Translations under genes and position numbers: made by a program
Assembly: GCF_030816965.1 (NCBI RefSeq)
Contig: NZ_JAUSYQ010000002.1
Location: 10,096,001 to 10,160,000, forward strand
Length of the DNA stretch: 64,000 nucleotides
Direction: 5' to 3'
Source of the DNA: Streptomyces canus
GTDB taxonomy: Bacteria > Actinomycetota > Actinomycetes > Streptomycetales > Streptomycetaceae
In this document: positions 1 through 64,000 of the stretch, piece by piece
How positions within the stretch are numbered: position 1 is the stretch's first letter
Layout of the letters: every line of letters begins with the position of its first letter
The notes under the pieces: model-generated
Database searches by the model: none
Seen by the model: the letters and a program-made list of their open reading frames with translations, nothing else
What the model was told of the DNA's origin: nothing

Positions 1-262
1 CATAGGTGGCCAGTGAGGCCCATGGGAGGCGAGTGGTGCGGGCGATACGGCCGGTCCAGGCCGACTGCTCCGCGATCGACCAGCAGTTGCCCGCAACGCC
101 CGGCATCAGTAACCCGCGCAGGTATAACACGCCGTTGGCCCGCAGGTCGCGGCGTCGGTAGACCGGCGCGAGGTCTGCGGCGAGCTCGGCGAATACCGCT
201 TCCATCTGCTCGGGATCTGCAATGCGGCGCAGTGCGGGGCCAGCGCCGTGGTCACCGCGCAC
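1..262 (-). pseudogene. IS701-type transposase remnant (N-terminal part)
   Basis: A minus-strand frame from a GTG at 262 reads as the N-terminus of an IS701-family DDE transposase. Recognisable pieces are AELAADLAPVYRRRDLR, YLRGLLMPGV and NCWSIAEQ. About one base is missing near position 62, because the expected continuation (SGLDRPYR) lies in another frame, and the sequence beyond is degenerate. The first codons overlap the 3' end of the neighbouring gene. The window edge prevents saying whether the rest of the element survives. The match comes from remembered family motifs, so it is moderately sure; the frameshift is seen directly. Confidence 0.5.
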
Positions 263-1295
263 GGCGCCTATCACCCCGATACCGCTGCGCCACTGCAGCG
301 AAGGCGGCCTTGGGTTCCCACTCCATGTCGGGGTAGGTCTGCCCCCGGCGCCCTTCGAGGAGTTTGACGATGCCCAGCCCGGCCCGGTCCAGATCGTCCC
401 TGGGGTCGCCGTCCGGGCGGTGCGGGTAGCCAGGCAAGGCGAACAGGAACACGAACGCGCTGTCCACGCCCTGGGTCTCGAAGATCTCCAGCAGTTCGCT
501 CAGATATGCGGCCTGGCCGGCCTCGTCACGCTCGTACATGCCGTTCAGCCGTACAGGGGCCTTGGTCTCCGGGTCGTACTCGACCACTTCCAGCACCCGC
601 CCACCGCGGTCTCCCGCGCCGCGGTAGGCCGCGGTGCCGAACCCGGTGATGGCGAGCGGCTTCGGGCCTTGGGCCAGGGTGCGCACCGCATCCCGGAACC
701 GGTCGGCGACCTCGGCGGAGCGGATCAGCTCGAACGTCGCAACGTCGAAGGGAGTCCAGTCGACCTGCTCGAACTGGATGGATGCATAGGTGAGCTTGCC
801 CTGGAAGCGCTCGCGGACCGTGGCCGCGGCGTCGCGAAGGAATGCGTTGATGCGCACGCCGAGCTCGCGCATCGCTTCGGCGCTCCGCTCGGGTTGGCTC
901 ATCAGCTGCTCGACCCGCTCCTCGGGGCTCTCTCCGGGCAGGAACCCGCGGTTCATCACGCTCAGCTCGACCCCTGCGACGAACACGACTGTGGCCCCCT
1001 GCTGCCGGAGCCGTTCCGCTCGCTCGGCGCAGTCGCGGAAGAGCGTGAGGATCTGCTCCGGATCCAGCTCCAGCGGATAGGGCGAGAACCAGACCTCCAG
1101 GCCGAGCTCGGCGGCGGCACCGGCGGCCAGCTCCAGTCGGCCAGGGTCGCCGCCGATGATCTGGATCGCGTTGCAGTGCAGGTCGTCGCGGATGATGGCG
1201 AGCTCGCGCCGAACCACCGCGGGGTCGAAGTGCTCGCGGGAAATCTGGCCGTGCACGACGAACCCGGTGTCGTAGGTCATTCCTCTTGCTCGCAT
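252..1295 (-). CDS. TIM-barrel glycosidase-like protein
   Basis: A 347-residue soluble protein with no signal peptide or membrane segment. Alternating short strands and helices (AIQIIGGDP, LEVWFSPYP, ATVVFVAGVELS, LTYASIQFEQ, PLAITGFG, SAFVFLF) suggest a beta/alpha barrel like those of glycoside hydrolases. Conserved-looking acidic residues sit at strand ends, as in VAGVELS. I do not recognise a specific substrate. The start at 1295 is preferred over longer options because GAGAGG lies 8-9 bases upstream and the 5' extension runs into the operator. It is divergent from the TetR gene, so it is a likely target of that repressor. Confidence 0.7.
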   Translation of the reverse strand: MRARGMTYDTGFVVHGQISREHFDPAVVRRELAIIRDDLHCNAIQIIGGDPGRLELAAGAAAELGLEVWFSPYPLELDPEQILTLFRDCAERAERLRQQGATVVFVAGVELSVMNRGFLPGESPEERVEQLMSQPERSAEAMRELGVRINAFLRDAAATVRERFQGKLTYASIQFEQVDWTPFDVATFELIRSAEVADRFRDAVRTLAQGPKPLAITGFGTAAYRGAGDRGGRVLEVVEYDPETKAPVRLNGMYERDEAGQAAYLSELLEIFETQGVDSAFVFLFALPGYPHRPDGDPRDDLDRAGLGIVKLLEGRRGQTYPDMEWEPKAAFAAVAQRYRGDRRRAR

Positions 1296-1345
1296 GGTGA
1301 CGGCCTCTCTGTCGGTCCCGGTCGGGTCGAGGCTGACAGTAAAAG

Positions 1346-1373
1346 TGCGTGCACGCAAGTTTGCGTGCACGCA
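1346..1373. promoter_or_regulatory. Twin 12-bp palindromes, probable TetR operator
   Basis: Two identical perfect palindromes, TGCGTGCACGCA, occupy 1346-1357 and 1362-1373, with centres 16 bp apart. They lie in the gap between the divergent TIM-barrel and TetR genes. The spacing of about 1.5 helical turns would suit two TetR dimers bound side by side. The repeats are seen directly; the protein that binds them is inferred from position. Confidence 0.75.
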
Positions 1374-1396
1374 GTCTGTGTGGAACGCTGACACCC

Positions 1397-2053
1397 GTGA
1401 CGACACCACCATCAAGGCTGCGGGAGCGGAAGAAGCAGGCCACGCGCGAGGCGCTACGCGAGGCGGCCCTGCGCCTGGCCGTGGAGCGCGGGCCGGACCA
1501 GGTGCGGGTCGAGGACATCGCCGAGGCGGCCGGAGTCTCGCCGCGCACCTACAACAACTACTTCGCCAGTCGCGAGCAGGCGATCGTCTCCGCTGTTACC
1601 GCGGACCGGGAGGCGCGGATCGCGGCGGCGGTCGCGGCCCGGCCCGCAGGAGTGCGCCTGGCTGACGCCGTCACCGAAGCAGTGGTCGAGCAGTACACGA
1701 ACACCGGTGAGCGCGAACGCGAGGCGCTGCTGCTGATCACCACCTGGACCGCGCTGCGCGACGCGTTCCTCGATACCACCGCCGACATCGAGCCCCCTCT
1801 CACGCCAGTGATCGCCGAACGCCTAGGTGACGCCGGAGCACGCACAGCCCGCGTTCTCGCGGCAAGCGTGGCCGCGGCGGTTCGCATCGCGTTGGAAGGC
1901 TGGCTTCGGCCGGCCGGGAACGCAGAGGCCGCCGGGAGCTTCGGCACCGGAGGACTGGTCGTGCCCTCCGGCTCACTGCCCGACCAGCTCCGCGCGGCAC
2001 TGGCCCCGCTCGCGCCCGCGTTCGATGCCGCCGAGCGACGCACCCAGCCGTGA
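1397..2053 (+). CDS. TetR/AcrR family transcriptional regulator
   Basis: A 218-residue one-component repressor. The N-terminal helix-turn-helix is clear: RERKKQATREALREAALRL, then VEDIAEAAGVSPRTYNNYF and SREQAI at residues 5-55. The C-terminal two thirds are alpha-helical and alanine-rich, as expected for the ligand-binding and dimer domain. The GTG at 1397 (VTTPPSRLRERK) is chosen because an upstream start at 1349 would lie inside the palindromic operator. It probably represses itself and the divergent barrel protein. The ligand is unknown. Confidence 0.88.
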   Translation: MTTPPSRLRERKKQATREALREAALRLAVERGPDQVRVEDIAEAAGVSPRTYNNYFASREQAIVSAVTADREARIAAAVAARPAGVRLADAVTEAVVEQYTNTGEREREALLLITTWTALRDAFLDTTADIEPPLTPVIAERLGDAGARTARVLAASVAAAVRIALEGWLRPAGNAEAAGSFGTGGLVVPSGSLPDQLRAALAPLAPAFDAAERRTQP

Positions 2054-2392
2054 AGTCGACCCAACTGGGGCATCCGCTGAACAAATACTAGATCCGGAAC
2101 ATGCCGATGCACCCGGCCGTCATCATTCTCGTCAGCCGATCAAACGTAGATGCCGCCGTGTCAGGTCGCGATCTACGACTGGCTAGGCTAGGGGCGGCGT
2201 CACCGCAGGTGGCGGGGCCTTTCTGCTCGGCCATTGCTCGGCCGGAAGTCCTGTAAGGCGTCGGTGGAGCCCGGCAAAATCCGATAACCGTTCAGCGGGA
2301 GTAGGCTGCCGGGAAGGGCTGTGACCTGCATAGTCCGGCACTGGCCGACAAAGATCGGCGATCTCCGGTAAAGAACGTAATGCGGCGGCAGG

Positions 2393-2468
2393 GGACTCAT
2401 CATCCGTCGGTCGTGGGTTCGAGTCCTGCCCGCCTCACCTGTGCAGGTCTTTGACCTGCGGAAACGTT
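2393..2468 (+). repeat. tRNA 3'-half remnant 1 (attachment-site-like)
   Basis: The sequence starts GGACTCAT and continues through a tRNA-like anticodon and T arm (GTGGGTTCGAGTCC) to CGCCTCACC. It is followed by GCAGGTC-TTT-GACCTGC, a perfect 7-bp inverted repeat at 2443-2459, and then GGAAACGT. No D arm or 5' acceptor strand precedes it, so it is not a functional tRNA. Related copies lie near 17.58 and 22.09 kb. It reads as an old integration site for a tRNA-targeting element. Confidence 0.6.
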
Positions 2469-3160
2469 CATTTTTGGGGTGTCGGAGCGTCAACTTTGCC
2501 TGAACGGGCTGAATCCGCTGCTCGTGGGTGTGGAGTCCGGTGGCACTCGGGGCGCCTCCAACCCCTCTGACCAGCGGTGGACTAGGTGTTCGCGGTTGCC
2601 GCTCGTGGTCCGGGCAACTGCTTTGAGGGGCGATGCCAAGACCCAGGGCCGTACAGGGGTCGGGACGGCGCGGTCAGGTCCAGGCGAGTGTCTACGGGGC
2701 GGTTCGGTGTCCCATTTGCCGGTTGCGCGGCATGGGCTGCCATCGCGCTGTGGAGACACTGTCGCCCTCGCGTTGCTGGATCGGTGATGACCTCCAGGGG
2801 TCGGGAAAACTGCCCCAAGAGGAAACCGCTCTGATGGGTTACTCGCCCCTGTTGAGCAGAGCCCTGTGATTCGACTGGTGGACGATCAAACCAGCAGACC
2901 TTGTCCAGCTGTGGATTGTTGCGAACAGATGCGCGCCGGCTGGGCAGCAGCGCCCGCGCCTTCGAGCGCCTCGGACCAGAGCATGGCCTCCTTCAGCGTG
3001 GGTGGTAGACCGCGCCGGCACGATCGACGGGCCGGCGAGGACGTCCAAGGGGGAAGGGCGCGGGTTCCCGCAATCCTGGAGGTTCCGGCAGGCGAACCCG
3101 CGTACGGAGGGGTCCTGGCTGTCCGTCCAGGCGCGGGTTCGGGTGGTTTGGCGATGGGGG
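2469..3160. other. No recognisable gene
   Basis: About 690 bases with only short overlapping open frames and no convincing start or family match. It separates the tRNA-like remnant from the MerR promoter relic. It may hold degraded mobile DNA, but nothing here can be named. Confidence 0.5.
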
Positions 3161-3161
3161 C

Positions 3162-3192
3162 TTGACCTTCGAGTTGTGTCGAGGCTTTACCG
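3162..3192 (+). promoter_or_regulatory. MerR-type promoter with elongated spacer
   Basis: TTGACC at 3162-3167 and a -10-like TTACCG at 3187-3192 are separated by 19 bp. The spacer contains an imperfect dyad (CTTCGAG ... TCGAGG). This is the architecture of MerR-activated promoters, and it lies just upstream of a MerR coding remnant. Confidence 0.55.
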
Positions 3193-3203
3193 TCGGTGGT
3201 GCG

Positions 3204-3314
3204 ACGACCTACCGCATATCGCAGCTGGCCGAGCGCCACCGGCATCCGGCCGCAACGCTGCGCTTCTACGAGACCACCGGACTACTGTCGGCCGAGCGGA
3301 AGGCGTTCGGATAG
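3204..3314 (+). pseudogene. MerR-family regulator remnant (N-terminal helix-turn-helix)
   Basis: About 36 codons read TYRISQLAERHRHPAATLRFYETTGLL then SAERKAFG, the winged-helix start of a MerR regulator. The usual ATG appears as ACG at 3204, and a TAG at 3312 ends the frame before the GYR that normally follows. Effector and dimer domains are gone. It overlaps the 3' end of the PfkB remnant on the other strand, which marks a recombination junction near 3.31 kb. Confidence 0.65.
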
Positions 3315-4286
3315 CGCGGGAACGGAGATCGCGAGGTTTCTGCCCAGGGCGGGTCCGCACCCGGGACGGAGCAGGTCAGGGCAGCAACGTGGGCAGCGAA
3401 GGTACAGGCGTCGGTGACGTCCTCGGGGCTCAGCGCGTCGAGCCTGCCGCCGAGGTGTCCGAGGGCGGCAAGGCGGTGCAGCAGGCCCGCGGTGAAGGAG
3501 TCCCCGGCCCCCACGATGTCCACTACGTCCACGGCCGGGGTCGGGACGGTGACGCGGCGGCCGTCGAGGGAGGCGAGGGCGTCCCGCCCGCCGAAGGTGA
3601 TAACGACGAGGCGCGCACCGGCGGCGTGCCAGGTGTCGCACGCCTCCTCGGGGCTGACGCCGGGCAGGAGCAACGCGAGGTCGTCCTCGCTGAGGCGAAG
3701 GATGTCGGCGAGGGCGCACCAGTGGGGGAGCCGTTCGCGGTAGGCGGTGGGCGGTACGAGCAGGGGGGCGGACGTTGGGGTCGATGGACACGGTGACGTG
3801 CTCGCGGGCCTCGGCAAGGTGGTCCTCGATGCGAGTGCCGCCGGGTTGGCTCATCAGGGCCAGGGAGCCGGTGTGCAGGCAGGCCGCGCTGTCCGACCCG
3901 GTGGCGGCGAGTTCTTCGTCGGTCCACGGCCAGTCGGCCGCGCTGTCGGCGTAGAAGGTGTACGTGGCCTCGCCGGTCCAGTCGAGGTCGGCGACGGCGA
4001 GGATGCTGGGCTCGGGGGCGGTCACGCTGCCGGTCAGGTCGACGCCGGAGGCGCTGAGGCGGGCACGGAAGAGGATGCCGAAAACATCCGTGGAGAAGCG
4101 CCCGAGGAAGCGGGTGGGGGTGCCGAGCCGGGCGAGAGCGAGGGCGGTGTTGGCGGGGCCGCCACCGGGCAGGGCCCGCCGCACGAGCTCCTCGGAGCCG
4201 GACCGGACGGCGTCGGTGAAGGCGTTGGCGACGCACTCGCCGAGAACGGTGACACTGACGGGGGCCTGGGGTCGGGCGATGGTGAC
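3266..4286 (-). pseudogene. PfkB-family sugar kinase, frameshifted (fructokinase-like)
   Basis: The protein would phosphorylate a sugar, plausibly fructose given the adjacent fructanases. The N-terminal half has VTVLGEC, LPGGGPANTALALARLG and FLGRFSTDVFG. The C-terminal half has the DIVGAGDSFTAGLL catalytic and anion-hole motif. The halves lie in different frames, changing at a six-C run (+ strand 3764-3769) just after SIDPNVRPP. No in-frame ATG, GTG or TTG precedes the N-terminus: the position that follows the ribosome-site-like GAGAGAGG is GTC at 4286. The 3' end runs into the MerR relic. A homopolymer sequencing error could explain the frameshift but not the missing start or the 3' junction. 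Confidence 0.75.
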
Positions 4287-4387
4287 TGTCTGCCTCTCTC
4301 AGGAAGAGTGCGGGCGCGAGGGTCCCGGGATCGGTGGCCTGATGCAGTCCTTGCACAGGTATTGACATGCCGCTCAAGACGGACGTA

Positions 4388-4419
4388 ACTTCCCTGCCAC
4401 AAGGAAGTAACGCGCGTTA
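4388..4419. promoter_or_regulatory. Probable LacI-family operator cluster
   Basis: Two dyads sit together upstream of the LacI gene. One is ACTTCC at 4388-4393 with GGAAGT at 4403-4408. The other is the perfect palindrome TAACGCGCGTTA at 4408-4419, whose central CG is typical of LacI-family sites. The region also lies upstream of the divergent kinase remnant. Binding by the neighbouring regulator is inferred. Confidence 0.55.
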
Positions 4420-4476
4420 TTAAAGCGCGAAACCGGAGGCGTTGTCTCGCCCTCGGCTGGCCGAAAGGGACTGGAA

Positions 4477-5499
4477 GTGGCCACGAACAAGTCGCATCGC
4501 GTGACCATGAGCGATGTGGCCCGCCATGCGGGTGTCTCGCGGACCACGGTCTCCTTCGTCCTCAACGACAAGCCCGGCGCCGCCATCCCCGAGGAGACCC
4601 GTCGGCGGATCCTGGAGGCGATCGACGAGCTCGGCTACCGGCCCAACGCCGGGGCGCGGGCGCTGGCCGCGAACCGCAGCGGGTGGTTCGGGCTGATCAC
4701 CGAGATCGTGACCGGCCCGTTCGCGGGCGAGGTGATCACGGGCGCGCAGAGCCGCGCCTGGGGTGACCGGAGGTTCCTGCTGATCGCCGCGAGCGACGGC
4801 GACCCCGCCCAGGAGGCCGCCGCGCTCGACCAGATGCTGGAGCACCGCGTGGAAGGGCTGCTGTACGCCACGACCTGGCACCGCGCCGTCACGCTCCCCA
4901 AGGCCGCCCGGGAGGTGCCGACGGTGCTCGTCAACTGCTACGACGTGGAAGGGGAGCTGCCGTGCATCCTGCCCGACGAGGTGTCGGGCGGATACAAGGC
5001 GACCCGCCGACTCCTGGACGCCGGTCACACCCGCATCGGGCTCATCAACCTCGACCCGACGATCCCGGCCGCCATCGGCAGGCGCGAAGGGTACGAACGT
5101 GCCCTGCGCGAGGCCGGGATCACACCCGCCCCCTCCCTCGTCGTCCCCGGCTGGGCGACCGCCGACAGCGCCTACACCGCCGCCTGCGAACTGCTGGACC
5201 GCCCGGCCGGCGACCGGCCGACCGCGCTGTTCTGCGGCAACGACCGGATGGCCATGGGCGCGTACGACGCGATCAAGGAACGTGGGCTGCGCATCCCGCA
5301 CGACGTGGCCGTGGTGGGGTTCGACAACCAGGAACTCATCGCCGCCTATCTGCGGCCGAAACTGACGACGCTCGCCCTGCCCTTCGAGGCCATGGGCACC
5401 AAGGGCATCGACATGCTCGCCGCTCTCGCAGCGGGGCAGCCGCTCGACACCCATCAGGTGACGATCGACTGCCCGCTGCTCGAACGCTCGTCGGTCTGA
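4477..5499 (+). CDS. LacI-family regulator of the fructan locus
   Basis: A 340-residue repressor. Residues 9-55 form the LacI headpiece ([21 protein letters not shown], then [20 protein letters not shown]). The remainder is a periplasmic-binding-protein-like sugar sensor with typical motifs ([24 protein letters not shown] [35 protein letters not shown]). It starts with GTG at 4477. It lies just upstream of, and in the same direction as, the binding protein, transporter and GH32 genes, so it probably represses them until a fructose-containing ligand binds. The palindromes at 4388-4419 are its best candidate operator. Confidence 0.9.
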
Positions 5500-5573
5500 C
5501 TGCGAATCAGTTCGCCGAGTAATCCCATCCCGTCTTCGTCCTGTGTGTTGAAGAGAGGAAAAGAGTCCCCATT

Positions 5574-7256
5574 ATGGCACCCTCCCGCATACCTTCACGG
5601 CGGCTTCGGCCCGCCCTGAGAGCAGTCACCGCGACCGCCGCCGCAGCCCTGGTCCTGTCTGCCTGTACGGGTGGCTCGGGCGCCGCCGGCGCCGGTGACA
5701 CCTCCGGCAACCAGCTGCTCACCATCCCGCGTGAGGATCTGGCGACGTTCACGCGCAACTTCAACCCGCTGTCCCCGCAGCCCGCCCCCATGACCAAGGA
5801 GGAGATCTACGAGCCGCTGGTCGTCCACAGCATGTCGGACGCCAAGGACACCCCGTGGCTGGCCACCAAGTGGGAGCAGGCCAAGGACGGCAAGTCCCTC
5901 ACCTTCACGCTGCGCGAGGGCGTCAAGTGGTCGGACGGCCAGCCGTTCACCGCCGACGACGTCGTCTACACCTTCGAGCTCCAGAAGAAGGTGCTCGGCG
6001 GCTTCGACTACCTCGACAAGGTCACCGCGGTCGACGCCCACACGGTGAAGTTCACCTTCAACAAGCCCTTCTCACCGGCCTTCTTCGAGATCGGCGCCCA
6101 CTACATCCTGCCGAAGCACATCTGGTCCAAGGTGAAGGACCCGGCGAAGTTCACCAACCCGAACCCGGTCGGCACCGGCCCGTACACCAAGATCGAGAAG
6201 TTCCAGAGCCAGTCGTACCAGCTGGGCAAAAACGCCGACTACTGGCAGCCGGCCAAGCAGCGGATCGCCGGCATCCAGATGCTCGCCTTCTCCGGCAACG
6301 ACAGTGCCAACATCGCCTTCACCAGCGGCGAGGTGGACTGGACGCAGTCCTTCATCCCGGACATCGAGAAGTCCTTCGTCGCCAAGGACAAGAAGCACAA
6401 CCACTACTGGTTCCCGGCCACCGGCGCCATGATCAACTGGCAGCTGAACACCACCAAGGCCCCCTTCAACGACCCGGCCGTCCGCAAGGCGCTCAGCATG
6501 GCCGTAGACCGCGACCAGATCACCAAGGTCGCCATGAACGGCTACGCCGAACCCGCCGACTGCACGGGCCTGGCCCGCACCTACGAAAAGTGGCGCGACA
6601 CGTCGCTGGCCGCCTCCTGCACCTGGACGAAGTACGACACCGACGCGGCGGCCAAGGCCCTCGACGCGGCCGGCTACAAGGAGAGCGGCGGCAAGCGGAA
6701 GCTGAAGAACGGCAAGAACTTCACCCTCGACATCTCCGTCGGCTCCGCCTCCTCCGACTGGATCTCGGTCGCCAACATCATCAAGCAGGACTTGGCGAAG
6801 GTCGGCATCACCGCCACCGTGAAGACGCCCGACTGGTCGGCCGTCCAGTCGTCGTACAACACCGGCACCTTCGACACCGGCATCGTGTGGAGCAACAACG
6901 GCGCCACCCCGTACGAGTACTACCGCGGCGTGATGTCGACCAAGATGCTGCAGCCGGTCGGCAAGCAGGCCACGGAGAACTACCACCGCTTCGGAGACAA
7001 GAAGGCCGACAAGCTCATCGACGCCTTCGCCGCCGCCACGGACGAGAAGACGCAAGCCGAGCAGATGAACGGCCTGCAGGAGCTGTACAACAAGGACGCG
7101 CCCGTCGTCCCGCTGTTCACCGGCCCCGAGTGGGGCGCGTACACGGACGCCCGCTTCACCGGCTGGCCCACCGAGAAGAACCCGTACGCCACCCTCGGCA
7201 ACCGCAACGGCAGCGCGATCCTCATACTCACCTCGCTCAAGCCCGTCAAGAGCTGA
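5574..7256 (+). CDS. Extracellular solute-binding lipoprotein, family 5 (Opp/Dpp type)
   Basis: A 560-residue secreted lipoprotein with a basic N-terminus, hydrophobic stretch and lipobox LSAC with Cys31. The mature part is a type II substrate-binding protein of the oligopeptide/dipeptide class: FTLREGVKWSDGQPFTADDVVYTF, split here as a recognised motif near residues 110-135, then NPVGTGPY and VRKALSMAVDRDQI. Family-5 proteins bind peptides but also oligosaccharides in some bacteria. Because the operon continues into two fructanases, fructo-oligosaccharides are the inferred ligand. AGAGGAAAAGAG lies upstream of the ATG. Confidence 0.88.
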   Translation: MAPSRIPSRRLRPALRAVTATAAAALVLSACTGGSGAAGAGDTSGNQLLTIPREDLATFTRNFNPLSPQPAPMTKEEIYEPLVVHSMSDAKDTPWLATKWEQAKDGKSLTFTLREGVKWSDGQPFTADDVVYTFELQKKVLGGFDYLDKVTAVDAHTVKFTFNKPFSPAFFEIGAHYILPKHIWSKVKDPAKFTNPNPVGTGPYTKIEKFQSQSYQLGKNADYWQPAKQRIAGIQMLAFSGNDSANIAFTSGEVDWTQSFIPDIEKSFVAKDKKHNHYWFPATGAMINWQLNTTKAPFNDPAVRKALSMAVDRDQITKVAMNGYAEPADCTGLARTYEKWRDTSLAASCTWTKYDTDAAAKALDAAGYKESGGKRKLKNGKNFTLDISVGSASSDWISVANIIKQDLAKVGITATVKTPDWSAVQSSYNTGTFDTGIVWSNNGATPYEYYRGVMSTKMLQPVGKQATENYHRFGDKKADKLIDAFAAATDEKTQAEQMNGLQELYNKDAPVVPLFTGPEWGAYTDARFTGWPTEKNPYATLGNRNGSAILILTSLKPVKS

Positions 7257-7345
7257 CGCACGGATCGGCGGCCGTCCTCCTCCCCGGACGGCCGCTCCCC
7301 ACCGCCCCCCCGCACCCCGCACCCCCTACGACAGGAGCACGACCC

Positions 7346-8323
7346 GTGCGTCTCATCCTGCGCAACCTGGGGTTCTATCTGCTCGCCTTCTGGGCCTCCC
7401 TCACCCTGAACTTCGTGCTCCCGCGCTTCATGCCGGGCGACCCGGTCTCGCGCATGTTCGCGCAGACCCAGGGCACGATGCAGCCCGACCAGATAGCCCA
7501 GCTGCGAAAACTCTTCGGTCTGGACAACCGCCCCCTCTGGGAGCAGTACGTCTCCTACGTCAAGAGCGTCTTCACCGGCGACCTCGGCATCTCCATCACC
7601 CGCTTCCCGACCCCGGTCACCGACGTGATCAGCTCGCAGATCGGCTGGACCCTGCTCCTCGGTGGCGTCGCGCTCGTCATCGCCGCCGTCCTCGGCAACC
7701 TGCTCGGCATCGTCGCCGCCTGGCGGCGCGGCGGCGTCCTCGACTCCGCCTTCCCGCCCCTGCTGATCTTCGTCGGCTCGTTCCCGTACTTCTGGCTGGC
7801 CATGGGCGCGCTGTACCTGTTCGGGGTGAGCCTCGGCTGGTTCCCCATGCGGCACGCCTACGACGTCGGACTGACCCCCGGCTTCAACGGCGAGTTCCTC
7901 TCGAACGTCGCCACCCACCTGGTGCTGCCCGCGCTGACCATCGTGCTGGTCTCCATCGGCGGCTGGATGCTCGGCATGCGCAACACCATGATCGCAACGG
8001 CGGCCGAGGACTACATCACGATGGCCGAGGCGAAGGGGCTCAGCCCCTCGCGGATCATGTTCCGCTACGCCGCCCGCAACGCGCTGCTGCCCTCCGTCAC
8101 CAACTTCGGCATGGCACTCGGCTTCGTCGTCGGCGGTGCCCTGCTCACCGAGGTCGTGTTCGCCTACCCCGGTATCGGCTACCAGCTGCTGATGGCCGTC
8201 CAGGGCCTGGACTACCCGCTGATGCAGGGCATCTTCCTGACGATCACGGCGGCGGTGCTGCTCGCGAACTTCCTCGTCGACCTCGTCTACGTCCGTCTCG
8301 ACCCGCGCGTCCGCGTCCGCTGA
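7346..8323 (+). CDS. ABC transporter permease, DppB/OppB type
   Basis: A 325-residue inner-membrane protein with about six transmembrane helices. The first is FYLLAFWASLTLNFVLP at residues 9-25, followed by the family motif LPRFMPGDP. The cytoplasmic EAA loop that contacts the ATPase is visible as AEAKGLSPSRIMFRYAARNALLP. The GTG start at 7346 follows AGGAGC by 8 bases. Upstream in-frame codons belong to another frame of the binding-protein gene. It forms a heterodimer with the next permease and imports the ligand of the preceding lipoprotein. Confidence 0.9.
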   Translation: MRLILRNLGFYLLAFWASLTLNFVLPRFMPGDPVSRMFAQTQGTMQPDQIAQLRKLFGLDNRPLWEQYVSYVKSVFTGDLGISITRFPTPVTDVISSQIGWTLLLGGVALVIAAVLGNLLGIVAAWRRGGVLDSAFPPLLIFVGSFPYFWLAMGALYLFGVSLGWFPMRHAYDVGLTPGFNGEFLSNVATHLVLPALTIVLVSIGGWMLGMRNTMIATAAEDYITMAEAKGLSPSRIMFRYAARNALLPSVTNFGMALGFVVGGALLTEVVFAYPGIGYQLLMAVQGLDYPLMQGIFLTITAAVLLANFLVDLVYVRLDPRVRVR

Positions 8324-8336
8324 GGGGGTTGCCGAC

Positions 8337-9257
8337 ATGACCGCCATCGAGATCGCGACGGCCACCACGCCGACCGCCACCGCGCCCACGTCCCGCCGGC
8401 GCGGACTGCTGCGCCAGCTCATCGACAGCAAGAAGGCGCTTGCCGGGCTGATCCTGCTCGCTCTCTTCGCGCTGCTGGCCCTGCTCGCGCCTCTCCTGGT
8501 ACCGGGCGACCCGTCGCTCATCAACTCCACGGGCAGCCAGGCTCCCTCGGCCGCGCACTGGCTCGGTACGACCGCCAAAGGACAGGACGTGCTCGCCCTC
8601 ACCCTCTGGGGTGCGCGCAGCTCCCTCTTCGTCGGGTTCACCGTGGGGCTCGTGGCGACCGCGGTCGCCATCGTCGTCGGTCTCGCGGCCGCGTACTTCG
8701 GCCGCGTCGTCGACGACGCGCTGACCCTGGTCACCAACATCTTCCTGCTGCTGCCCGGCCTCCCGCTGCTCATCATCCTGGCCGCGTTCCTGCCGCCCGG
8801 TACCTCCACCGTGATCCTGGTCCTCGTCGTCACCGGCTGGGCGGGCTCGGCCCGGGTCCTGCGCGCGCAGGCCAAGTCGATCCGCGGCAAGGACTTCGTG
8901 GCCGCCGCCGTCGTCACCGGAGAACGCCCCCTGCGGATCATGTTCCGCGAGATCCTGCCCAACATGGCGTCCGTGGTGATGACCACGCTGCTCGGCTGCG
9001 TGATCTTCGGCATCGGCGCCCAGGCCGGCCTGGAGTTCCTCGGACTCGGCGACAGCAGCGTCGTCAGCTGGGGCACCAACCTGTACTGGGCCAGCAACGA
9101 CGGCGCGCTGATGACCGGAGCGTGGTGGGCCTTCGTCCCCTCCGGACTGTGCATCGCCCTCGTCGCCTTCGCCATCGCACTGGTCAACTACGCGGTCGAC
9201 GAGATCACCAACCCCAGGCTGCGCAACCGCCGTGCCCGCCGTGAGAGGAGGGGCTGA
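8337..9257 (+). CDS. ABC transporter permease, DppC/OppC type
   Basis: A 306-residue membrane protein. The cytoplasmic N-terminal segment (SRRRGLLRQLIDSKKALAG) precedes about six transmembrane helices, as usual for OppC-type subunits. Family motifs include HWLGTTAKGQDVLAL and the EAA loop RGKDFVAAAVVTGERPLRIMF. It starts 13 bases after the first permease gene. Partner of the DppB-type permease in the import channel. Confidence 0.9.
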   Translation: MTAIEIATATTPTATAPTSRRRGLLRQLIDSKKALAGLILLALFALLALLAPLLVPGDPSLINSTGSQAPSAAHWLGTTAKGQDVLALTLWGARSSLFVGFTVGLVATAVAIVVGLAAAYFGRVVDDALTLVTNIFLLLPGLPLLIILAAFLPPGTSTVILVLVVTGWAGSARVLRAQAKSIRGKDFVAAAVVTGERPLRIMFREILPNMASVVMTTLLGCVIFGIGAQAGLEFLGLGDSSVVSWGTNLYWASNDGALMTGAWWAFVPSGLCIALVAFAIALVNYAVDEITNPRLRNRRARRERRG

Positions 9258-9260
9258 GCC

Positions 9261-10214
9261 GTGGAACCCGTACTTGAGGTGAACGGCCTGCGCGTCGAAT
9301 ACCGCAGCGACGGACGCACCGTCGTGGGCGCCGACGACGTGTCCTTCTCCATCGGCGCCGGAGAGATCTTCGGCCTCGCCGGAGAATCCGGCTGCGGCAA
9401 ATCGACCATCGCCAACGCGGTGATGCGACTGCTCAAGCCCCCGGCGGAAATCTCCGCGGGCAGCATCCGCTTCCAGGGCCGCGACGTCCTCGCCCTGGAC
9501 GCACGGGAGCTGCGCGCCTTCCGGTGGCGGGAGATCGCCATGGTCTTCCAGTCGGCGATGAACTCCCTCAACCCCGTCCTGACCATCGGCGAGCAGATCG
9601 TCGACATCTTCACCACCCACGAGCGGATGAAGAAGCGGGCCGCGCGGGAGCGGGCCGGCGAGCTGCTGGAGCTGGTCGGCATCGACCCCGGAAGGCTGAA
9701 GGCGTACCCGCACCAGCTCTCCGGCGGTATGCGCCAGCGCGTGGTCATCGCCATGGCCGTGGCCCTGAAGCCAAGGCTGCTGATCATGGACGAGCCGACC
9801 ACCGCGCTCGACGTGGTCGTGCAGCAGGAGATCATGGCGCAGATCCGCGACCTCCAGCGGGAGCTGGGCTTCTCCATCCTCTTCATCACCCACGACATGT
9901 CCCTGATGATCGAGCTGTCGGACCGCATGGGCGTGATGTACGGCGGACGGATCGTCGAACTCGCCGACGCCAAGGACCTGTTCGCGGGACCGCTCCACCC
10001 CTACACCGAGGCGCTGATGAACGCCTTCCCGCCGCTGACGGGCCCGCGCCAAGAGCTCACCGGCCTCTTCGACGCCCCGCGCACCGCCGACAGCTGCGGC
10101 TTCCACGTCCGCTGTCCCGAGGACCGCTCGGACTGCTCCATGAACATCCCCGACCTGCGCGAGATCGCCCCCGGCCGGTGGGTGGCCCAGAGTGCCCAGG
10201 GAGCCCCGCGATGA
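9261..10214 (+). CDS. ABC transporter ATPase, DppD/OppD type
   Basis: A 317-residue nucleotide-binding subunit. Walker A is GESGCGKST at residues 41-49, the signature is LSGGMRQR near residue 154, and Walker B is LLIMDEPTTALD near 174-185, followed by the switch histidine in FITHDMS. The C-terminus has the cysteine-containing oligopeptide/dipeptide extension (RCPEDRSDCS). It starts GTG at 9261 behind GAGAGGAGGGG, three bases after the permease stop. It energises the importer together with the next ATPase. Confidence 0.92.
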   Translation: MEPVLEVNGLRVEYRSDGRTVVGADDVSFSIGAGEIFGLAGESGCGKSTIANAVMRLLKPPAEISAGSIRFQGRDVLALDARELRAFRWREIAMVFQSAMNSLNPVLTIGEQIVDIFTTHERMKKRAARERAGELLELVGIDPGRLKAYPHQLSGGMRQRVVIAMAVALKPRLLIMDEPTTALDVVVQQEIMAQIRDLQRELGFSILFITHDMSLMIELSDRMGVMYGGRIVELADAKDLFAGPLHPYTEALMNAFPPLTGPRQELTGLFDAPRTADSCGFHVRCPEDRSDCSMNIPDLREIAPGRWVAQSAQGAPR

Positions 10215-11254
10215 CCCAGCCCCTGCTGTCCGTACGCGGCCTGACCAAGGACTTCCAGGTCGGCACCGTCTTCTCCCGGCGCCGCGTCCGTGCCGTCAAC
10301 GACGTGTCCTTCGACCTGCCGGCCGGCCGGATCACCGCCCTGGTCGGCGAGTCCGGCAGCGGCAAGTCCACCATCGCCCGCTGCCTCGCCCGCCTCGAAC
10401 AGCCCTCCGCCGGACAGGTACTGCTCGACGGCGAGGACATCCTGCGCACCGAACGGCGCCGGGCGTCACGGGCGTACCGCCGCAAGGTCCAGATGGTCTT
10501 CCAGGATCCCTTCGGCTCACTCAACCCCGTCCACCGCATCGAGCACTTCCTCACCCGGGCCCTCGTCCTGCACGGCCACTCCGCCACACCGGAGGCGCTG
10601 CGCGAGCTGGTGGAAACGGTCGGCCTGACCGAGGACATGCTCCAGTCCTACCCGCACGAACTCTCCGGCGGCCAGCGTCAGCGCGTCTCCATCGCTCGCG
10701 CGTTGGCGGTGGAGCCGCGCCTCATCCTGGCCGACGAACCGACGTCGATGCTGGATGTCTCCGTGCGCGTCGGCGTGCTCAACCTGATGCGGCGCCTGCG
10801 CGACGAGCGGAACATCGCCATGCTCTACATCACGCACGACCTGGGCTCCGCCCGCTACCTCGCGGACACCACGATGGTCATGTTCGCCGGCGAACTGGTC
10901 GAGGGCGGCGACGCGTTGGCCGTCATGGACGCCCCCGCCCACCCCTACACCCGCCTGCTGCTGTCCGCCGTACCCGACCCCGAACGGGCCGGCAGCTACG
11001 ACCCCGTCGAGCGCGCCAGGCTCCGCGAGGCGATCCTCAACCCCACGTCCTGCCCCTACGGCGACGACGGCACGTGCAGCCGCACCGAGCCCGTCCGCCA
11101 CATCGTCGGCGAAGACGACGGACAGCCCCACTGGGTGCGCTGCCACCTGCGCGCACCCGCCTCCGACATCGCCCGCCGCGTCCTGAAGGCCACCGACCGG
11201 CCGGACGGCGAGGCCACCGACGACCCCGAGGAAGCGGAGACCACCGCCGCATGA
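10211..11254 (+). CDS. ABC transporter ATPase, DppF/OppF type
   Basis: A 347-residue nucleotide-binding subunit that starts in an ATGA overlap with the previous gene. Walker A GESGSGKST lies at residues 46-54; LSGGQRQR and LILADEPTSMLD follow. The C-terminal extension has NPTSCPYGDDGTC, the cysteine-rich element of OppF/DppF proteins. Overlap with both neighbours implies translational coupling through to the GH32 gene. Confidence 0.92.
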   Translation: MTQPLLSVRGLTKDFQVGTVFSRRRVRAVNDVSFDLPAGRITALVGESGSGKSTIARCLARLEQPSAGQVLLDGEDILRTERRRASRAYRRKVQMVFQDPFGSLNPVHRIEHFLTRALVLHGHSATPEALRELVETVGLTEDMLQSYPHELSGGQRQRVSIARALAVEPRLILADEPTSMLDVSVRVGVLNLMRRLRDERNIAMLYITHDLGSARYLADTTMVMFAGELVEGGDALAVMDAPAHPYTRLLLSAVPDPERAGSYDPVERARLREAILNPTSCPYGDDGTCSRTEPVRHIVGEDDGQPHWVRCHLRAPASDIARRVLKATDRPDGEATDDPEEAETTAA

Positions 11255-12783
11255 CCCACGACCTCACCCTCCCCTCCGGCACCCCCATCGCCGAGGGGCT
11301 GGCCGAACGCGCCCTGCGCGACCCCCACCGCCCCCGCTTCCACTTCACCTCGCCCGGCGGCTGGCTCAACGACCCCAACGGGCTGAGCCACTGGAACGGC
11401 GTCTACCACCTCTTCTACCAGTACAACCCGCTCGCCGCCGCCCACCACCGCATCCACTGGGGCCACGCCACCAGCCCCGACCTCGTCCACTGGACCGACG
11501 AACCGGTCGCCCTCGTCCCCGGCACCACCGGCCCCGACCGCGACGGCTGCTGGTCCGGCGTCCTCGTCGACGACGGCGGAGTGCCCACGCTCGTCTACTC
11601 GGGCAGGCACGGCGAGCATGAACTCCCCTGCGTGGCCAGGGGATCCGCGGATCTGAGGTACTGGACGAAGGACCCGGCCAACCCGGTCATCACCGCCCCG
11701 CCGGAGGGCATCGACATCACGGCCTTCCGCGACCACTGCGTCTGGCGCGAGGGCGAGGTGTGGCGCCAGTTGGTGGGCTCCGGAATCCGGGGCGTCGGCG
11801 GAACGGCCTTCCTGTACGAATCCGACGACCTGCGCAGCTGGCGCTACGTCGGCCCCCTGCTGACCGGCGACGCCTCGCAGAACCAGGGCGACCTCGACTG
11901 GACCGGCACGATGTGGGAGTGCGTCGACCTCTTCCGGCTCGGCGAGGACGAGGAGGCCGACAGCACCGACGCGCTGGTCTTTTCCGCCTGGGACGAGGGC
12001 ACCACCCACCACCCCCTGTACTGGACCGGCCGCTACCAGGGCGACACCTTCACCCCGACCGCCCTCCACCGCCTCGACTACGGCGGCCGCTACTTCTACG
12101 CCCCCCAGTCCACCCGCGACGAGCACGGCCGCCGCATCATGTTCGGCTGGCTCCAGGAGGGCCGGACGGACGAGGCGAACGCGCAGGCCGGCTGGTGCGG
12201 TGTGATGTCCCTGCCCAGGGTCGTCACGCTCGCCACGGACGGCGGCCTGCATCAGGCCCCGGCTCCGGAGCTGACCGAGCTGCGGCGGGAGCGCGTAGAG
12301 GTGTCTCCGGGCCGGCTGACCGACCCGTACACCCCGCTGCCCGCCGTGCGCGGGGACCAGCTGGACATCGAGACCACCCTGCGTCTCGCTCCCGGAGCGA
12401 CCGCCCGGCTCGTGGTCCGCGAGACACCGGACGGCGCGGAACGCACGGTCGTGGAGGTGAGCAGGGCGCAGGACGGAACGGGCGGCACCCTCCGCCTGCG
12501 CCGCGAGACCAGCAGCCTCGACCCGACGGTCGACACCGAACCCCGGCACGGCGCACTGCCGTTGGACCCCGACGGCCGGGTCGACCTGCGGGTCCTCGTC
12601 GACCACTCCGCACTGGAGATCTTCGCCAACGGGCGTGCCCTGACCGCCCGCATCTACCCCACCCGCCCGGACGAGGCCGTGGGCGTCGGTATCGGTGCCG
12701 ACGGCGACGTGGCCCTGGAACGGTTCGACGCCTGGCAGATGACGTCGGCCTTCACCGACGTACCCCGGCCGCTGTGGCCGTGA
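11251..12783 (+). CDS. Glycoside hydrolase family 32, cytoplasmic fructosidase
   Basis: A 510-residue GH32 enzyme without a signal peptide. It should cleave beta-fructosidic bonds in imported sucrose or fructo-oligosaccharides. The nucleophile motif GGWLNDPNG places the catalytic aspartate at D41, and the acid/base motif WECVDLF places the glutamate at E223. The middle motif reads FRDH at residues 159-162 instead of the usual FRDP; the key aspartate D161 is kept. A C-terminal beta-sandwich (LRVLVDHSALEIFANGR) completes the family fold. The ATG overlaps the stop of the ATPase gene, so enzyme and importer are made together. Confidence 0.93.
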   Translation: MTHDLTLPSGTPIAEGLAERALRDPHRPRFHFTSPGGWLNDPNGLSHWNGVYHLFYQYNPLAAAHHRIHWGHATSPDLVHWTDEPVALVPGTTGPDRDGCWSGVLVDDGGVPTLVYSGRHGEHELPCVARGSADLRYWTKDPANPVITAPPEGIDITAFRDHCVWREGEVWRQLVGSGIRGVGGTAFLYESDDLRSWRYVGPLLTGDASQNQGDLDWTGTMWECVDLFRLGEDEEADSTDALVFSAWDEGTTHHPLYWTGRYQGDTFTPTALHRLDYGGRYFYAPQSTRDEHGRRIMFGWLQEGRTDEANAQAGWCGVMSLPRVVTLATDGGLHQAPAPELTELRRERVEVSPGRLTDPYTPLPAVRGDQLDIETTLRLAPGATARLVVRETPDGAERTVVEVSRAQDGTGGTLRLRRETSSLDPTVDTEPRHGALPLDPDGRVDLRVLVDHSALEIFANGRALTARIYPTRPDEAVGVGIGADGDVALERFDAWQMTSAFTDVPRPLWP

Positions 12784-12798
12784 CGGTCTTACCCACGA

Positions 12799-12835
12799 CC
12801 ACGGCCCGCGGGGTGGACGTCCCCCCGGGCCGTGG
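12799..12835 (+). terminator. Strong hairpin between the two GH32 genes
   Basis: A perfect 10-bp stem, CCACGGCCCG with CGGGCCGTGG, encloses a 17-base loop 15 bases after the GH32 stop codon. No T run follows, as is common in high-GC actinobacteria. It could end or attenuate transcription before the secreted enzyme, or protect the upstream mRNA end. Confidence 0.65.
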
Positions 12836-12867
12836 CCCACCCTCCCCTGCTCTCCTCAGGAGCTGCC

Positions 12868-15800
12868 ATGAGCGTGTCCCGCCGTACCCTCCTGTTCGCC
12901 GGAGGAGCCGCCGCCACCCTGCTGCCTCTCGGAGGCATCCTCCCCGCAGCACAGGCCGCCACCCCGAGCGCCGCCGGAGCGACCCCCGCCGCCACTCCGA
13001 TTCCCGACCCCATCCCCGTCACCGGCACCTGGACCCGCACCTCCGACGGCGGCCAGAAGGCGACCGCCGGCCGTCGCGGGCCCGCGCTCGCCCTGTCCGA
13101 GCAGCAACTCGCGGCCAAGGGCACGTACGCGGCCCGCGTCACGCCCCAATCTGCCTCCTCCATAGGCGCGTTGGTGTTCCGGGCAGCCCTGGACGGCTCG
13201 ACCGGATACGCGGTCGCCCTCGACCCCGGCCGCGCCCGCATACGGCTCTACGACCTGGCCGGCGGCGACACACTCGCCACCGCTCCACTTCCAGGCACGC
13301 GGACCGCAAGACCCTATGACCTCGAAGTGGCAGTCGACGGACCCGAGCTGACGGTGCATGTCGACGGCAAGCGGCTCCTCCACACCGAGGACCACCGCCA
13401 CGACACCGGCTCGGTGGGCCTGCTCGCCCAGGACGGCACGGTCACCTTCGGCCCGCCCTCCCTCTCCTCGGTCACCACCAACCTCACCGGCTGGACCACG
13501 AGCGGCGGCACCTGGACGCCGAGTCCGCTGGGCTGGCGCGCGGCCCCGGCCCAGGGAGCCACCGCCCGCGCCATCACCACGACCAAGGCGTACGACACCG
13601 CGCTCCAGGCCGACCTGCTCCTGCATGACGCTTCCGCCATCGCCTCACTGCTGGTGCGCACCGACGCCACGGCCACCCACGGCTACGGCGTCCAAGTCGA
13701 CGCGGACCAGGGCAGGCTGAGGCTCTACCGCATCGACGGCAACGTCACCCTCGGCACCTACGCGACCACCATCAAGGCCGGTACGGTCTACCGCCTGCGT
13801 GTCGAAGCCGAACACGACGAACTGCGCGTGCACTGGCAGACCAACTTCCTCTCACCCGACGGCTACAGCCCCGTCATCACCGCCCAGGACTCCACCCACA
13901 CCAAGGGCCGACTCGCCGTCACGGCATGGGCCGGCGAGGTGTCCTTCGAGAACATCGCCGCCGCCGACCTCGCCACCGGCCTCCAGGGCTGGACGGCCCG
14001 CTCCGGCACCTGGACCCCCGATCTGCGCGGCATCCGCGGCGAGAACGACCTGCGCACGACCCCCTTCGCCGACGGCGACCTGGTGGCGAGAGCAGACATC
14101 ACACCCGGCGGCCCCTCCTCCTCTGCCGGCCTCGTCCTGCGCGCGTCCGCGGACGGATCCGGCGGCTACGAAGCCCGCCTGGAAGCCGGCCGCAACGCCG
14201 TCGTCCTGCTGGACCGCTCCTCTGGCGCCCGCCTCGCCTCCGCTGCCGGCCCGGTCCGGCGCATCGCGTCCGGCGGCACCTACCGCGTCGAGGCCCGCGC
14301 GACGGGCAGGACGGTCGAGGTGTACGTGGACGGCGTACGGGCGCTCAGGACCCGCGTGTCCCGCACCAAGGGAGCCGCCTTCGGCACCGCGGCCGCGCAC
14401 GGGGCGTCGTATTTCCAGAACGTCGAGGTCCGCAGTACCGCCGACTACTTCACCGAGCCGTACCGCCCCACGTACCACTACTCCCAGCTCACCGGCTCCA
14501 CCAGCGACCCCAACGGCCTGGTCCACTACGACGGCGAATACCACCTCTTCCACCAGGACGAGGGCCGCTGGGCGCACGCGGTCAGCACCGACCTCGTCCG
14601 CTGGCAGGCCCTGCCGATCGCCCTGCCCTGGAACGCCTACGGCAACTGCTGGTCGGGCTCGGCGGTTGTCGACGCGGACGACACCTCCGGCCTCTTCGAC
14701 GGCGGATCGGGTCTGATCGCGTACTACACGAGCTACCACCCGGACAAGCCGGGCGGGAACGCCGGCGTGCGCATCGCCTACAGCAGGGACAAGGGCCGCT
14801 CGTGGCAGCTGCACGGCGGCTCGGCCCCGGCCGTGCAGAACCCGGGAGGCCCCGACGCCGGCTGGACCTTCCGCGACCCCAAGGTCATCCGCGACGAGGC
14901 CCACGACCAGTGGCTGATGGTCGTCTCCGGCGGCGACCACATCCGCTTCTTCACCTCCACCGACCTCCTCACCTGGACCCAGGTCAGCTCCTTCGGCTAC
15001 GGCGACTGGGCCACGCCCGGCGTCTGGGAGTGCCCCGACTTCTTCCCACTGCCGGTCGACGGCGACAAGGACAAGGTGAAGTGGGTCCTCACCCTGAGCA
15101 CCGGAGCCGTACGCGCCACCAACGGCTCGGCCGCCCAGTACTTCACGGGTGAGTGGAACGGCACCGGTTTCACTCCCGACCAGAAGGCAGGCACGGTCCT
15201 GCGCGCCGACTCCGGCCGCGACTACTACGCCGCCATGTCCTTCTACGGCCTGCCCGACGACCGCCGCGTCTGGCTCGGCTGGATGAGCAACTGGGACTAC
15301 CCCTTCAGCGCCCCGACCGGCGCCTGGAACGGACAGCTGAGCACTCCCCGAGAACTGACCCTCACGGACACCGCCGACGGCGTACGCCTGACGCAGCGCC
15401 CGGTCCCGGAGCTGGTCACACTGCGCACGTCCACCACGACCCGCAAGGACCTCGCCGTCGGCCCCGACTCCGCGAACCCTCTTGCGGGAGTCCGGGACAT
15501 CGCCTATGAGATCGAGGCCGAGATCACCCTCGGCACCGCCAAGGAGATCGGCTTCCGGCTCCGGACCGACGACGACCAGCACACGACAGTCGGATACGAC
15601 GCCGAGGCGCAGGAGTTGTTCGTGGACCGCTCGGCATCGGGCCTGAGCGACTTCACGCAGTACTTCACGGGCCGCACCACCGCGCCGATGAAGACGACCG
15701 ACGGCCGCGTGACCCTGCGCGTGTACGTCGACTCGTCATCGGTCGAGGCATTCGGCGCGGACGGACAGGCCGCCGTGACCAGCCTGATCTTCCCCAGCCC

Positions 15801-16440
15801 GAACGCCGACGGCATGGCCTTCTACGCCAAGGGCGGCACCGCACACGTCGAGTCGCTCAAGGTACACAGGCTGGACAGCACCTTCCGCCTGGTGGACCGG
15901 GTGAAGCCGCTGGTGGCCGCCCCGACCGGCGGTGAATTCCGCTCGGACCTCGGCGAGTTGACGATCACCCCCGCCGGCCGCTGGTCGACGGACAGCGCGG
16001 GCCGCGCCGCAAGCTTCGACAAGGACTCCCACGCGATCTCGGCCCGCACGGCGACGGACTTGGACCTCACCACCCTGGTCCGGCTCGGCGGCCCCGACCC
16101 GGACACCGGCGGCGCGCTCTCCCTCCTCTGGCGCGCCTCCTCCGACGCCACCGATGCCTACTGCCTCAACATCGACCCCGACCTGCGCGTGATCCGCCTG
16201 GTCGCCAAAACCAACGGCTACTTCGACGACGGCGCCGCCCTCGCCCGCGTCCCGGCCCTGGTCCGCCGCGGCACGACCTACTCCGTCCGCATCCTCACCG
16301 AGGGCCACCGCATCCAGGTGTTCCTCAACGGCACACGGATCATCGACGTGACGGACACGACGTACGCCGATGGCCACATCGCCCTGAATGTGTTCGGCGG
16401 GAGGGCGGCGTACCAGGACACTTACGCGAAGGAGCTGTGA
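12868..16440 (+). CDS. Secreted multidomain GH32 levanase/inulinase
   Basis: A 1190-residue exported enzyme. The N-terminus has a twin-arginine-type signal (SRRTLLFAGGAA, cleavage near AQAAT). Residues about 40-530 hold three laminin-G/concanavalin-like beta-sandwich repeats, each with GYAV/GYGV/GYEARLE and IRLY/LRLY-type strands. The GH32 propeller follows: TSDPNG with nucleophile D547, FRDP with D670 and WECPDFF with E721. The WMN part of the usual nucleophile motif is not conserved. After the GH32 sandwich (YVDSSSVEAFGADG) another LamG-like domain closes the protein. The ATG at 12868 is preferred because AGGAG lies just upstream. It probably degrades polymeric fructan outside the cell. Confidence 0.92.
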   Translation: MSVSRRTLLFAGGAAATLLPLGGILPAAQAATPSAAGATPAATPIPDPIPVTGTWTRTSDGGQKATAGRRGPALALSEQQLAAKGTYAARVTPQSASSIGALVFRAALDGSTGYAVALDPGRARIRLYDLAGGDTLATAPLPGTRTARPYDLEVAVDGPELTVHVDGKRLLHTEDHRHDTGSVGLLAQDGTVTFGPPSLSSVTTNLTGWTTSGGTWTPSPLGWRAAPAQGATARAITTTKAYDTALQADLLLHDASAIASLLVRTDATATHGYGVQVDADQGRLRLYRIDGNVTLGTYATTIKAGTVYRLRVEAEHDELRVHWQTNFLSPDGYSPVITAQDSTHTKGRLAVTAWAGEVSFENIAAADLATGLQGWTARSGTWTPDLRGIRGENDLRTTPFADGDLVARADITPGGPSSSAGLVLRASADGSGGYEARLEAGRNAVVLLDRSSGARLASAAGPVRRIASGGTYRVEARATGRTVEVYVDGVRALRTRVSRTKGAAFGTAAAHGASYFQNVEVRSTADYFTEPYRPTYHYSQLTGSTSDPNGLVHYDGEYHLFHQDEGRWAHAVSTDLVRWQALPIALPWNAYGNCWSGSAVVDADDTSGLFDGGSGLIAYYTSYHPDKPGGNAGVRIAYSRDKGRSWQLHGGSAPAVQNPGGPDAGWTFRDPKVIRDEAHDQWLMVVSGGDHIRFFTSTDLLTWTQVSSFGYGDWATPGVWECPDFFPLPVDGDKDKVKWVLTLSTGAVRATNGSAAQYFTGEWNGTGFTPDQKAGTVLRADSGRDYYAAMSFYGLPDDRRVWLGWMSNWDYPFSAPTGAWNGQLSTPRELTLTDTADGVRLTQRPVPELVTLRTSTTTRKDLAVGPDSANPLAGVRDIAYEIEAEITLGTAKEIGFRLRTDDDQHTTVGYDAEAQELFVDRSASGLSDFTQYFTGRTTAPMKTTDGRVTLRVYVDSSSVEAFGADGQAAVTSLIFPSPNADGMAFYAKGGTAHVESLKVHRLDSTFRLVDRVKPLVAAPTGGEFRSDLGELTITPAGRWSTDSAGRAASFDKDSHAISARTATDLDLTTLVRLGGPDPDTGGALSLLWRASSDATDAYCLNIDPDLRVIRLVAKTNGYFDDGAALARVPALVRRGTTYSVRILTEGHRIQVFLNGTRIIDVTDTTYADGHIALNVFGGRAAYQDTYAKEL

Positions 16441-16475
16441 CCGCCGGTCAAGCCGCACACTCAGGAGACACCCTC

Positions 16476-16595
16476 ATGAACGGCACCAGCCCTGCCACCT
16501 CCCGCGTGGCAGCCCCGGCTGCCGTCCTCCCCGAAGGCGGGTCGTCGAACATGGAGGGGACGGTGAGAACCGCCGACCCTCCCGTTATGACGTAA
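16476..16595 (+). CDS. Short ORF after the levanase, possibly a truncated gene
   Basis: A 39-codon frame with a strong ribosome site (AGGAGA, 7 bases upstream of ATG), 35 bases after the levanase stop. The product is not recognised and has no clear domain. The good start but short frame suggest the 5' end of a former operon gene cut by a deletion next to the toxin-antitoxin remnant. It may equally be a real small peptide. Confidence 0.3.
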   Translation: MNGTSPATSRVAAPAAVLPEGGSSNMEGTVRTADPPVMT

Positions 16596-16643
16596 TGGGT
16601 GTATGCCGCCAGTGAAGTAAATGGCAGATGGGGGAACGCGTGT

Positions 16644-16905
16644 GTGACTTGGAAGATCGTCGTGGTCGAGCCGGCTCTTTCGTGGCTCCACGGCCTGCGC
16701 CGCACTGACCGTGACACGCTGATTCAGGTCCGCCAGGCTGTCGCTGCCCTTCAGGAGGAAGGTCCCGCGCTGGGCCGGCCTCTGGTGGACACGATCAAGG
16801 GCTCGGCGTTGTCGAACCGGCTGGTACCGCGTCGCGGTGTCCCAGGCGGAGCAGGCGTACGCGGAGCATCTGAAGCGAATCGATGGAGAGGACGGGGCAC
16901 GATGA
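16644..16905 (+). pseudogene. HigB/RelE-type toxin gene with internal deletion
   Basis: Starting at GTG 16644, the frame reads TWKIVVVEPALSWLHGL, QVRQAVAALQEEGPALGRPLVD and IKGSALSN, the N-terminal half of a HigB-like RNase toxin. The middle is missing, about 35 codons containing the catalytic strands. The tail WYRVAVSQAEQAYAEHLKRI resumes in another frame and ends at 16905, overlapping the antitoxin ATG. The order toxin-then-antitoxin is typical of HigBA. The product cannot be an active toxin. Confidence 0.72.
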
Positions 16906-17239
16906 CTGATCACCTCAAGGACCCGCAGTCGGTCTCCTGGGAGACCTGGTCGAGGATTTCGCCTTCACCGATACCGAAAAGGACCAGATCCGGAAGGGGG
17001 CGCTGGCGATGGTCCTGGCTTCCCGTGTATCCCGCCTCGCCGGGTTGCGGAAGCGGCAGCACACCACACAGGTCCAGGTCGCCGAGGCCATGGGTGTCAC
17101 CCAGGCCCGCGTCTCGCGCATTGAGAAGGGCCAACTGGAGCGCAGCGAGGTCGACACCCTCGCTGCCTACGTCAAGGCGCTCGGCGGCAAGCTGAAGATC
17201 GTCGCTGACTTCGGTGATGAGTCCTACGTCCTCGACTGA
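16902..17239 (+). pseudogene. HigA/Xre-type antitoxin gene with N-terminal frameshift
   Basis: The ATG at 16902 overlaps the toxin stop. After MTDHLKDPQSVSWE a single base is missing near 16942; the expected LVEDFAFTDTEKDQIRKGA lies one frame over. The helix-turn-helix part is intact in that frame: AGLRKRQHTTQVQVAEAMG, then TQARVSRIEKGQL and LAAYVKALGGKLKIVADFG. A protein from the internal ATG at 17009 (76 residues) could still be made and might bind DNA. Because its toxin is also broken, the module looks dead. Confidence 0.72.
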
Positions 17240-17459
17240 CCAGATCGGCAAACAGCGGCCCAGGCTCATGCGCAGTCCGGTGGACAAGCTCGCCTCGTGA
17301 CGTCAGGGATGATGCTCCACCGCGTGATCAGGGGTGGAGCAGCAGCGCGTTGGTAAGGGGGCCCGCTGTGCGAGAGTTCTCTCCTCTTGGCTGAACTGGG
17401 CGGACGCGGCTGCTGCTGTGGTAAGCGTCCGACTCGTCGACCTCCAGGGGCTTGAGGGG

Positions 17460-17652
17460 CCGCAAGGACAGGAACAGACCGACAGGCACTGCGCAGGGCT
17501 GACCCTGATCAGCACGTCTGACCTGCAAGAACGGCGTGAATCGGCACTGATCGGCAAGGGCCGCCAAGAATCCCTAATGGACTCATAATCCGTCGGCCGT
17601 GGGTTCGATTCTCACCCGCCCCACCATGCAGTCTTCTGACCTGCGGAAACGT
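17460..17652 (+). repeat. tRNA 3'-half remnant 2 with upstream homology arm
   Basis: The core from 17579 (GGACTCATAATCCGTCGG, T arm with GTGGGTTCGATTCTCAC, acceptor CCGCCCCACCA) is the 3' half of a CAU-anticodon tRNA including encoded CCA. The 3' flank GACCTGCGGAAACGT matches remnant 1. The 5' flank from about 17460 (CAAGGACAGGAACAGAC ... GATCGGCAAGG) matches that of remnant 3. The 5' tRNA half is absent. Together the three copies look like att sites. Confidence 0.68.
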
Positions 17653-17665
17653 CTCAGCGGGCGTA

Positions 17666-17800
17666 GGGATTCAGAACAGCGGCCGCCGCCTGGAGGTCGT
17701 CGAGGTGCCCGCCCCGAACGTCCTGGAGGCCCACGACCGGGCGCAAGTCATGTGCCACGTACGGGAGTTCCTGGACGACAACTCCTCGCGGAACTCCTGA
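17666..17800 (+). pseudogene. Possible agmatine deiminase fragment
   Basis: Immediately after remnant 2 a plus frame reads GRRLEVVEVPAPNVLEAHD and stops at 17800. The phrase resembles the segment before the conserved YSYINHY motif in agmatine deiminases, but that motif is absent. There is no start codon of its own. The call is tentative. Confidence 0.25.
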
Positions 17801-18268
17801 GTCCACGTCCAGGTTGTGCGCAATACTGCGGATTGCCCCTGTAGCGCGTGCGTTTGCCTCGTAGGAGCCCTCGGCGCCGCGCTGGGGGAGCCGGCGGAGC
17901 CGGGGGAGGAGCGTCCAGTGTCTCCTCAGGGGCGGCGCTGCTGCTCGCGCCCACCGGAACGCGCGGCCGCCGCGCGTCTTCGCCGCCAACCCCATCCTGC
18001 GGCAGGTCTGTTGCTCGCCCAACTGCCGACGCGACGCCGAGAGGCAGCGCAATCAGGAACACGATGAACAACGGGCCGTCCGCCAAACAGCCACGCCGGC
18101 CGATCTTCAGAGATCGTCATCAACGTCAGGACTCTGCAGCGCTCACGGGAACCCGCACACACGACTCGCTCGATTCCATCGTCATCGCACTTGAATCGAG
18201 CACAGGAATCCGGCATGGTGCTTGAAACAAGCGCAATGCCTGCCGTTCACGCAGGAGAGAGGTGCTGC
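17801..18268. other. No recognisable gene
   Basis: About 470 bases of very GC-rich sequence lead up to the Lrp-type gene. No open frame has a believable product. It presumably includes the promoter and upstream binding sites of the regulator, but no clear box was identified. Confidence 0.45.
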
Positions 18269-18709
18269 ATGGACGACATCGACCGGGCCATCCTGCGGGA
18301 GCTGCAGGTCGACGGCCGGATCCCTTACGCCGATCTGGGTCCGAAGGTGGGTTTGTCACCCTCGGCCGCGAGGCTCCGGCTGCAGCGGCTGATCGACGCC
18401 AAGGCGGTCCAGGTCGTCGGAGTGACCGACCCGATGACCATGGGCCAGCAGGCGATGGCACTGCTGGGCTTGCGCATCGACGGCGATCCCCGGGCGGTCG
18501 CCGATGAACTGTCCCGGCACGACGAAGTCGTGTACACGGTCCTGACGGCCGGCGGCTTCGACCTGTTCGCGGAGGTGGTGTGCCCTCAGCCTCGGGATCT
18601 TCTGGACTTCATCAACGACGTCGTGCGGCCCGTCGAGGGTGTCGCATCCGTGGAGAACTTCCCCTACTTCGCGATTCACACTCACCGCTTCTTGTGGCAC
18701 GTCGACTGA
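18269..18709 (+). CDS. Lrp/AsnC-family transcriptional regulator
   Basis: A 146-residue regulator. The N-terminal helix-turn-helix is MDDIDRAILRELQVDGRIPY to AARLRLQRLIDAKAVQVVG, and the C-terminal RAM domain has a typical YTVLTAGGFDLFAEVVC strand pair. The ATG at 18269 follows CAGGAGAGAG. Proteins of this class sense amino acids and often control adjacent amino-acid metabolism genes; the next gene, 50 bases downstream, is an aminotransferase fusion, so it is the likely target. Confidence 0.9.
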   Translation: MDDIDRAILRELQVDGRIPYADLGPKVGLSPSAARLRLQRLIDAKAVQVVGVTDPMTMGQQAMALLGLRIDGDPRAVADELSRHDEVVYTVLTAGGFDLFAEVVCPQPRDLLDFINDVVRPVEGVASVENFPYFAIHTHRFLWHVD

Positions 18710-18759
18710 GGCATCCGAGAGTCCGAGCCCCTTTGCCCGCACCAGCCGAGGAACCCTGC

Positions 18760-21729
18760 ATGCTGCCCGACGAGCACCGCACGATCGACTTCTTCACCGA
18801 GGACGCCCTTCCCGCACCCCGCATGGCCCCGGCCGAGGCCGAGCTCATCGCTGCCGAACACCTCGGCATCACTGCTCGCGCGCAGGCGCTGGGCAGCCAG
18901 CAGGACGCCAACTTCCTGTTCCACGACGACGAGGGGACGCCCGCGGCGATTCTGAAGATCGCCAACCCCGCCTTCGGCACGGTGGAGATCGAAGCCCAGG
19001 ACGCGGCAGCCGACCTGATCGCTTCGGCCCGCCCGGAACTGCGCATCGCCACGGTCCTGCGCCGCCCTGACGGCTCCCCGCGGCGCACGACGGTGGACAC
19101 CGGCAACGGTCCGGCCGTCGCGCGCCTGCTGCGCTACCTGCCCGGCGGCACGCTCTCGGGACCACGGCACCTGTCCCCCGGCACCGTGGCGGGCATGGGC
19201 ACGATCGTCGCGAAGGTCAGCACCGCCCTGCGCGACTTCCGGCACCCGGGCCTCGACCGCGTGCTCCAGTGGGACCCGCAGCACGCCGATCGCGTCGTCG
19301 CCAAGCTCGCCGGGCACATCGCCGAACCCGACCGGCGCACCGCCGTCCAGACCGCGACCGCGGAGGCCTGGGCACATGTCCAGCAGCTCGCCGCCGCGCT
19401 GCCGTCGCAGGCCGTGCACCTGGACCTCACCGACGACAATCTGATCCGCTGTCCCGACAGCCGTCCGCCCATGCCGGACGGGGTCATCGACTTCGGTGAC
19501 GTGACCACGAGCTGGGCGGTCGGCGAACTCGCCGTGTCACTGTCCTCGATGCTCCACCACGACGGTATCGAGCCTCACCACGTGCTGCCGGCCGTCCGCG
19601 CCTTCCACGCCGTTCGGCCGCTCTCCGCCGAGGAAGCCGAGGCGGTGTGGCCGCTCGTGGTCCTGCGCGCCGCCGTCCTGGTGGCCAGCGGGCGGCACCA
19701 GGCCGCCGTCGACGAGGACAACGTCTACGCCAAGGCCGCGCTCGACCACGAATGGCGGATATTCGAACAGGCCACCAGGCTGCCCCTGCCGGTGATGATC
19801 CGCCTCGTCAGGGACGCGAGCGGCATGGCCGACATGCCGGCCCGGACGGTGCGCGCCGACGCACCGGTGCGTCCTCTCCTGAGGGACCTCGCCGCCGACG
19901 ACATCACCCTCCTCGACCTGTCCACCGAAGCTGATTCCATGGACCATGGAGCCTGGATGGACGAAGGCACCGAGGCCCGGCTGGTGACCTCCGCCCTCGC
20001 GGACGGAGCGGTCGCCGTCGCCACCCGGTACGCCCGTGCGCGCCTCACTCGGACACCGGCGCTGTCGGCGCTGTCCGCCGCCACGGTGCCCACCGGAATC
20101 GACCTCCGGCTCGGCCGGGATGCCGTGGTGCAGGTGCCCGCCGCGGGGAAGGTCCTCGCCGCGGCGCCGGGCCACGTGGAACTCACCTACGGCACGCAGG
20201 TGCTGTCGCTGTCCTTCCCCCACGCGGTCCAGCCCGTGGTCACCACCGGTGCGACGGTGCAGGCGGGCGAGGACATCACCCACCTCGGCTCCGGCGCCTC
20301 GGTCCACGTTGCGCTGCGCGACGCCGACGGCCCCGCTGCCCCGCACCTGGTCCGTCCCGAGTACGCCGCCGGCTGGCTCGCGCTCACCGCCGACCCCGCC
20401 CCGCTCCTCGGCCTCCCGGCCGACTCCGACCGTACGCGCGAGAGGGACCTGATCGACCGGCGTGACGCCGCGTTCGCCACCGTGCAGGGGCACTACTACG
20501 ACAACCCTCCGCGTGTCGAACGTGGTTGGCGCCACCATCTGCTGTCCACCGACGGCCGGTCGTACCTCGACATCGTCAACAACGTCACCCCATTGGGCCA
20601 CGCCCACCCCCGCGTCGAGCAGGCAGTCTCCCGCCAGTTGCGGCGGCTCAACACCAACTCGCGCTTCCACTACGCCTCCGTGGTGGAGTTCTCCGAGCGC
20701 CTCGCCGGCCTCCTGCCCGACCCTCTGGACACGGTGTTCCTCGCCAACTCCGGTTCGGAAGCGGTGGATCTGGGCCTTCGCCTGGCCATCGGGGCCTCCG
20801 GCCGGCACGACGTCGTCGCGCTGCGCGAGGCGTACCACGGCTGGACGTACGCCTCCGACGCGGTCTCCACCTCGCTCCAGGACAACCCGAACGCCCTGGC
20901 CACCCGCCCGAGCTGGGTGCACACCGTGGACTCGCCCAACTCCTACCGCGGCCGCCACCGCGGGTCGGACGCCGTGCGCTACGCACCCGAGGCCGTCGCG
21001 GTGATCGACGAACTGGCCGCTGCCGACCGCCCGGCGGGAGCATTCATCGGCGAGACCTTCTACGGCAACGCCGGAGGAGTCGCCCTCCCCGACGGCTATC
21101 TCGCCCAGGTGTACGCGGCGGTACGGCGTCACGGCGGCCTGGCCGTCGCCGACGAGGTCCAGGTCGGATACGGCCGCCTGGGACACTGGTTCTGGGGCTT
21201 CGAGCAGCAGCGGGTCGTCCCCGACATCGTCTGTGTCGCCAAGGCCATGGGCAACGGACACCCCCTCGGCGCCGTCATCACATCCAAGGCGGTCGCGGAC
21301 CGGTACCGCGACCAGGGCTACTTCTTCTCCTCCACCGGCGGCAGCCCCGTCTCCAGCATCGTGGGTCTCACCGTCCTGGACACCCTGCGCGACGAAGACC
21401 TCCAGGGCAACGCGGCGCGCGTCGGCGGCCATCTGAAAGGCCGGCTGGAGGCACTGGCCGACCGCTACGGCATCATCGGCGCCGTCCACGGCTCGGGCCT
21501 CTACCTCGGCCTCGAACTCGTCCGGGACCGCGTCGGCCTGGAGCCCGCCACAGAAGAGACCGCCGAACTCTGCGACCGCATGCTCGACCTCGGTGTGATC
21601 GTCCAGCCCACCGGGGACCACCTCAACATCCTCAAGATCAAGCCACCGCTGTGCATCGACACCACCGCAGCCGACTTCTTCGCCGACATGCTCGACCTGG
21701 CCCTCACCCAACTCGGCCATTCCCGCTGA
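18760..21729 (+). CDS. Fusion of APH-like kinase, linker domain and class-III aminotransferase
   Basis: A 989-residue multidomain protein. Residues 1-330 have an aminoglycoside-phosphotransferase/choline-kinase fold with HLDLTDDN (His220 region) and VIDFGD. Residues about 380-540 form a beta-rich linker domain (YGTQVLSLSFPH, GATVQAGEDITHLGSG) similar in style to duplicated hybrid or M23-like folds. Residues 560-985 are a PLP-dependent class-III aminotransferase: NNVTPLGHAHP, NSGSEAVDLGLRLA, YHGWTY, ADEVQVGYGRLG and the PLP lysine in AKAMGNG at K828. The known relatives of this architecture act on phosphorylated amines, such as ethanolamine-phosphate or hydroxylysine lyases. A two-step route (phosphorylate, then eliminate) is the inferred role. 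Confidence 0.85.
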   Translation: MLPDEHRTIDFFTEDALPAPRMAPAEAELIAAEHLGITARAQALGSQQDANFLFHDDEGTPAAILKIANPAFGTVEIEAQDAAADLIASARPELRIATVLRRPDGSPRRTTVDTGNGPAVARLLRYLPGGTLSGPRHLSPGTVAGMGTIVAKVSTALRDFRHPGLDRVLQWDPQHADRVVAKLAGHIAEPDRRTAVQTATAEAWAHVQQLAAALPSQAVHLDLTDDNLIRCPDSRPPMPDGVIDFGDVTTSWAVGELAVSLSSMLHHDGIEPHHVLPAVRAFHAVRPLSAEEAEAVWPLVVLRAAVLVASGRHQAAVDEDNVYAKAALDHEWRIFEQATRLPLPVMIRLVRDASGMADMPARTVRADAPVRPLLRDLAADDITLLDLSTEADSMDHGAWMDEGTEARLVTSALADGAVAVATRYARARLTRTPALSALSAATVPTGIDLRLGRDAVVQVPAAGKVLAAAPGHVELTYGTQVLSLSFPHAVQPVVTTGATVQAGEDITHLGSGASVHVALRDADGPAAPHLVRPEYAAGWLALTADPAPLLGLPADSDRTRERDLIDRRDAAFATVQGHYYDNPPRVERGWRHHLLSTDGRSYLDIVNNVTPLGHAHPRVEQAVSRQLRRLNTNSRFHYASVVEFSERLAGLLPDPLDTVFLANSGSEAVDLGLRLAIGASGRHDVVALREAYHGWTYASDAVSTSLQDNPNALATRPSWVHTVDSPNSYRGRHRGSDAVRYAPEAVAVIDELAAADRPAGAFIGETFYGNAGGVALPDGYLAQVYAAVRRHGGLAVADEVQVGYGRLGHWFWGFEQQRVVPDIVCVAKAMGNGHPLGAVITSKAVADRYRDQGYFFSSTGGSPVSSIVGLTVLDTLRDEDLQGNAARVGGHLKGRLEALADRYGIIGAVHGSGLYLGLELVRDRVGLEPATEETAELCDRMLDLGVIVQPTGDHLNILKIKPPLCIDTTAADFFADMLDLALTQLGHSR

Positions 21730-21949
21730 CGCCACACATCCGGAGGCCCGGGCCCGGCGGCGTCTACGGCGTCCATCCGAGCCGCTGGACGCGCAGGCCC
21801 CGGCCCGCCGATGACCGGAATCACATACACGCGTGAGCGGCAACTCCCCGGCGCAAACCCCCTCAGGGGCTGGTGTTGCGACCACGTCTGGAACCCAAGC
21901 TGACAAGCAGGGCTGGGTCACGCTGTCGAAGCCAGTCCCTCCAGGACGC

Positions 21950-22145
21950 GTTGGGGACGCGTTGGGGACGCAAGGATAGGAACAGACTGACAAGGGCTGA
22001 GGAACGCCGAGATGACTCGCCATTTCGAACTGCGAAAACGCCATGGATCGGCGCTGATCGGCAAGGCCCGCCAAGATCCTCAAAGGACTCATAATCCGTC
22101 GGCCGTGGGTTCGAGTCCCAGCCGCCCCGCCTGCGCAGACTTCTG
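21950..22145 (+). repeat. tRNA 3'-half remnant 3 with upstream homology arm
   Basis: The core at 22085 onwards (GGACTCATAATCCGTCGG, GTGGGTTCGAGTCCCA, GCCGCCCC) repeats remnant 2. The flank from about 21950 (GCAAGGATAGGAACAGAC ... GATCGGCAAGGC) matches the arm of remnant 2 over roughly 130 bases. The anticodon stem is mismatched on the 5' side, so it is not a working tRNA. The following TTCTGAC joins directly to the serine hydrolase remnant. Confidence 0.68.
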
Positions 22146-23236
22146 ACGGTGTGCGCGCTGGTTCCCGCGACGGGCAGTGCGGTCGCTGCACCGCCTGCCG
22201 TGGTACCGGACGGAACCGCGTTGCAGGCGGCGCTGGAGCGGGTGACGGCAACCGGAGCGGTCGGCGTGGTCGCCGAGGTCCGCCAGGGTGACGCCGTATG
22301 GCGCGGCAGCAGCGGCACATCCAGCCTCAACGGCCGGCAGCCCGCCCCCGTCGACGGCCGCTTCCGCGCCGGAAGCGTCACCGAGACGTTCACCGCCACC
22401 GTGGTGCTCCAGCTGGTGGGTGAGGGGTGGCTGCGCCTGTCCGACACCGCCGAGCGGTGGCTCCCCGGCCTCGTTCCCTCCCCTGGAGGCGAACGGATCA
22501 CGGTCCGGGACCTGCTCCAGCACGCCAGCGGCCTGCCCGAGTACACGGACGGACTGCTCGACGGCGACGCCCTCCGTGACCGCTTCCGCACCTGGACACC
22601 GGCCGAGCTGGTCCGACGGACCGTCAAGGACGGCGACCGGGACCGCCCTCTGCTGTTCCCGCCGGGCACCGATCACCACTACTCCAATACGGGCTACATC
22701 GGCTCGGCATGATCGTCGAAAAGGTCGCCGGCCCTTCCTGCCGCACCGAGATCGACCGGCGCATCATCCGGCCCCTCGGACTCCGGGACACCCGGCTGCC
22801 GGGCTCCTCTCCCTTCATCACCGGGCCTCACTCCCATGGCTACGAACCGGTGGAGAAAGGGGACGGGACACTTGTCCCGGTCGACTGCACCACCGTCAAC
22901 ATGTCCATCGCCGGCGCTGCCGGCGAGATCATCTCCAACCACCGCCGACCTCGACCATTTCTTCCGCGCCCTGCTCGGCGGCGGCCTCCTGCGCCGGCCG
23001 ATTTGCGCGAGATGACCACCGACACCAGCGGCGACGGCTGGGCCCTCGGCCTGGAGATGGCCACGCTCCCCTGCGGCACCATCGTGGGCCACGGCGGCGG
23101 CACTCCCGGTTACCGCACCATCTCCTTCCACGCACTCGACGGCATCCGCCAAGTCACCGTGGACTGGACCGACTGGGGCACCGACGCCAGCCCTGCGACC
23201 CTCGCCCTGATGACCGCCGCCCTCTGCCCCTCGTAG
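22131..23236 (+). pseudogene. Secreted serine hydrolase (beta-lactamase/DD-peptidase fold), inactivated
   Basis: Pieces of a class-C-type hydrolase are spread over shifting frames. The first reads RLLTVCALVPATGSAVA (truncated signal peptide), then FRAGSVTETFTATVVLQLV, LLQHASGLP and HYSNTGYIG. After 22700 the frame changes to MIVEKVAG ... AAGEIIS, and changes again near 22940 and 22990 before ALGLEMATL and GHGGGTPGYR. The catalytic SxxK motif reads SVTE: the codon at 22383 is GAG where lysine AAG is expected. The start of the signal peptide is lost at the tRNA-like repeat. Confidence 0.82.
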
Positions 23237-23571
23237 CCACCAACGGCCAACCGATCCCGCACTCCGCAACGAGGTGGCAGCTGGAAACGGTGGAGCCGGT
23301 CTCCGAGGAGAACACCCGCTACACCACAGTGCCCTGACACACGACGCCGAGGACGGCACGGCCCCGCCGATACTGCCGGCCTGCTCCCGCCACACCTCTG
23401 CCCGCTCTCTGGAACGGTCTGCGCGACCCGGCGTCGCCCTGTCGCCCGGCACGTCGCCGAACGCGACCCTGCCGGTCGGCGGCGCAGGTGAATCCGAGCG
23501 CATCAGGGCCTCGGGCTCATCCCGTTACTCCCTTGGCGCGGATCTCGGTCCCCCCCGCTTAAGCTGCGGGC
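23237..23571. other. No recognisable gene
   Basis: About 335 bases between the hydrolase remnant and the next ORF. Only short unconvincing frames are present. The last part should contain the promoter of the 23572 gene. Confidence 0.45.
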
Positions 23572-24045
23572 GTGAAGTACAGCGAACTTGAGGCGGACAT
23601 TCTCCAGCTGATCGTCGGAGCCACCGAGGGCAGTGTTCGTGCCTTCGGAGAGGAGACGGTCACCCGTCTGGTGCGGCCGGAGCTGCTGCGCGGTGCGGCC
23701 GAGGACGAACTCACGGAAGAGGCCCGGGCGGCACTGACCACCGCGTGCGTGAACGTCCTGACGATCAGCGCCGCCGAGCTGCACGACGAGCTTGCGACGA
23801 TCTATGACGGCATCCTGGTCGATGACGATCTGGACCCCGGAGTCCTCACCGCCATCAGCGCGTTGGCGCACTGGCAGAGCTACCTGGAGCAGGGCCGGCG
23901 CGGCGAGCTCTACGAACTCGCCGTGCGTTCCATCGAGGACATCGACCACGAGGTGTCCGCGGATCTCGACGACTTCCTCGCCACGCCGGAGATGGCGGCC
24001 GAGTACGAGCGCATCCGGCGGCTGCTGGCTCCAGGCGCGGAGTAG
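23572..24045 (+). CDS. Conserved-looking acidic hypothetical protein
   Basis: A 157-residue soluble acidic, mostly helical protein (MKYSELEADILQLIV at the start, AVRSIEDIDHEVSADLDDFL near the end) starting GTG at 23572. No family is recognised. Size, charge and lack of signal resemble immunity or antitoxin-like proteins, but that is only a resemblance. It is followed by a truncated Doc-type toxin 63 bases downstream; no direct link is visible. Confidence 0.5.
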   Translation: MKYSELEADILQLIVGATEGSVRAFGEETVTRLVRPELLRGAAEDELTEEARAALTTACVNVLTISAAELHDELATIYDGILVDDDLDPGVLTAISALAHWQSYLEQGRRGELYELAVRSIEDIDHEVSADLDDFLATPEMAAEYERIRRLLAPGAE

Positions 24046-24108
24046 GGGCGCCGGAACCGGTGCGGCTGGTCCCGGAAACCAATCCGCCATCTTCCCCATT
24101 CTCACGCC

Positions 24109-24387
24109 ATGATCCAGCGCCGCTCAAGCGTGTCCCCCGTCTTTCAGGCAGCCGACCCGGATGCCGCCTGGCGCGCGGCCGCGCTCATGCACACCATCGT
24201 GCTCCAGGAGCCGCTCCCACACCGCAACAGCCTCTACGCCGCGTTCGTCGCGGCCCAGTACATGGATCAGTCAGGCGAGGGCATCGACCCGCCCTACGGC
24301 GCCCTTTCCGACCTCGTACAGAAGATCCGCGACACACGCCTGCGGGTCCCCGAAGTCGCCGAGCGGATCCGCTCCTGGAAGATCTGA
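24109..24387 (+). pseudogene. Doc/Fic-type toxin, N-terminally truncated
   Basis: A 92-residue frame reads ADPDAAWRAAALMHTIVLQE, then PHRNSLYAAFVAAQYMDQSGEGIDPPYGAL and RVPEVAERIRSWKI in segments. This is the C-terminal part of the Fic-family toxin component common in Streptomyces. About 50 N-terminal residues are missing. The position of the usual HPFxxGNGR-type loop reads PLPHRNSL, so key Fic residues appear lost or were already divergent. No antitoxin is recognised next to it. Confidence 0.6.
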
Positions 24388-24848
24388 GACGCCGACCGGC
24401 GACTGCAACGGCAGCGTTGACCGAGCGGTCGAGAAGTCTGGTCCCAGCTGAGCCGGAACTCCGCCTGAGGATCAAGGAAAGTCAACCGGGCGGCTTCGGC
24501 CTGGCATGCGTGGCCGTGTGGATCAGTCAGTAAAGGGCGCGGGGGTGGCAGCACAGCGATCACGGAAGGCCGAAAACCGGCGCCGTGTGTACCGATTTGC
24601 CTGGCCTGCGTGATCAATTCAAGCCGTTGGCTTGAGGCTTGCATGACAAGAACACGTCCGCGGTGTCACTCTGCTCCGGGAATTCACAGCTCCCTTACAG
24701 GTTCATCACGCGGCTCAGCCGCGTTTCCTCCACTCCCCACCTCCTTCCACCCGCATGCCGTGCAGCGCTCCGGACCGGCCTACCCCGCCGATCCGTCTCG
24801 TCCACGGCCCCCACCACGGGTCGGCCGTCGTACCGAAGGAGACCCCCC
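24388..24848. other. Leader region of the M4 protease, with one dyad
   Basis: About 460 bases without a convincing gene. It contains a perfect 7-bp dyad, TCAAGCC-GTT-GGCTTGA, at 24619-24635, some 210 bases before the protease start. The dyad may be a regulator site for the protease. Nothing else stands out. Confidence 0.45.
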
Positions 24849-27116
24849 TTGCCCCTGCGACAGAACGCCCTCGTGCGCCCCAGACGCCTCACCGCCCTCG
24901 CTCTGGCGGCCGTGGGTTCCCTTCTCGCCCTGGCCGTCCCGGACTCCGCCACCGCGGCACCGGCGCACCCGGCACGCGCGAAGATCACCGCCACGCCTCG
25001 GGCCGGCGCCGCCCAGACCCCGCTGTCTCCCGCCCGCCGCACCGCCCTGATCAGGAGCGCCCGGTCCGAGGCGGCCGGTACCGCACAGCGCATCGGCCTC
25101 GGCGCCAAGGAGAGGCTCGTCGTCAAGGACGTCATCAGGGACGCCGACGGCACCACACACACTCGCTACGAGCGCACCTACGCCGGGTTGCCCGTCCTGG
25201 GCGGCGACTTGGTCGTGCACGACGACAACGGCCGTACGACCGTCACCAAGGCCAACGCGGCGAAGCTGTCGGTGCCCTCGCTCAGCCCGAAGGTCACGAC
25301 CGCAGGCGCCACCGCCAAGGCCCTTACCGCCTCGAAGCAGGATCGGGTCAGGGACGCCAAGGTGGCCGACGCCTCCCGTCTGGTCGTCTGGGCCGGAACT
25401 GGCAAGCCCGTGCTGGCCTGGGAAACCGTCGTGGAAGGTGTCCAGAAGGACGGCACACCAAGCGAGCTCCAGGTCGTCACCGACGCCGCCACCGGCAAGG
25501 AACTCCTGGCTGCCGAGAAGGTGCACACCGGCTCCGGCACCGGCCAGTACGTGGGCACGGTCCCGCTCGGCACCACCCTGTCCGGCTCGGCATACCAGCT
25601 CGCAGACCCCGACCGCGCCGGGCACCGCACGTACGACCTGGGCCAGGGCACCTCGGGCACCGGCACCCTGTTCACGGACGACAACGATGTCTGGGGCGAC
25701 GGTCTGCCGTCCAACCGCCAGACCGCAGGGGTCGACGTGGCCTTCGGCGCCGCGGCCACCTGGGACTTCTACAAAGAGGCCTACGGCCGCAACGGCATCC
25801 GCAACGACGGGGTCGCCGCCTACAGCCGCGCTCACTACGGCAGCAACTACGTCAACGCCTTCTGGCAGGACTCCTGCTTCTGCATGACGTACGGTGACGG
25901 CTCGGGCAACACCCACCCGCTGACGGCGCTCGACGTTGCCGCCCACGAGATGAGCCACGGCGTCACCGCCGCCACCGCGGGCCTGGTCTACTCGGGCGAG
26001 TCCGGCGGCCTGAACGAGGCGACCTCCGACATCTTCGCGGCGGCCGTCGAGTTCCACTCGAACCTCGCAGCCGACCCCGGTGACTACCTCGTCGGCGAGA
26101 AGATCGACATCAACGGCGACGGCACCCCCCTGCGTTACATGGACAAGCCCTCCAAGGACGGCTCCTCCCACGACAGTTGGAGCTCCAGCCTGGGCAGTGT
26201 CGACGTCCACTACTCCTCGGGGCCGGCGAACCACTTCTTCTACCTGCTCTCCGAGGGCAGCGGCGCCAAGACCGTCAACGGTGTCTCGTACGACAGCCCG
26301 ACCTATGACGGTCAGGCCGTCAGCGGCATCGGCATCGAGAACGCGGCCGCGATCTGGTACCGGGCGCTGACGACGTACATGACCTCGACAACGAACTACG
26401 CGGGTGCCCGCACCGCCACCCTGGCGGCCGCCGCCGACCTGTTCGGCACCTACAGCCCGACCTACCTCGCCGTCGCCGACGCCTGGGCCGCGATCAACGT
26501 CGGCAACCGCATCGCCCTCGGCGTGAACGTCGCGCCGGTGGCAGACCAGATCAGCGGCCTCAACCAGGACGTCAGCCTGCGGTTGGACGCCTACACCACC
26601 AACGCCGGAGCCTCGCTGACCTACGAGGCCACCGGCCTGCCGGACGGTCTGACCATCAGCCCGAGCGGTCTGATCAGCGGCACCCCGACCACGCTCGGCA
26701 CCGGCGACGTCACGATCAAGGTGACCGACAGCACGGGCGCGACCGCCTCGGTCACCTTCAGCTGGCAGATCGCCTATGTCTACGCCAACGGCTCCCGCGT
26801 GGACATCCCCGACAACGGGGCCGCCGTGGAGTCCCCTGTGACCATCACAGGCCGCGACGGCAAAGCCTCCGCGACCACCAAGGTCTACGTCAACATCGTC
26901 CACACCTACCGCGGTGACCTGACCGTCGACCTCGTCGGCCCCGACGGCACCGTCTACTCCCTGCTCAACCGCAGCGGAGGCTCCGCCGACAACGTCGACC
27001 AGACCTTCACGGTCGACGCCTCCACGCAACCGCTCAACGGCACATGGAAGCTGCGCGTACAGGACCGGGCGTCCATCGACGTCGGATACATCGCCCGCTG
27101 GCAACTGACACCCTGA
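24849..27116 (+). CDS. Secreted M4-family (thermolysin-like) metalloprotease
   Basis: A 755-residue exported zinc protease. It starts TTG at 24849 with GAAGGAG about 7 bases upstream, and the signal peptide runs LTALALAAVGSLLALAVP to ATAAP. A propeptide of the fungalysin/thermolysin and PepSY type follows (residues about 50-215). The catalytic domain has HEMSH with H366, E367 and H370, and the third zinc ligand in GGLNEATSD at E390. After it come an Ig-like domain (LSLTYEATGLPDGLTISP region) and a C-terminal P/proprotein-convertase domain (VYVNIVHTYRGDLTVDLVGP). It should act outside the cell on proteins and be activated by removing the propeptide. Confidence 0.93.
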   Translation: MPLRQNALVRPRRLTALALAAVGSLLALAVPDSATAAPAHPARAKITATPRAGAAQTPLSPARRTALIRSARSEAAGTAQRIGLGAKERLVVKDVIRDADGTTHTRYERTYAGLPVLGGDLVVHDDNGRTTVTKANAAKLSVPSLSPKVTTAGATAKALTASKQDRVRDAKVADASRLVVWAGTGKPVLAWETVVEGVQKDGTPSELQVVTDAATGKELLAAEKVHTGSGTGQYVGTVPLGTTLSGSAYQLADPDRAGHRTYDLGQGTSGTGTLFTDDNDVWGDGLPSNRQTAGVDVAFGAAATWDFYKEAYGRNGIRNDGVAAYSRAHYGSNYVNAFWQDSCFCMTYGDGSGNTHPLTALDVAAHEMSHGVTAATAGLVYSGESGGLNEATSDIFAAAVEFHSNLAADPGDYLVGEKIDINGDGTPLRYMDKPSKDGSSHDSWSSSLGSVDVHYSSGPANHFFYLLSEGSGAKTVNGVSYDSPTYDGQAVSGIGIENAAAIWYRALTTYMTSTTNYAGARTATLAAAADLFGTYSPTYLAVADAWAAINVGNRIALGVNVAPVADQISGLNQDVSLRLDAYTTNAGASLTYEATGLPDGLTISPSGLISGTPTTLGTGDVTIKVTDSTGATASVTFSWQIAYVYANGSRVDIPDNGAAVESPVTITGRDGKASATTKVYVNIVHTYRGDLTVDLVGPDGTVYSLLNRSGGSADNVDQTFTVDASTQPLNGTWKLRVQDRASIDVGYIARWQLTP

Positions 27117-27284
27117 CCCGGCGCCACCGGCACCCCGCCGCCCGGGCCCCTCGGGACCCGGGCGGCGGGGCCCATTGCTGCCGCACGAGAGCTGTCGCTG
27201 CGCGCACCCGCCCTGGTGCTGCTGCGCTACCCCAAAAGGGCTGGGGCCGCAGCGAATTCGCCGCTGCCGCCCATCACGGTCGAC

Positions 27285-27496
27285 GCCCTGGACAGTTGTC
27301 TGACGGGGCGGACGGAGGGGCCGCTGTTCCTCACCCGCACGGGGCCCGGTTGCGTGCACCGGAGGTGTGGAAGATGCTGCGCCGCCTGGCCAAGCGCGCT
27401 GGTCTGCCGTCGGCTGGCACCATCCACCCGCCGGTTCTCCGGAACGGGTTCATCACCGACGCCCTCGTATCCGGCAGGCCGCACGTTGCGACCTGA
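27285..27496 (+). pseudogene. Tyrosine recombinase (integrase) C-terminal relic
   Basis: A plus frame reads VDALDSCLTGRTEGPLFLTRTG, then shifts by one base near 27343 into RLRAPEVWKMLRRLAKRAGL and FITDALVSG, ending at 27496. This is the C-terminal catalytic half of an Int/XerD-type recombinase. The HxLRH box reads PPVLRNG, so both histidines are lost, and the nucleophilic tyrosine region is absent. It could be the vanished integrase of one of the tRNA-linked islands, but no link is proved. Confidence 0.62.
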
Positions 27497-27591
27497 GGGC
27501 GATCCGTTCCTTCGCCGACGTTCTCCGCCAGGACATCGACGCCGTCACCGCCGGCTCACACCCCGTCCGCATGCCTGCCCCGGCCGAAAAC

Positions 27592-28239
27592 TCAGCTCGG
27601 GTAGCTGCGAGGAGATTCGTTGCGGAGCCTCCAGATCTCCTTCCACTGCCGGGCATGGTCGGCCGCCAACAGCGGGTCGGGCCCGTCGGCCCGCTGCACC
27701 GCGAGACTGACCCCGCATTCCATGCACAGCTGATGGATCCGGAGGGCGCCGTCGTACCAGGCTCTGGTGTTGTCCCGGTTTCCGCAGACACGGCACGTCA
27801 GCGCAGGAGCTTCATCCGGCGGGACTGAGGAACGGAGCACCCGGTCGACCACCGTCGGCAGCGGCTCGTGGGGATGAAGCGTCGGCTCGGGACAGTAGGC
27901 GATGTTCCCCCACCCACGCTGCCAGCCTCGCCAGGACTCGTCTCGCTTCACCTGCCGATAGCCACGCGCTTTGTCCGCCCGGCGACTGTTGGCGTAGGCG
28001 CGCTCGTCAGCGAGCCAGAGCTGTCGGGCTTGGCGCAACTCCTCGACGGCTCGTATGAGTGAGCCCGGATCCTTCTCCAGATCCGTGGGGATCCCCGCGC
28101 TGCGGCAGAGATGGTGATACGTGGCCCGGAAGCCGTAGGGCGCGAAGTGGACGAGGCACGACCGCAAATTCGTATGGCGGACGCGCGTTGGCAGGCCCTC
28201 GTCGTAGACCCGTCTCCGGTGCGTGTCGAAGCTGCTCAT
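27592..28239 (-). CDS. Hypothetical zinc-ribbon protein
   Basis: A 215-residue soluble protein. The C-terminal third holds a probable zinc ribbon: CRVCG near residue 153 and CMECG about 20 residues later. The middle is helical and charged (RAVEELRQARQLWLADERAY). No family is recognised. It stands alone on the minus strand. The two cysteine pairs support a real protein, possibly a nucleic-acid-binding one. Confidence 0.55.
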   Translation of the reverse strand: MSSFDTHRRRVYDEGLPTRVRHTNLRSCLVHFAPYGFRATYHHLCRSAGIPTDLEKDPGSLIRAVEELRQARQLWLADERAYANSRRADKARGYRQVKRDESWRGWQRGWGNIAYCPEPTLHPHEPLPTVVDRVLRSSVPPDEAPALTCRVCGNRDNTRAWYDGALRIHQLCMECGVSLAVQRADGPDPLLAADHARQWKEIWRLRNESPRSYPS

Positions 28240-28620
28240 CCCAGGACGCTAGATGGTGCCCCGCCGAGTTGTGCAGCCGGTCAGGGTTCGTGAACCCGCG
28301 AGTGTCTGCCCGGGGCGTGCGCCCGCTGTCGTCGCTTGCTCCCTGAACCAGGGCAGCCCATCGCGCAAGTCTCCCTGGCGAACGGGCAGTTCAACCGGAG
28401 GAGCCCACGATGGCCCTGTCCCGGAGGGGCAGGTGCGTCTCCGGTAGCGCTCGAGCCGGTGGACGGTCTCATCGACGCTCAGTCGAGCCAGCCGCCGGGC
28501 GACCCTGCGGCCCGCGACGTCGCAGACCGTCTCGTCCGTGATGCCGTGCGCCCACCGGGCCCCGTCCGCAGGCAGGTGCCGCTGGAACCCGGTGACCGGT
28601 AAAACTGCCCCGAGGCCTGG
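28240..28620. other. No recognisable gene
   Basis: About 380 bases. A minus-strand frame of roughly 119 codons is open but has no start codon and no known motif apart from a helical stretch (VAGRRVARRLARLSVDETV). It may be a gene fragment. Confidence 0.4.
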
Positions 28621-29511
28621 CTATGCCCGGTCGAGAGGAAGGTTCAGAACATCTGCGACAGAGTGCAGGGCGGTTCCCAGCGGGAGGCTGACGCGGGTAT
28701 GGGCGAGTTGGTCACCGCGGGTGGGATCCCGGTTGATGATGAGGACACGCTTGCCCGCCTGAGCGGCTTGGCGGACGAACCTGAGTCCGGACATCACCGT
28801 GAGCGAGGAGCCCAGAACCAGCAGCGTGCTCGCCTCAAGGACCAACCGGCGGCAGTACTCGATGCGTTGCGCGGGCACGGTCTCGCCGAAAAACACCACA
28901 TCGGGCTTGAGGATGCCGCCACAGTCCGCGCAGGGCAGGACGCGAAAGCCGGAGACCTGTTCGTCGGACAGGTCGGCGTCACCGTCGGGATTGATTCCCG
29001 CGGCCACCGGCTCGAAGGCCGCGTTGGCCTCTTCCAGCCGTACGGAGAGGTCCTGGCGCGAGGTGATGGCGTCGCAGGCCAGGCACCGGACTCTTGCCAG
29101 GCTCCCGTGCAGTTCTACGACCCCCTCGGCGCCGGCGGCCTGATGCAGACCGTCGACGTTCTGGGTGATCACTCCCGAGAGCAGACCGTGCTGAGCGAAC
29201 GCGGCGACGGCCTGGTGCCCGGCATTGGGACGGGCGCGGCCGAAGGTACGCCACCCGAGATGGCTGCGAGCCCAGTATCTTCGCCGTGCCTGCGCGGTGG
29301 CGGTGAAGTCCTGGTACGTCATCGGCGTGTGCCGACTCAGACTTCCGCCTTCGCCCCGGTAGGCGGGGATGCCCGACTCCGTGGAAATGCCCGCCCCACT
29401 GAGCACCAGCACCCTGCCGGCGCTCAGGGCATCGACCACCGGCTGGAGGTCGGAGGTGCCCGGCGGCAGGTCCGGGGGAGGGGTCCAGTGAAGTGTTGGG
29501 CGCGTCCGCAT
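28621..29511 (-). CDS. Sir2-family NAD-dependent protein deacylase
   Basis: A 296-residue sirtuin that removes acyl groups from lysines using NAD. The NAD site is GAGISTESGIPAYRG, the catalytic region is TQNVDGLHQAAG followed by ELHGSL with its histidine, and a zinc module has CLACD and CADCGG. The C-terminus shows LGSSLTVMSG and IINRDPTRGD. The ATG at 29511 (MRTRPTL) gives the usual length; the longer upstream frame has arginine-rich, non-family sequence. It stands alone; targets are unknown. Confidence 0.9.
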   Translation of the reverse strand: MRTRPTLHWTPPPDLPPGTSDLQPVVDALSAGRVLVLSGAGISTESGIPAYRGEGGSLSRHTPMTYQDFTATAQARRRYWARSHLGWRTFGRARPNAGHQAVAAFAQHGLLSGVITQNVDGLHQAAGAEGVVELHGSLARVRCLACDAITSRQDLSVRLEEANAAFEPVAAGINPDGDADLSDEQVSGFRVLPCADCGGILKPDVVFFGETVPAQRIEYCRRLVLEASTLLVLGSSLTVMSGLRFVRQAAQAGKRVLIINRDPTRGDQLAHTRVSLPLGTALHSVADVLNLPLDRA

Positions 29512-29900
29512 GCCTGCCAGGGTACGAAACCGGTCCCGCCTCACCCGAAACTTCGCAGGCCGCTGATTCGGATGACCTGGCCGTACGTGCCGGTGACGGC
29601 ACCGGCCGACCGTGCGGGGCCTGCCGATCCGCCACTCGGCGTTCGACCTCACCCGATTTCGGCGCCGGCCCGGGCAGCAACAATGCGATGGGCGACACAG
29701 TCATCTCAAGTACGTCGGTGGTGCGTAGCCGGGTGCCGGGTCGGCAGTGCATGCAGGCGTGCGGCCGGCAGTCGAGTGCCCCGGTCTGCTCGGTGCGCTC
29801 GCCGGGGTCCGCATGGATGCTCCGCACCAGAATAACGGCGTCCAAGGGGATGGCCTGCTCGATGCGTCAGAACGCATGAGCAGCAGTCGGATCCGCAGCC
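29512..29900. other. No recognisable gene
   Basis: About 390 bases between the sirtuin start and the APH-type gene. Overlapping short frames on both strands have no family likeness. It should contain the sirtuin promoter. Confidence 0.45.
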
Positions 29901-30647
29901 TCACATCCGAGATCTCAGCACGTCGACCTCACAGCCCGGCGCGAAGGGGTCGAATCCGTGCTCGATCAGCCAGCGAACCCCCAGCAGGCTTCGCAAGGAC
30001 CACCACGCGCGGATCTCGTCGAGGTCGATGTCGGTGCCGTAGCCGGTGAGGACGTCGTCGAGGTGTTCCTCGTGTCCGAGCGTGAAGGTGGCGAGGTCGA
30101 ACAGGGCATCACCGCGGCCCGCCTCGGACCAGTCGATGATGCCGGTGACCTCGCCGCCGTCGACGAAGACGTGATCGATCTGGAGGTCGCCGTGCGTGAA
30201 CGCCGGAGTCCACGGTCGGAGCGCGGCCTCGGCGACCTGGCGGTTGCGGGTGACCAGGTCGGCGGGCAGGACACCGTTCTTCACGAGTAACTCGCACTCG
30301 CCGTCGAGTTCCGCCGCCAACTCGTCGGGATCCCGGCGGCGCCGACCGCGCCAGGGCGGCAACGGTGCCTCGTGCAGCCTTCGGATGGCGGCGCCCGCCG
30401 CGGCCCACGCCGCCGACGACGCGGTCGACGGCTCGCCCAGGCGGCCGAGCGCCGTCCCCGGGACCGCGGCGATCGCGAGCACGGGCGGCTTGCGCCACAG
30501 GACCCGCGGGGTCGGTACCGGTGCGAGGGCCATAGCCTCGACTTCGACGTCGATGCGCGTCTGATCGGTGTCCACCTTCAAGAACACGTCGCCGACGCGC
30601 AGCGTCGCGCGCTCGGAATGGGCGACGACGACTTCGACCTCATCCAT
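29901..30647 (-). CDS. APH-fold phosphotransferase
   Basis: A 248-residue kinase of the aminoglycoside/choline-kinase fold. The catalytic loop is FTHGDLQIDHVFVDGG and the metal-binding aspartate is in GIIDWSEAG. The N-lobe is short (LRVGDVFLKVDTD). The ATG at 30647 (MDEVEVVV) is chosen over a longer start whose extra residues look non-coding. Such proteins phosphorylate antibiotics or small metabolites; a resistance role is possible but not shown. Confidence 0.85.
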   Translation of the reverse strand: MDEVEVVVAHSERATLRVGDVFLKVDTDQTRIDVEVEAMALAPVPTPRVLWRKPPVLAIAAVPGTALGRLGEPSTASSAAWAAAGAAIRRLHEAPLPPWRGRRRRDPDELAAELDGECELLVKNGVLPADLVTRNRQVAEAALRPWTPAFTHGDLQIDHVFVDGGEVTGIIDWSEAGRGDALFDLATFTLGHEEHLDDVLTGYGTDIDLDEIRAWWSLRSLLGVRWLIEHGFDPFAPGCEVDVLRSRM

Positions 30648-30897
30648 GGGCGCCAGTATCCCGGGGGTGATCGTCGACGTCACCGGGTTTATGCCCGGGG
30701 GCCTCGTGCACGACACCGACCTCTGGGCAGGTCGAGCCCACCACTGTTGTGCGGAGTCCGAAGGGGCGCAATGGATCTCGCGAACCTGTGCATTCGCCAG
30801 TCGCGGCGGTTGCGAGAGCAGCTCCGCTGAGCTTGCGCAGCGGATAGGTGTGTCCGGGATTCGGTGCGCACAATCACGCTTGGTGCAACCGGCTGGA

Positions 30898-31881
30898 TCA
30901 CGGGAGCGTGATGAGGGCGAGGCCTTGTGCCTGTGCGATGGCCAGTTGGGTGCCGTCGGGATGGAGCGCGGCCACGGGAGAGGGCACGTGGCTGACGCCG
31001 AAGCATGTGGCCTTCATGGGTACGTCTACTTCGGGCCACTCCGCAACGAGGCGCCCGGTAGCCGTGTCGAGCAGTCGCGGGTGGCCGAAGAGAGAGATCA
31101 CGTGATCGCCACGGGGCAGGAGCAGGACACCCGGCTCGGCGTTGGCGATCGGGTTGCGGTGGAGCCACCGTCCCTCGGACACCGACCACACACCGAGGTG
31201 GCGAGCCGGAAGCGTGGACTCCTCTCCGCCGCTTCCCCCTTCGGTCCCCGTCGCCAGTACGAGCCGATCGACGTCGAGCCAGCAGCCCGCTGTCACTTCG
31301 CCGGTCAAGACCGCCGCTGCCGGCAGCAGACCCTCCCCGTCCAGAGTGGCGGGGTCGGTGAGCGCGAGCGCCGTGTCGTAGACCATGGCGATCCCGAAGG
31401 GATGCCAGAACCATCCGACCGCGAGCAGGTACCGGCCGTCCGGGCTCAGGCTGAGCCTGGAGTGGAAGACGTCCTGCGGTTCACGCCTGCCGGCGGTCAG
31501 CCGCTCGCCGCTCGCCACGTCCTCGACCTGGAGCACGTTGTACTCGTCGGGGCAGTGCACGACGACCTCGCGCCCGTCACCCAATGTGCCCAATGCGAGC
31601 GGGTAGTCGTAGTTCGGCGCCTGGTAGTCGCTGCGGTTCAGCGCACGCACGACCCGTTCTCCTTCGAGCAACACCCCCTGGGTGCCGCGTTCCTGGTACA
31701 CCGCGGAGTACCGCCCCGAGGCCGAAGTGATCCCGGCGTCGAACGGAAGGCTCCACGTGAAGACCGCTTTCCGCTCCACCCCGTCGCGGCCCCAGCGCCG
31801 ACCGCATCCGGAGACCAGTTCGTCGCCTTGCCATGCGAGCGCTTTCGGCGCGGCCTTTACCGGTATCGACTCCACGGTCAT
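30898..31881 (-). CDS. Beta-propeller-like hypothetical protein
   Basis: A 327-residue protein with repeated beta-strand blades: LSLSPDGRYLLAVG, LVLATGTEG, HLGVWSVSEGRWLHR, VISLFGHPRLLDTATGRLV and VAALHPDGTQLAIAQ. This is the pattern of WD40-like propellers. No signal peptide or catalytic motif is seen. The start at 31881 (MTVESIPV) is a choice; the region upstream (MAMPFPPGFRGLDIDDQD in another frame, 31.96 kb) may be a lost N-terminus. It sits between two APH-fold genes on the same strand. Confidence 0.65.
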   Translation of the reverse strand: MTVESIPVKAAPKALAWQGDELVSGCGRRWGRDGVERKAVFTWSLPFDAGITSASGRYSAVYQERGTQGVLLEGERVVRALNRSDYQAPNYDYPLALGTLGDGREVVVHCPDEYNVLQVEDVASGERLTAGRREPQDVFHSRLSLSPDGRYLLAVGWFWHPFGIAMVYDTALALTDPATLDGEGLLPAAAVLTGEVTAGCWLDVDRLVLATGTEGGSGGEESTLPARHLGVWSVSEGRWLHRNPIANAEPGVLLLPRGDHVISLFGHPRLLDTATGRLVAEWPEVDVPMKATCFGVSHVPSPVAALHPDGTQLAIAQAQGLALITLP

Positions 31882-32042
31882 CGATGACCACCCCATTCTG
31901 AGAACCTTGAGCAGGCCCCTCAGCAAGCATCACCATGTCCTGGTCATCGATGTCCAGGCCGCGGAAGCCTGGCGGGAATGGCATGGCCATGCACGAGATC
32001 CTGCCGGACCCCACCCGGCGCACCAATGCTTCACAGCACCAG

Positions 32043-32939
32043 CTAGACGCCCTTCAGAACACGATCAAGTGCCGCTCGGCCTACAGGTCCCCAGTTCGGC
32101 TTGCCGCCGGGAAGGCCCCGGTCTCCGTTCTGTCCCATGAGCATCAGGAAAAGGCTCTTCATGGCGGCCAGCCCGCGGGCGCGCCGGATCGCCGCCTCGT
32201 CTGCGCGCGCGTACGTGTCGAAGAACCGTGAGGCGGTGCCAGCGGGTAGCAGCACCCATGCGGCGGCGAGGTCCCACGCCGGATCGCCGGCGAACATGTC
32301 ACCGAAGTCGACGATGCCGGAGAGCGTTCCGCACGAGACGACGACGTTCGCGGGATGGAGGTCGCCGTGCACCCACACCGGCGGGCCCTCCCACGCGGGG
32401 GCCGCAACCGCGTCGTCCCACACGGCCCGGACGTCGGCAGCGATGTCGTCGAGGGCAACGGCCTGGAGGAAGTTCTCGAAGCCGTCGGTGCAGTTCCTGG
32501 GATGGGCGCCGCGGTCGGTAGCCATCGGCGCCTCGGCGGGTGCCTCCACATGGAGCGCCGTAAGGAAGCCCGCCAGCGTGTCGGCCGCGTGGGCGCCGCG
32601 GCTGATCGAGCCGTGGTCCAGCGGCTCGCCGTCGACCCACGTCATCACGGTCCAGTGCTTGGGGAAGCGCTGGGACGGTTCACCGAACCGCACCGGGGTC
32701 GGTACCGGGAGCGGCAGGCGTGGGGCCAGCACGGGTAGCCACCGCCGCTCCTTGAGCTGGAGCTCCCCGGTGGGGTCCATGCGCTGCATACGCACGGCCA
32801 ACTCGTCCCCGAGGCGCCACATTTGGTTGCCCCAACCGCCCGCCACCTCGCGGATGGCCAGCCCTGCAAGGTCTGGGTGTTGCTCCTGCAGCAGGTCGCG
32901 GACCAGGTCTGCGGTGATCTCGATCTCGGTGTCGGTCAT
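32043..32939 (-). CDS. APH-fold phosphotransferase
   Basis: A 298-residue kinase. N-lobe elements are AGGWGNQMWRLGDELAVRM; the hinge is TVMTWVDGEPL. The catalytic loop WVHGDLHPANVVV and metal-binding GIVDFGDMFAGDPAWDLA are fully conserved. It resembles the Streptomyces phosphotransferases annotated as macrolide or aminoglycoside kinases, but the substrate cannot be read from sequence. It lies about 160 bases upstream, in transcription order, of the propeller-like gene. Confidence 0.88.
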   Translation of the reverse strand: MTDTEIEITADLVRDLLQEQHPDLAGLAIREVAGGWGNQMWRLGDELAVRMQRMDPTGELQLKERRWLPVLAPRLPLPVPTPVRFGEPSQRFPKHWTVMTWVDGEPLDHGSISRGAHAADTLAGFLTALHVEAPAEAPMATDRGAHPRNCTDGFENFLQAVALDDIAADVRAVWDDAVAAPAWEGPPVWVHGDLHPANVVVSCGTLSGIVDFGDMFAGDPAWDLAAAWVLLPAGTASRFFDTYARADEAAIRRARGLAAMKSLFLMLMGQNGDRGLPGGKPNWGPVGRAALDRVLKGV

Positions 32940-33324
32940 GCGAAGTCACAGTACTGAGTCGGCAGGCGGGGCGGCTCTCGCTCTCCCGAGCACTCTCTGT
33001 GATTCCTCCGCCGTCACCAATTCGGCTTCTGAGAGCCGCAGATCAGGAGATGGCGCCGCTCGAGATGGTGCGGGGCATGGCACAAGCTCCGCAGTACACC
33101 TGAGCCCTCCCAGCCTGAAGGCCGTACCCACACGGGGCACCCCGCCGAACACCGGGCCGCGTCACCAGCCTCACCCGGGAGCCCACCGAGCCCCGTGTGC
33201 GGCTGCGCTGCTGCCGGGATCTACGCCAGGAGCCCGGCTCGTAGCGATGCGGGCCCCGACCGCGTTCCGCTGACCAGCGGTGGTCGGGCCATGGTCGGGG
33301 CCCTCAGGCGGTCGGGTGCCGGTA
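32940..33324. other. No recognisable gene
   Basis: About 385 bases between the kinase start and the end of the DNA ligase gene. It should hold the kinase promoter. No open frame with a believable product was found. Confidence 0.45.
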
Positions 33325-35418
33325 TCAGAGCACGTAGTCGGCGACGAGCAGCGCGAATTCGTCGGGTGCGGCGAGGCGGATGCCGAGGGTTTCCGCCTTG
33401 GCCCGCTTGGAGCCGGCGCCTTCGCCGGCGACCACGAGGGAGGTCTTCTTCGAGACGCTGGAAGAGGACTTGCCGCCGGCCCGCTCGATGAGCTCGTTCA
33501 TCTGGTTGCGGCTGAGGTTTTCCAGGGGCCCGGTCATCGCGCCGGTGACGACGACCGTCATGCCCGCGAGCGGGCCCGCTTCCGTCTCTGCGTCCGAGGT
33601 GCCGGCAGGTGCTGCGGGACTCTCGTCTGCAGCGAGCGGGGGAGTGGCGCCCGGTTCGGTCATGTTCACTCCGGCCGCGGTGAGTCTGTCGATGAGCTCC
33701 GTGAGTTCGGCGAGTTCGGCGACGATGGAGGGGGCCTTCTCCGGGCCGATGCCCTCGACCTGCTGCAGGGCCTTGGCGTCGGCGGCACGGATGTTGTCCA
33801 TGGTGGCGAAGTGCCGGGCGATGCGGCGGGACATGGAGCGGCCTGTGCCGCGTACGCCGAGAGCGCACAACACCCGTGACAGTGGCCGGGTCCGGGCCGT
33901 GGCGAGGGCGGTCAGCAGATTGTCGGTGCTCGTCTCGCCCATCCTCTCCAGCGCCAGAAGCTGCTCACGGGTCAGGGCGAACAGGTCGGCCAGATCCGCG
34001 ACCAGTCCGGCCTCGACGAGCTGGACCACACGGGTGGCGCCCAGGCCCTCGATGTCGAGCTGGTCGCGGCCGGCGGCGTAGGAGAGGGAGGCCACCAGAT
34101 GGCAGTTACGGCCCTGCTCGCACCGCCAGCGCTCCTGGCTGGTGTCGATGGCGGAGCCGCACCGCGGGCACATCTCGGGGAACATGATCGGTTGCTCGTC
34201 GCCGGTGCGCAGGTGGGCGACCGGCGCCTCGATGCGCGGGATGACATCGCCGGCGCGGTGGACCATGACGTGGTCGCCCAGCCGCAGGTCACGGCGGGTG
34301 ATGTCGGCCGGGTTGTGCAGCGTCGCGTAGGTGATGGTGGCGCCCTCGATCTCCACCGGCTCCAGGACACCGCGCGGGGCGATGATCCCGGTGCGGCCCA
34401 CGTTCCACTCCACCGCCACCAGGCGGGTGATCTTCTCCACGGCGGGGAGCTTGTAGGCGATCGCCCAGCGGGGCGCGCGCGACCCGGAACCGGCGGCTCG
34501 CTGATCGGCAGCCAGGTCGGCCTTGATGACGATGCCGTCGATCCCGAAGGGAAGCTCGGCGCGGAGCGCGGCGATCTCCCGTACGCGCTCCAGGACCTCG
34601 TCCACGGTCGTGGCCGTGACGGTGGGCACCGCGGTGGCGTTGGTGGTGTGCACTCCCAGCCGGGCGGCCAGGGCCATCAGTTCGCTGTGGGCGAGCCCGT
34701 CCAGCCGTACGGCGAGCTCGGCGTCGGTGTCCGGCAGGGGCAGCAGGCCGTAGCCGAAGAACGTCATCGGCACCGTGTACGCCCGGTCCTTGGCCCGCAG
34801 CGTGCCCGCGGACGCGCCGCGCGGGTTGGCGAACGGCTGCCCGCCGTGCGCGGTGCGCACCTCGTTGGCGTGCTCGAACTGGGCCGTCGTCATGAGGACT
34901 TCGCCGCGCACCTCCACGGTGACCGGCTGGTCCAGCTTCTCCGGCAGCCCTTCGAGGGTGCCGATCGCGTGCGAGACGTCCTCCCCGGCGATCCCGTCGC
35001 CGCGGGTGATCAGCCGGGTCAGGCGCCCCTGGGTGTAGCGGGCCGCGACGGCGAGACCGTCGAGCTTGGCCTCCACGCTGAAGCGTTCCGCCTCGTGCCC
35101 GATCCGGCGGGCCAGCGAAGCCGTCCACGCGGTGAACTGCTCGGGCGAGAACACGTTGTCCAGGCTCAGCATCGCCACCGTGTGCGGCACATCGCCCTCA
35201 ACCGCGCCACCGGCGACCTTGCCCGTGGGGGAGTGCGGCAACACCTGGTCGGGGTGCGCGTCCTCCCACACGGCGATGCCGCGCACCAACTGGTCGTAGG
35301 CGTCGTCGTCGAGTGGAGAGGTGCCGTCCGTGTAGTAGGCGGCCGCGGCCGCCACGACGTCCTCGACGGCCTGTGCATAGGCAGCGGCGTCCACGATCTG
35401 CGCAACTGGTGTGGTCAT
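33325..35418 (-). CDS. ligA: NAD-dependent DNA ligase, probably an accessory copy
   Basis: A 697-residue ligase that seals nicks using NAD. The adenylation lysine is K118 in [11 protein letters not shown]-binding domain Ia at the N-terminus, the OB fold ([13 protein letters not shown]), a four-cysteine zinc finger (CPRCGS ... RCEQGRNC), helix-hairpin-helix motifs ([12 protein letters not shown]) and a C-terminal BRCT domain ([10 protein letters not shown]) are all present. The ATG at 35418 is preferred over one 15 bases upstream. Streptomyces usually have one essential ligA in a conserved setting; here it lies among accessory genes, so it is likely a second copy. Confidence 0.9.
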
Positions 35419-35805
35419 GCCGTCATCCTGCACGCCACCACTGACAACACCACTGGTTAAGGCGCCGGTGCCGCCCTTCGAGCCGGCGTCGCCTCATTGG
35501 CAGCCTTGAGTGCCGCGTCGCGGACGAAGTCTTCCGTGGTCTTTCGGACATGTCGGCCCGTGACCGCGTCCCCCACCTCGCCGAGGTCTTCGCGACCCAG
35601 GACACCCACGCCGCAGACAAGAGCACGGCCGCGTGGCCTGACCCCGCGCCCATGGGCAGCCGTGATCTGCACGATTTTGATGATCAACGTGCGGCCTGGA
35701 CCGGTACCAGGCAAGTGCGGCGATGGAGAAGCGGCGCTGGGAACGTCCCCGGACCCGGATGAAGGGTATGTGGCGCCGCCGGCCCCGCGTTCGGGTCGTG
35801 ACGAG
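35419..35805. other. Degraded intergenic DNA
   Basis: About 390 bases. One minus frame ends with [21 protein letters not shown], which faintly resembles a ribbon-helix-helix (DUF1778-like) antitoxin, but it is too short to call. Nothing else is recognised. Confidence 0.4.
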
Positions 35806-36972
35806 TCACTTCCCCCAGATCTTCCGGTACGCCTCCCGGTAGCCCGACGGGTCCCAGGTGGTGGCGCCTGCGCTGTTGCCGGCCGTGGCGATGTGCACCG
35901 GCGCCACGTATCCGCTGTGGGGACGGCCGGAGAAGGCGCGGTTGAACTCGTCGACGATCTGCCAGCCCTGGAGGGACAGCGGCTCGGGCACGGTGGCGGC
36001 CTGGTACTGCCTGCTGTTCACGCGCTGGAAGGCGGACGGGTCGCCGTCGCCGGCCCCGATGTTGAAGGGCGGCCCGGAGCCCTTCTCGCCGGCGGCGCGG
36101 AAGGCGGGGGCGGCGTCGGCGAAGTACAGGTCGTTGATGGCCACGGAGTGGGTCCAGCGGTCCTGGAAGCGGGACAGCAGGGAGGAGATCTCCTGGGGGG
36201 TGCGGCTGCTGGCGTCGGGGATCGGGATGTTCTCCACCGAGAGCAGCCGCACCCCCTGACAGCTCGCCAGCTCCTTGCGGATCAGGTCGGACTTGTTCCG
36301 CGCGAAGGGGATCGAGGCGTCGGTGATGAGCACGACCCCGGCGCGGCCGTCGGATTCGGAGATGATCCACTGCGCACTGATCCGGGCCACGTCCTGGACG
36401 CGGGTGGTCACGTTGGTGAAGAGGTCGGGCTGCCGGCTGGGGCCGGGCTCGGGGACCGCGTGCCAGCCGACGAGCGGGATGCCCTGTGCGGTGGCCCGGG
36501 CGGCCTGCTGGGCCGTTGAGCCGGGGTCGAACCCGCCGATGACAATGCCCGAGGGCCGCAGGGTCACGGCTTCGCTCATGGCCGCCTGGATGCCGGCCGG
36601 AGTGCCGCCGCCGTCGATCACCCGGACGTTCCAGCCGATGACCCGCGCGGCGTCCCGCACCCCGTGGGCGGCGCCCGCGACGCCGGGGTTGGTCATGGTC
36701 TGGGCGACGTAGACGATCGTCCTGCCGGACACCGCCTCGGGGCCGCTGGTGGGCCCTGCCCAGGGGATGTCGTTGCGCTGCGCCCGCGTGACGGCTTCCC
36801 GGGCCCGGGTGTGGACGGTGGGGCAGCCGTTCGGGCCCGTCGCGCTCTCCTCCGCGCTGTCGGAGGAGGAGCCGCGTTCGCAGCCGACGAGGGCGGCGGC
36901 CGTGGCCAGCAGGGCGCAGGAGGCGAGCCGCGCGGTGCGGGCTGCGGGGGCGGCCTTGCGGGTGCGGTGCAC
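35806..36972 (-). CDS. Sugar ABC transporter substrate-binding lipoprotein
   Basis: A 388-residue exported protein. The signal reads LASCALLATAAALVGC with a lipobox cysteine. The mature part is a LacI-like periplasmic sugar binder: TIVYVAQTMTNPGVAGAAHG, PSGIVIGGFDP, GIPLVGWHA and AGVVLITDASIPFA. GTG at 36972 follows GGAG. It is 44 bases downstream of the permease gene in the same direction; transcription order is ATPase, permease, binding protein. The sugar is unknown. Confidence 0.86.
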   Translation of the reverse strand: MHRTRKAAPAARTARLASCALLATAAALVGCERGSSSDSAEESATGPNGCPTVHTRAREAVTRAQRNDIPWAGPTSGPEAVSGRTIVYVAQTMTNPGVAGAAHGVRDAARVIGWNVRVIDGGGTPAGIQAAMSEAVTLRPSGIVIGGFDPGSTAQQAARATAQGIPLVGWHAVPEPGPSRQPDLFTNVTTRVQDVARISAQWIISESDGRAGVVLITDASIPFARNKSDLIRKELASCQGVRLLSVENIPIPDASSRTPQEISSLLSRFQDRWTHSVAINDLYFADAAPAFRAAGEKGSGPPFNIGAGDGDPSAFQRVNSRQYQAATVPEPLSLQGWQIVDEFNRAFSGRPHSGYVAPVHIATAGNSAGATTWDPSGYREAYRKIWGK

Positions 36973-37016
36973 GGGAGCTCCAGTGAGGGGATCGACGCGG
37001 CGGGCGTGCCGCGGGG

Positions 37017-38075
37017 TCAGGGCGGTGACGTCCCGCTCTCCGGCGCCGGGGAGAGCGGGGGCGGCGCGGCGGGTGTGTCGCGGGCCGCGCCGCCGCGTAG
37101 CCGTCGGCGGGCCGCGTAGCCGGCCAGGCCCACGGCGAGGAGCAGGGTGCCGCCGTTGAACAGCGGGACCGTCCAGAACTCGGCGCCCAGCTGGGCCATG
37201 CCGGTGAGGCCGACGGCGAGAACGGCGACGGCGACGACGGTGCCGAGGGCGTTGGGCCGGCCGGGCTTGATCGCTGTGGAGCCGAGGAGGGCGCCGACGA
37301 AGGCGGGCAGCAGGTAGTCCAGGCCCACGCTCGGGTTGCCGATCTGCTGCTGGGCGGCGAGCAGCACGCCGGCGAAACCGACGATCAGGCCCGAGGCGGC
37401 GAATGCGTAGACGGTGTACCGGCGGGTCGGAATGCCCACGAGGTCGGCCGCGCGCGGGTTCGACCCGACGACGTACAGGTACCGGCCGAGGGGCAGCCGC
37501 TCCAGCACCAGCCAGAGGACGGCCGCGAGGGCGAGCACGTAGAAGGCGGGGACCGGGAGGCCGAGGAACGAGGAGTCGTAGAGGTCGGTGAACGCGGGCG
37601 GCAGGCCCTGCGGACCGGGGACGATCCGGCCGCCGTCGGTGATCCAGCCGGTCACGGCGTACATCATGCTGCCGGTGCCGAGGGTGGCGATGAAGGAGTC
37701 GATCCGGCCGAACTCGACAACGACGCCGTTGAGGACGCCCACGGCCAGTCCTCCGGCCAGTACGGTGAGACAGGCGAGCGGCCAGGGCCAGCCCTCCTCG
37801 ACGACGAGCCACAGCACCATCACATGGGCCAGGCCGAGGCCGTAGCCGATGGAGAGGTCGAATGCTCCGGTGACGATGGGCACCATGGCGGCGAGCGCGA
37901 GGACCGCCGGGATCGACTGGTTGGACAGGATCGAGTCGACAGTGTCCAGCGTCGGGAAGGTGTCGGGCAGAGCGAGGGAGAAGACCAGGTAGAGCAGGGC
38001 GGTGAGGACGAGCAGGCCGTAGGCGCCGACGAGGTGGCCGCCGGGGCGGTGTCGGGGCCGGGGCGGCGGCGTCAT
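37017..38075 (-). CDS. Ribose-type sugar ABC permease
   Basis: A 352-residue membrane protein with about nine or ten hydrophobic helices (YGLLVLTALLYLVFSLALP is the first). Conserved RbsC-type stretches are GAFDLSIGYGLGLAHV, FIATLGTGSMMYA, VVGSNPRAADLVGI and FVGALLGSTAIKPGRPN. The start overlaps the ATPase stop by 4 bases. The C-terminus is proline-rich and likely cytoplasmic. It forms the channel of the CUT2-class importer. Confidence 0.9.
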   Translation of the reverse strand: MTPPPRPRHRPGGHLVGAYGLLVLTALLYLVFSLALPDTFPTLDTVDSILSNQSIPAVLALAAMVPIVTGAFDLSIGYGLGLAHVMVLWLVVEEGWPWPLACLTVLAGGLAVGVLNGVVVEFGRIDSFIATLGTGSMMYAVTGWITDGGRIVPGPQGLPPAFTDLYDSSFLGLPVPAFYVLALAAVLWLVLERLPLGRYLYVVGSNPRAADLVGIPTRRYTVYAFAASGLIVGFAGVLLAAQQQIGNPSVGLDYLLPAFVGALLGSTAIKPGRPNALGTVVAVAVLAVGLTGMAQLGAEFWTVPLFNGGTLLLAVGLAGYAARRRLRGGAARDTPAAPPPLSPAPESGTSPP

Positions 38076-39622
38076 GCGTGCCGGGCCGTGGACGGGGGCA
38101 GGGCCGAGGCCGCCCGGGTGAGTTCGGTGACGGTCAGGGCGGGGCCGCTCAGCTCCGCCGTCACGGCCCCGCGCACGAAGACCAGGGTGCGTCGGCAGAG
38201 GCTCGCCACCTCCTCGAAGTCGGTGGACAGCAGCAGGACCGCGAGGCCCGCTTCCAGTGCCTCCTGGAGCAGACGGTGGATCGCGGCCTTGGCGCCGATG
38301 TCGACGCTCGCGGTCGGCTCCTCCAGGATCAGCAGCCGCAGGTCCGACCGCAGCCAGCGGCCGATCATGACCTTCTGCTGGTTGCCGCCGGACAGGGTGG
38401 CGATGGCTGTCTCGGTGTCCTGGGGGCGCACCGCGAACCGTTCGATCAGGGCCGCGGCCCGGGCCCGTTCGCTGCGGGGGCCGATCCAGCGCGGTGCGGG
38501 CGGGCCTCCGGCGCCGGGATTGGCCAGGAGGTTCTCCCGTACGGTCAGCTCGGCGAGGCAGCCCTCACGCAGCCGGTCGCTCGGTACGAGGCCGACCCCG
38601 AGGGCGACGGCCTCCGCGACGGTGCGGGGGCGGTACGGCCGGCCGTGCAGCACGGCCCGCCCGTCCAGGAGGGGCCGGGCGCCGGCGAGGGCGCGGCCCA
38701 GGTCCATGTGCCCGGCTCCGGAGAGGCCGACCAGTCCGAGGACCTCTCCGGTCCCCAGTTCGAGGCTGACGGGCCCGGTTCTCGCGGTGCGCACGCCGTC
38801 GAGGGTCAGGGCGGGTGGCGCGTCAGCCGGGGTTCTGGCGGTGCGGTGGGGGGCTGGTTCGTCCACCTCGCCGACGATGTCGTGGACCAGCCGGGCCGGG
38901 CTGCGGCCGGCCAGCGGGCCGTGGCTGACGAGACGGCCGTCGCGCAGGACGGCGAAGACGTCGGCGACCCGGTAGACCTCGTCCAGGCGGTGGCTGACGT
39001 AGAGGATGGCGTGCCCTCGATCGCGCAGGTCGTGCAGGACACGGAAGAGCCGGGCGCTGTCCGCGGCGGGCAGGCGGGCGGTCGGCTCGTCGAGGACGAC
39101 GACACGTGCGCGTGCCGCCAGCGCCCGGGCGATGGCGACCAGCGAGCGGTCGGCCGGCGCGAGTCCGGAGACCGGGGCGCCGGGGTCGAGGCGGGCGGAG
39201 ACAATCTGCAGGGCGTCGGCGCAGCGCTCGCGGGTGCGCCGCCAGGAGATCAGCCCGGACCGGCGCGCGTACCCCGCGGTCAGGGCGAGGTTCTCGGCGA
39301 CCGTCATCCACTCCACGAGCCCGAGGTCCTGGTGGATGAAGGACATGCTCCGGGTGGCGGTCGGGCTGCCGAGCGGCTCTCCGGCGACGGTGATCTGTCC
39401 CGCGTCGGCGTCGTGGACTCCGGCGAGGATCTTGATGAGGGTTGATTTCCCGGCGCCGTTCGGCCCGAGCAGGGCCAGGACACTGCCGGGGTGGACGTCC
39501 AGATCGACCCCGCCCAGCGCGACCGTGCCGCCGAACCGTTTGCTGAGCCCGCGGATACGGACCAGGGGTTCGGGCCCGAAGGGCGAAGCCGCCTTCGTCG
39601 GCATGTCGGAAGCGTCGCACAC
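38072..39622 (-). CDS. Ribose-type sugar ABC ATPase (two fused domains)
   Basis: A 510-516-residue duplicated ATPase. The first domain has GPNGAGKST, then VVLDEPTARLP. The second has a degenerate Walker A (GLVGLSGAGHMDLGR), the signature LSGGNQQKVMI and LLILEEPTASVDIG, a pattern normal for RbsA proteins. The first-domain LSGG signature is weak (GLAPADRSLVAIA). The start is uncertain: GTG at 39622 lies close to a possible -10 (TAGTTT) and could be leaderless; ATG at 39604 is the alternative. It drives the sugar importer. Confidence 0.9.
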   Translation of the reverse strand: MCDASDMPTKAASPFGPEPLVRIRGLSKRFGGTVALGGVDLDVHPGSVLALLGPNGAGKSTLIKILAGVHDADAGQITVAGEPLGSPTATRSMSFIHQDLGLVEWMTVAENLALTAGYARRSGLISWRRTRERCADALQIVSARLDPGAPVSGLAPADRSLVAIARALAARARVVVLDEPTARLPAADSARLFRVLHDLRDRGHAILYVSHRLDEVYRVADVFAVLRDGRLVSHGPLAGRSPARLVHDIVGEVDEPAPHRTARTPADAPPALTLDGVRTARTGPVSLELGTGEVLGLVGLSGAGHMDLGRALAGARPLLDGRAVLHGRPYRPRTVAEAVALGVGLVPSDRLREGCLAELTVRENLLANPGAGGPPAPRWIGPRSERARAAALIERFAVRPQDTETAIATLSGGNQQKVMIGRWLRSDLRLLILEEPTASVDIGAKAAIHRLLQEALEAGLAVLLLSTDFEEVASLCRRTLVFVRGAVTAELSGPALTVTELTRAASALPPSTARHA

Positions 39623-39723
39623 CTGATCAAACTACAGCATTTCAGGCATATTTCGGATCGGCGCGACGCCGATGGGGCGACCTTCTGGACGGGAAAGGGG
39701 TCGGCATGGGGCCGGTCGCCTCG

Positions 39724-42700
39724 TCACGCGGCGTCGAGCCCGCATTCGGCCCAGATGACCTTGCCCTCCGGCAGGTAGCGCGTGCCCCAGCTCTGCGAGA
39801 GCTGCGCGACGAGGAAGAGCCCGCGGCCGCCCTCGTCGGTACTGGCCGCTCGGCGCAGGTGCGGGGCGGTGTTGCTGGCGTCGGAGACCTCACAGATCAG
39901 GGTCCGGCCGTAGAGCAGCCGTACCCGGATGGGCTCGGCGCCGTGCCGGATGGCGTTGGTGATCAGCTCGCTGAGTATCAGCTCCGCGGCGAACGCGGCC
40001 TCGTCGAGTCCCCGGTCGGACAGCCACCGCATGGCGGACGCCCGGACCTCGCCGACGAGGGCCGGGTCGGCGGACATCTCCCAGTCGGCGATCCGCTCGG
40101 GGTCCAGGGCGTGGACACGGGCGACGAGCAGGGCGATGTCGTCGTGCGGGTGTGCGGGTGCGACGGTGTCCAGGACCGCCTGGCAGGTCTCCTCGGGGGC
40201 GCGCTCGGGGCGGGCCAGGGCCTCGCGCAGCTGCTCCAGGACTACGTCGACGTCACGGTGCCGGTCCTCGATGAGCCCGTCGGTGTACATGACCAGCTGG
40301 CTGCCCGCGGGGAGGTCGACCTCGGCGGCGTCGAAGGGCAGGCCTCCGAGGCCGAGCGGAGGCCCGGCGGGGAGCTCGGGGTAGGTCACGGTGCCGTCGG
40401 GGTGGACGAGCGCGGGCGGCGGGTGCCCGGCGCGGGCCATCAGGCATCGCTGCGAGGTCGGGTCGTAGATGGCGTAGAGGCAGGTCGCGCCGATGACGCC
40501 GGGGCCCTTGCCGTCCGGGTCCTCCCGGTCCAGGCGGCCCACGAGGTTGTCCAGGTGGGTGAGGACCTCGTCCGGCGGGAAGTCGAGCTCGGCGAAGCTG
40601 CGGGCGGCGGTGCGGAGGCGGCCCATGGTGGCGGCGGAGAGCATGCCGTGGCCGACGACGTCGCCGACGAGGAGCCCGACGCGGGAGCCGGACAGGGGGA
40701 TGACGTCATACCAGTCGCCGCCCACGTCGGACTCGGCGGGCAGGTAGCGATGGGCGACCTCGACGGCGTCCTGGTCGGGCAGGCCGTGTGGGAGGAGCCG
40801 GCGCTGGAGGGCCAGGACCATGCCGCGTTCGTGGGTGTAGCGCCGGGCGTTGTCGATGGACAGGGCGGCGCGGGAGGCGAGTTCCTGGGCCAGGGAGCGG
40901 TCGTCGTCCCCGAAGGAGGCGCCGGATCGGTAGAAGCTGGCGATGCCGAGGACGACACCGCGGGCGAGCAGCGGGACCGCGATGAGGGAGTGGACGTGGG
41001 TCAGCAGGCGCGCGGTGTGCTCGGGGTCCTGGGCGAGCCAGCCGGCGGCGGCCTTGAGGTCTGGTTCCAGCACGGCCTCGCCGCTGGTGAGACAGCGCAA
41101 CTGGGGCGCGGTCGGGCCGAAGTCGATGCGCTCGCCGGGCGGGGTGAAGGGCAGGCCCTCGCGGATGCCGTGGAGGACCGTACGGCGCAGGTCGGCGAGG
41201 GGATCGGCGGACTCCTCGCCGCGCAGTACGGCGTCGGGGAGGTCGATGGTGACGAAGTCGGCCAGTCCGGGGACCGCGGTCTCGGCCAGTTCCTCGGCGG
41301 TGCGGCGCACATCCAGGGTGGTGCCGATGCGGCTACTGGCCTCGGACAGCAGCTCCAGACGCCGACGGGCGGCCAGAGCGTAGGCCCCGACGTGCGGCTC
41401 CCCCAGCATCACCAGCGCCCGGGCCGGGAACGCCGCCTCGGACTGCTCATCCGCCGGGCCGCGGCTTCCGCGGGCCGTGAGGGGCGTGGCGGGCTCGGAA
41501 GCGCTCTGGCCCCCGCGGGCCGTGAGGGGCGTGGCGGGCTCGGTGGCGCCTTGACTTCTGTCGGTCGTGTGGGGCTCGGTGGCGCCTTGACTTCTGTCGG
41601 TCGTGTGGGGCTCGGTGGCGCCTTGACTTCTGTCGGTCGTGTTGGGCTCGGTGGCGCCTTGACTTCTGTCGGCCGTGTTGGGCTCGGTGGCGCCCTGACT
41701 TTTGCCGGCCATGCCGGGCCCGGCGGCCCGGTGGTGACCACCGGCCGCGTCCGGCTCGGCGGAACCCCGGCCACTGTCCCCCGCGACCGGGCCGACGGCG
41801 CGCCCGTCGCCTGCCGCCGATGGGGTTGCACCGGGCTCGGCGGGCGCGTGCGGTCCGGCCGGGCCTGCATCTCCGTCGGCGGTGATGACCGGGCCGGGGA
41901 CCGCGGCGAGGTGGCCGGGCGGCAGGATGATCGACGGGCGCGCGGCCGAGAGCGGAGCGGTGAGGGCGGGCAGCTCGTCCGTCTGGTGGGGTACGGCAAG
42001 CCGCTGTCCCACCAGGGCGCCCGGCAGCACGGCCTCGACGGCGATGCCCCGCACCCCGGAGCTGCTCGTCACCGGGCGGCTCATCAGGGTGACCCGTCGG
42101 CCGTCGGGAAGGGTCACCTCCACGGCACTCCGCTGCGCTCCGGAGATCAGCTCGGCGGCCTTCTCCCTCAGGATCGCCTCGTCACGGGAACGGAACTCGT
42201 TCGCCAGCGCGTCCATCGCCACGCCGCGATGCGGACCGTCGGTTCCGGCCCCGGCGGCCAGGTACGTCCGCAACAGGGCGCCCTCGTGCGCGGAACTCTG
42301 CGCCAGCAGCCGCCGTTCAATGCCCTCCGCCGCTCTGCGGATGGCGACGCCCAGGACGGGCTGCTCGAAACCGCGCGGATAGCCGAGGCACAGGACGCCT
42401 TCGATGCGTCCGCTGAGCGGGTCCCGGACGGGCAGCGCGACGCAGGCGCTTTGCTGGGAGCGCTCCGCGAAGTGCTCGGCGCCGTAGACGCGGATGAGCC
42501 GCCGCTCCGCAAGGGCCAGCCCGATGCCGTTGGTGCCGGCGACCTGCTCGGCGAACACGAACCCGGGCTCGACCTGGATGGCCGGCAGGCTCCTGGCCAT
42601 TGACGGGTCCCCGAATCGGCGCAGCAGCACTGTCCCGTTCGCGTCGGCGACGGAGATGTTGACCTGGCTTCCGGCGAACGTGGCCTGCAGTCGGTCGAGC

Positions 42701-43017
42701 ACCGGCACAGCCGCCGCGACGATACGACCGCCCGGGTCGAAATCCCCCCGGTAGGGCAGGTCGAGCGTGTCGGGCGACAGGCCGAGGGAGCGGCAGCGCT
42801 GCCACGAGTTCAGGATGGACGTCCGTACGCCCTCCGCGACCGGCTCGCCCTGCAGGAACAGCTCACGCGGACTGGCGGGCCCCGTGCCGTCCGTCGCACG
42901 TCCCGCAGGCTTGCGTTCCTCGCCGGACCGAACCACGCTTCGCCTCACTTGCGCCCGCGACAATTCGCTGCTCGGAAGAGAGTCTGGCATTGATGAGGAT
43001 ACGGGCATTACGGTCAC
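39724..43017 (-). CDS. GAF/SpoIIE/HATPase regulatory phosphatase
   Basis: A 1097-residue cytoplasmic signalling protein. Residues about 50-270 resemble the N-terminal sensor of AcoR/DhaR-type activators (NSWQRCRSLGLSP, FVFAEQVAGTNGIGLAL). Residues 300-370 may be another small sensor. A low-complexity repeat tract follows (about 430-510). A second GAF domain spans about 520-690 (RIGTTLDVRRTAEELA ... SLIAVPLLARG). The PP2C/SpoIIE phosphatase follows (VGGDWYDVIPL, LLVGDVVGHGMLSA, VMYTDGLIEDR, HPHDDIALLV). A histidine-kinase-like ATPase ends it (ELITNAIRHGA, DEGGRGLFLV). Such proteins control anti-sigma-factor partners in Streptomyces stress responses. Confidence 0.92.
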   Translation of the reverse strand: MTVMPVSSSMPDSLPSSELSRAQVRRSVVRSGEERKPAGRATDGTGPASPRELFLQGEPVAEGVRTSILNSWQRCRSLGLSPDTLDLPYRGDFDPGGRIVAAAVPVLDRLQATFAGSQVNISVADANGTVLLRRFGDPSMARSLPAIQVEPGFVFAEQVAGTNGIGLALAERRLIRVYGAEHFAERSQQSACVALPVRDPLSGRIEGVLCLGYPRGFEQPVLGVAIRRAAEGIERRLLAQSSAHEGALLRTYLAAGAGTDGPHRGVAMDALANEFRSRDEAILREKAAELISGAQRSAVEVTLPDGRRVTLMSRPVTSSSGVRGIAVEAVLPGALVGQRLAVPHQTDELPALTAPLSAARPSIILPPGHLAAVPGPVITADGDAGPAGPHAPAEPGATPSAAGDGRAVGPVAGDSGRGSAEPDAAGGHHRAAGPGMAGKSQGATEPNTADRSQGATEPNTTDRSQGATEPHTTDRSQGATEPHTTDRSQGATEPATPLTARGGQSASEPATPLTARGSRGPADEQSEAAFPARALVMLGEPHVGAYALAARRRLELLSEASSRIGTTLDVRRTAEELAETAVPGLADFVTIDLPDAVLRGEESADPLADLRRTVLHGIREGLPFTPPGERIDFGPTAPQLRCLTSGEAVLEPDLKAAAGWLAQDPEHTARLLTHVHSLIAVPLLARGVVLGIASFYRSGASFGDDDRSLAQELASRAALSIDNARRYTHERGMVLALQRRLLPHGLPDQDAVEVAHRYLPAESDVGGDWYDVIPLSGSRVGLLVGDVVGHGMLSAATMGRLRTAARSFAELDFPPDEVLTHLDNLVGRLDREDPDGKGPGVIGATCLYAIYDPTSQRCLMARAGHPPPALVHPDGTVTYPELPAGPPLGLGGLPFDAAEVDLPAGSQLVMYTDGLIEDRHRDVDVVLEQLREALARPERAPEETCQAVLDTVAPAHPHDDIALLVARVHALDPERIADWEMSADPALVGEVRASAMRWLSDRGLDEAAFAAELILSELITNAIRHGAEPIRVRLLYGRTLICEVSDASNTAPHLRRAASTDEGGRGLFLVAQLSQSWGTRYLPEGKVIWAECGLDAA
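41470..41716 (-). repeat. In-frame tandem repeats in the phosphatase gene
   Basis: Five adjacent 36-bp units at 41537-41716 encode about five copies of QGATEPxTxDRS; the last is degenerate. Next to them, a 45-bp period unit at 41470-41543 occurs twice and encodes EPATPLTARG plus five more residues. Both keep frame. They fall in the linker between the sensor part and the second GAF domain. Copy-number change would lengthen or shorten the linker without a frameshift. Confidence 0.85.
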
Positions 43018-43421
43018 GCGTCACGGAGCGCCCGTGCCACACGGCCCGGTGACCGGCGGACCGCGGCGGGCGGGCGGCACTCGCCCAGGAAACTCGGACA
43101 CACCTTCCGATCCGGATGGTCCCTGTTGGGGCCCACCAGGCACACCGGCTGCCACATGCCGAGCCCGGTCGGCCGTCCAGTGCCGGCAGGGTCGCGTGGG
43201 GGCGGGACGAGGGCGGGAGGATGTGGTCGCGACCGTGGCCTGGGGTTGCGCCCACGTGTTTCGGCGGATGCCGCCCTGAGTGTTGCGGTAAATGTTGCGC
43301 GAAGCTTCCGGCGTCCCGGAGTTTTCCAGGTCGGCTCAGCGTTCGCGTCTGCTCGGGGTGCGCTCGCCGGTGTTGCGCGCCGGGCGGGGCCGCCGGGCCT
43401 CCGATGGTGTGGTAGCCGGGG
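43018..43421. other. No recognisable gene
   Basis: About 400 bases upstream of the phosphatase. It should contain that gene's promoter. Overlapping frames on both strands have no family match. Confidence 0.45.
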
Positions 43422-43825
43422 TCAGGAGTCGTCGGGGGTGGAGTCGGCGATGTGGTCGATGGCGCGCACGTGGGCGAGCAGGCGGCTAAGTCGATGATGT
43501 GGAGCTGGGTGTCGGGCTGGCAGTGGGTGCAGGCGCGCAGTCCGTCGGCCAGGAGGCGGCGGGCTTCGTCGCGGCTGACGGGGCGGCGGCGGGAGCCGAT
43601 CATGTGGCAGGTGCCGGCGTGGACCTGGACGGGCGGCTTGCCGGTGCCGATGCCGACTTCGACGACCCACTCCGGCGGCCGCGGCCGGCTCTTGTGGCCG
43701 TGTGCGGCTTCTGCCGTGCGGCGTTCCAGCAGGGCGATCTTGCGGTCGATGCGGTTCAGCCACAGGGCATGCCACACCCGCAGGGTGTGCAGTCGCTCCA
43801 GGTCGGGCGGCAGGTCATCGAACAC
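43422..43825 (-). pseudogene. DUF6233-type protein, frameshifted near the end
   Basis: From ATG 43825 the frame reads MFDDLPPDLERLHTLRVWHA, RPPEWVVEVGIGTGKPPVQVH, CHMIGSRRRPVSRDEARRLL and ACTHCQPDTQLHIIDL. This is the Streptomyces family known as DUF6233, of unknown function. One base appears missing near 43488; the normal ending SRLLAHVRAIDHIADSTPDD lies in the next frame and stops at 43422. Without repair the frame runs on toward the neighbouring gene. It is divergent from the polymerase fragment. Confidence 0.68.
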
Positions 43826-43912
43826 ATTTTTGATTCTAGACTCAAGATCGAGACGTTGCGCCCTCGCGTGTTCGATTTAACGTTCGATAACGTGGTGGGG
43901 GAGGTGAGCACG

Positions 43913-44185
43913 ATGAGGACGCGGGCGACGGCGGACGGACAGGGCGTGGTGATGCACGTGCGCTGTGCGGACCGGCTGCCGGAGGAGACATACAGGCAGG
44001 TGCTGGAGGGAGCTGTCCGGGCTGTCGCCGGTGGTGCAGGCGCTGCCCCCGACCGCGGCGCTGGTGGATCTGCGCGGAGCGCTGCGCTACCACGGCGTCG
44101 ATGCCCGCAGGCTGGGGGAGGTCCTGCGGATCAGGACGATCTCCCGCCTCTGCGTCGACGTCCGCATCGGCATCGGCCCCTCCAG
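43913..44185 (+). pseudogene. Y-family DNA polymerase, N-terminal fragment
   Basis: From ATG 43913 (GGGGAGG 9 bases upstream) the frame reads VVMHVRCADRLPEETYRQVLEG, in two pieces, then needs a one-base correction near 44010 to continue as LSGLSPVVQALPPTAALVD, LRGALRYHGVDARRLGEVLR and VDVRIGIGPS. This is the palm start of an actinobacterial DinB/ImuB-like lesion-bypass polymerase. It stops matching at CTCCAG, 44180-44185. The rest of the gene resumes in frame at 50864, so a 6.7 kb insertion split it. A TCGAAC-N4-TTTTGA sequence at 43818-43833 faintly resembles a LexA box. Confidence 0.78.
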
Positions 44186-44360
44186 AAGCCGACAGGTTCG
44201 CGGATTCCTGAGGGCCCAAGACAGCGAACTGGCTGGCCACTTGAGCTCGAGACGGCGATCGTCCAGCCGGTTGAGGCAGCAGGGACTCGTACGGCCTGTG
44301 CTCGGGAGGGTGTGAAGGAGGCCGCGTGAGGCTTCGCCAGGGCGAAGGGCTCGGGAGCTC

Positions 44361-44450
44361 ATGGAGGTGATCGAGCGGTTTACTCCGCTCGCCCAGTCGT
44401 TGGCACCGTCGGCGGCCGTTGCCCAGGTAGGCGGCGCTCCAACGGCGCGT
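44361..44450 (+). pseudogene. Possible second Y-family polymerase scrap
   Basis: About 30 codons read MEVIERFTPLAQSLAP then SAAVAQVGGA, which resembles the same N-terminal segment of ImuB/DinB-like proteins (pattern: VxPVVEALPPDxAxADVxGAL). It lies just inside the left end of the insertion and breaks off before the AraC fragment. It is short, so the call is weak. Confidence 0.3.
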
Positions 44451-44800
44451 TGGCGGGCGGCAAGGGCCGCAGGGTCACGTACGCACGGTTCGTGGACTCC
44501 CTGGAGCTGCACTTCCGGGAACTGCACCGGGCTGCGGACTATGCCGGGCTGCTCGGCTGTTCGGTTCGTACCCTCAGCCGCGCGGCCCGGGACGCCACCG
44601 GCAAGGGGGTACGTGAGGTCATCGACGAGCGGCGCCTCCTCGAAGCCCGGCGCCTGCTGGGAGGCGCCTGGTGGGATGCCCGGGCTGTGGCCGTCCATCT
44701 CGGGTTCACCGATCCCGCGAACTTCGGCCGCTTCTTCCGTGGCCACACCGGTCTCACCCCGGCCGCCTTCGCGGCCCGCGAAGCCAGGACCGGCATGTGA
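44450..44800 (+). pseudogene. AraC-family regulator, C-terminal DNA-binding fragment
   Basis: A 116-residue frame carries both AraC helix-turn-helix units: ADYAGLLGCSVRTLSRAARD and DERRLLEARRLLGG, then AVAVHLGFTDPANFGRFFRG and LTPAAFAAR. The N-terminal sensor domain that full-length relatives have is missing, and the sequence before it belongs to other debris. The fragment might still bind DNA without a sensor. It faces the NTF2-like and oxidoreductase genes. Confidence 0.68.
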
Positions 44801-44963
44801 GGCGGGCGCGTGGGCGCGGCACAAGCCCGCATCCCCACGGCCTTGATCGCGTCCGGGGCGGGGGCCGGGCCGGGGTCGGCCGCCTTCTTGACGGCCTTGC
44901 TCCTTGATCGGTCCTTTCGCTGAGCATGCTGGTACCCGGCGGCGTTGCTTCGGGTTCTCCCGG

Positions 44964-45395
44964 TCAGGAAGCGATCTTTTCCGTCACGGTCTGGGAGAAC
45001 GCCCAGTTGGAGTGCGCGATGCGCCACTGGTTGTCGATGAGGCGGTAACCGTGGGTGGCGTTCCAGGCGCGCAGCTGCTTGTCCTTGCCGTTCTCGTCGA
45101 GAACGTAGGTGTTCAGGTTGTACGCCAGGACAGCGAAGTCACCGCTGTCGCTGACGTGAACCTGCGGGTTGAGGTACTCGCTGCGCACGATGTGCGGGTT
45201 GGAGTAGATGGAGTCGATCCATGCGATGACCTTGTCCCGGCCGACCACGATGTTCTCGAGGATCGGGTCGAAATAGCTGACCTCGTCGGCGAACGCGTCG
45301 AGGTAGCCGCCGTTGTCGCCGACGCTCCACCGCTCGTTGAAGGACTTCTCCAGTTCCAGGATGGTCTTGCTGATTTCTTCCTTGTTGACGCCCAT
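44964..45395 (-). CDS. NTF2-like / SnoaL-type protein
   Basis: A 143-residue small alpha+beta protein of the nuclear-transport-factor-2 fold: ILELEKSFNERWSVGDNGGYLDAF (seen in pieces), VSYFDPILENIVVGRDKV, and a C-terminal sheet HGYRLIDNQWRIAHSNWAFS. Such proteins are small-molecule isomerases, hydrolases or binding proteins, often next to oxidoreductases. GAGA lies upstream of ATG 45395. The GC content looks lower and codon use is less extreme than nearby, as in EEISKTILELEKSF. The enzyme activity is not known. Confidence 0.82.
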   Translation of the reverse strand: MGVNKEEISKTILELEKSFNERWSVGDNGGYLDAFADEVSYFDPILENIVVGRDKVIAWIDSIYSNPHIVRSEYLNPQVHVSDSGDFAVLAYNLNTYVLDENGKDKQLRAWNATHGYRLIDNQWRIAHSNWAFSQTVTEKIAS

Positions 45396-45457
45396 GACAG
45401 TCTCTTTTCGTTCTTGCCGCCGCAGCCGGCTCCGGTCGGCGCGGATGGGTGTGTTTC

Positions 45458-45660
45458 TCAGTCGTCGAGCAGCACCACGTGCTTGCCGGCGTGGTGCCGG
45501 ACTCGACGTCGGCCTGGGCATCGCGAACCTGCTCCAGGCCGTGGTAGACCTTCGCGACCGGGGCCTTGAGCCGCCCGGCGGCGATGGCCTGCAGTTGCTG
45601 CTGGAACACCTGCGCGGGCAGGTCGGTGGCCCCGCCCGCTGCGGCCCGGGGCGAGGTGTT
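45458..45660 (-). pseudogene. Quinone oxidoreductase / zinc-type dehydrogenase tail
   Basis: The minus strand reads VFQQQLQAIAAGRLKAP, VAKVYHGLEQVRDAQADVES and, one frame over, GKHVVLLDD before the stop at 45458. This is the end of a medium-chain quinone reductase (AEIFxxQLxxIAAGR ... GLEEVxxAHxxLE ... GKHVVxLDD). All of the NADPH-binding domain is missing. It is 62 bases upstream of the NTF2-like gene. Confidence 0.62.
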
Positions 45661-45926
45661 CGCCGCAGCACCTCTCGATCCTCTGTCGACATCCGGCGAA
45701 TCGCTCAGGCAGTTGCGGACATCTGGTTGTCAATGGGGGACACCGGGTGAAGCCCCCGCGATCGCAGGGCTTCGAGCCCCCTCATGCCGGCTGGGGAAGC
45801 GCTGAGCGCGCGCCCCGTCACCCGTTCGGTTCGGCCGGAACGGTTGTGGAGTGGTTCGGCCAGGAGGGATCGGCCCGAGGCGTCCTGGTCAGGCCGCCGG
45901 GCGGCGGGGGAGGGGACGCGGGCCTG

Positions 45927-46835
45927 TCACCGGTGCTGTGCGGTGCGCAGCTCGTCGGTGTACCGGGCGAGGGCGTCTTCGGCTTGGGGGACGGGGCCGA
46001 ACAGCTGCTCCTGGCGGCGGGGGTCGGCGACGTAGCGGCCGGTTTCGAACCAGCGGAACATCGCGGCCAGGTCCTTGATCAGGGGCATGAAGCGGCCGGC
46101 GACGGCTCCTGCGGCGCGGGCGACGGCGGACGGGATGGCCACCACCTTGATCTTCTTCCCGGCCCGGCGGCCCATCAGGTCGGCCATCTCGCGCATGCTG
46201 ACCGGACGGTCCCAGCCGATGTCGATCCGCTCACCGGCCTCGGCGTCGGCGTCGACGGCGGCTGCCAGGTAGGCCGCGAGGTCGGAGGTGTGGACGAAGG
46301 TCAGCGGGACGGTGGCCTTGCCGATCCACACCATGCGGCCCTTGTCGACAGGGTCGCCCGCCATGCTCGCGACCTGGTCGAGGAACGCCCCAGGTCGCAG
46401 TGCGACGAAGGGGACGCCGAGCTGTTCGAGCTTGTCCTCGGCGAGCTTCTTGTGCCAGAAGTGCGGGACCTGGGGCGTCTGGTCGCTGGTGAGGATGCTG
46501 GTCAGGACGAACCGCCGGATGCCGGTGCGGTGGGCGGCCTCGGCGAGGTTGGCGTTGCCGATGGTGTCGATGTCGTGGGCGTTCTTGCCGCCGCGGGTGT
46601 AGCCGGCGGCGGTGGTGATGACGGCGTCGGCGCCGTTCATGGCGGCGACGAGCGAGTCGAGGTCGAGCATGTCGCCGCGGGCGATCTCGACACCCCGGCT
46701 TTCCAGCTTGCTGGCGTCGGTGGTCGGCCGGACCAGGGCGCGGACGTTCTTGCCGCGCCCCAGCAGTTCGTCGACGACCTTGCCGCCGAGGGAGCCGGTC
46801 GCGCCGACGACGAGGACGGGCAGGGTGGTGGTCAT
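45927..46835 (-). CDS. NmrA-type NAD(P)-binding protein (atypical SDR)
   Basis: A 302-residue Rossmann-fold protein. The nucleotide site is VVGATGSLGGKVVDELL; GVEIARGDMLDLDSLVAAM, ADAVITTAAGYT and FVLTSILTS follow. It has no YxxxK active site in the classical place, which fits the NmrA/epimerase-like atypical group, acting as redox sensors or quinone reductases. A MTTTLP start at 46835 is chosen over one 18 bases upstream. Together with its neighbours it suggests an electrophile or quinone stress response. Confidence 0.85.
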   Translation of the reverse strand: MTTTLPVLVVGATGSLGGKVVDELLGRGKNVRALVRPTTDASKLESRGVEIARGDMLDLDSLVAAMNGADAVITTAAGYTRGGKNAHDIDTIGNANLAEAAHRTGIRRFVLTSILTSDQTPQVPHFWHKKLAEDKLEQLGVPFVALRPGAFLDQVASMAGDPVDKGRMVWIGKATVPLTFVHTSDLAAYLAAAVDADAEAGERIDIGWDRPVSMREMADLMGRRAGKKIKVVAIPSAVARAAGAVAGRFMPLIKDLAAMFRWFETGRYVADPRRQEQLFGPVPQAEDALARYTDELRTAQHR

Positions 46836-47259
46836 GGGGGTCTCACTTTCCATCAGGTCAGGAGTGGGGGATCAGGTGGCGCAGACGGGGGCGCCGTCGG
46901 CCCGGGTCGCTCAAGGGGCGGGCCTGTGATGGGCGGATCTGCGGCACGGGGCCACCGCCGGTCGGCAGGAGCTTGCAGGGGTTGACGGTGAACGGGACGC
47001 GGGGGATGCCGCCGTCCTCAGCCTGGCTGGCGAAGGGGAGGGGCTCGACATCCCCTTGGGAGGAGTGTTGCCCTTTCCCTGCCCCTTCCCCCGGACGAGT
47101 TCCGCCTGCCCGCACCGGGACAGCTCGCGCTTGCCCCTGACGCTGAGGACCCGCTCAGCCCGTTCTCCCTGACGTACCGGGGTGAGCGGGGCACCGCGCC
47201 GCATCCGCCGGCTCGGCTCACCGGACTTGTTCCGAAACCGGGGTGCAATCCGAGGGGAG
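46836..47259. other. No recognisable gene
   Basis: About 420 bases between the NmrA-type and MarR genes. One minus frame of 85 codons (VPFTVNPCKLLPTGGGPVP) is open but unknown. Possible debris of a deleted gene. Confidence 0.4.
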
Positions 47260-47739
47260 TTACTCAGACTCTTCCCGTGGCAGCGCGCGGCTGTTGATCG
47301 CGTCGGCGATGGCGTAGGCCGTGCGGACGAAGGACTCCGCCTGCTGCGCCGAGAGGTCCCGTGCGGAGGTCTCCTCCAGGGCCCGCCACATGGCTGCCAG
47401 GGGCTCGCGCATCGCCCGGCCCTTGTCGGTGAGGTGGACGACCATGACGCGCCGGTCATGTGCGGCCGGCTCACGGATGAGCAGGCCGGCGTCCTGCATG
47501 CGGCGAAGGGACTTGGAGACGGTGGAGTGGTCCAGGCCGACGCTGTCGAGCAGCTCGGACTGGGTCTGGCCGTCCCGGTCCAGGAGTTGCATCAGCAGCA
47601 GTTCCTGTCCCAGATGCAGGTCTATCTCGCGGAGCATGGCGGCGGCGTAGGCGCGGTGGGCGCGGGCGAGTTGGAAGATCGCGTAGCTCATCGGTCCTGC
47701 GCCGGCCGTCGTGGGCATGCGGGGTTCGGGGATGGGCAT
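47260..47739 (-). CDS. MarR-family transcriptional regulator
   Basis: A 159-residue winged-helix repressor: GQELLLMQLLDRDGQTQSEL, LDHSTVSKSLRRMQDAGLL (recognition helix), and wing REPAAHDRRVMVVHLTDKGRAM. GAGGAA precedes ATG 47739. MarR proteins respond to phenolics, quinones or oxidants, which fits the flanking old-yellow-enzyme tail and NmrA-type gene. The operator was not identified. Confidence 0.88.
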   Translation of the reverse strand: MPIPEPRMPTTAGAGPMSYAIFQLARAHRAYAAAMLREIDLHLGQELLLMQLLDRDGQTQSELLDSVGLDHSTVSKSLRRMQDAGLLIREPAAHDRRVMVVHLTDKGRAMREPLAAMWRALEETSARDLSAQQAESFVRTAYAIADAINSRALPREESE

Positions 47740-47750
47740 GGTTCGGTTCC

Positions 47751-47892
47751 TCAGACGGTGTGGGTGGGGTAGTCGGTGTAGCCGGCCACTCCGCCGCCGT
47801 AGAAGGTCGCCGGGTCGGGGGTGTTCAGCGGCGCACCGGCGCGGAGCCGCTCGACCAGGTCCGGGTTGGCGGTCAGGACGGGATTGCCCGCA
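47751..47892 (-). pseudogene. Old yellow enzyme (alkene reductase) C-terminal fragment
   Basis: The minus strand reads [18 protein letters not shown] then [20 protein letters not shown] and stops at 47751, 12 bases before the MarR start. This is the end of the NADH:flavin oxidoreductase family (SNPDLVERL ... PLN ... TFYGGGxxGYTDYP). The FMN barrel is missing. It would have been cotranscribed with the MarR gene. Confidence 0.75.
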
Positions 47893-48014
47893 CCTGCCCA
47901 GCGTCGCTGACCTGCTGGACCGTGGCCGCCTGGTCGAGCGGACAGGCAGTGACGCCGGTGACGAGCTTGCCGGCTCTGGGAGCTTGCGACTCAAGCCGCT
48001 CACTGGGTGGGGAG

Positions 48015-48857
48015 TCAGCCGAAGAACTTTTCCAGTTCAGCTACCAGGGCCTCCGGCTGCTCCTCCGCGACGAAGTGGCCGCTGTCCTCGATGCCGCTGT
48101 AACTGATGTCCTTGGCCTTGCCCTCCATCATTGGCCGCATGAAGTCGGCGCCCTGATTGGCGATAGCCAAGACGGGCATCTCCAGCGAGGCGTACGAGTC
48201 GTTGTCGGCGACATCCTGGTGGAAGGTACGGAATACGCCGAAGCCCGCGGTCAGCGCCTCGGGTGTGTCGTAGGCCTGGGCGTAGATGGCCCGGCTCTCC
48301 TCACTGATCCGTTCCGGGTGGAGCGCGAGGTGTTCGGCCGACCAGTCGATCACGTGCCGGAACCGCCCCGCGAGAAGCTTGGCGGGCAGTCCCTCGACCT
48401 GGCTCAACGGGTATATCCACAGGTTCAGATCACCGGGCCTGGGGAACGGCTTGGCGAAGTCCTGGAAGACCTGCGAGAAGGGTGCGCCTTCCCACAGGGC
48501 GAGCTTCTTGGTGGCCTGCGGATAGTTGGCGGCGAAGCTGTAGGCGACCATCGCACCGATGTCACCACCGGCAATGTTCACCTGCTCGTAGCCGAGGCCG
48601 CGGACCAGTTCGTAGACGTCCTTCGCCATGTTCTTCTTGTCGTAGCCGCCCTCGGGCTTGTCCGACTCTCCCTGACCGCGGTAGTCCACGGCGATGACGC
48701 GGAAATGCTCGGCCAAGGGGGTCATGATCTTGTGGAGGCCGTGCCAGGTGCGCGGAAACCCGTCCATGAGAACCAGCGGCTCGCCTTCGCCGCCGATGAC
48801 GTAGTGGAGCCGGGTGCCGTTCACGTCGGCATAACGGTCTTCGAATCCTTCAAGCAT
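48015..48857 (-). CDS. Alpha/beta hydrolase, epoxide-hydrolase-like
   Basis: A 280-residue hydrolase. The nucleophile elbow is GGDIGA, an aspartate nucleophile as in epoxide or haloalkane hydrolases. The oxyanion-region HGFP motif reads MDGFPRTW, so its histidine is replaced. The general base is the histidine in EDSGHFVAEEQP. DYRGQGESDKP is the usual strand-4 motif. No signal peptide. ATG 48857 follows AGGAGT (seen as actcct on the plus strand). A role in removing reactive epoxides would fit the island. Confidence 0.86.
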   Translation of the reverse strand: MLEGFEDRYADVNGTRLHYVIGGEGEPLVLMDGFPRTWHGLHKIMTPLAEHFRVIAVDYRGQGESDKPEGGYDKKNMAKDVYELVRGLGYEQVNIAGGDIGAMVAYSFAANYPQATKKLALWEGAPFSQVFQDFAKPFPRPGDLNLWIYPLSQVEGLPAKLLAGRFRHVIDWSAEHLALHPERISEESRAIYAQAYDTPEALTAGFGVFRTFHQDVADNDSYASLEMPVLAIANQGADFMRPMMEGKAKDISYSGIEDSGHFVAEEQPEALVAELEKFFG

Positions 48858-48921
48858 GTGTAACTCCTACTCGGGTTGATCATTTCTGCGGTGGGAGCTC
48901 CCGCTGTGCGGGGCGGCACAT

Positions 48922-48974
48922 GCGGGAGGGGTGCCACCGAGATCCAACCGTTGATGCGCCAACACCCCTCCCGC
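48922..48974. repeat. Long-stem inverted repeat upstream of the hydrolase
   Basis: GCGGGAGGGGTG at 48922-48933 pairs perfectly with CACCCCTCCCGC at 48963-48974 across a 29-base loop. It lies 65-117 bases upstream of the hydrolase start and close to the IS701 scrap. It may be a leader hairpin or a transposon end. Confidence 0.6.
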
Positions 48975-49082
48975 CTGGTCAGGGCTTGGCGCACTGGAGG
49001 CAGGGTTTTGGTCAGGTTCGTATGTCGGTGGCGTGTCCGGTCGAGAGGCTGTGTCATTGACCGGTGTGTGACACCTGAAGTC

Positions 49083-49260
49083 CGGTGCGACTGGAGGACA
49101 TCGCGGCGATGTGTTCGAGCCGCTCGCACGGGCGGATCAGCGTCGGCGGAGCGGGGGTGCACCTACGGGGCCTACTGCTGGACGGGCAGTGGAAAGAGGT
49201 GGAGCGCCCGCTCGCGGTGTCGCTGACCGGCGGAAGCCGCGGGCGACGTCACGCAGTTGC
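49083..49260 (+). pseudogene. IS701-type transposase N-terminal scrap
   Basis: A plus frame reads FEPLARADQRR, then one frame over HLRGLLLDGQWKEVERPLAV. This matches the IS701-family N-terminus (FxxLARSDQRRW ... YLxGLLLDGRRKSVEPMA) with a frameshift between the two pieces. Nothing of the catalytic domain remains. Confidence 0.5.
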
Positions 49261-49355
49261 TGCCGCTGCCGGACAAGGCCCCGGCCGTGGCCGGCGCCGT
49301 CGGCCCCGTAATCACCCACCGCCACGTCCACGCCTAGTTCGGTGAGCTGACTTTG

Positions 49356-49775
49356 TCAGGACCTCTTGAGCCAGCGTTGCAGCGCCTCGGGCACGTTCGT
49401 GGGATGCGAGCTGAAGCTCAAGCGGATGTCAGGCTGGAGGTCGATGAGCACGTTGACGATCCGTTCGAACAGGACGGTGTACTCCGGGACATTCTTGATG
49501 CCGCCGCCGATGAGCACCACCCCGAACGAGTGTCCGTCGAACAGTCGGCGCAGTTCGGCCTCAGCCTCGTCGGGGTCCAGGCTGACATAGCCCGCCTCAC
49601 CGTCGATGCCTGTGGCTTGGAGCGCAGCCCAGCTGCGCTCCCTCATCGCCACCAGCTCCTCGAGCGTCGCAACCCCCGGCGGAAAATCGTCCGGCGAAAG
49701 CGCATCAGAGGTGATGCCGAGGGTCAGCACGCGTTGATTGATCGGAGGCTTCACTTGGGAGTTCTTGTGGGACAT
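49356..49775 (-). CDS. Hypothetical protein
   Basis: A 139-residue soluble protein with a possible Rossmann-like core (SFGVVLIGGGIKNVPEYTVLFE, then ILIDLQPDIRLSFSSHPTN-like VLIDLQPDIRLSFSSHP). No family is recognised, but alternating strands and helices look like a real protein. The ATG at 49775 follows TGGAGGAGCGA. The upstream region has two related dyads at 49864-49912, so it may be regulated on its own. Confidence 0.6.
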   Translation of the reverse strand: MSHKNSQVKPPINQRVLTLGITSDALSPDDFPPGVATLEELVAMRERSWAALQATGIDGEAGYVSLDPDEAEAELRRLFDGHSFGVVLIGGGIKNVPEYTVLFERIVNVLIDLQPDIRLSFSSHPTNVPEALQRWLKRS

Positions 49776-49863
49776 GGGGTCGCTCCTCCAAGGCAATATG
49801 GCCCCCTCTGATGGCACACCCATGCGGGTCTCCACAGTTCTGCGGGGGAAGTTCAAGAGAAAG

Positions 49864-49912
49864 TGTGGCTGGCCACATGAATAACGTAGCAGCAATCGTG
49901 TGGCTAGCCAAG
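49864..49912. promoter_or_regulatory. Tandem dyads upstream of the 49775 gene
   Basis: TGTGGC-TG-GCCACA at 49864-49877 is a perfect dyad. A variant, TGTGGCTAGCCAAG, lies at 49899-49912, exactly 35 bp further on. Their position, 90-140 bases upstream of a minus-strand start, suits an operator pair. The regulator is unknown; MarR and TetR types are candidates. Confidence 0.55.
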
Positions 49913-50047
49913 TATTTGCGGACGCGAGGACGGCGGTGGCCACCTCGGGACGCTTCGAGGTGCGCCGACCATTTGCGTGGCCGACCACGTAAACGTGCGG
50001 GGTGACCGCCAGGGTGCCGGTACCGCAGATCACCCAGGATCGTGTCA

Positions 50048-50745
50048 TCACCGTGGGCAAGAACAAGGGCCAGTCAGCCTCACCAGGCACAACTCGGTTG
50101 CCCGCACCCCGGAGATGTAGGCGGCCTTGGCCATCACGTAGTTACGGACCGCGACCGGATGCTTGCGCGCCGAGCCCAGTTCCTGGCGCCACGCGGCGAA
50201 GAACGCCGTCATCTCCGCGCGCGAGGGCGGGATCCGCAGCCCGAAGTCCCCCGGTGCCGGGGCCGGTTGAAGGCGTCGACTGGTGACTCCACCACCGCCC
50301 CGAACCGCCGCCGGATCTCCCCGGCGTACCGCTGTTCGAGGAACGCGAAGTACAGGTCGATGCCGGTGATCTTCTTGCGGACCGTGGTGTGACCGCGCTT
50401 GCCCGCCCCGGCGAAGTACTGGTCCAGCTGCCGCGGCGACAGCTCCCAGGGCAGGACGTCGTAGAAGGTGCACACCTCGATCATCGGCTGCACCAGGCGG
50501 TTCAGCGTCGTCGGCGCCAGCCCCGCCACATCCCGCGCCCAGCAGTACTCCGCGAGCGTGTCCTGATAGAGGGCCTGCTCCGCCTCCCGAGACGACGGGT
50601 GAACACCGCGGCGCTGAGGGTCAGGACGTCGGCCAGGCCTTCCTCCTGCCCGGGAGGCCGGCCTGGCGAGCCGCGCCCGCTGATCAGCGAGAAGCGGCGA
50701 GTTTCGGAATCCGCCACAGACATGCAAATTACGCAAGAAACTCCC
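50048..50745 (-). pseudogene. Tyrosine recombinase, frameshifted and truncated
   Basis: The minus strand reads EAEQALYQDTLAEYCWARDV, LAPTTLNRLVQPMIEVCTFY, ELSPRQLDQYFAG, then, after a shift near 50255, DFGLRIPPSRAEMTAFFAAW and SGVRATELCLVRL. This is a Streptomyces-type site-specific recombinase. It reaches the first catalytic arginine (VRATEL) but the second half, with HxxR and the tyrosine, is gone; the 5' end is also frameshifted. It lies at the right end of the 6.7 kb insert, where a transposition or integration gene would be expected. Confidence 0.72.
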
Positions 50746-50863
50746 GGAATCTGCGAGTTACTGGCAGAACTTCACCCTTTCGAGTGGACGTCACTGCCGA
50801 TTCGCCAGCCAGCATGAACAGGTCGAACGCCCGGTAGCTGGATGCGGTCGAACCCGTCGGTAC

Positions 50864-51607
50864 TCCAGTTTCACGATCGCCGCCACAGCCTCCGGCCAAG
50901 TCCCCCTGCCGGGCGGGATCCTGGCGATCGCCCCCGAGGACGTGACCGGCTGGCTGGGACCGCTGTCGGTCGAGGCCCTGCACGGCATCGGTCCGCGGCA
51001 GGCGGCCGTGCTGCGCGACTACGGCATCCACTGCGCGGGCCTGCTCGCCACGGTGCCGCCCGCGACCGTGCAGCGCCTGCTGGGCGGGAAGGCCGGCCGC
51101 CTGGCCGCCGACCGGGCCCGCGGCATCGACCCCCGCCCCGTCGTCCCCCGCGCCCTGCCCGCCACGGCGAGCGTGCACCACCGCTTCGATGAGCACGCCC
51201 TGGACGGCGCCGTCGTCCGCGCCGCCCTGCTCGACCTGGTCGTCCGGCTCGGCACCCGGCTGCGCGGTCGTGGCCAGGTGGCCCGCGCGCTGACCTTGAC
51301 CCTGAAGTTCGCCGGCGGCAGCAACTGGGAGAAGACCCGCCGCCTGACGGCGCCCTCGGCTCATGAGGACGACCTGCGCCGGCTCGCCTACCAGCTGATG
51401 GATGCCGCCGGCCTGCAGCGCGGCCGCCTGACCGGAATCGCCCTGAAGGGCGAAGACCTCACCGACGCCGACCAGGTCGCCTGGCAGCTGTCCCTCGATG
51501 ACGCCCGCGAAGCCCGCCTCGCCGCCGAAACCGCCGTCGACCGCGTGCGCGACAGGTTCGGGCCGGGCGTCATCGGCCCGGCCGCGGTCTTCCGCCGCGC
51601 CTCATGA
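50864..51607 (+). pseudogene. Y-family DNA polymerase, C-terminal fragment
   Basis: From the junction at 50864 the frame reads FTIAATASGQV, ILAIAPEDVTGWLGPLSVEA, LHGIGPRQAAVLRDYGIH and then the little-finger part (HHRFDEHALDGAVVRAAL, ALTLTLKFAGGSNWEKTRR). It ends at 51607. It lacks a start of its own and continues in frame from the fragment at 43.9-44.2 kb. The thumb helix-hairpin-helix (LHGIG) and little finger are intact, so it is separated, not decayed. Confidence 0.8.
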
Positions 51608-51638
51608 CCCAGTCCCCGACCCGCCGGGGGTAAGGCTC

Positions 51639-52037
51639 GTGCTGCTCGACCCGCCAGGAGGTCGCGGCGCGCCCCAGGGGCTGCCCCATCGGCCTTACGT
51701 GAAGGCCGTCGACGGCGCCCTCACCACGCGGGGCATCCCGCCGGGCACCGTACGGGCCAGCCACCACAGCCTCGAACACGGCCCGACCACCTACATGATC
51801 CTCGCCTGGGACGTCAGCCGCACCGCCGGGCACGGCGGGATCCGGCTGCTCTGGGAGGAACGCCAGGGGTGGTACTACGCCCTGCTCGGGCTGCACCGAT
51901 GGCCGACGTCGTCGAGGAACTGGTGCGTCACCGGCAGCTGTCTGGCGGGAGTCCTGGACGGAGTGGGAGGCGCCCGGGAGATACGGGCTGCCGCCGCCGA
52001 ATTCCGCCGCAGCCGTGTCGGTCTTGCGTCCGTGTGA
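51639..52037 (+). CDS. DUF6292-type protein, C-terminus altered
   Basis: A 132-residue protein starting GTG 51639. The core YVKAVDGALTTRGIPPGTV, LEHGPTTYMILAWDVSR and GGIRLLWEERQGWYYALLG matches a Streptomyces family of unknown function (DUF6292). Near 51900 the usual ADVVEELVRHRQL appears in a different frame, so the end (VLDGVGGAREIR) may result from compensating shifts or be a frameshift product. It follows the polymerase by 31 bases, in an arrangement also suggestive of an SOS or plasmid-borne operon. Confidence 0.55.
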   Translation: MLLDPPGGRGAPQGLPHRPYVKAVDGALTTRGIPPGTVRASHHSLEHGPTTYMILAWDVSRTAGHGGIRLLWEERQGWYYALLGLHRWPTSSRNWCVTGSCLAGVLDGVGGAREIRAAAAEFRRSRVGLASV

Positions 52038-52338
52038 CAGCGGGAAGGCGGCGCTGACGCCACGGCTGAGGCCGGACCTGGTGAGCAGCTGACGATCGAC
52101 ACATGGGCCGACACCTACGAGCAGGTGATCGCGGCGCTGCGGGCATGTACAGGCGGGGATCACAGGTGTGAGGGCCCGACGCCACTGCCGTGACCACGCG
52201 AGGCCATGCAGCATGCCAACGGCTCTTTGACCCTCAGCGGCCCACACGAATCCTGAATGGTCCGATGTGGAGAGCCGTGTCCTGGAGGCCATCGATCAGC
52301 CCTGGGGGAGGGGCCAGGACGCACGGTGGTGCGTTCGG
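52038..52338. other. No recognisable gene
   Basis: About 300 bases between convergent genes. A short frame with WADTYEQVIAALRA is open but unknown. Confidence 0.4.
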
Positions 52339-52656
52339 TCACTGTGATGCCGTGTGGTGCAGCCAGCGTTGCAGGGTGGTGTTGATGCTGGAGGGCAGGG
52401 TGCTGAGCTGGTCGATGGCGTCGCGGTCTTCGGGGCGGGGCGGGATGCCGGCGGCGGTCAGTGTGGCGTGCAGGGCCAGGCGGTGCTGGTCGCGGGGGTG
52501 GATGAGGATGCTGAGGCGCTCGGAGGGGTTGGGCGGCGGCAGCGGGTGGTCCGTGTCCTGTCCGGTTGCGGCAGCAGGCCAGGCGCTGTCCGCCGGGTCG
52601 GCGGCGTAGGGGTCGACGAAGGTCTGCGGCGTGTGGTGGTCAAGGGCGATGGTCAC
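52339..52656 (-). CDS. Small hypothetical protein
   Basis: A 105-residue soluble protein starting GTG 52656 with GAAGGAG upstream. The N-terminus is proline-rich (DHPLPPPNPSERLSILIHP); the C-terminus forms a helix pair (SSINTTLQRWLHH). No family is recognised. The strong ribosome site supports a real gene. Confidence 0.55.
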   Translation of the reverse strand: MTIALDHHTPQTFVDPYAADPADSAWPAAATGQDTDHPLPPPNPSERLSILIHPRDQHRLALHATLTAAGIPPRPEDRDAIDQLSTLPSSINTTLQRWLHHTASQ

Positions 52657-52937
52657 GTGGGTCTCCTTCAGCAGTGGGTGGATGTGCAAGGGGAGAGTCG
52701 TACACGGCCGTCTGCGGTTGCGGTTGCCCGGCGATGTCACGCCGACGGAGTCATCGGCGGCTCATCGTCTTTTTCGACCAGCACAGCGGCAAGCCGGCCG
52801 CGCATGACCGGCGGCTCGTAAGCACCGGCATGGAGTCCGAGGGCTGTTACGCACTTTCGGGTGATGGTCGGGCAGCTGCTGGGGTGGCGCGTCTTGGTGA
52901 TCGCGGCGGGCGGCCAAGGCCCGTAGGAGCCTTCGAC

Positions 52938-53150
52938 CACTACCGCCTCGAGGGCCGCGCCACGGTCCGCATCCACACCGGCAGGGGCCACGACACCGAC
53001 AGCGACCTCTACATGGACCGCCACGACCACGTGTGGGACGACTGCTCCGACACCGCCACCCTGCGCAACGACCACGACCGCTTCATCGACGACGAGTCCT
53101 GGGGACGCCACCACGGTGGTCGCCACCACGGCGGTGGCCGCCACCACTGA
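52938..53150 (+). pseudogene. Lamin-tail-domain protein, C-terminal fragment
   Basis: The plus frame reads YRLEGRATVRIHTGRGHDTD, DLYMDRHDHVWDDCSDTATL and RFIDDESWG, then a histidine/glycine-rich tail (GRHHGGRHHGGGRHH). This is the end of the secreted lamin-tail-domain proteins of Streptomyces. The N-terminal half with signal peptide is not found in frame upstream. A strong hairpin follows. Confidence 0.6.
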
Positions 53151-53161
53151 CGCGCCTTCCC

Positions 53162-53193
53162 GCACCTGCGGCACGAGGTGATGCCGCAGGTGC
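53162..53193 (+). terminator. Hairpin after the lamin-tail fragment
   Basis: GCACCTGCGGCA at 53162-53173 pairs perfectly with TGCCGCAGGTGC at 53182-53193, with an 8-base loop, 11 bases after the stop. No T run follows. A likely terminator. Confidence 0.75.
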
Positions 53194-53255
53194 ACGGGAT
53201 GTGGCCCCGGATGATTCGCCCGGACGCTGATGGGTTGATTCCGGGGTCTAACGTG

Positions 53256-53297
53256 ACGTCGGCCTTCGAGACGGGTTGTGGTCTTGAAGGCCGACGT
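53256..53297. repeat. Inverted repeat before the transposase scrap
   Basis: ACGTCGGCCTTC at 53256-53267 pairs perfectly with GAAGGCCGACGT at 53286-53297 (18-base loop). It is just upstream of an IS1182-like start and may be an insertion-sequence end or a leader hairpin. Confidence 0.55.
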
Positions 53298-53318
53298 TGT
53301 CGTGTGGGGTGTGTGCGG

Positions 53319-53435
53319 ATGTCGATGCAGCCGAAGGGACCGCGGGGGATCCCCGCGGAGACGGTGCGCGTGGCGCGGGGCCGCGCCATCGAAGGACAGT
53401 CCTGCGAACCGGCTGCGGGACGAAGAGAACGCTGA
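53319..53435 (+). pseudogene. IS1182-type transposase N-terminal scrap
   Basis: From ATG 53319 the frame reads MSMQPKGPRGIPAETVRVAR, the usual start of IS1182-like transposases. One frame over, PSKDSPANRLRDE continues the expected sequence (FPKGSLAMRVRDELG). Only about 40 codons remain. Confidence 0.5.
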
Positions 53436-53501
53436 GGCGTCTGCGACGGCGTCGCCTGATGCGGCACAGCCACGGGCTGGTGTGCTGCCCTGAATCAGTC
53501 G

Positions 53502-53654
53502 TCAGGGTGCGGGGTCTTGCGTGGCGTCCGCAGGGGGTGCGGGGGGTGCGTTCCCGGCAGGCTCGGAGGGGGGAAAGAGCCAGTTCTCGAAGGCGTCCAG
53601 GGCGAGGAGGGCGGCCATCATCAGGAGGGGCAGTGCGAGCGCGAGCACGATCAC
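53502..53654 (-). CDS. Small membrane protein
   Basis: A 50-residue protein starting GTG 53654 with GGGAGG 6 bases upstream. It has one N-terminal transmembrane helix, MIVLALALPLLMMAALLALD, followed by AFENWLFPPSEPAG and a proline/alanine-rich tail. The pattern of a single helix then FENWLFP recurs in small Streptomyces proteins of unknown function. It has no relation to the transposase scrap beside it. Confidence 0.7.
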   Translation of the reverse strand: MIVLALALPLLMMAALLALDAFENWLFPPSEPAGNAPPAPPADATQDPAP

Positions 53655-53860
53655 AGGACCTCCCTTGGCTGAGGGCCTTGGGCTTTAAGTGACCGGACTT
53701 CAGGATGCGGCCGAATGGCTGATGCCGCACGTTGGCCCCCATCCTGGCCGCCGGCGGGACAAGACCCCGGTCCCGGGGGCGTCGGTCGGGCCCCTCAGGC
53801 TCGGGCACTCGGGGCACGGCCGACGGGCAACCCGGTCCAGGTAGTCCTTCGGAGGTCTCC

Positions 53861-54349
53861 GTGGCCGTTCGCCATCGTCTGATCAAGTCAGCCCGAGCGC
53901 TGTGTGGCCCGTCCTCGCCGACGGCCACCGGTACGCGCAGTGGGTGGTGGGAACCTCCCATTCCGAGCCGATTCGCGGGCAGTGGCCGCACAAGGACGCG
54001 GCGATCCGCTTCCAGGTCCCGCTCGGCCCGCTCAAGCTGGTCAACGAGACGGTCGTACGCCGCTGCGAGGAAGGCGTGAGCCTGGAGCCGGAGGCCCACG
54101 CCGGGCCGCTGGGAATCGCACGCATCGCGATCGAACTGTGGCCGTGGGGCGGGCACTGCCTGGTGATCGTGGACGAGCATCCCCTCCAGGGCGCGGGCGG
54201 CGGACTGCACAACGTCGGCTTCGAAGCGCTGATCCAGATGCGCCACCGCACGATGCCGGCCCGCCTCGCCCGGCTGTGCGAGAACGAGGTGCGAGAGGCG
54301 TGCGAGGCTTCGCGACAGGCGTCGGTGCAGGGTGTGGCGGGAGCCGGGC
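53861..54349 (+). pseudogene. SRPBCC-family protein, frameshifted near the start
   Basis: GTG 53861 behind GGAGGT begins MAVRHRLIKS. One base later in frame, SAVWPVLADGHRYAQWVVG, GPLKLVNETVVRRCEEG and LWPWGGHCLVIVDEHPLQG follow, the START-like fold of polyketide-cyclase/dehydrase proteins. The shift is near 53890. The 3' end has no clear stop before the next gene. The product probably bound a lipid or aromatic ligand; it is followed by an FAD enzyme remnant, a common Streptomyces pairing. Confidence 0.68.
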
Positions 54350-55064
54350 ATGCCTCACGCCGTGGTGATCGGGGCGGGCCCCTACGGCCTGGGCGCCGCC
54401 AATCTGCTCGCGGACGCCGGGTGGAGCGTCGAGGTGCTGGAGGAGCAGCCGGAGCCGGGCGGCGCCGTCCGCCACGACCACGACGTCGATCCCGCCTACG
54501 TCAGCGACGTCTTCAGCGCCTTCCACCCGCTCGCGGCCGCCTCTCCGGTCCTGGCCGCGCTGCGCCTGGACCGGTACGGGCTGCGCTGGAGCCACGCGCC
54601 CAGCGTGCTCGCCCACCCGCTCACCGACGGCAGCTGCGCCCTCCTGGACCGACCGTGACATCGACACCACCGCCAGTCCCTCGACGCCTTCGCACCGGGC
54701 GACGGGGCCGCCTGGCGGTGACTGCACGACGTCTGGGAGTCTCTGCCCCCCGCTTTTACCGGGCTGGAGCGCCAGCGGAAGCCCGGTCACCGGGCCTGGA
54801 CGCCCTGTTCACCCCTTTCCCGCCCGTGCGCGCGACGGCACGGCTGGCCCGGCGGCTGCGGGCCGCGGGCGGACTGCGCTTGGCACGCACCCTGGTCCTG
54901 CCGGTACGCCGCATGGGCGAGGAGGAGTTCCGCGGCCATGCGGCGTACCGGCTGCTGCTGGCCGGCAACGCCCTGCATGCCGATCTCGCCCCCGAGTCGG
55001 CGGGCAGCGGCGGCTTCGGCTGGCTGGTGGCCACGCTGGGACAGACACCATGGGGCGGTGGTCG
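54350..55064 (+). pseudogene. FAD-dependent oxidoreductase (phytoene-desaturase-like), broken
   Basis: ATG 54350 starts MPHAVVIGAGPYGLGAANLL, an FAD-binding Rossmann motif with GAGxxGLxxA, then VEVLEEQPEPGGAVRHDHD. A shift near 54650 ends the first frame. Later segments (LFTPFPPVRATARLARRLR, HADLAPESAGSGGFGWLVA) lie in another frame and stop matching at about 55060, well before the C-terminal domain. Frameshifts and truncation leave it inactive. Confidence 0.75.
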
Positions 55065-55173
55065 ATCGCCTGGAGCGATGAGTGAGTGCGACGGATCTGC
55101 TTCGCTGGGCTGCTCGCTGCGGCAACCGGCCGTCGGGAATGACGCGCTGGACGGCTTTGTGGCAACGACTGCA

Positions 55174-55190
55174 TGACATGACCGAGTCAA
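55174..55190 (+). promoter_or_regulatory. Conserved block upstream of rpmG (plus copy)
   Basis: TGACATGACCGAGTCAA lies 31-47 bases upstream of the plus rpmG start. The identical 17 bases occur upstream of the minus rpmG copy at 57114-57130. It contains a TGAC-N8-GTCA dyad. In Streptomyces such zinc-free ribosomal paralogues are often controlled by the zinc repressor Zur; the block is not a good Zur consensus, so its role is open. Confidence 0.5.
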
Positions 55191-55220
55191 AGCACTCGGT
55201 GGTGGTGGAAGGAGTACCTC

Positions 55221-55385
55221 ATGGCACGCAGCACCACGCGGCCCGTCGTCAAGCTCAGGTCGACGGCCGGCACCGGAGTCACCTACGTGACCCGCAAGAA
55301 CCGTCTGAACGATCCTGACCGGCTGGTCGTGCGCAAGTACGACCCGGTGGCCGACAAGCACGTTCTGTTCCGCGAAGAGCGATGA
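55221..55385 (+). CDS. rpmG: Ribosomal protein L33, zinc-free paralogue
   Basis: A 54-residue protein: [39 protein letters not shown] and VLFREER. It lacks the CxxC pairs of zinc-binding L33, so it is the C-minus type that replaces the zinc form on the ribosome when zinc is scarce. GGAAGGAG precedes the ATG. It leads a unit with rpmE2 and rpmJ2. A near-identical copy faces it at 56918-57082. Confidence 0.93.
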
Positions 55386-55391
55386 CACCCG

Positions 55392-55410
55392 CCTCGGTCG
55401 TCGACCGAGG
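55392..55410. repeat. Palindrome between rpmG and rpmE2
   Basis: CCTCGGTCG-T-CGACCGAGG is a perfect 9-bp stem around one base, 7 bases after the rpmG stop and 21 before rpmE2. The opposite unit has a related one at 56889-56911. It may process or regulate the mRNA. Confidence 0.65.
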
Positions 55411-55431
55411 TTTCTCAAGGAGGCACCACCC

Positions 55432-55692
55432 ATGAGGTCCGGCATTCACCCCGTCTCCCGCCCCGTTGTCTTCCGGGACCGCGCGGCAGGCTTCCAACTG
55501 CTCACCCGCTCCACCCTCGACACACAGCGCACGGTGGAGTGGGAGGACGGCACAACGTACCCGGTCGTCGACGTGGACATCTCGTCCGCGAGTCACCCGT
55601 TCTACACCGGCACCTCGCGGGTCGTGGACACCGCGGGCCGGGTGGAGCGCTTCGAGCGACGCTACGGCCGTAGCGCTCCCGTCCGTCCCTGA
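55432..55692 (+). CDS. rpmE2: Ribosomal protein L31, type B (zinc-free)
   Basis: An 86-residue type-B L31: [52 protein letters not shown] and [10 protein letters not shown]. It has no CxxC zinc motif, so it matches the zinc-starvation form. AAGGAGGCACCACCC precedes the ATG. It lies between rpmG and rpmJ2 in the plus unit. The opposite unit has no rpmE2. Confidence 0.94.
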
Positions 55693-55740
55693 CGGCCCGC
55701 GCCGTCTGACCCCTGCAAGGCCCTGCAAAGGGAGGCCGCT

Positions 55741-55863
55741 ATGAAGGTACGCAAGTCCCTGCGCTTGCTGAAGGCCAAACCCGGCGCTCAGGTGGTGCGC
55801 AGACGAGGCGTGACCTTTGTGATCAACAAGAAGGACGCCCGCTTCAAGGCCCGCCAAGGCTGA
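55741..55863 (+). CDS. rpmJ2: Ribosomal protein L36, type B (zinc-free)
   Basis: A 40-residue protein: [38 protein letters not shown] and QG. It lacks the zinc-binding CxxC...H of type-A L36, like E. coli YkgO. AAGGGAGG precedes the ATG. It completes the plus unit. The opposite copy reads SLRSLK and KKDPRF in place of SLRLLK and KKDARF. Confidence 0.93.
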
Positions 55864-55949
55864 CGCCACTGCGCAGCACCTCATCGGCCCGGCACCGCAC
55901 TCGCGGTGCCGGGCCGCTGCCGGATATGCAGTCGGCGCGTTTACGCCCC

Positions 55950-56640
55950 CATAGCCGTCGATCTGTCGGAGCACCAGCATTCCTCGGCGCCGGGCACATC
56001 GGCGCCCTGATGCGGCAGGCTCTCGGCATCGACCCGTGGCGCACCGTGTAGGACATCGCCCGCTGAGCACCGTAGAGGACGGCGAGTTCTTCGGCGGGGT
56101 ATTTCTCGTGGCCGGTCAGCCTGATAATGAACCGGACGATGTCGGCCTGCCCGACGGCGCGGTACTCGATCACCCGGACCGGCGCCGACGGCGTCTTGAC
56201 GGTTCCGGCCGCCTTGCTGTGTTTGTTCGCCTCCATCCGGGCGAGGTAGCTGCCGTCGGGCAGGACGTCCTGGGCCCGGCGCGCCTTGCGTCGCCCGATT
56301 CGCCACAGCAGGTGCGTGTCCTGGTCCCGGAGCCGGTGCCAGCGGCCCAGACCCACAGTCCCCGGTCAGCCAGTAACAGCGTGCCCGTCCCGACATGGGC
56401 GCCCAGGGCGTCGGAGACGATGCGTTCGGAATCCTTGAAAGCCGCCGATCGCGGCGTCCAGGCCGGCGTGAGAAGAACACTCGGCCACCGCGACCACTCT
56501 GACCTGCGGATCTCGAGGGACGTCTCGGGGTCCGACGGGACGACCGGTCCCGCCGGCAGCCCGCTGGGATCGTGCGTGGGCCGCTCGATCAGGTCGCACT
56601 CGGTGGTCACCGTTCTCCTCGAGAGCGAACCTGCCGTGGC
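55950..56640 (-). pseudogene. IS4-type transposase remnant
   Basis: Minus-strand pieces in three frames read VAVAECSSHAGLDAAIGGF, KDSERIVSDALGAHVGTGTLL then LADRGLWVW, HLLWRIGRRKARRAQDVLPD and VRVIEYRAV ... EELAVLYGAQ. The order matches an IS4-family transposase (DxAIGGFKDSER ... LLLADRGF ... LLWRIR ... LPDGSY ... AELAALYxQRWE). The final YREK signature is absent. It lies exactly between the two facing ribosomal units, so it may have been involved in making them. Confidence 0.7.
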
Positions 56641-56742
56641 GGCCGATTCCAGGCATCGGTCAATCGACTGACGGCCTTTCGACCGGTACGGCAACGGCCC
56701 GGCACCGCGTGCGCGGTACCGGGCCGGATGGCGTGAGGCGGG

Positions 56743-56865
56743 TCAGCCCTGGCGGGCCTTGAAGCGGGGGTCCTTCTTGTTGAGCACGAAGGTGACGCCC
56801 CGTCGGCGTACCACCTGGGCGCCGGGCTTGGCCTTGAGCGAGCGCAGTGACTTGCGTACCTTCAT
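56743..56865 (-). CDS. rpmJ2: Ribosomal protein L36, type B, second copy
   Basis: A 40-residue protein: [38 protein letters not shown] and QG. Closer to the usual type-B consensus than the plus copy. Its upstream AAGGAGGCACCACCC is the ribosome site that precedes rpmE2 in the other unit, so rpmE2 was probably deleted here between leader sequences. Confidence 0.92.
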
Positions 56866-56888
56866 CGGGGTGGTGCCTCCTTGCAGGG

Positions 56889-56911
56889 CCTTCGTCGCCG
56901 GGCGACGAAGG
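56889..56911. repeat. Palindrome between rpmJ2 and rpmG (minus unit)
   Basis: CCTTCGTCGCC-G-GGCGACGAAGG is a perfect 11-bp stem around one base, 7 bases past the rpmG stop. The plus unit has a similar element at the same place with a different sequence, so the shape seems to be conserved. Confidence 0.65.
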
Positions 56912-56917
56912 CGGATG

Positions 56918-57082
56918 TCAGCGTTCCTCGCGGAACAGGACGTGTCCGCCGACCGCCGGGTCGTACTTGCGCAGGACCAGCCGGTCAGGATCGTTCAGAC
57001 GGTTCTTGCGGGTCACGTAGGTGACTCCGGTGCCGGCCGTCGACGTCAGCTTGACGACGGGCCGCGTGGTGCTGCGTGCCAT
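56918..57082 (-). CDS. rpmG: Ribosomal protein L33, zinc-free, second copy
   Basis: A 54-residue protein: [39 protein letters not shown] and VLFREER, nearly identical to the copy at 55221. The main changes are in the C-terminal third (DPAVGGHV against DPVADKHV). GGAAGGAG precedes the start. The unit points toward the IS4 relic. Confidence 0.93.
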
Positions 57083-57113
57083 GAGGGGCTCCTTCCGCCG
57101 ACACCCGAATACA

Positions 57114-57130
57114 TTGACTCGGTCATGTCA
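57114..57130 (-). promoter_or_regulatory. Conserved block upstream of rpmG (minus copy)
   Basis: The reverse complement reads TGACATGACCGAGTCAA, identical to the block upstream of the plus rpmG gene at 55174. It shows that the duplication includes the promoter. Confidence 0.5.
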
Positions 57131-57174
57131 GACGATCGTTCCAACGCCACCGGGCGGTGCTGCATTCCCGCTCG

Positions 57175-57489
57175 TCACCTGTCTCGGCGCGCGTCGGCCG
57201 CAGCCCGTTCCCGGGCCGCGCGCACCGCCGCCGACAGGCCGGTGATGTCGTAGGCACCGTGGTGCAGGCGCCCGTTGACGAAGAACGTGGGCGTGTCCGC
57301 CACGCCGCTGCGGTCCGCCGACTCCACGTCCTCGGCGATCCGGCCCGAGCCCCGGTGCGACCGGAGGTCCTGGTCGAAGCGTTCGGTGTCCAGCCCGAGG
57401 TCCGCGGCGTACTTGACGCCCAAAAACGGTGGTGTCGGCCACCGGAGCCACTTCTTCCTGTTGGTGCCCATCTTCTTCCTGTGTGACAT
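57175..57489 (-). pseudogene. DsbA-family thioredoxin-fold C-terminal fragment
   Basis: The minus frame reads [19 protein letters not shown] then [19 protein letters not shown] and SAAVRAARE. This is the C-terminal half of a DsbA-type protein with the cis-proline loop TPTFFVNG. The CxxC active site and first strand are absent; the frame before about residue 25 does not match. A NhaA-associated or soluble DsbA is the likely source. Confidence 0.65.
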
Positions 57490-57856
57490 GTCCGTGTGGG
57501 TTTTTGCCCCTCGCGCAACAGTGGCGGCCTGTGCGCGTCTCGAAGCTCAGGGACAGCCCGTCGATGTGGGAGTGAGCCGCCCCAACCCTGGTCGAGGTCG
57601 GCGCGCAGGGCGGGCACCGTCGCCGCCGCCATGAGCGAGAAGTTCCGGGTGCGGTGTGCTGCTCGCGCGAGACGATGGCCGGCCCTGACGTCATCTATGA
57701 CCTGGAGCTGAACATGGGTGAACGCCTCGGCGCCCGTAGCCAGTGCCAGGCCGTCCCGGCCGGACCGGGGGCCCAATGACAAACGTGTCCGCGACGTGAG
57801 CCCGCCCACTGACTTCACTCACCCAGATCGAGAGTCGTAGCGCGACCGCGTCCGGC
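57490..57856. other. No recognisable gene
   Basis: About 370 bases before the DUF1684 gene's end. Open frames on both strands have no family likeness; it may be debris of the DsbA gene's 5' part. Confidence 0.4.
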
Positions 57857-58681
57857 TCAGGACCCGCCGCGCTCGCGGGGGATCTTCTGGCCCGCCTCGA
57901 TCGCCACCGGCAGCCGGTTCTCGGCCGGGGGCAGCGGGCAGGTGGCCAGGTCCGTGTAGGCGCACGGCAGGTTCGCGGCGCGGTTGAAGTCCAGGACGAC
58001 CGTGCCGTCGGCGGCGGGCGGTTCGAGGGACAGGGCCCGGTTGGCGGCGTAGGTGGTGACTCCGGAGGTCGCGTCGGTGAACAGCACCATCAGCCGGCCC
58101 GCACCATGGCCGGGGAACGCGGTCAGCGACAGCGGGCGCCCGTCCAGCTCGAACTCGACCCTGCCCGGAGCGTCGTACACATGCTCAAGGCCCTCGACCG
58201 CGGCGCCCACGGTGGTCGGCCGTGGCGTGTCGAAGGGGATGTAGCGCCCCGTCACGGCCCAGCGCGGGTCGGGGGCGTAGGCGGGCGTTCCGGTGAAGGC
58301 CGTGCGCAGCGGCGCGTCCGGGTGCCGGGGACGCACGATGTCGTGGCCACCGCGCCGGGCGACCTCGATGACGGCGTCTCCCCAGACGGCGTCGACGCCG
58401 CCGCGCTCGGGAAGCACTCCGAAGCGGTGTTCACCGCGCACAGGCTTGCCGTCGACGACCAGTTCCTCGCCGTCGTCGAGGTCTACGACCACCCCCTCGC
58501 TGCCGGTGCGCCACGCGCCGGGCGCGTCCGGAAAGCGCTGCGGCCGGTCGTCGAGCCAGTGCAGGCCGGTGATCGCCAGGAACCCGTGCGGGGCGGCGAG
58601 CCGGGCCTCCTGGGCGCGGTACCACTCCAGCCAGGTCTCGGTGAAGGCGTGAAGGTCAGTTGTGGTGGCCTCGGTGGTCAT
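57857..58681 (-). CDS. DUF1684 protein
   Basis: A 274-residue soluble protein of the DUF1684 family: FLAITGLHWLDDRPQRFP, GVVVDLDDGEELVVDG, VTGRYIPFDTPRP and the C-terminal TVVLDFNRAANLPCAYTDLATCPLPPAENRLP region. The function is unknown. GAAGGAG precedes ATG 58681. It is on the same strand as, and downstream of, the LLM genes; a GGGGCA microsatellite lies between. Confidence 0.88.
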   Translation of the reverse strand: MTTEATTTDLHAFTETWLEWYRAQEARLAAPHGFLAITGLHWLDDRPQRFPDAPGAWRTGSEGVVVDLDDGEELVVDGKPVRGEHRFGVLPERGGVDAVWGDAVIEVARRGGHDIVRPRHPDAPLRTAFTGTPAYAPDPRWAVTGRYIPFDTPRPTTVGAAVEGLEHVYDAPGRVEFELDGRPLSLTAFPGHGAGRLMVLFTDATSGVTTYAANRALSLEPPAADGTVVLDFNRAANLPCAYTDLATCPLPPAENRLPVAIEAGQKIPRERGGS

Positions 58682-58715
58682 GGGGAATCTCCTTCGTACC
58701 GTGGGGCCTTCGTGC

Positions 58716-58744
58716 GGGGCAGGGGCAGGGGCAGGGGCAGGGGC
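58716..58744 (+). repeat. GGGGCA microsatellite
   Basis: Four perfect GGGGCA units plus GGGGC lie 35-63 bases upstream of the DUF1684 start. Slippage here would change the distance from the upstream gene or promoter. Confidence 0.8.
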
Positions 58745-58763
58745 TGTCGGGCCGATGGTGTAC

Positions 58764-59687
58764 TCAGCGGGCCAGTTCGCCGAGGAGTCGCCAGGTGCGT
58801 CGGCGGTCGGCTTCTCCCGCGATCTCGGTGCCCGAGAACACGACCTCGGTGACGCCGGCTTCGCGGTATCGGCGTACCTCGGCCTCGACCGTCTTCTCGT
58901 CGCCGATCACGGCCAGATCGGCGGCCCGCCGGCCGCCGGAGAGTTCGATGACCCGCGCGTAGGACGGGATCTGTTCGTAGAACGCGAGGTTCTCGGTGGC
59001 CTTTGCCCGCACCACGTCGACGTCGTCCGTGACCACGCCGGGCACCAGGGCCACGATCCTGGGCGCGGGGCGGCCGGCTGCCTCGGCGGCGGTGGTCAGG
59101 GCGGGCACGATGTGGTCCGCCAGAGCGCGCGGTCCGGCCAGGTAGGGCAGGATCCCGTCGGCCAGTTCGCCGCTGACCCGCAGCGCCTGCGGCCCCATCG
59201 CGGCGACGAGGAGGGGGACACCGTTCTCTGCGCCTCGTACCCGCGCCGGGATCGGAGTGGTGGCGGTGAGCAGTTCGCCGTGGAAGTCGGCCGTGCCGGT
59301 CTCGGTCAACTGCCGCAGCGCGGTGAGGAATTCGCGCAGCCGGGCGATGGGTCGTTCGAAAGGCAGACCGAAGCCCGTCTCCGTCAGCAGTTTCGTGCCC
59401 AGAGCCAGACCGAGGTGATAGCGGCCGTGAGTCGCGGCCTGGGCGGTCTGGGCCTGGCTGGAGACCAACAGCGGGTGGCGGCCGAAGACGGGGATCGCGG
59501 AGGTGCCGACCTGCAGTCCGGGTACCTCGCGTCCGACGATGGCCGCGAGCTGGGGCGAGTCAGCGCCGAAGGTCTGGCCGAACCAGGCCGACGTGAGACC
59601 GAACTCCGCGGCTTCCTGGGCCAGTTGTACGGTCGCGTCGACCTGGTTCGGTGCCTCGGACGCGTTGAGCGCTACTCCAACAGTCAT
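58764..59687 (-). CDS. LLM-class flavin-dependent oxidoreductase (F420/FMN type)
   Basis: A 307-residue luciferase-like barrel: TSAWFGQTFGADSPQLAAI, LQVGTSAIPVFGRHPLLVSS, GRYHLGLALGTK and VPLLVAAMGPQALRVSGELADG. It fits the F420-type TIGR03564 group. ATG 59687 gives the usual start MTVGVALNASE. It lies 90 bases downstream of the NtaA-like gene in transcription order and shares its direction. Confidence 0.9.
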   Translation of the reverse strand: MTVGVALNASEAPNQVDATVQLAQEAAEFGLTSAWFGQTFGADSPQLAAIVGREVPGLQVGTSAIPVFGRHPLLVSSQAQTAQAATHGRYHLGLALGTKLLTETGFGLPFERPIARLREFLTALRQLTETGTADFHGELLTATTPIPARVRGAENGVPLLVAAMGPQALRVSGELADGILPYLAGPRALADHIVPALTTAAEAAGRPAPRIVALVPGVVTDDVDVVRAKATENLAFYEQIPSYARVIELSGGRRAADLAVIGDEKTVEAEVRRYREAGVTEVVFSGTEIAGEADRRRTWRLLGELAR

Positions 59688-59777
59688 GTCAGTCAGAACG
59701 GGCCTGGGTGGAACCCGCATTCCGGTCCGTGTGTGACAGCTTCTTGTCAGTCATGTGTACAAGAGCCGGCCCGGGGC

Positions 59778-61178
59778 TCAGCCCGCCTGTCGTCGGTCCG
59801 GTGCGGAGCGGTGGGTGAGGGGTGCGCGCAGGCCGAGGTTCTCGCGCAGGGTGGGGCCGGTGTACTCGGTGCGGTAGATGCCGCGCTCCTGCAGTTCCGG
59901 GACGAGCAGGTCGACGATGTCGTCGAGACCGTCGGGGATGAGGTACGGCGTGACGTTGAAGCCGTCGATCGCGCCGTGCCGTACGAAGTGGGCGAACTTG
60001 TCGGCCAGGCCGGACGGAGTGCCGACGTGCCCGCGCTGCGGGCCGAGTGCGATGACGGTCTCGCGCAGCGACCAGCCGTACGCCTGAGCCTTCGCCCGCC
60101 ATTCGGCCACGACGGCGCGTGGGTCGGCGATGCGCCGGGCACCGAAGGAGCCGTCGTTCTCCGTGACGACCGGGTCCTCCTCGGGCAGGGGCCCGTCGGC
60201 GTCGCGGTCGGACAGGTCGATGCCCCACAGCAGTCCGGCGATCCCCAAGGCCGTTGCCGGGGTGACCTGTTGGAGCCGGATCCAGTGCTTCTTCTCCTGG
60301 GCCTCCTCCTCGGTGGCGCCGAGGATGATCTCGGTACCGGGCAGGATCCGCAGGTCGTCGTCCGGGCGCCCGACCGCCCGCAGTCGGCGCCGGATGTCGT
60401 CGGCGAAGGCCAGCGCGTCGTCGAAGTCGTTGCCGTGCGCGGAGAAGATGACGTCGGCGTTGCGGGCGGCGAAGTCGCGTCCCTCGCCGGAGTCCCCGGC
60501 CTGGAAGATCACGGGGTGGCCTTGGGCGCTGCGCGGCAGGGTCGGAGCGAGGTCGACGTCGAACTGCGGGCCCTGGTGGCGCACTTGGTGTACGGCGCCG
60601 GGTGCCGACCAGGCGGGCGCGCCGGCGGAGTCCGCGACGGCTCCGTCTTCCCAGCCGTCCCAGAGGGCGCGGGCCACGGTGAGGAACTCCTCGGCACGCC
60701 GGTAGCGGTCGGCATGGTCGAGGTAGCCGCCGCGCCGGAAGTTCGCGCCGGTCCAGGCGTTGTCCGTGGTGACCACGTTCCAGCCGGCACGGCCCTCGGA
60801 CAGTAGGTCGAGTCCGGACAGGCGGCGGGCCAGATCGGCGGGTTCGTTGAAGGTGGAGTTGGAGGTGGAGACCAGGCCGATGCGGCGGGTGACCGCGGCC
60901 AGCGCGGCGAGCTGCGTGATGGCGTCCGGCCGTCCGGCCACGTCGAGATCGTGGATCCTGCCGTCGACCTCGCGCAGCCGCAGTCCCTCGCCGAGGAAGA
61001 ACGCGTCGAACAGGCCGCGCTCGGCGGTCTGGGCGACCTGGCGGAAGGAGGCGGGGTCGATCTGGGAGCCGCTGTCGGGGGCGGACCAGATGGTCCAGTG
61101 GTTGACGCCCTGGAAGAACACTCCGAAGTGGAGCCGGGCGTGCGGCCGGGGGACGTCGAGGGGATCGGTGCGGGTCAT
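59778..61178 (-). CDS. LLM monooxygenase, NtaA/SnaA/DszA type
   Basis: A 466-residue FMNH2-dependent monooxygenase. Typical motifs are FFQGVNHWTIWSAPDSGSQID, RGLFDAFFLGEGL, STFNEPADLARRLSGLD, AGWNVVTTDN and VIFQAGDSGEGRDFAARNAD, seen in pieces. The C-terminus has FVRHGAIDGFNVTPYLIPD. The family opens sulfonates, thiophenes or nitrilotriacetate and needs a separate flavin reductase. Here it is coupled by ATGA to the next LLM gene. Scavenging organic sulfur is the likely role. Confidence 0.9.
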   Translation of the reverse strand: MTRTDPLDVPRPHARLHFGVFFQGVNHWTIWSAPDSGSQIDPASFRQVAQTAERGLFDAFFLGEGLRLREVDGRIHDLDVAGRPDAITQLAALAAVTRRIGLVSTSNSTFNEPADLARRLSGLDLLSEGRAGWNVVTTDNAWTGANFRRGGYLDHADRYRRAEEFLTVARALWDGWEDGAVADSAGAPAWSAPGAVHQVRHQGPQFDVDLAPTLPRSAQGHPVIFQAGDSGEGRDFAARNADVIFSAHGNDFDDALAFADDIRRRLRAVGRPDDDLRILPGTEIILGATEEEAQEKKHWIRLQQVTPATALGIAGLLWGIDLSDRDADGPLPEEDPVVTENDGSFGARRIADPRAVVAEWRAKAQAYGWSLRETVIALGPQRGHVGTPSGLADKFAHFVRHGAIDGFNVTPYLIPDGLDDIVDLLVPELQERGIYRTEYTGPTLRENLGLRAPLTHRSAPDRRQAG

Positions 61179-62281
61179 CGGGCGTCCTCCTGGGTGGCCA
61201 GGGCAGCGGCGGCGAAGCGGTTGGCGGGGCGCTCCAGACCCAGGGTCGAGCGCAGGGACGTACCGGGCAGCGGGCGGGCGACGAGACGCCGCTCGGACAG
61301 GGCCGGAAGGACGAGGCGGGACAGGACGGCGAGGTCCTCGTCCAACACCAGCGGACGCAGCCGCACTCCGTCGACGTGACGACGCAAATCGCCCAGGAGG
61401 GCGACCAGTTGGTCTGCGGAACCGATGTGCCGGAGCCTTCCCCGGTCAGTCCACGGCGCGTGCTGTTCCAGGTCGGCGAGGCGTTCGGCGGCCGTGGCCT
61501 CCGGGGTGTCCAGCGCCACCTCGACCTCGGCGAAGACGTGCGGGGCAGCGGTGCGGGCGGCGGCTGTGGCGACCGACGCGAGGTCGCGGCCCTCGACGAG
61601 AGCGACGTCGAGTTGTGCGGCCGGAACTCGGTCGGGCCGGCCCAGGACGACGAGCTGCCCCTGCGGCGGACGCGGCACGATCGCCGGGCCCTTGACGGCA
61701 TACGTGTCACCGGTGAAGTCGATGTAGTGGAGCCGTTCCCGGTCGAGGTAGCGGCTGGTGGCGACGGACCGGATGACCGCGTCGTCTTCCCACGAGTCCC
61801 ACAGGGCGCGGGCCACCTCCACTCCGTCCCGGGACTCCCGGGCCCGCGCGTCGGCGTCGGCGACCAGGGGGCGCCCCCAGGCGCGGGCCGCCTCGGGACG
61901 CTCCTCCTCCGCGACCACCCACCCGGCGCGACCGGCGGAGATGTGGTCCAGGGACGCCAACTGGCTGGAGACATGGAAGGGTTCGGCATACGTCACCGGG
62001 ACGACGGGGGCGATCCCGATGGTGCTCGTGGACGCGGCGACGAAGGCCGCCCGCTCGACCGCGCCGATACGGCCCACCGGATCCGGTGAGGCGCCGGGCG
62101 GCAGCACGCCGTCGTCCAGGGTGATCAGGGTGAACCCGGCGTTCTCGGCGATGGCGGCGACCTGGGCCACGCGGCGCGGGGTGAGCAGCTGATCGGGGGA
62201 GTGGGCGGCGCGGCGCCAGGCCGCGGGGTGGGCGCCGTCGCCGTCGATCTCGACGGCGAGGTGCAGGGCGGGGCCGGACAT
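61175..62281 (-). CDS. LLM-class monooxygenase, divergent
   Basis: A 368-residue luciferase-like protein: VAAIAENAGFTLITLDDGVL, SQLASLDHISAGRAGWVV, EVARALWDSWEDDAVIRS and PQGQLVVLGRPDRVPAAQ. It starts ATG 62281 with GGAAGGAA upstream. The stop overlaps the start of the DszA-type gene. The region before the ATG (including 62365-62481) holds a leader peptide, so it heads the LLM operon. Confidence 0.9.
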   Translation of the reverse strand: MSGPALHLAVEIDGDGAHPAAWRRAAHSPDQLLTPRRVAQVAAIAENAGFTLITLDDGVLPPGASPDPVGRIGAVERAAFVAASTSTIGIAPVVPVTYAEPFHVSSQLASLDHISAGRAGWVVAEEERPEAARAWGRPLVADADARARESRDGVEVARALWDSWEDDAVIRSVATSRYLDRERLHYIDFTGDTYAVKGPAIVPRPPQGQLVVLGRPDRVPAAQLDVALVEGRDLASVATAAARTAAPHVFAEVEVALDTPEATAAERLADLEQHAPWTDRGRLRHIGSADQLVALLGDLRRHVDGVRLRPLVLDEDLAVLSRLVLPALSERRLVARPLPGTSLRSTLGLERPANRFAAAALATQEDAR

Positions 62282-62364
62282 GGGGTTCCTTCCGGGAACA
62301 CGAAAGCACGAGAACGCGCGGCCACTGGCCACGACGAGACAGCCGACGGGACGGCCGGCAGAGG

Positions 62365-62481
62365 TCAGGCGTGCACGGAAGGACAGACGGCGGAGGAGGT
62401 GCGGCAGTAGTCGACGTGCCGCCGGGTGATGAGCCGCGTACCAGTGCACGCACCGCGCGGTGCCGCGCCCAGTACGTGCAT
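62365..62481 (-). CDS. Putative cysteine-type leader peptide (minus)
   Basis: A 38-codon ORF, 84 bases upstream of the LLM operon. The C-terminal part reads TRLITRRHVDYCRTSSAVC, the conserved RRHVDxxRxxSAxC pattern of Streptomyces short leader peptides upstream of sulfur and cysteine genes. Translation of the cysteine codons would act as the sensor in attenuation. It points toward the LLM genes. Confidence 0.7.
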   Translation of the reverse strand: MHVLGAAPRGACTGTRLITRRHVDYCRTSSAVCPSVHA

Positions 62482-62624
62482 CGAAGCCTCCAGCTGTCAG
62501 GAACTTTCCCGTTCAACGTACGTCGTTCGCCCCGGCGAGTGTCAAGGTCGCACATGGCGGAAGGGCGTCTCACGCGCTGGGACGCATGGTGGACGCAACT
62601 TACCGGTCGTGCTTTGATCCGGCC

Positions 62625-62714
62625 ATGGAGACCACTGGCCCGGCACGCACGGTGCTGCTCGACCCGTTCTGGGTGAGCCGCCGCGCCGACCAGTTCGACC
62701 AGGTCTGTTGCTGA
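62625..62714 (+). CDS. Putative cysteine-type leader peptide (plus)
   Basis: A 29-codon ORF, divergent from the other leader. It reads TVLLDPFWVSRRADQFDQ and ends VCC, with two cysteine codons next to the stop. The RRxDxxxxVCC pattern is weaker than in the minus leader. The chimeric ORF starts 130 bases downstream. Paired cysteines before the stop suit cysteine sensing by attenuation. Confidence 0.5.
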   Translation: METTGPARTVLLDPFWVSRRADQFDQVCC

Positions 62715-62843
62715 TCGCCGTTCGACGGCTCGCGATCGATCTCGCTCTTCTCTTTCTGCCTGCAGCCTTCTCTCGCCGTCAACCAACCGCCGTCCTGGCG
62801 TAGTTGTGGGGCCCGAGTCCGCCCTGCCGTGAAGGAATCTCCC

Positions 62844-63368
62844 ATGGCCCAGTCCACAGCCCTGCCTGTCATCGACATCTCCCGCTCCCGTGCCCCGGAC
62901 GCGGACTGTGACGCCTTTCTCGCCGAACTCCGCTCCACCGCCCACGAGGTGGACTTCTTCCATGCCTGCGGTACCGGCGCGACCGACGACCCGGCGAACG
63001 CGGGGCCGAGCGGCCAGAACGCCGAGTTCACCGCCATCGACACCGGCGCCACTGTCGACGTACGTCTCGTGCTGGAGCCGACCAGCCCCGATATCCTCCG
63101 CCTCGCGAAGAACGCCACCTACGACCTGTTCCGGCGCTTCGCGAACGACGACCGCACCGTCACCGGCACGCCCCGGCAGATCGCCGACCCCCTCGAGGAG
63201 TGGTTCCACGGCCGCGCCGCCGGCGGCTTCATCGCCAACTTTCCGTACCTGCCGGGCAGCCCGGACGCCTTCGCCGAGGTGCGCCGCCGCAGCCTGTTCC
63301 GCACCCACTGCACGGGCCGCGCACTGCGCGATCACCTGGGCCTGCCGCGGCCGTCCCGGCGGGCGTAG
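62844..63368 (+). pseudogene. Chimeric ORF: dioxygenase start joined to LLM-monooxygenase end
   Basis: A 174-residue open frame behind AAGGAA. Residues 1-45 (LPVIDISRSRAPDADCDAFL, then HEVDFFHACGTG) match the N-terminus of 2-oxoglutarate/Fe(II) dioxygenases. Residues 112-174 (TGTPRQIADPLEEWFHG, GFIANFPYLPGSPDAFAEV, LFRTHCTGRALRDHLGL) match the end of NtaA/DszA-type LLM monooxygenases. No catalytic core of either family is present. It looks like the fusion left by a deletion, although the frame is clean and it may be translated. The stop overlaps the MFS start. Confidence 0.6.
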
Positions 63369-64000
63369 TGCTCCCGGGAGAGGACCGCGCCGCACGGCGA
63401 GTGCTGCTGGTGTGCATGGCGGCGGGCGCGACGACCCTGCTGGACCAGGCTGTCCTCAACATCGCGATCCCGAGCATGCGGCAATCGCTCGGGGCCGGCG
63501 GGGCGGACGTCCAGTGGATCGTGGCCGGGTACTCGCTGGCCTTCGGCCTGGCCCTCGTCCCCGGTGGCAGCCTCGGTGACCTGCACGGGCGCAAGCGTCT
63601 CTTCATGGCCGGGATGGCGGCCTTCCTGCTGGCCGGGGTGACGGCTGCGACCGGAGGTGAGCCGGGGACCCTGATCGGTGCCCGGCTGGTCCAGGGTGCT
63701 GCGGCCGGGCTCGTCAACTCGCAGGTGATCGGCACCATTCAGGATGTCTTCCACGGGCCGGCGCGCGGGCGTGCGCTTGGCCTCTACGCGGTCACCGGCG
63801 GCGTGGCCACGGCCCTCGGCCCGCCACTCGGTGGTGCGCTCGTCGCCGGACTCGGCCCCGAGGCGGGTTGGCGGTGCTGCCTGTTGCTGAGCACTCCGTG
63901 CGCCGTACTCACCCTGACGCTCGCGGCCCGTCGGTTGCCTCCGCCCAGGCGCACCGCCCTCAACTCCCGGCTGGACGTCCTCGGCCTCGGTCTGCTCTGC
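63368..64000 (+). CDS. MFS multidrug exporter, DHA2 type (partial)
   Basis: The first 211 codons of a drug/proton antiporter. GTG 63368 overlaps the preceding TAG. Motifs are LLDQAVLNIAIPSMRQSLG (helix 1), VQWIVAGYSLAFGLALVPGG and GDLHGRKRLFMAGMAAF, the conserved loop 2-3. GPPLGGALVAGLGPEAGWR follows. About six hydrophobic helices are seen; the gene continues past the window edge. The substrate is unknown; export of a sulfur compound or drug is possible. Confidence 0.85.
   Translation, partial: MLPGEDRAARRVLLVCMAAGATTLLDQAVLNIAIPSMRQSLGAGGADVQWIVAGYSLAFGLALVPGGSLGDLHGRKRLFMAGMAAFLLAGVTAATGGEPGTLIGARLVQGAAAGLVNSQVIGTIQDVFHGPARGRALGLYAVTGGVATALGPPLGGALVAGLGPEAGWRCCLLLSTPCAVLTLTLAARRLPPPRRTALNSRLDVLGLGLLC

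Follow-up and report, generated by a model that had tools for sequence, protein, structure and literature searches.

Tn554, which Murphy and Lofdahl are said to have shown in 1984 to transpose without target duplication, inserts at a preferred site. Tn554 and the actinobacterial pairs related to it carry adjacent genes for a short and an unusually long tyrosine recombinase (PMC3414803), and the same layout is seen in relatives of the element described here. The third protein of Tn554 is TnpC, whereas in these relatives an HTH_26 protein lies between the recombinases. Some of the actinobacterial pairs are without TnpC (Van Houdt et al. 2012, PMC3414803), and the section of that paper dealing with them does not give their termini or empty sites. 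The same section lists Nocardioides JS614 pNOCA01 as Tn554-like (PMC3414803); a 37% identical integrase was found there by tblastn and is a candidate match to the listed element.

Two other groups are comparable. According to the sections on SEs in a 2023 paper (PMC10214605), these encode an ordinary and a large tyrosine recombinase, as do the present relatives. Where the SE circle closes, a 6-bp spacer is flanked by imperfect inverted ends, and the element inserts together with 6 bp; the same geometry is inferred here and the same mode of insertion is proposed. According to those sections, the four SE genes are intA, tfp, intB and srap, and SEs are described from Gammaproteobacteria. The gene order of the present relatives is different. 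In SEs the 6 bp derive from the flank of the donor. The spacer here is nearly constant across copies whose flanks differ, which tends to speak against such an origin. RIT elements (recombinases in trio) likewise have adjacent tyrosine recombinase genes and inverted ends, but the archetype encodes three recombinases of 315-410 aa in place of a short recombinase, an HTH protein and a long recombinase-like protein.

The window analysed is a stretch of 64,000 nucleotides from Streptomyces canus. Its segment 44185-50870 is very probably a decayed Tn554-like tyrosine-recombinase transposon of an actinobacterial family with a recurrent target in polymerase genes, the label being given by gene layout, absent duplication and preferred target.

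Results

Interruption of a Y-family polymerase gene

The insertion into the Y-family polymerase gene is real. The gene lies in two pieces on either side of the element, as a sequence-only reading of the locus had proposed:

43914..44184, + strand, N-terminal polymerase piece, 93.7% identity with the intact gene of L003
44185..50870, no strand, inserted element of 6,686 bp, exactly absent from L003
50871..51607, + strand, C-terminal polymerase piece, IMS_C 2.3e-13, 93% identical to L003

The N-terminal piece stops one base into the codon that follows ..GIGPS. It has a 1-nt frameshift near 44009, not present in LUP47B by sequence comparison, and gave no Pfam match on its own in the profile search. 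The polymerase is uninterrupted in a 93%-identical relative (G140), and excision of window positions 44185-50870 (6,686 bp) gives exactly the layout of that relative. Among 29 relatives' loci fetched, five were unreadable across the insertion site (L004, L015, L023, L030, L031) and the polymerase was uninterrupted in all 24 that could be read. The search of relatives for an intact locus, which the sequence-only reading had proposed as a check, thus found the polymerase whole. Comparison with G140 gives the empty site as CTCCA/TCACG (the stroke marks the insertion point), with no duplicated bases. The boundaries 44180..50868 proposed earlier have to be replaced by 44185-50870, flanked by CTCCA and TCACG. 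Rejoining the gene by removal of one CTCCAG and the interior, also proposed, leaves an extra codon (GIGPS-SF-TIAAT) that is absent from 24/24 readable loci.

Ends of the element

The two ends of the element are:

44185..44200, + strand, left end (long-recombinase side) GAAGCCGACAGGTTCG, recurring in other genomes
50849..50870, + strand, right end (short-recombinase side) CGAACCCGTCGGTACTCCAGTT; CGAACCCGTCGNNNCTCCASTT matches in the genus

The left end is also present in LUP47B, G011 and S. fuscichromogenes, and a GAAACC.. variant of it in G054 and both G019 copies. Two loci in G274 match the window exactly up to 50870 and diverge beyond. The two G019 copies are 99.95% identical and their flanks differ, which pins down where the element ends. 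Nine exact matches to CGAACCCGTCGNNNCTCCASTT were found in 392 genomes of the genus, the window genome counted. The right-end pattern search gave 18 matches in total, and the nine with one mismatch were kept out of the tally; in the 392 genomes listed, a backward control pattern matched nine times, which places one-mismatch matches near chance level. Three of these nine loci were fetched (G016, G024, G369), and no recognisable recombinase pair was found in them. The ends do recur elsewhere with unrelated flanks, as the earlier reading had expected of a mobile element.

The 11/12 inverted match noted earlier is present, between CCGACAGGTTCG (44189-44200) and CGAACCCGTCGG (50849-50860); 22 of 20,000 random 22-mer-pair draws from the window were equally good. 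The arms around CCAGTT pair at 10/15 positions, a statement of geometry only. In copies with different flanks the 6-bp spacer consists of CCA and three semi-variable bases.

CTCCAG stands at both junctions (44180-44185 and 50863-50868), so that this part of the earlier claim of a 6-bp repeat holds. The target duplication read from it does not, since on the right CTCCAG is contained in the conserved terminus of the element (GAACCCG...CTCCAGTT), which has unrelated flanks elsewhere, and the empty site is unduplicated; the host contributes only CTCCA at the left junction. CTCCAG was also considered as a shared crossover core and was dropped, CTCCAGTT being the element's end in unrelated contexts. 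The five bases CTCCA common to host site and element end, with a tyrosine recombinase at one end, would suit an island moved by an ordinary integrase (an IME, an ICE or the remnant of a prophage) with CTCCA as attB/attP identity core. Simple exchange at such a core, however, predicts CTCCATCACG at the right junction, where CTCCAGTTTCACG is observed; the left-side bases differ in other polymerase copies, and the relatives hold short recombinase, HTH and long recombinase-like genes. Such an island is very unlikely.

Recurrence at one polymerase codon

Y-family polymerase genes were the site of 9 of the 22 distinct copies examined, a set drawn up without the other fetched subfamilies (L067-L081); the remaining 13 showed no polymerase match at the flanks read. 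The family thus has a preferred site, as does Tn554, but the targets seen here, codons conserved in protein-coding genes (those of Y-family polymerases among them), differ from that of Tn554. Both ends were identified in six copies, four of them in Y-family polymerases; five further copies have a polymerase at one flank. All four interrupt one and the same codon, X in GxxP[S/T/N]-X, which is cut behind its first base; they are in phase and gap-free, and the frame is kept on rejoining. These four gap-free joined sites, together with the empty site in G140, constitute the likeness to Tn554 in lacking target duplication. The polymerases hit are clearly different (contexts GIGPS-I-TIAAT, AIAPN-R-MLASM and AGAGPT-R-SIAAM), and the bases left of the element in other polymerase copies are CTTCCA, CCAACC and CCACCC. 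The G040 copy is one base out of phase. The other two two-ended copies, in S. fuscichromogenes and WAC00288, are among those with no polymerase match at the flanks read. The S. fuscichromogenes copy (L110) was kept out of the polymerase tally, because the fit left of the element extends over only about seven residues (VGLGPT and one base) and its flank gave no polymerase match. One copy is plasmid-borne (182 plasmid records, four read).

The polymerase insertions might mostly descend from one old insertion, inherited and diverged, in place of repeated targeting. The copies in the window and in LUP47B could well have been inherited from a single insertion, as they lie in the same gene with both flanks about 89-91% identical. 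As an account of the whole set, inheritance is nevertheless highly improbable: copies occur in clearly different polymerases, the genes closely related to the window polymerase are uninterrupted, the cargo of G011 is 95.8% identical to that of LUP47B with a far less similar polymerase flank, G011 retains an uninterrupted polymerase paralogue, and one copy is on a plasmid. In the tree, L107 and L112 had no usable frame and the window and LUP47B copies were left out.

Mobility genes

Alignment with the LUP47B, S. sporangiiformans and G040 copies bore out the broken tyrosine recombinase that had been read at the right end:

50075..50723, - strand, short tyrosine recombinase remnant, two 1-nt deletions, truncated after ..RATELC

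The relatives encode a short tyrosine recombinase of about 390-420 aa matching Phage_integrase, a small HTH protein of about 110 aa matching HTH_26, and a long recombinase-like protein of about 660-780 aa, present as open frames with weak integrase matches. The HTH gene is placed between the two recombinase genes. Its start motif was present in 11/11 relatives' loci tested and was not found in the window. Of the mobility genes only the truncated short recombinase is left in the window element; the HTH and long genes are gone. A scan of viral contigs found no relative.

The earlier reading left the responsible enzyme unclear; Tn554-like tyrosine recombinases explain the insertion, and as no bases are duplicated a tyrosine recombinase is no puzzle. 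A DDE-type transposon making a 6-bp duplication of CTCCAG, suggested by that sequence at both junctions and by the inverted ends, is barely credible against an empty site (CTCCA/TCACG) without a duplicated base, a CTCCAGTT that travels with the element in other contexts, and the tyrosine recombinases of the relatives. No DDE transposase was noticed in the course of the other analyses.

Cargo

The remaining genes within the element are:

44450..44797, + strand, AraC-type HTH protein piece, HTH_18 4.5e-18
44964..45395, - strand, SnoaL-like protein, SnoaL_3 2.1e-9
45927..46853, - strand, NmrA-family protein, 308 aa, NmrA 7.6e-35
47260..47742, - strand, MarR-family regulator, MarR_2 1.2e-11
47751..48003, - strand, putative flavin-oxidoreductase-like gene remnant, named by reading
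48015..48857, - strand, alpha/beta hydrolase, 280 aa, Abhydrolase_1 3.7e-19
49356..49775, - strand, small protein with no assigned function, conserved in G068, G182 and G238

The profile search gave only a sub-threshold Radical_SAM match for the small protein at 49356..49775. A fuller counterpart of the flavin-oxidoreductase-like remnant is a 353-aa open frame (L129:14740-15801). The NmrA-family gene has a 99% copy elsewhere in the same genome. Some 29 kb past the element, this genome holds part of the redox cluster in a near-identical, more intact form. The element is not defined by its redox cargo: the same insertion in Streptomyces sp. LUP47B holds different genes. The redox cluster was also seen in other genomes without element ends recognised alongside, and in G182 part of it adjoins a degraded right end. 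With its short recombinase frameshifted and truncated, two genes lost and the cargo partly broken, the window copy is, as read from its sequence, dead.

Discussion

The sequences show directly where the element begins and stops, that no target bases are duplicated, that its conserved, asymmetric ends bear inverted arms, and that insertion at one codon of Y-family polymerase genes recurs. We infer that the Tn554-like element circularises, the circle junction consisting of two imperfect arms around the 6-bp spacer, here GAACCCGTCGGTACT-CCAGTT-GAAGCCGACAGGTTC. The recombinases would insert the circle together with its spacer at the preferred target. Once inserted, the copy in the window would have lost its recombinase genes, and its interior would have been replaced by the redox gene cluster, itself decaying.

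A wider reading can be offered tentatively, at somewhat less than even chances: an actinobacterial lineage of tyrosine-recombinase transposons may be specialised on one near-invariant codon of Y-family (translesion) polymerases, silencing accessory polymerases while spreading, with sister lineages on other conserved coding motifs, namely the start of an RRQLR-type gene and perhaps a GGDEF-like gene. The likelihood of this specialisation is reduced because a sixth two-ended copy lies outside polymerases and the tree control is weak. If it is true, the nearly fixed 6-bp spacer would mean that the circle retains its own terminus, in contrast to SEs with their donor footprint.

The locus supplies exact ends, an empty site and a recurrent target for an actinobacterial group of paired-recombinase elements, which in the relevant section of PMC3414803 is known from protein clustering. 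How the target is chosen and what becomes of the 6-bp spacer are now directly testable. For Streptomyces, these insertions represent a recurrent route to the knockout of accessory Y-family polymerase genes.

Empty site and extent of the insert

The assembly (10.66 Mb) comprises two contigs, of which C2 (10.51 Mb) is the source of the window (positions 10,096,001-10,160,000). The features discussed here are the following.

43914-44184: N-terminal piece of the Y-family polymerase gene
44185-50870: inserted element
50871-51607: C-terminal piece of the polymerase gene
39724-43017, minus strand: open frame of 1097 aa
41536-41759: tandem repeat of a 36-bp unit (4.8 copies, 96% matches) that keeps the reading frame of that open frame, its product being repeated RSQGATEPxTTD units

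The C-terminal polymerase piece was used as query against 246 genus (Streptomyces) genomes and returned 30 loci, the window among them. At L003, the locus of comparison genome G140, which is 93% identical to the window polymerase locus, homology to window 43900-44184 directly adjoins homology from 50871 with nothing between. There GGCCCCTCCA runs straight into TCACGATC, encoding GIGPSITIAAT; in the window, GGCCCCTCCA is followed by GAAGCCGAC, and GTCGGTACTCCAGTT precedes TCACGATC. The polymerase is uninterrupted in all 24 relatives' loci readable across the site (29 relatives' loci in all). Together with the empty site in L003, this sets the insert at 44185-50870 (6,686 bp) with no duplication. 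The sequence-only reading of a mobile insert in a polymerase gene is thus borne out by these uninterrupted homologues. It had also proposed a target duplication at the junctions, which the empty-site comparison does not show, and a frame restored by removal of one CTCCAG with the interior; such rejoining would leave an extra codon, present in 0 of the 24 readable relatives.

Ends of the element

A search of 295 genomes with a 114-aa part of the broken recombinase gave matches in 63, and 20 regions were then fetched. In G291 (Streptomyces sp. LUP47B) the corresponding polymerase carries an insertion with both junctions present. The two copies in G019 share 99.95% identity across 4.2 kb but have different flanks, which placed the ends at GAAACCAGCGGGTTCG and GGAACCCGCGTGGACTCCAGTT. 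Two loci of G274 match the window as far as precisely 50870, diverging beyond that base. The recurrence of the ends in other genomes, on which the claim of transposition had depended, is confirmed by the G274 and G019 boundaries.

Because the search patterns already required the greater part of the right end (the short-recombinase side), the 20 loci selected by recombinase are the best measure of how constant this end is. The strict right-end pattern fits 14 of these, and the remaining six carry the same GAACCCG...CTCCA end. The three bases after CTCCA are variable (GTT, CTT, ATT, ATA, CTA and a few others). In 392 genomes the pattern CGAACCCGTCGNNNCTCCASTT gave nine exact and nine additional one-mismatch matches; since a backward control pattern also gave nine, only exact matches were used.

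Insertion into Y-family polymerase genes

Twenty-two distinct copies of the element were examined: the nine exact CGAACCCGTCGNNNCTCCASTT matches, eight new loci, four plasmid loci (two of which, L137 and L138, belong to other subfamilies) and G011. A Y-family polymerase was read at the flank or flanks of nine, namely the window, LUP47B, G054, G040, S. olivochromogenes, S. albicerus, CB00316, the NBC_01445 plasmid and G011. tblastn with eight polymerases gave no match at the flanks of the other 13, among which the G274 pair are short right-end remnants and G156, G238 and G152 have no recognised left end.

For six copies (window, LUP47B, G054, CB00316, S. fuscichromogenes and WAC00288, the last accepted with one mismatch at each end) the left and the right end could both be identified, and polymerase genes host four of them. 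The joined flanks of these four are in frame and gap-free at the site against intact homologues, reading GIGPS-I-TIAAT, GISPS-I-TIAAT, AIAPN-R-MLASM and AGAGPT-R-SIAAM; in each, the codon for the residue between the motif halves is split behind its first base. The right junction of G040 is one base off this phase.

Polymerase families in the flanks (family scan)
G054: IMS_C, 4e-25
CB00316: IMS_C, 2e-17
S. olivochromogenes: IMS_C, 9.5e-15
Window: IMS_C, 2.3e-13
G040: IMS_HHH, 1.5e-5

Among the N-terminal pieces, the scan gave IMS at 0.011 in G054, below the cut-off, and none in CB00316, LUP47B or the window. The short, frameshifted S. albicerus piece had no family-scan match; its assignment rests on tblastn (2.7e-9), as does that of NBC_01445 (1.2e-38). 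In G011 the left junction lies inside the polymerase, after ..GIGPT, and a right end was looked for and not found. This genome keeps an uninterrupted polymerase paralogue (L024), and its cargo is 95.8% identical to that of LUP47B.

In S. fuscichromogenes (L110, oriented position 2214) similarity to the polymerase site (VGLGPT) is confined to the 20 bases adjoining the element on its left, and the sequence further out is no polymerase; this may be a secondary site or the result of a rearrangement. On inspection, the polymerase group of window 43914-44184 and L003 has a short stretch ahead of its GIGPS motif, and VDLRGA stands in the place of the second acidic motif of Y-family enzymes. Judged by sequence, the group may possibly not be a catalytic polymerase even when whole.

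Other subfamilies and targets

The right flank starts GGCA[C/G]GGT in L074, L075 and L077, and the left flank in L074 and L075 can be read as the beginning of an RRQLR-type gene. L072 and L080 have another target region in common, GGDEF-like by eye only. The right ends of L102 (10795) and L066 (~190), one of which is degraded, belong to different genomes and run into one and the same coding sequence (QPAGTRSADL); this is perhaps a third target type.

A tree of 22 short recombinases contained five polymerase-labelled, two RRQLR and 15 unlabelled rows. The polymerase rows split from the RRQLR rows at a 100/99 branch. The tree lends weak support to target specialisation, as some unlabelled rows are interspersed with the polymerase ones (L063 next to L064, L065 next to L066) and equal separation was reached when labels were shuffled in 48 of 500 trials.

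Mobility genes

Mobility genes of L074, a related element
Short recombinase: 391 aa, Phage_integrase
HTH protein: 114 aa, HTH_26
Long protein: 662 aa, sub-threshold Phage_integrase match

In Streptomyces and Rhodococcus plasmid annotations an integrase is followed by an HTH regulator and then by a second integrase or a hypothetical protein, and tblastn matched the short recombinase in 182 of 72,556 plasmid records. All 11 loci of relatives that were tested contain the HTH start motif, although L064 loses the frame behind it; the motif was looked for in the window and found absent. The window short recombinase carries two 1-nt deletions and ends prematurely after RATELC; that of LUP47B is also frameshifted. 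The whole source genome holds one match to the short recombinase; its sole match to the long protein spans 39 residues and lies outside the element. The window copy is thus very unlikely to move by itself.

Cargo

The window cargo comprises, by family, AraC-HTH, SnoaL, NmrA, MarR and abhydrolase genes, with oxidoreductase remnants named by reading. The LUP47B interior (abhydrolase, TetR, polyketide-cyclase-like) differs from window 44314-50074. A second NmrA-MarR part, 98-99% identical, lies in the same genome ~29 kb beyond the right end of the element (L129:13491-17965, 13.5-18 kb past the right end of the window), followed by oxidoreductase-like frames of 353 aa and 309 aa that are fuller than in the window. 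Collinear clusters are also present in further genomes, among them G238 and G024. Several palindrome-like GTGGCTnGCCA sites at 49860-49990, upstream of a small conserved protein (49356-49775), are kept in G182 and G068 and are perhaps operator sites.

Predicted circle geometry and known systems

PMC3414803 provides a catalogue of Tn554-related pairs from Actinobacteria, among them Streptomyces; its section on actinobacterial pairs gives no termini or target genes. A TnpA subgroup is named in PMC8138268. No Y-family polymerase target for such elements was found in the literature titles and abstract starts searched, a scope outside which most subscription journals lie.

A circular form of the element would join GAACCCGTCGGTACT and GAAGCCGACAGGTTC over CCAGTT. 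Around this spacer the arms of the window copy pair at 10 of 15 positions, and those of seven other two-ended copies at 9-11; L073, its end taken one base off, has seven. The inverted arms and 6-bp spacer match in geometry the circle joint of SEs, known elements with two tyrosine recombinases; the SE study (PMC10214605) also describes a comparable 6-bp footprint in Tn554-related elements. In SEs, as described there, the 6 bp are taken from the donor's left flank, whereas in the family of the window element they are nearly constant whatever the flank.
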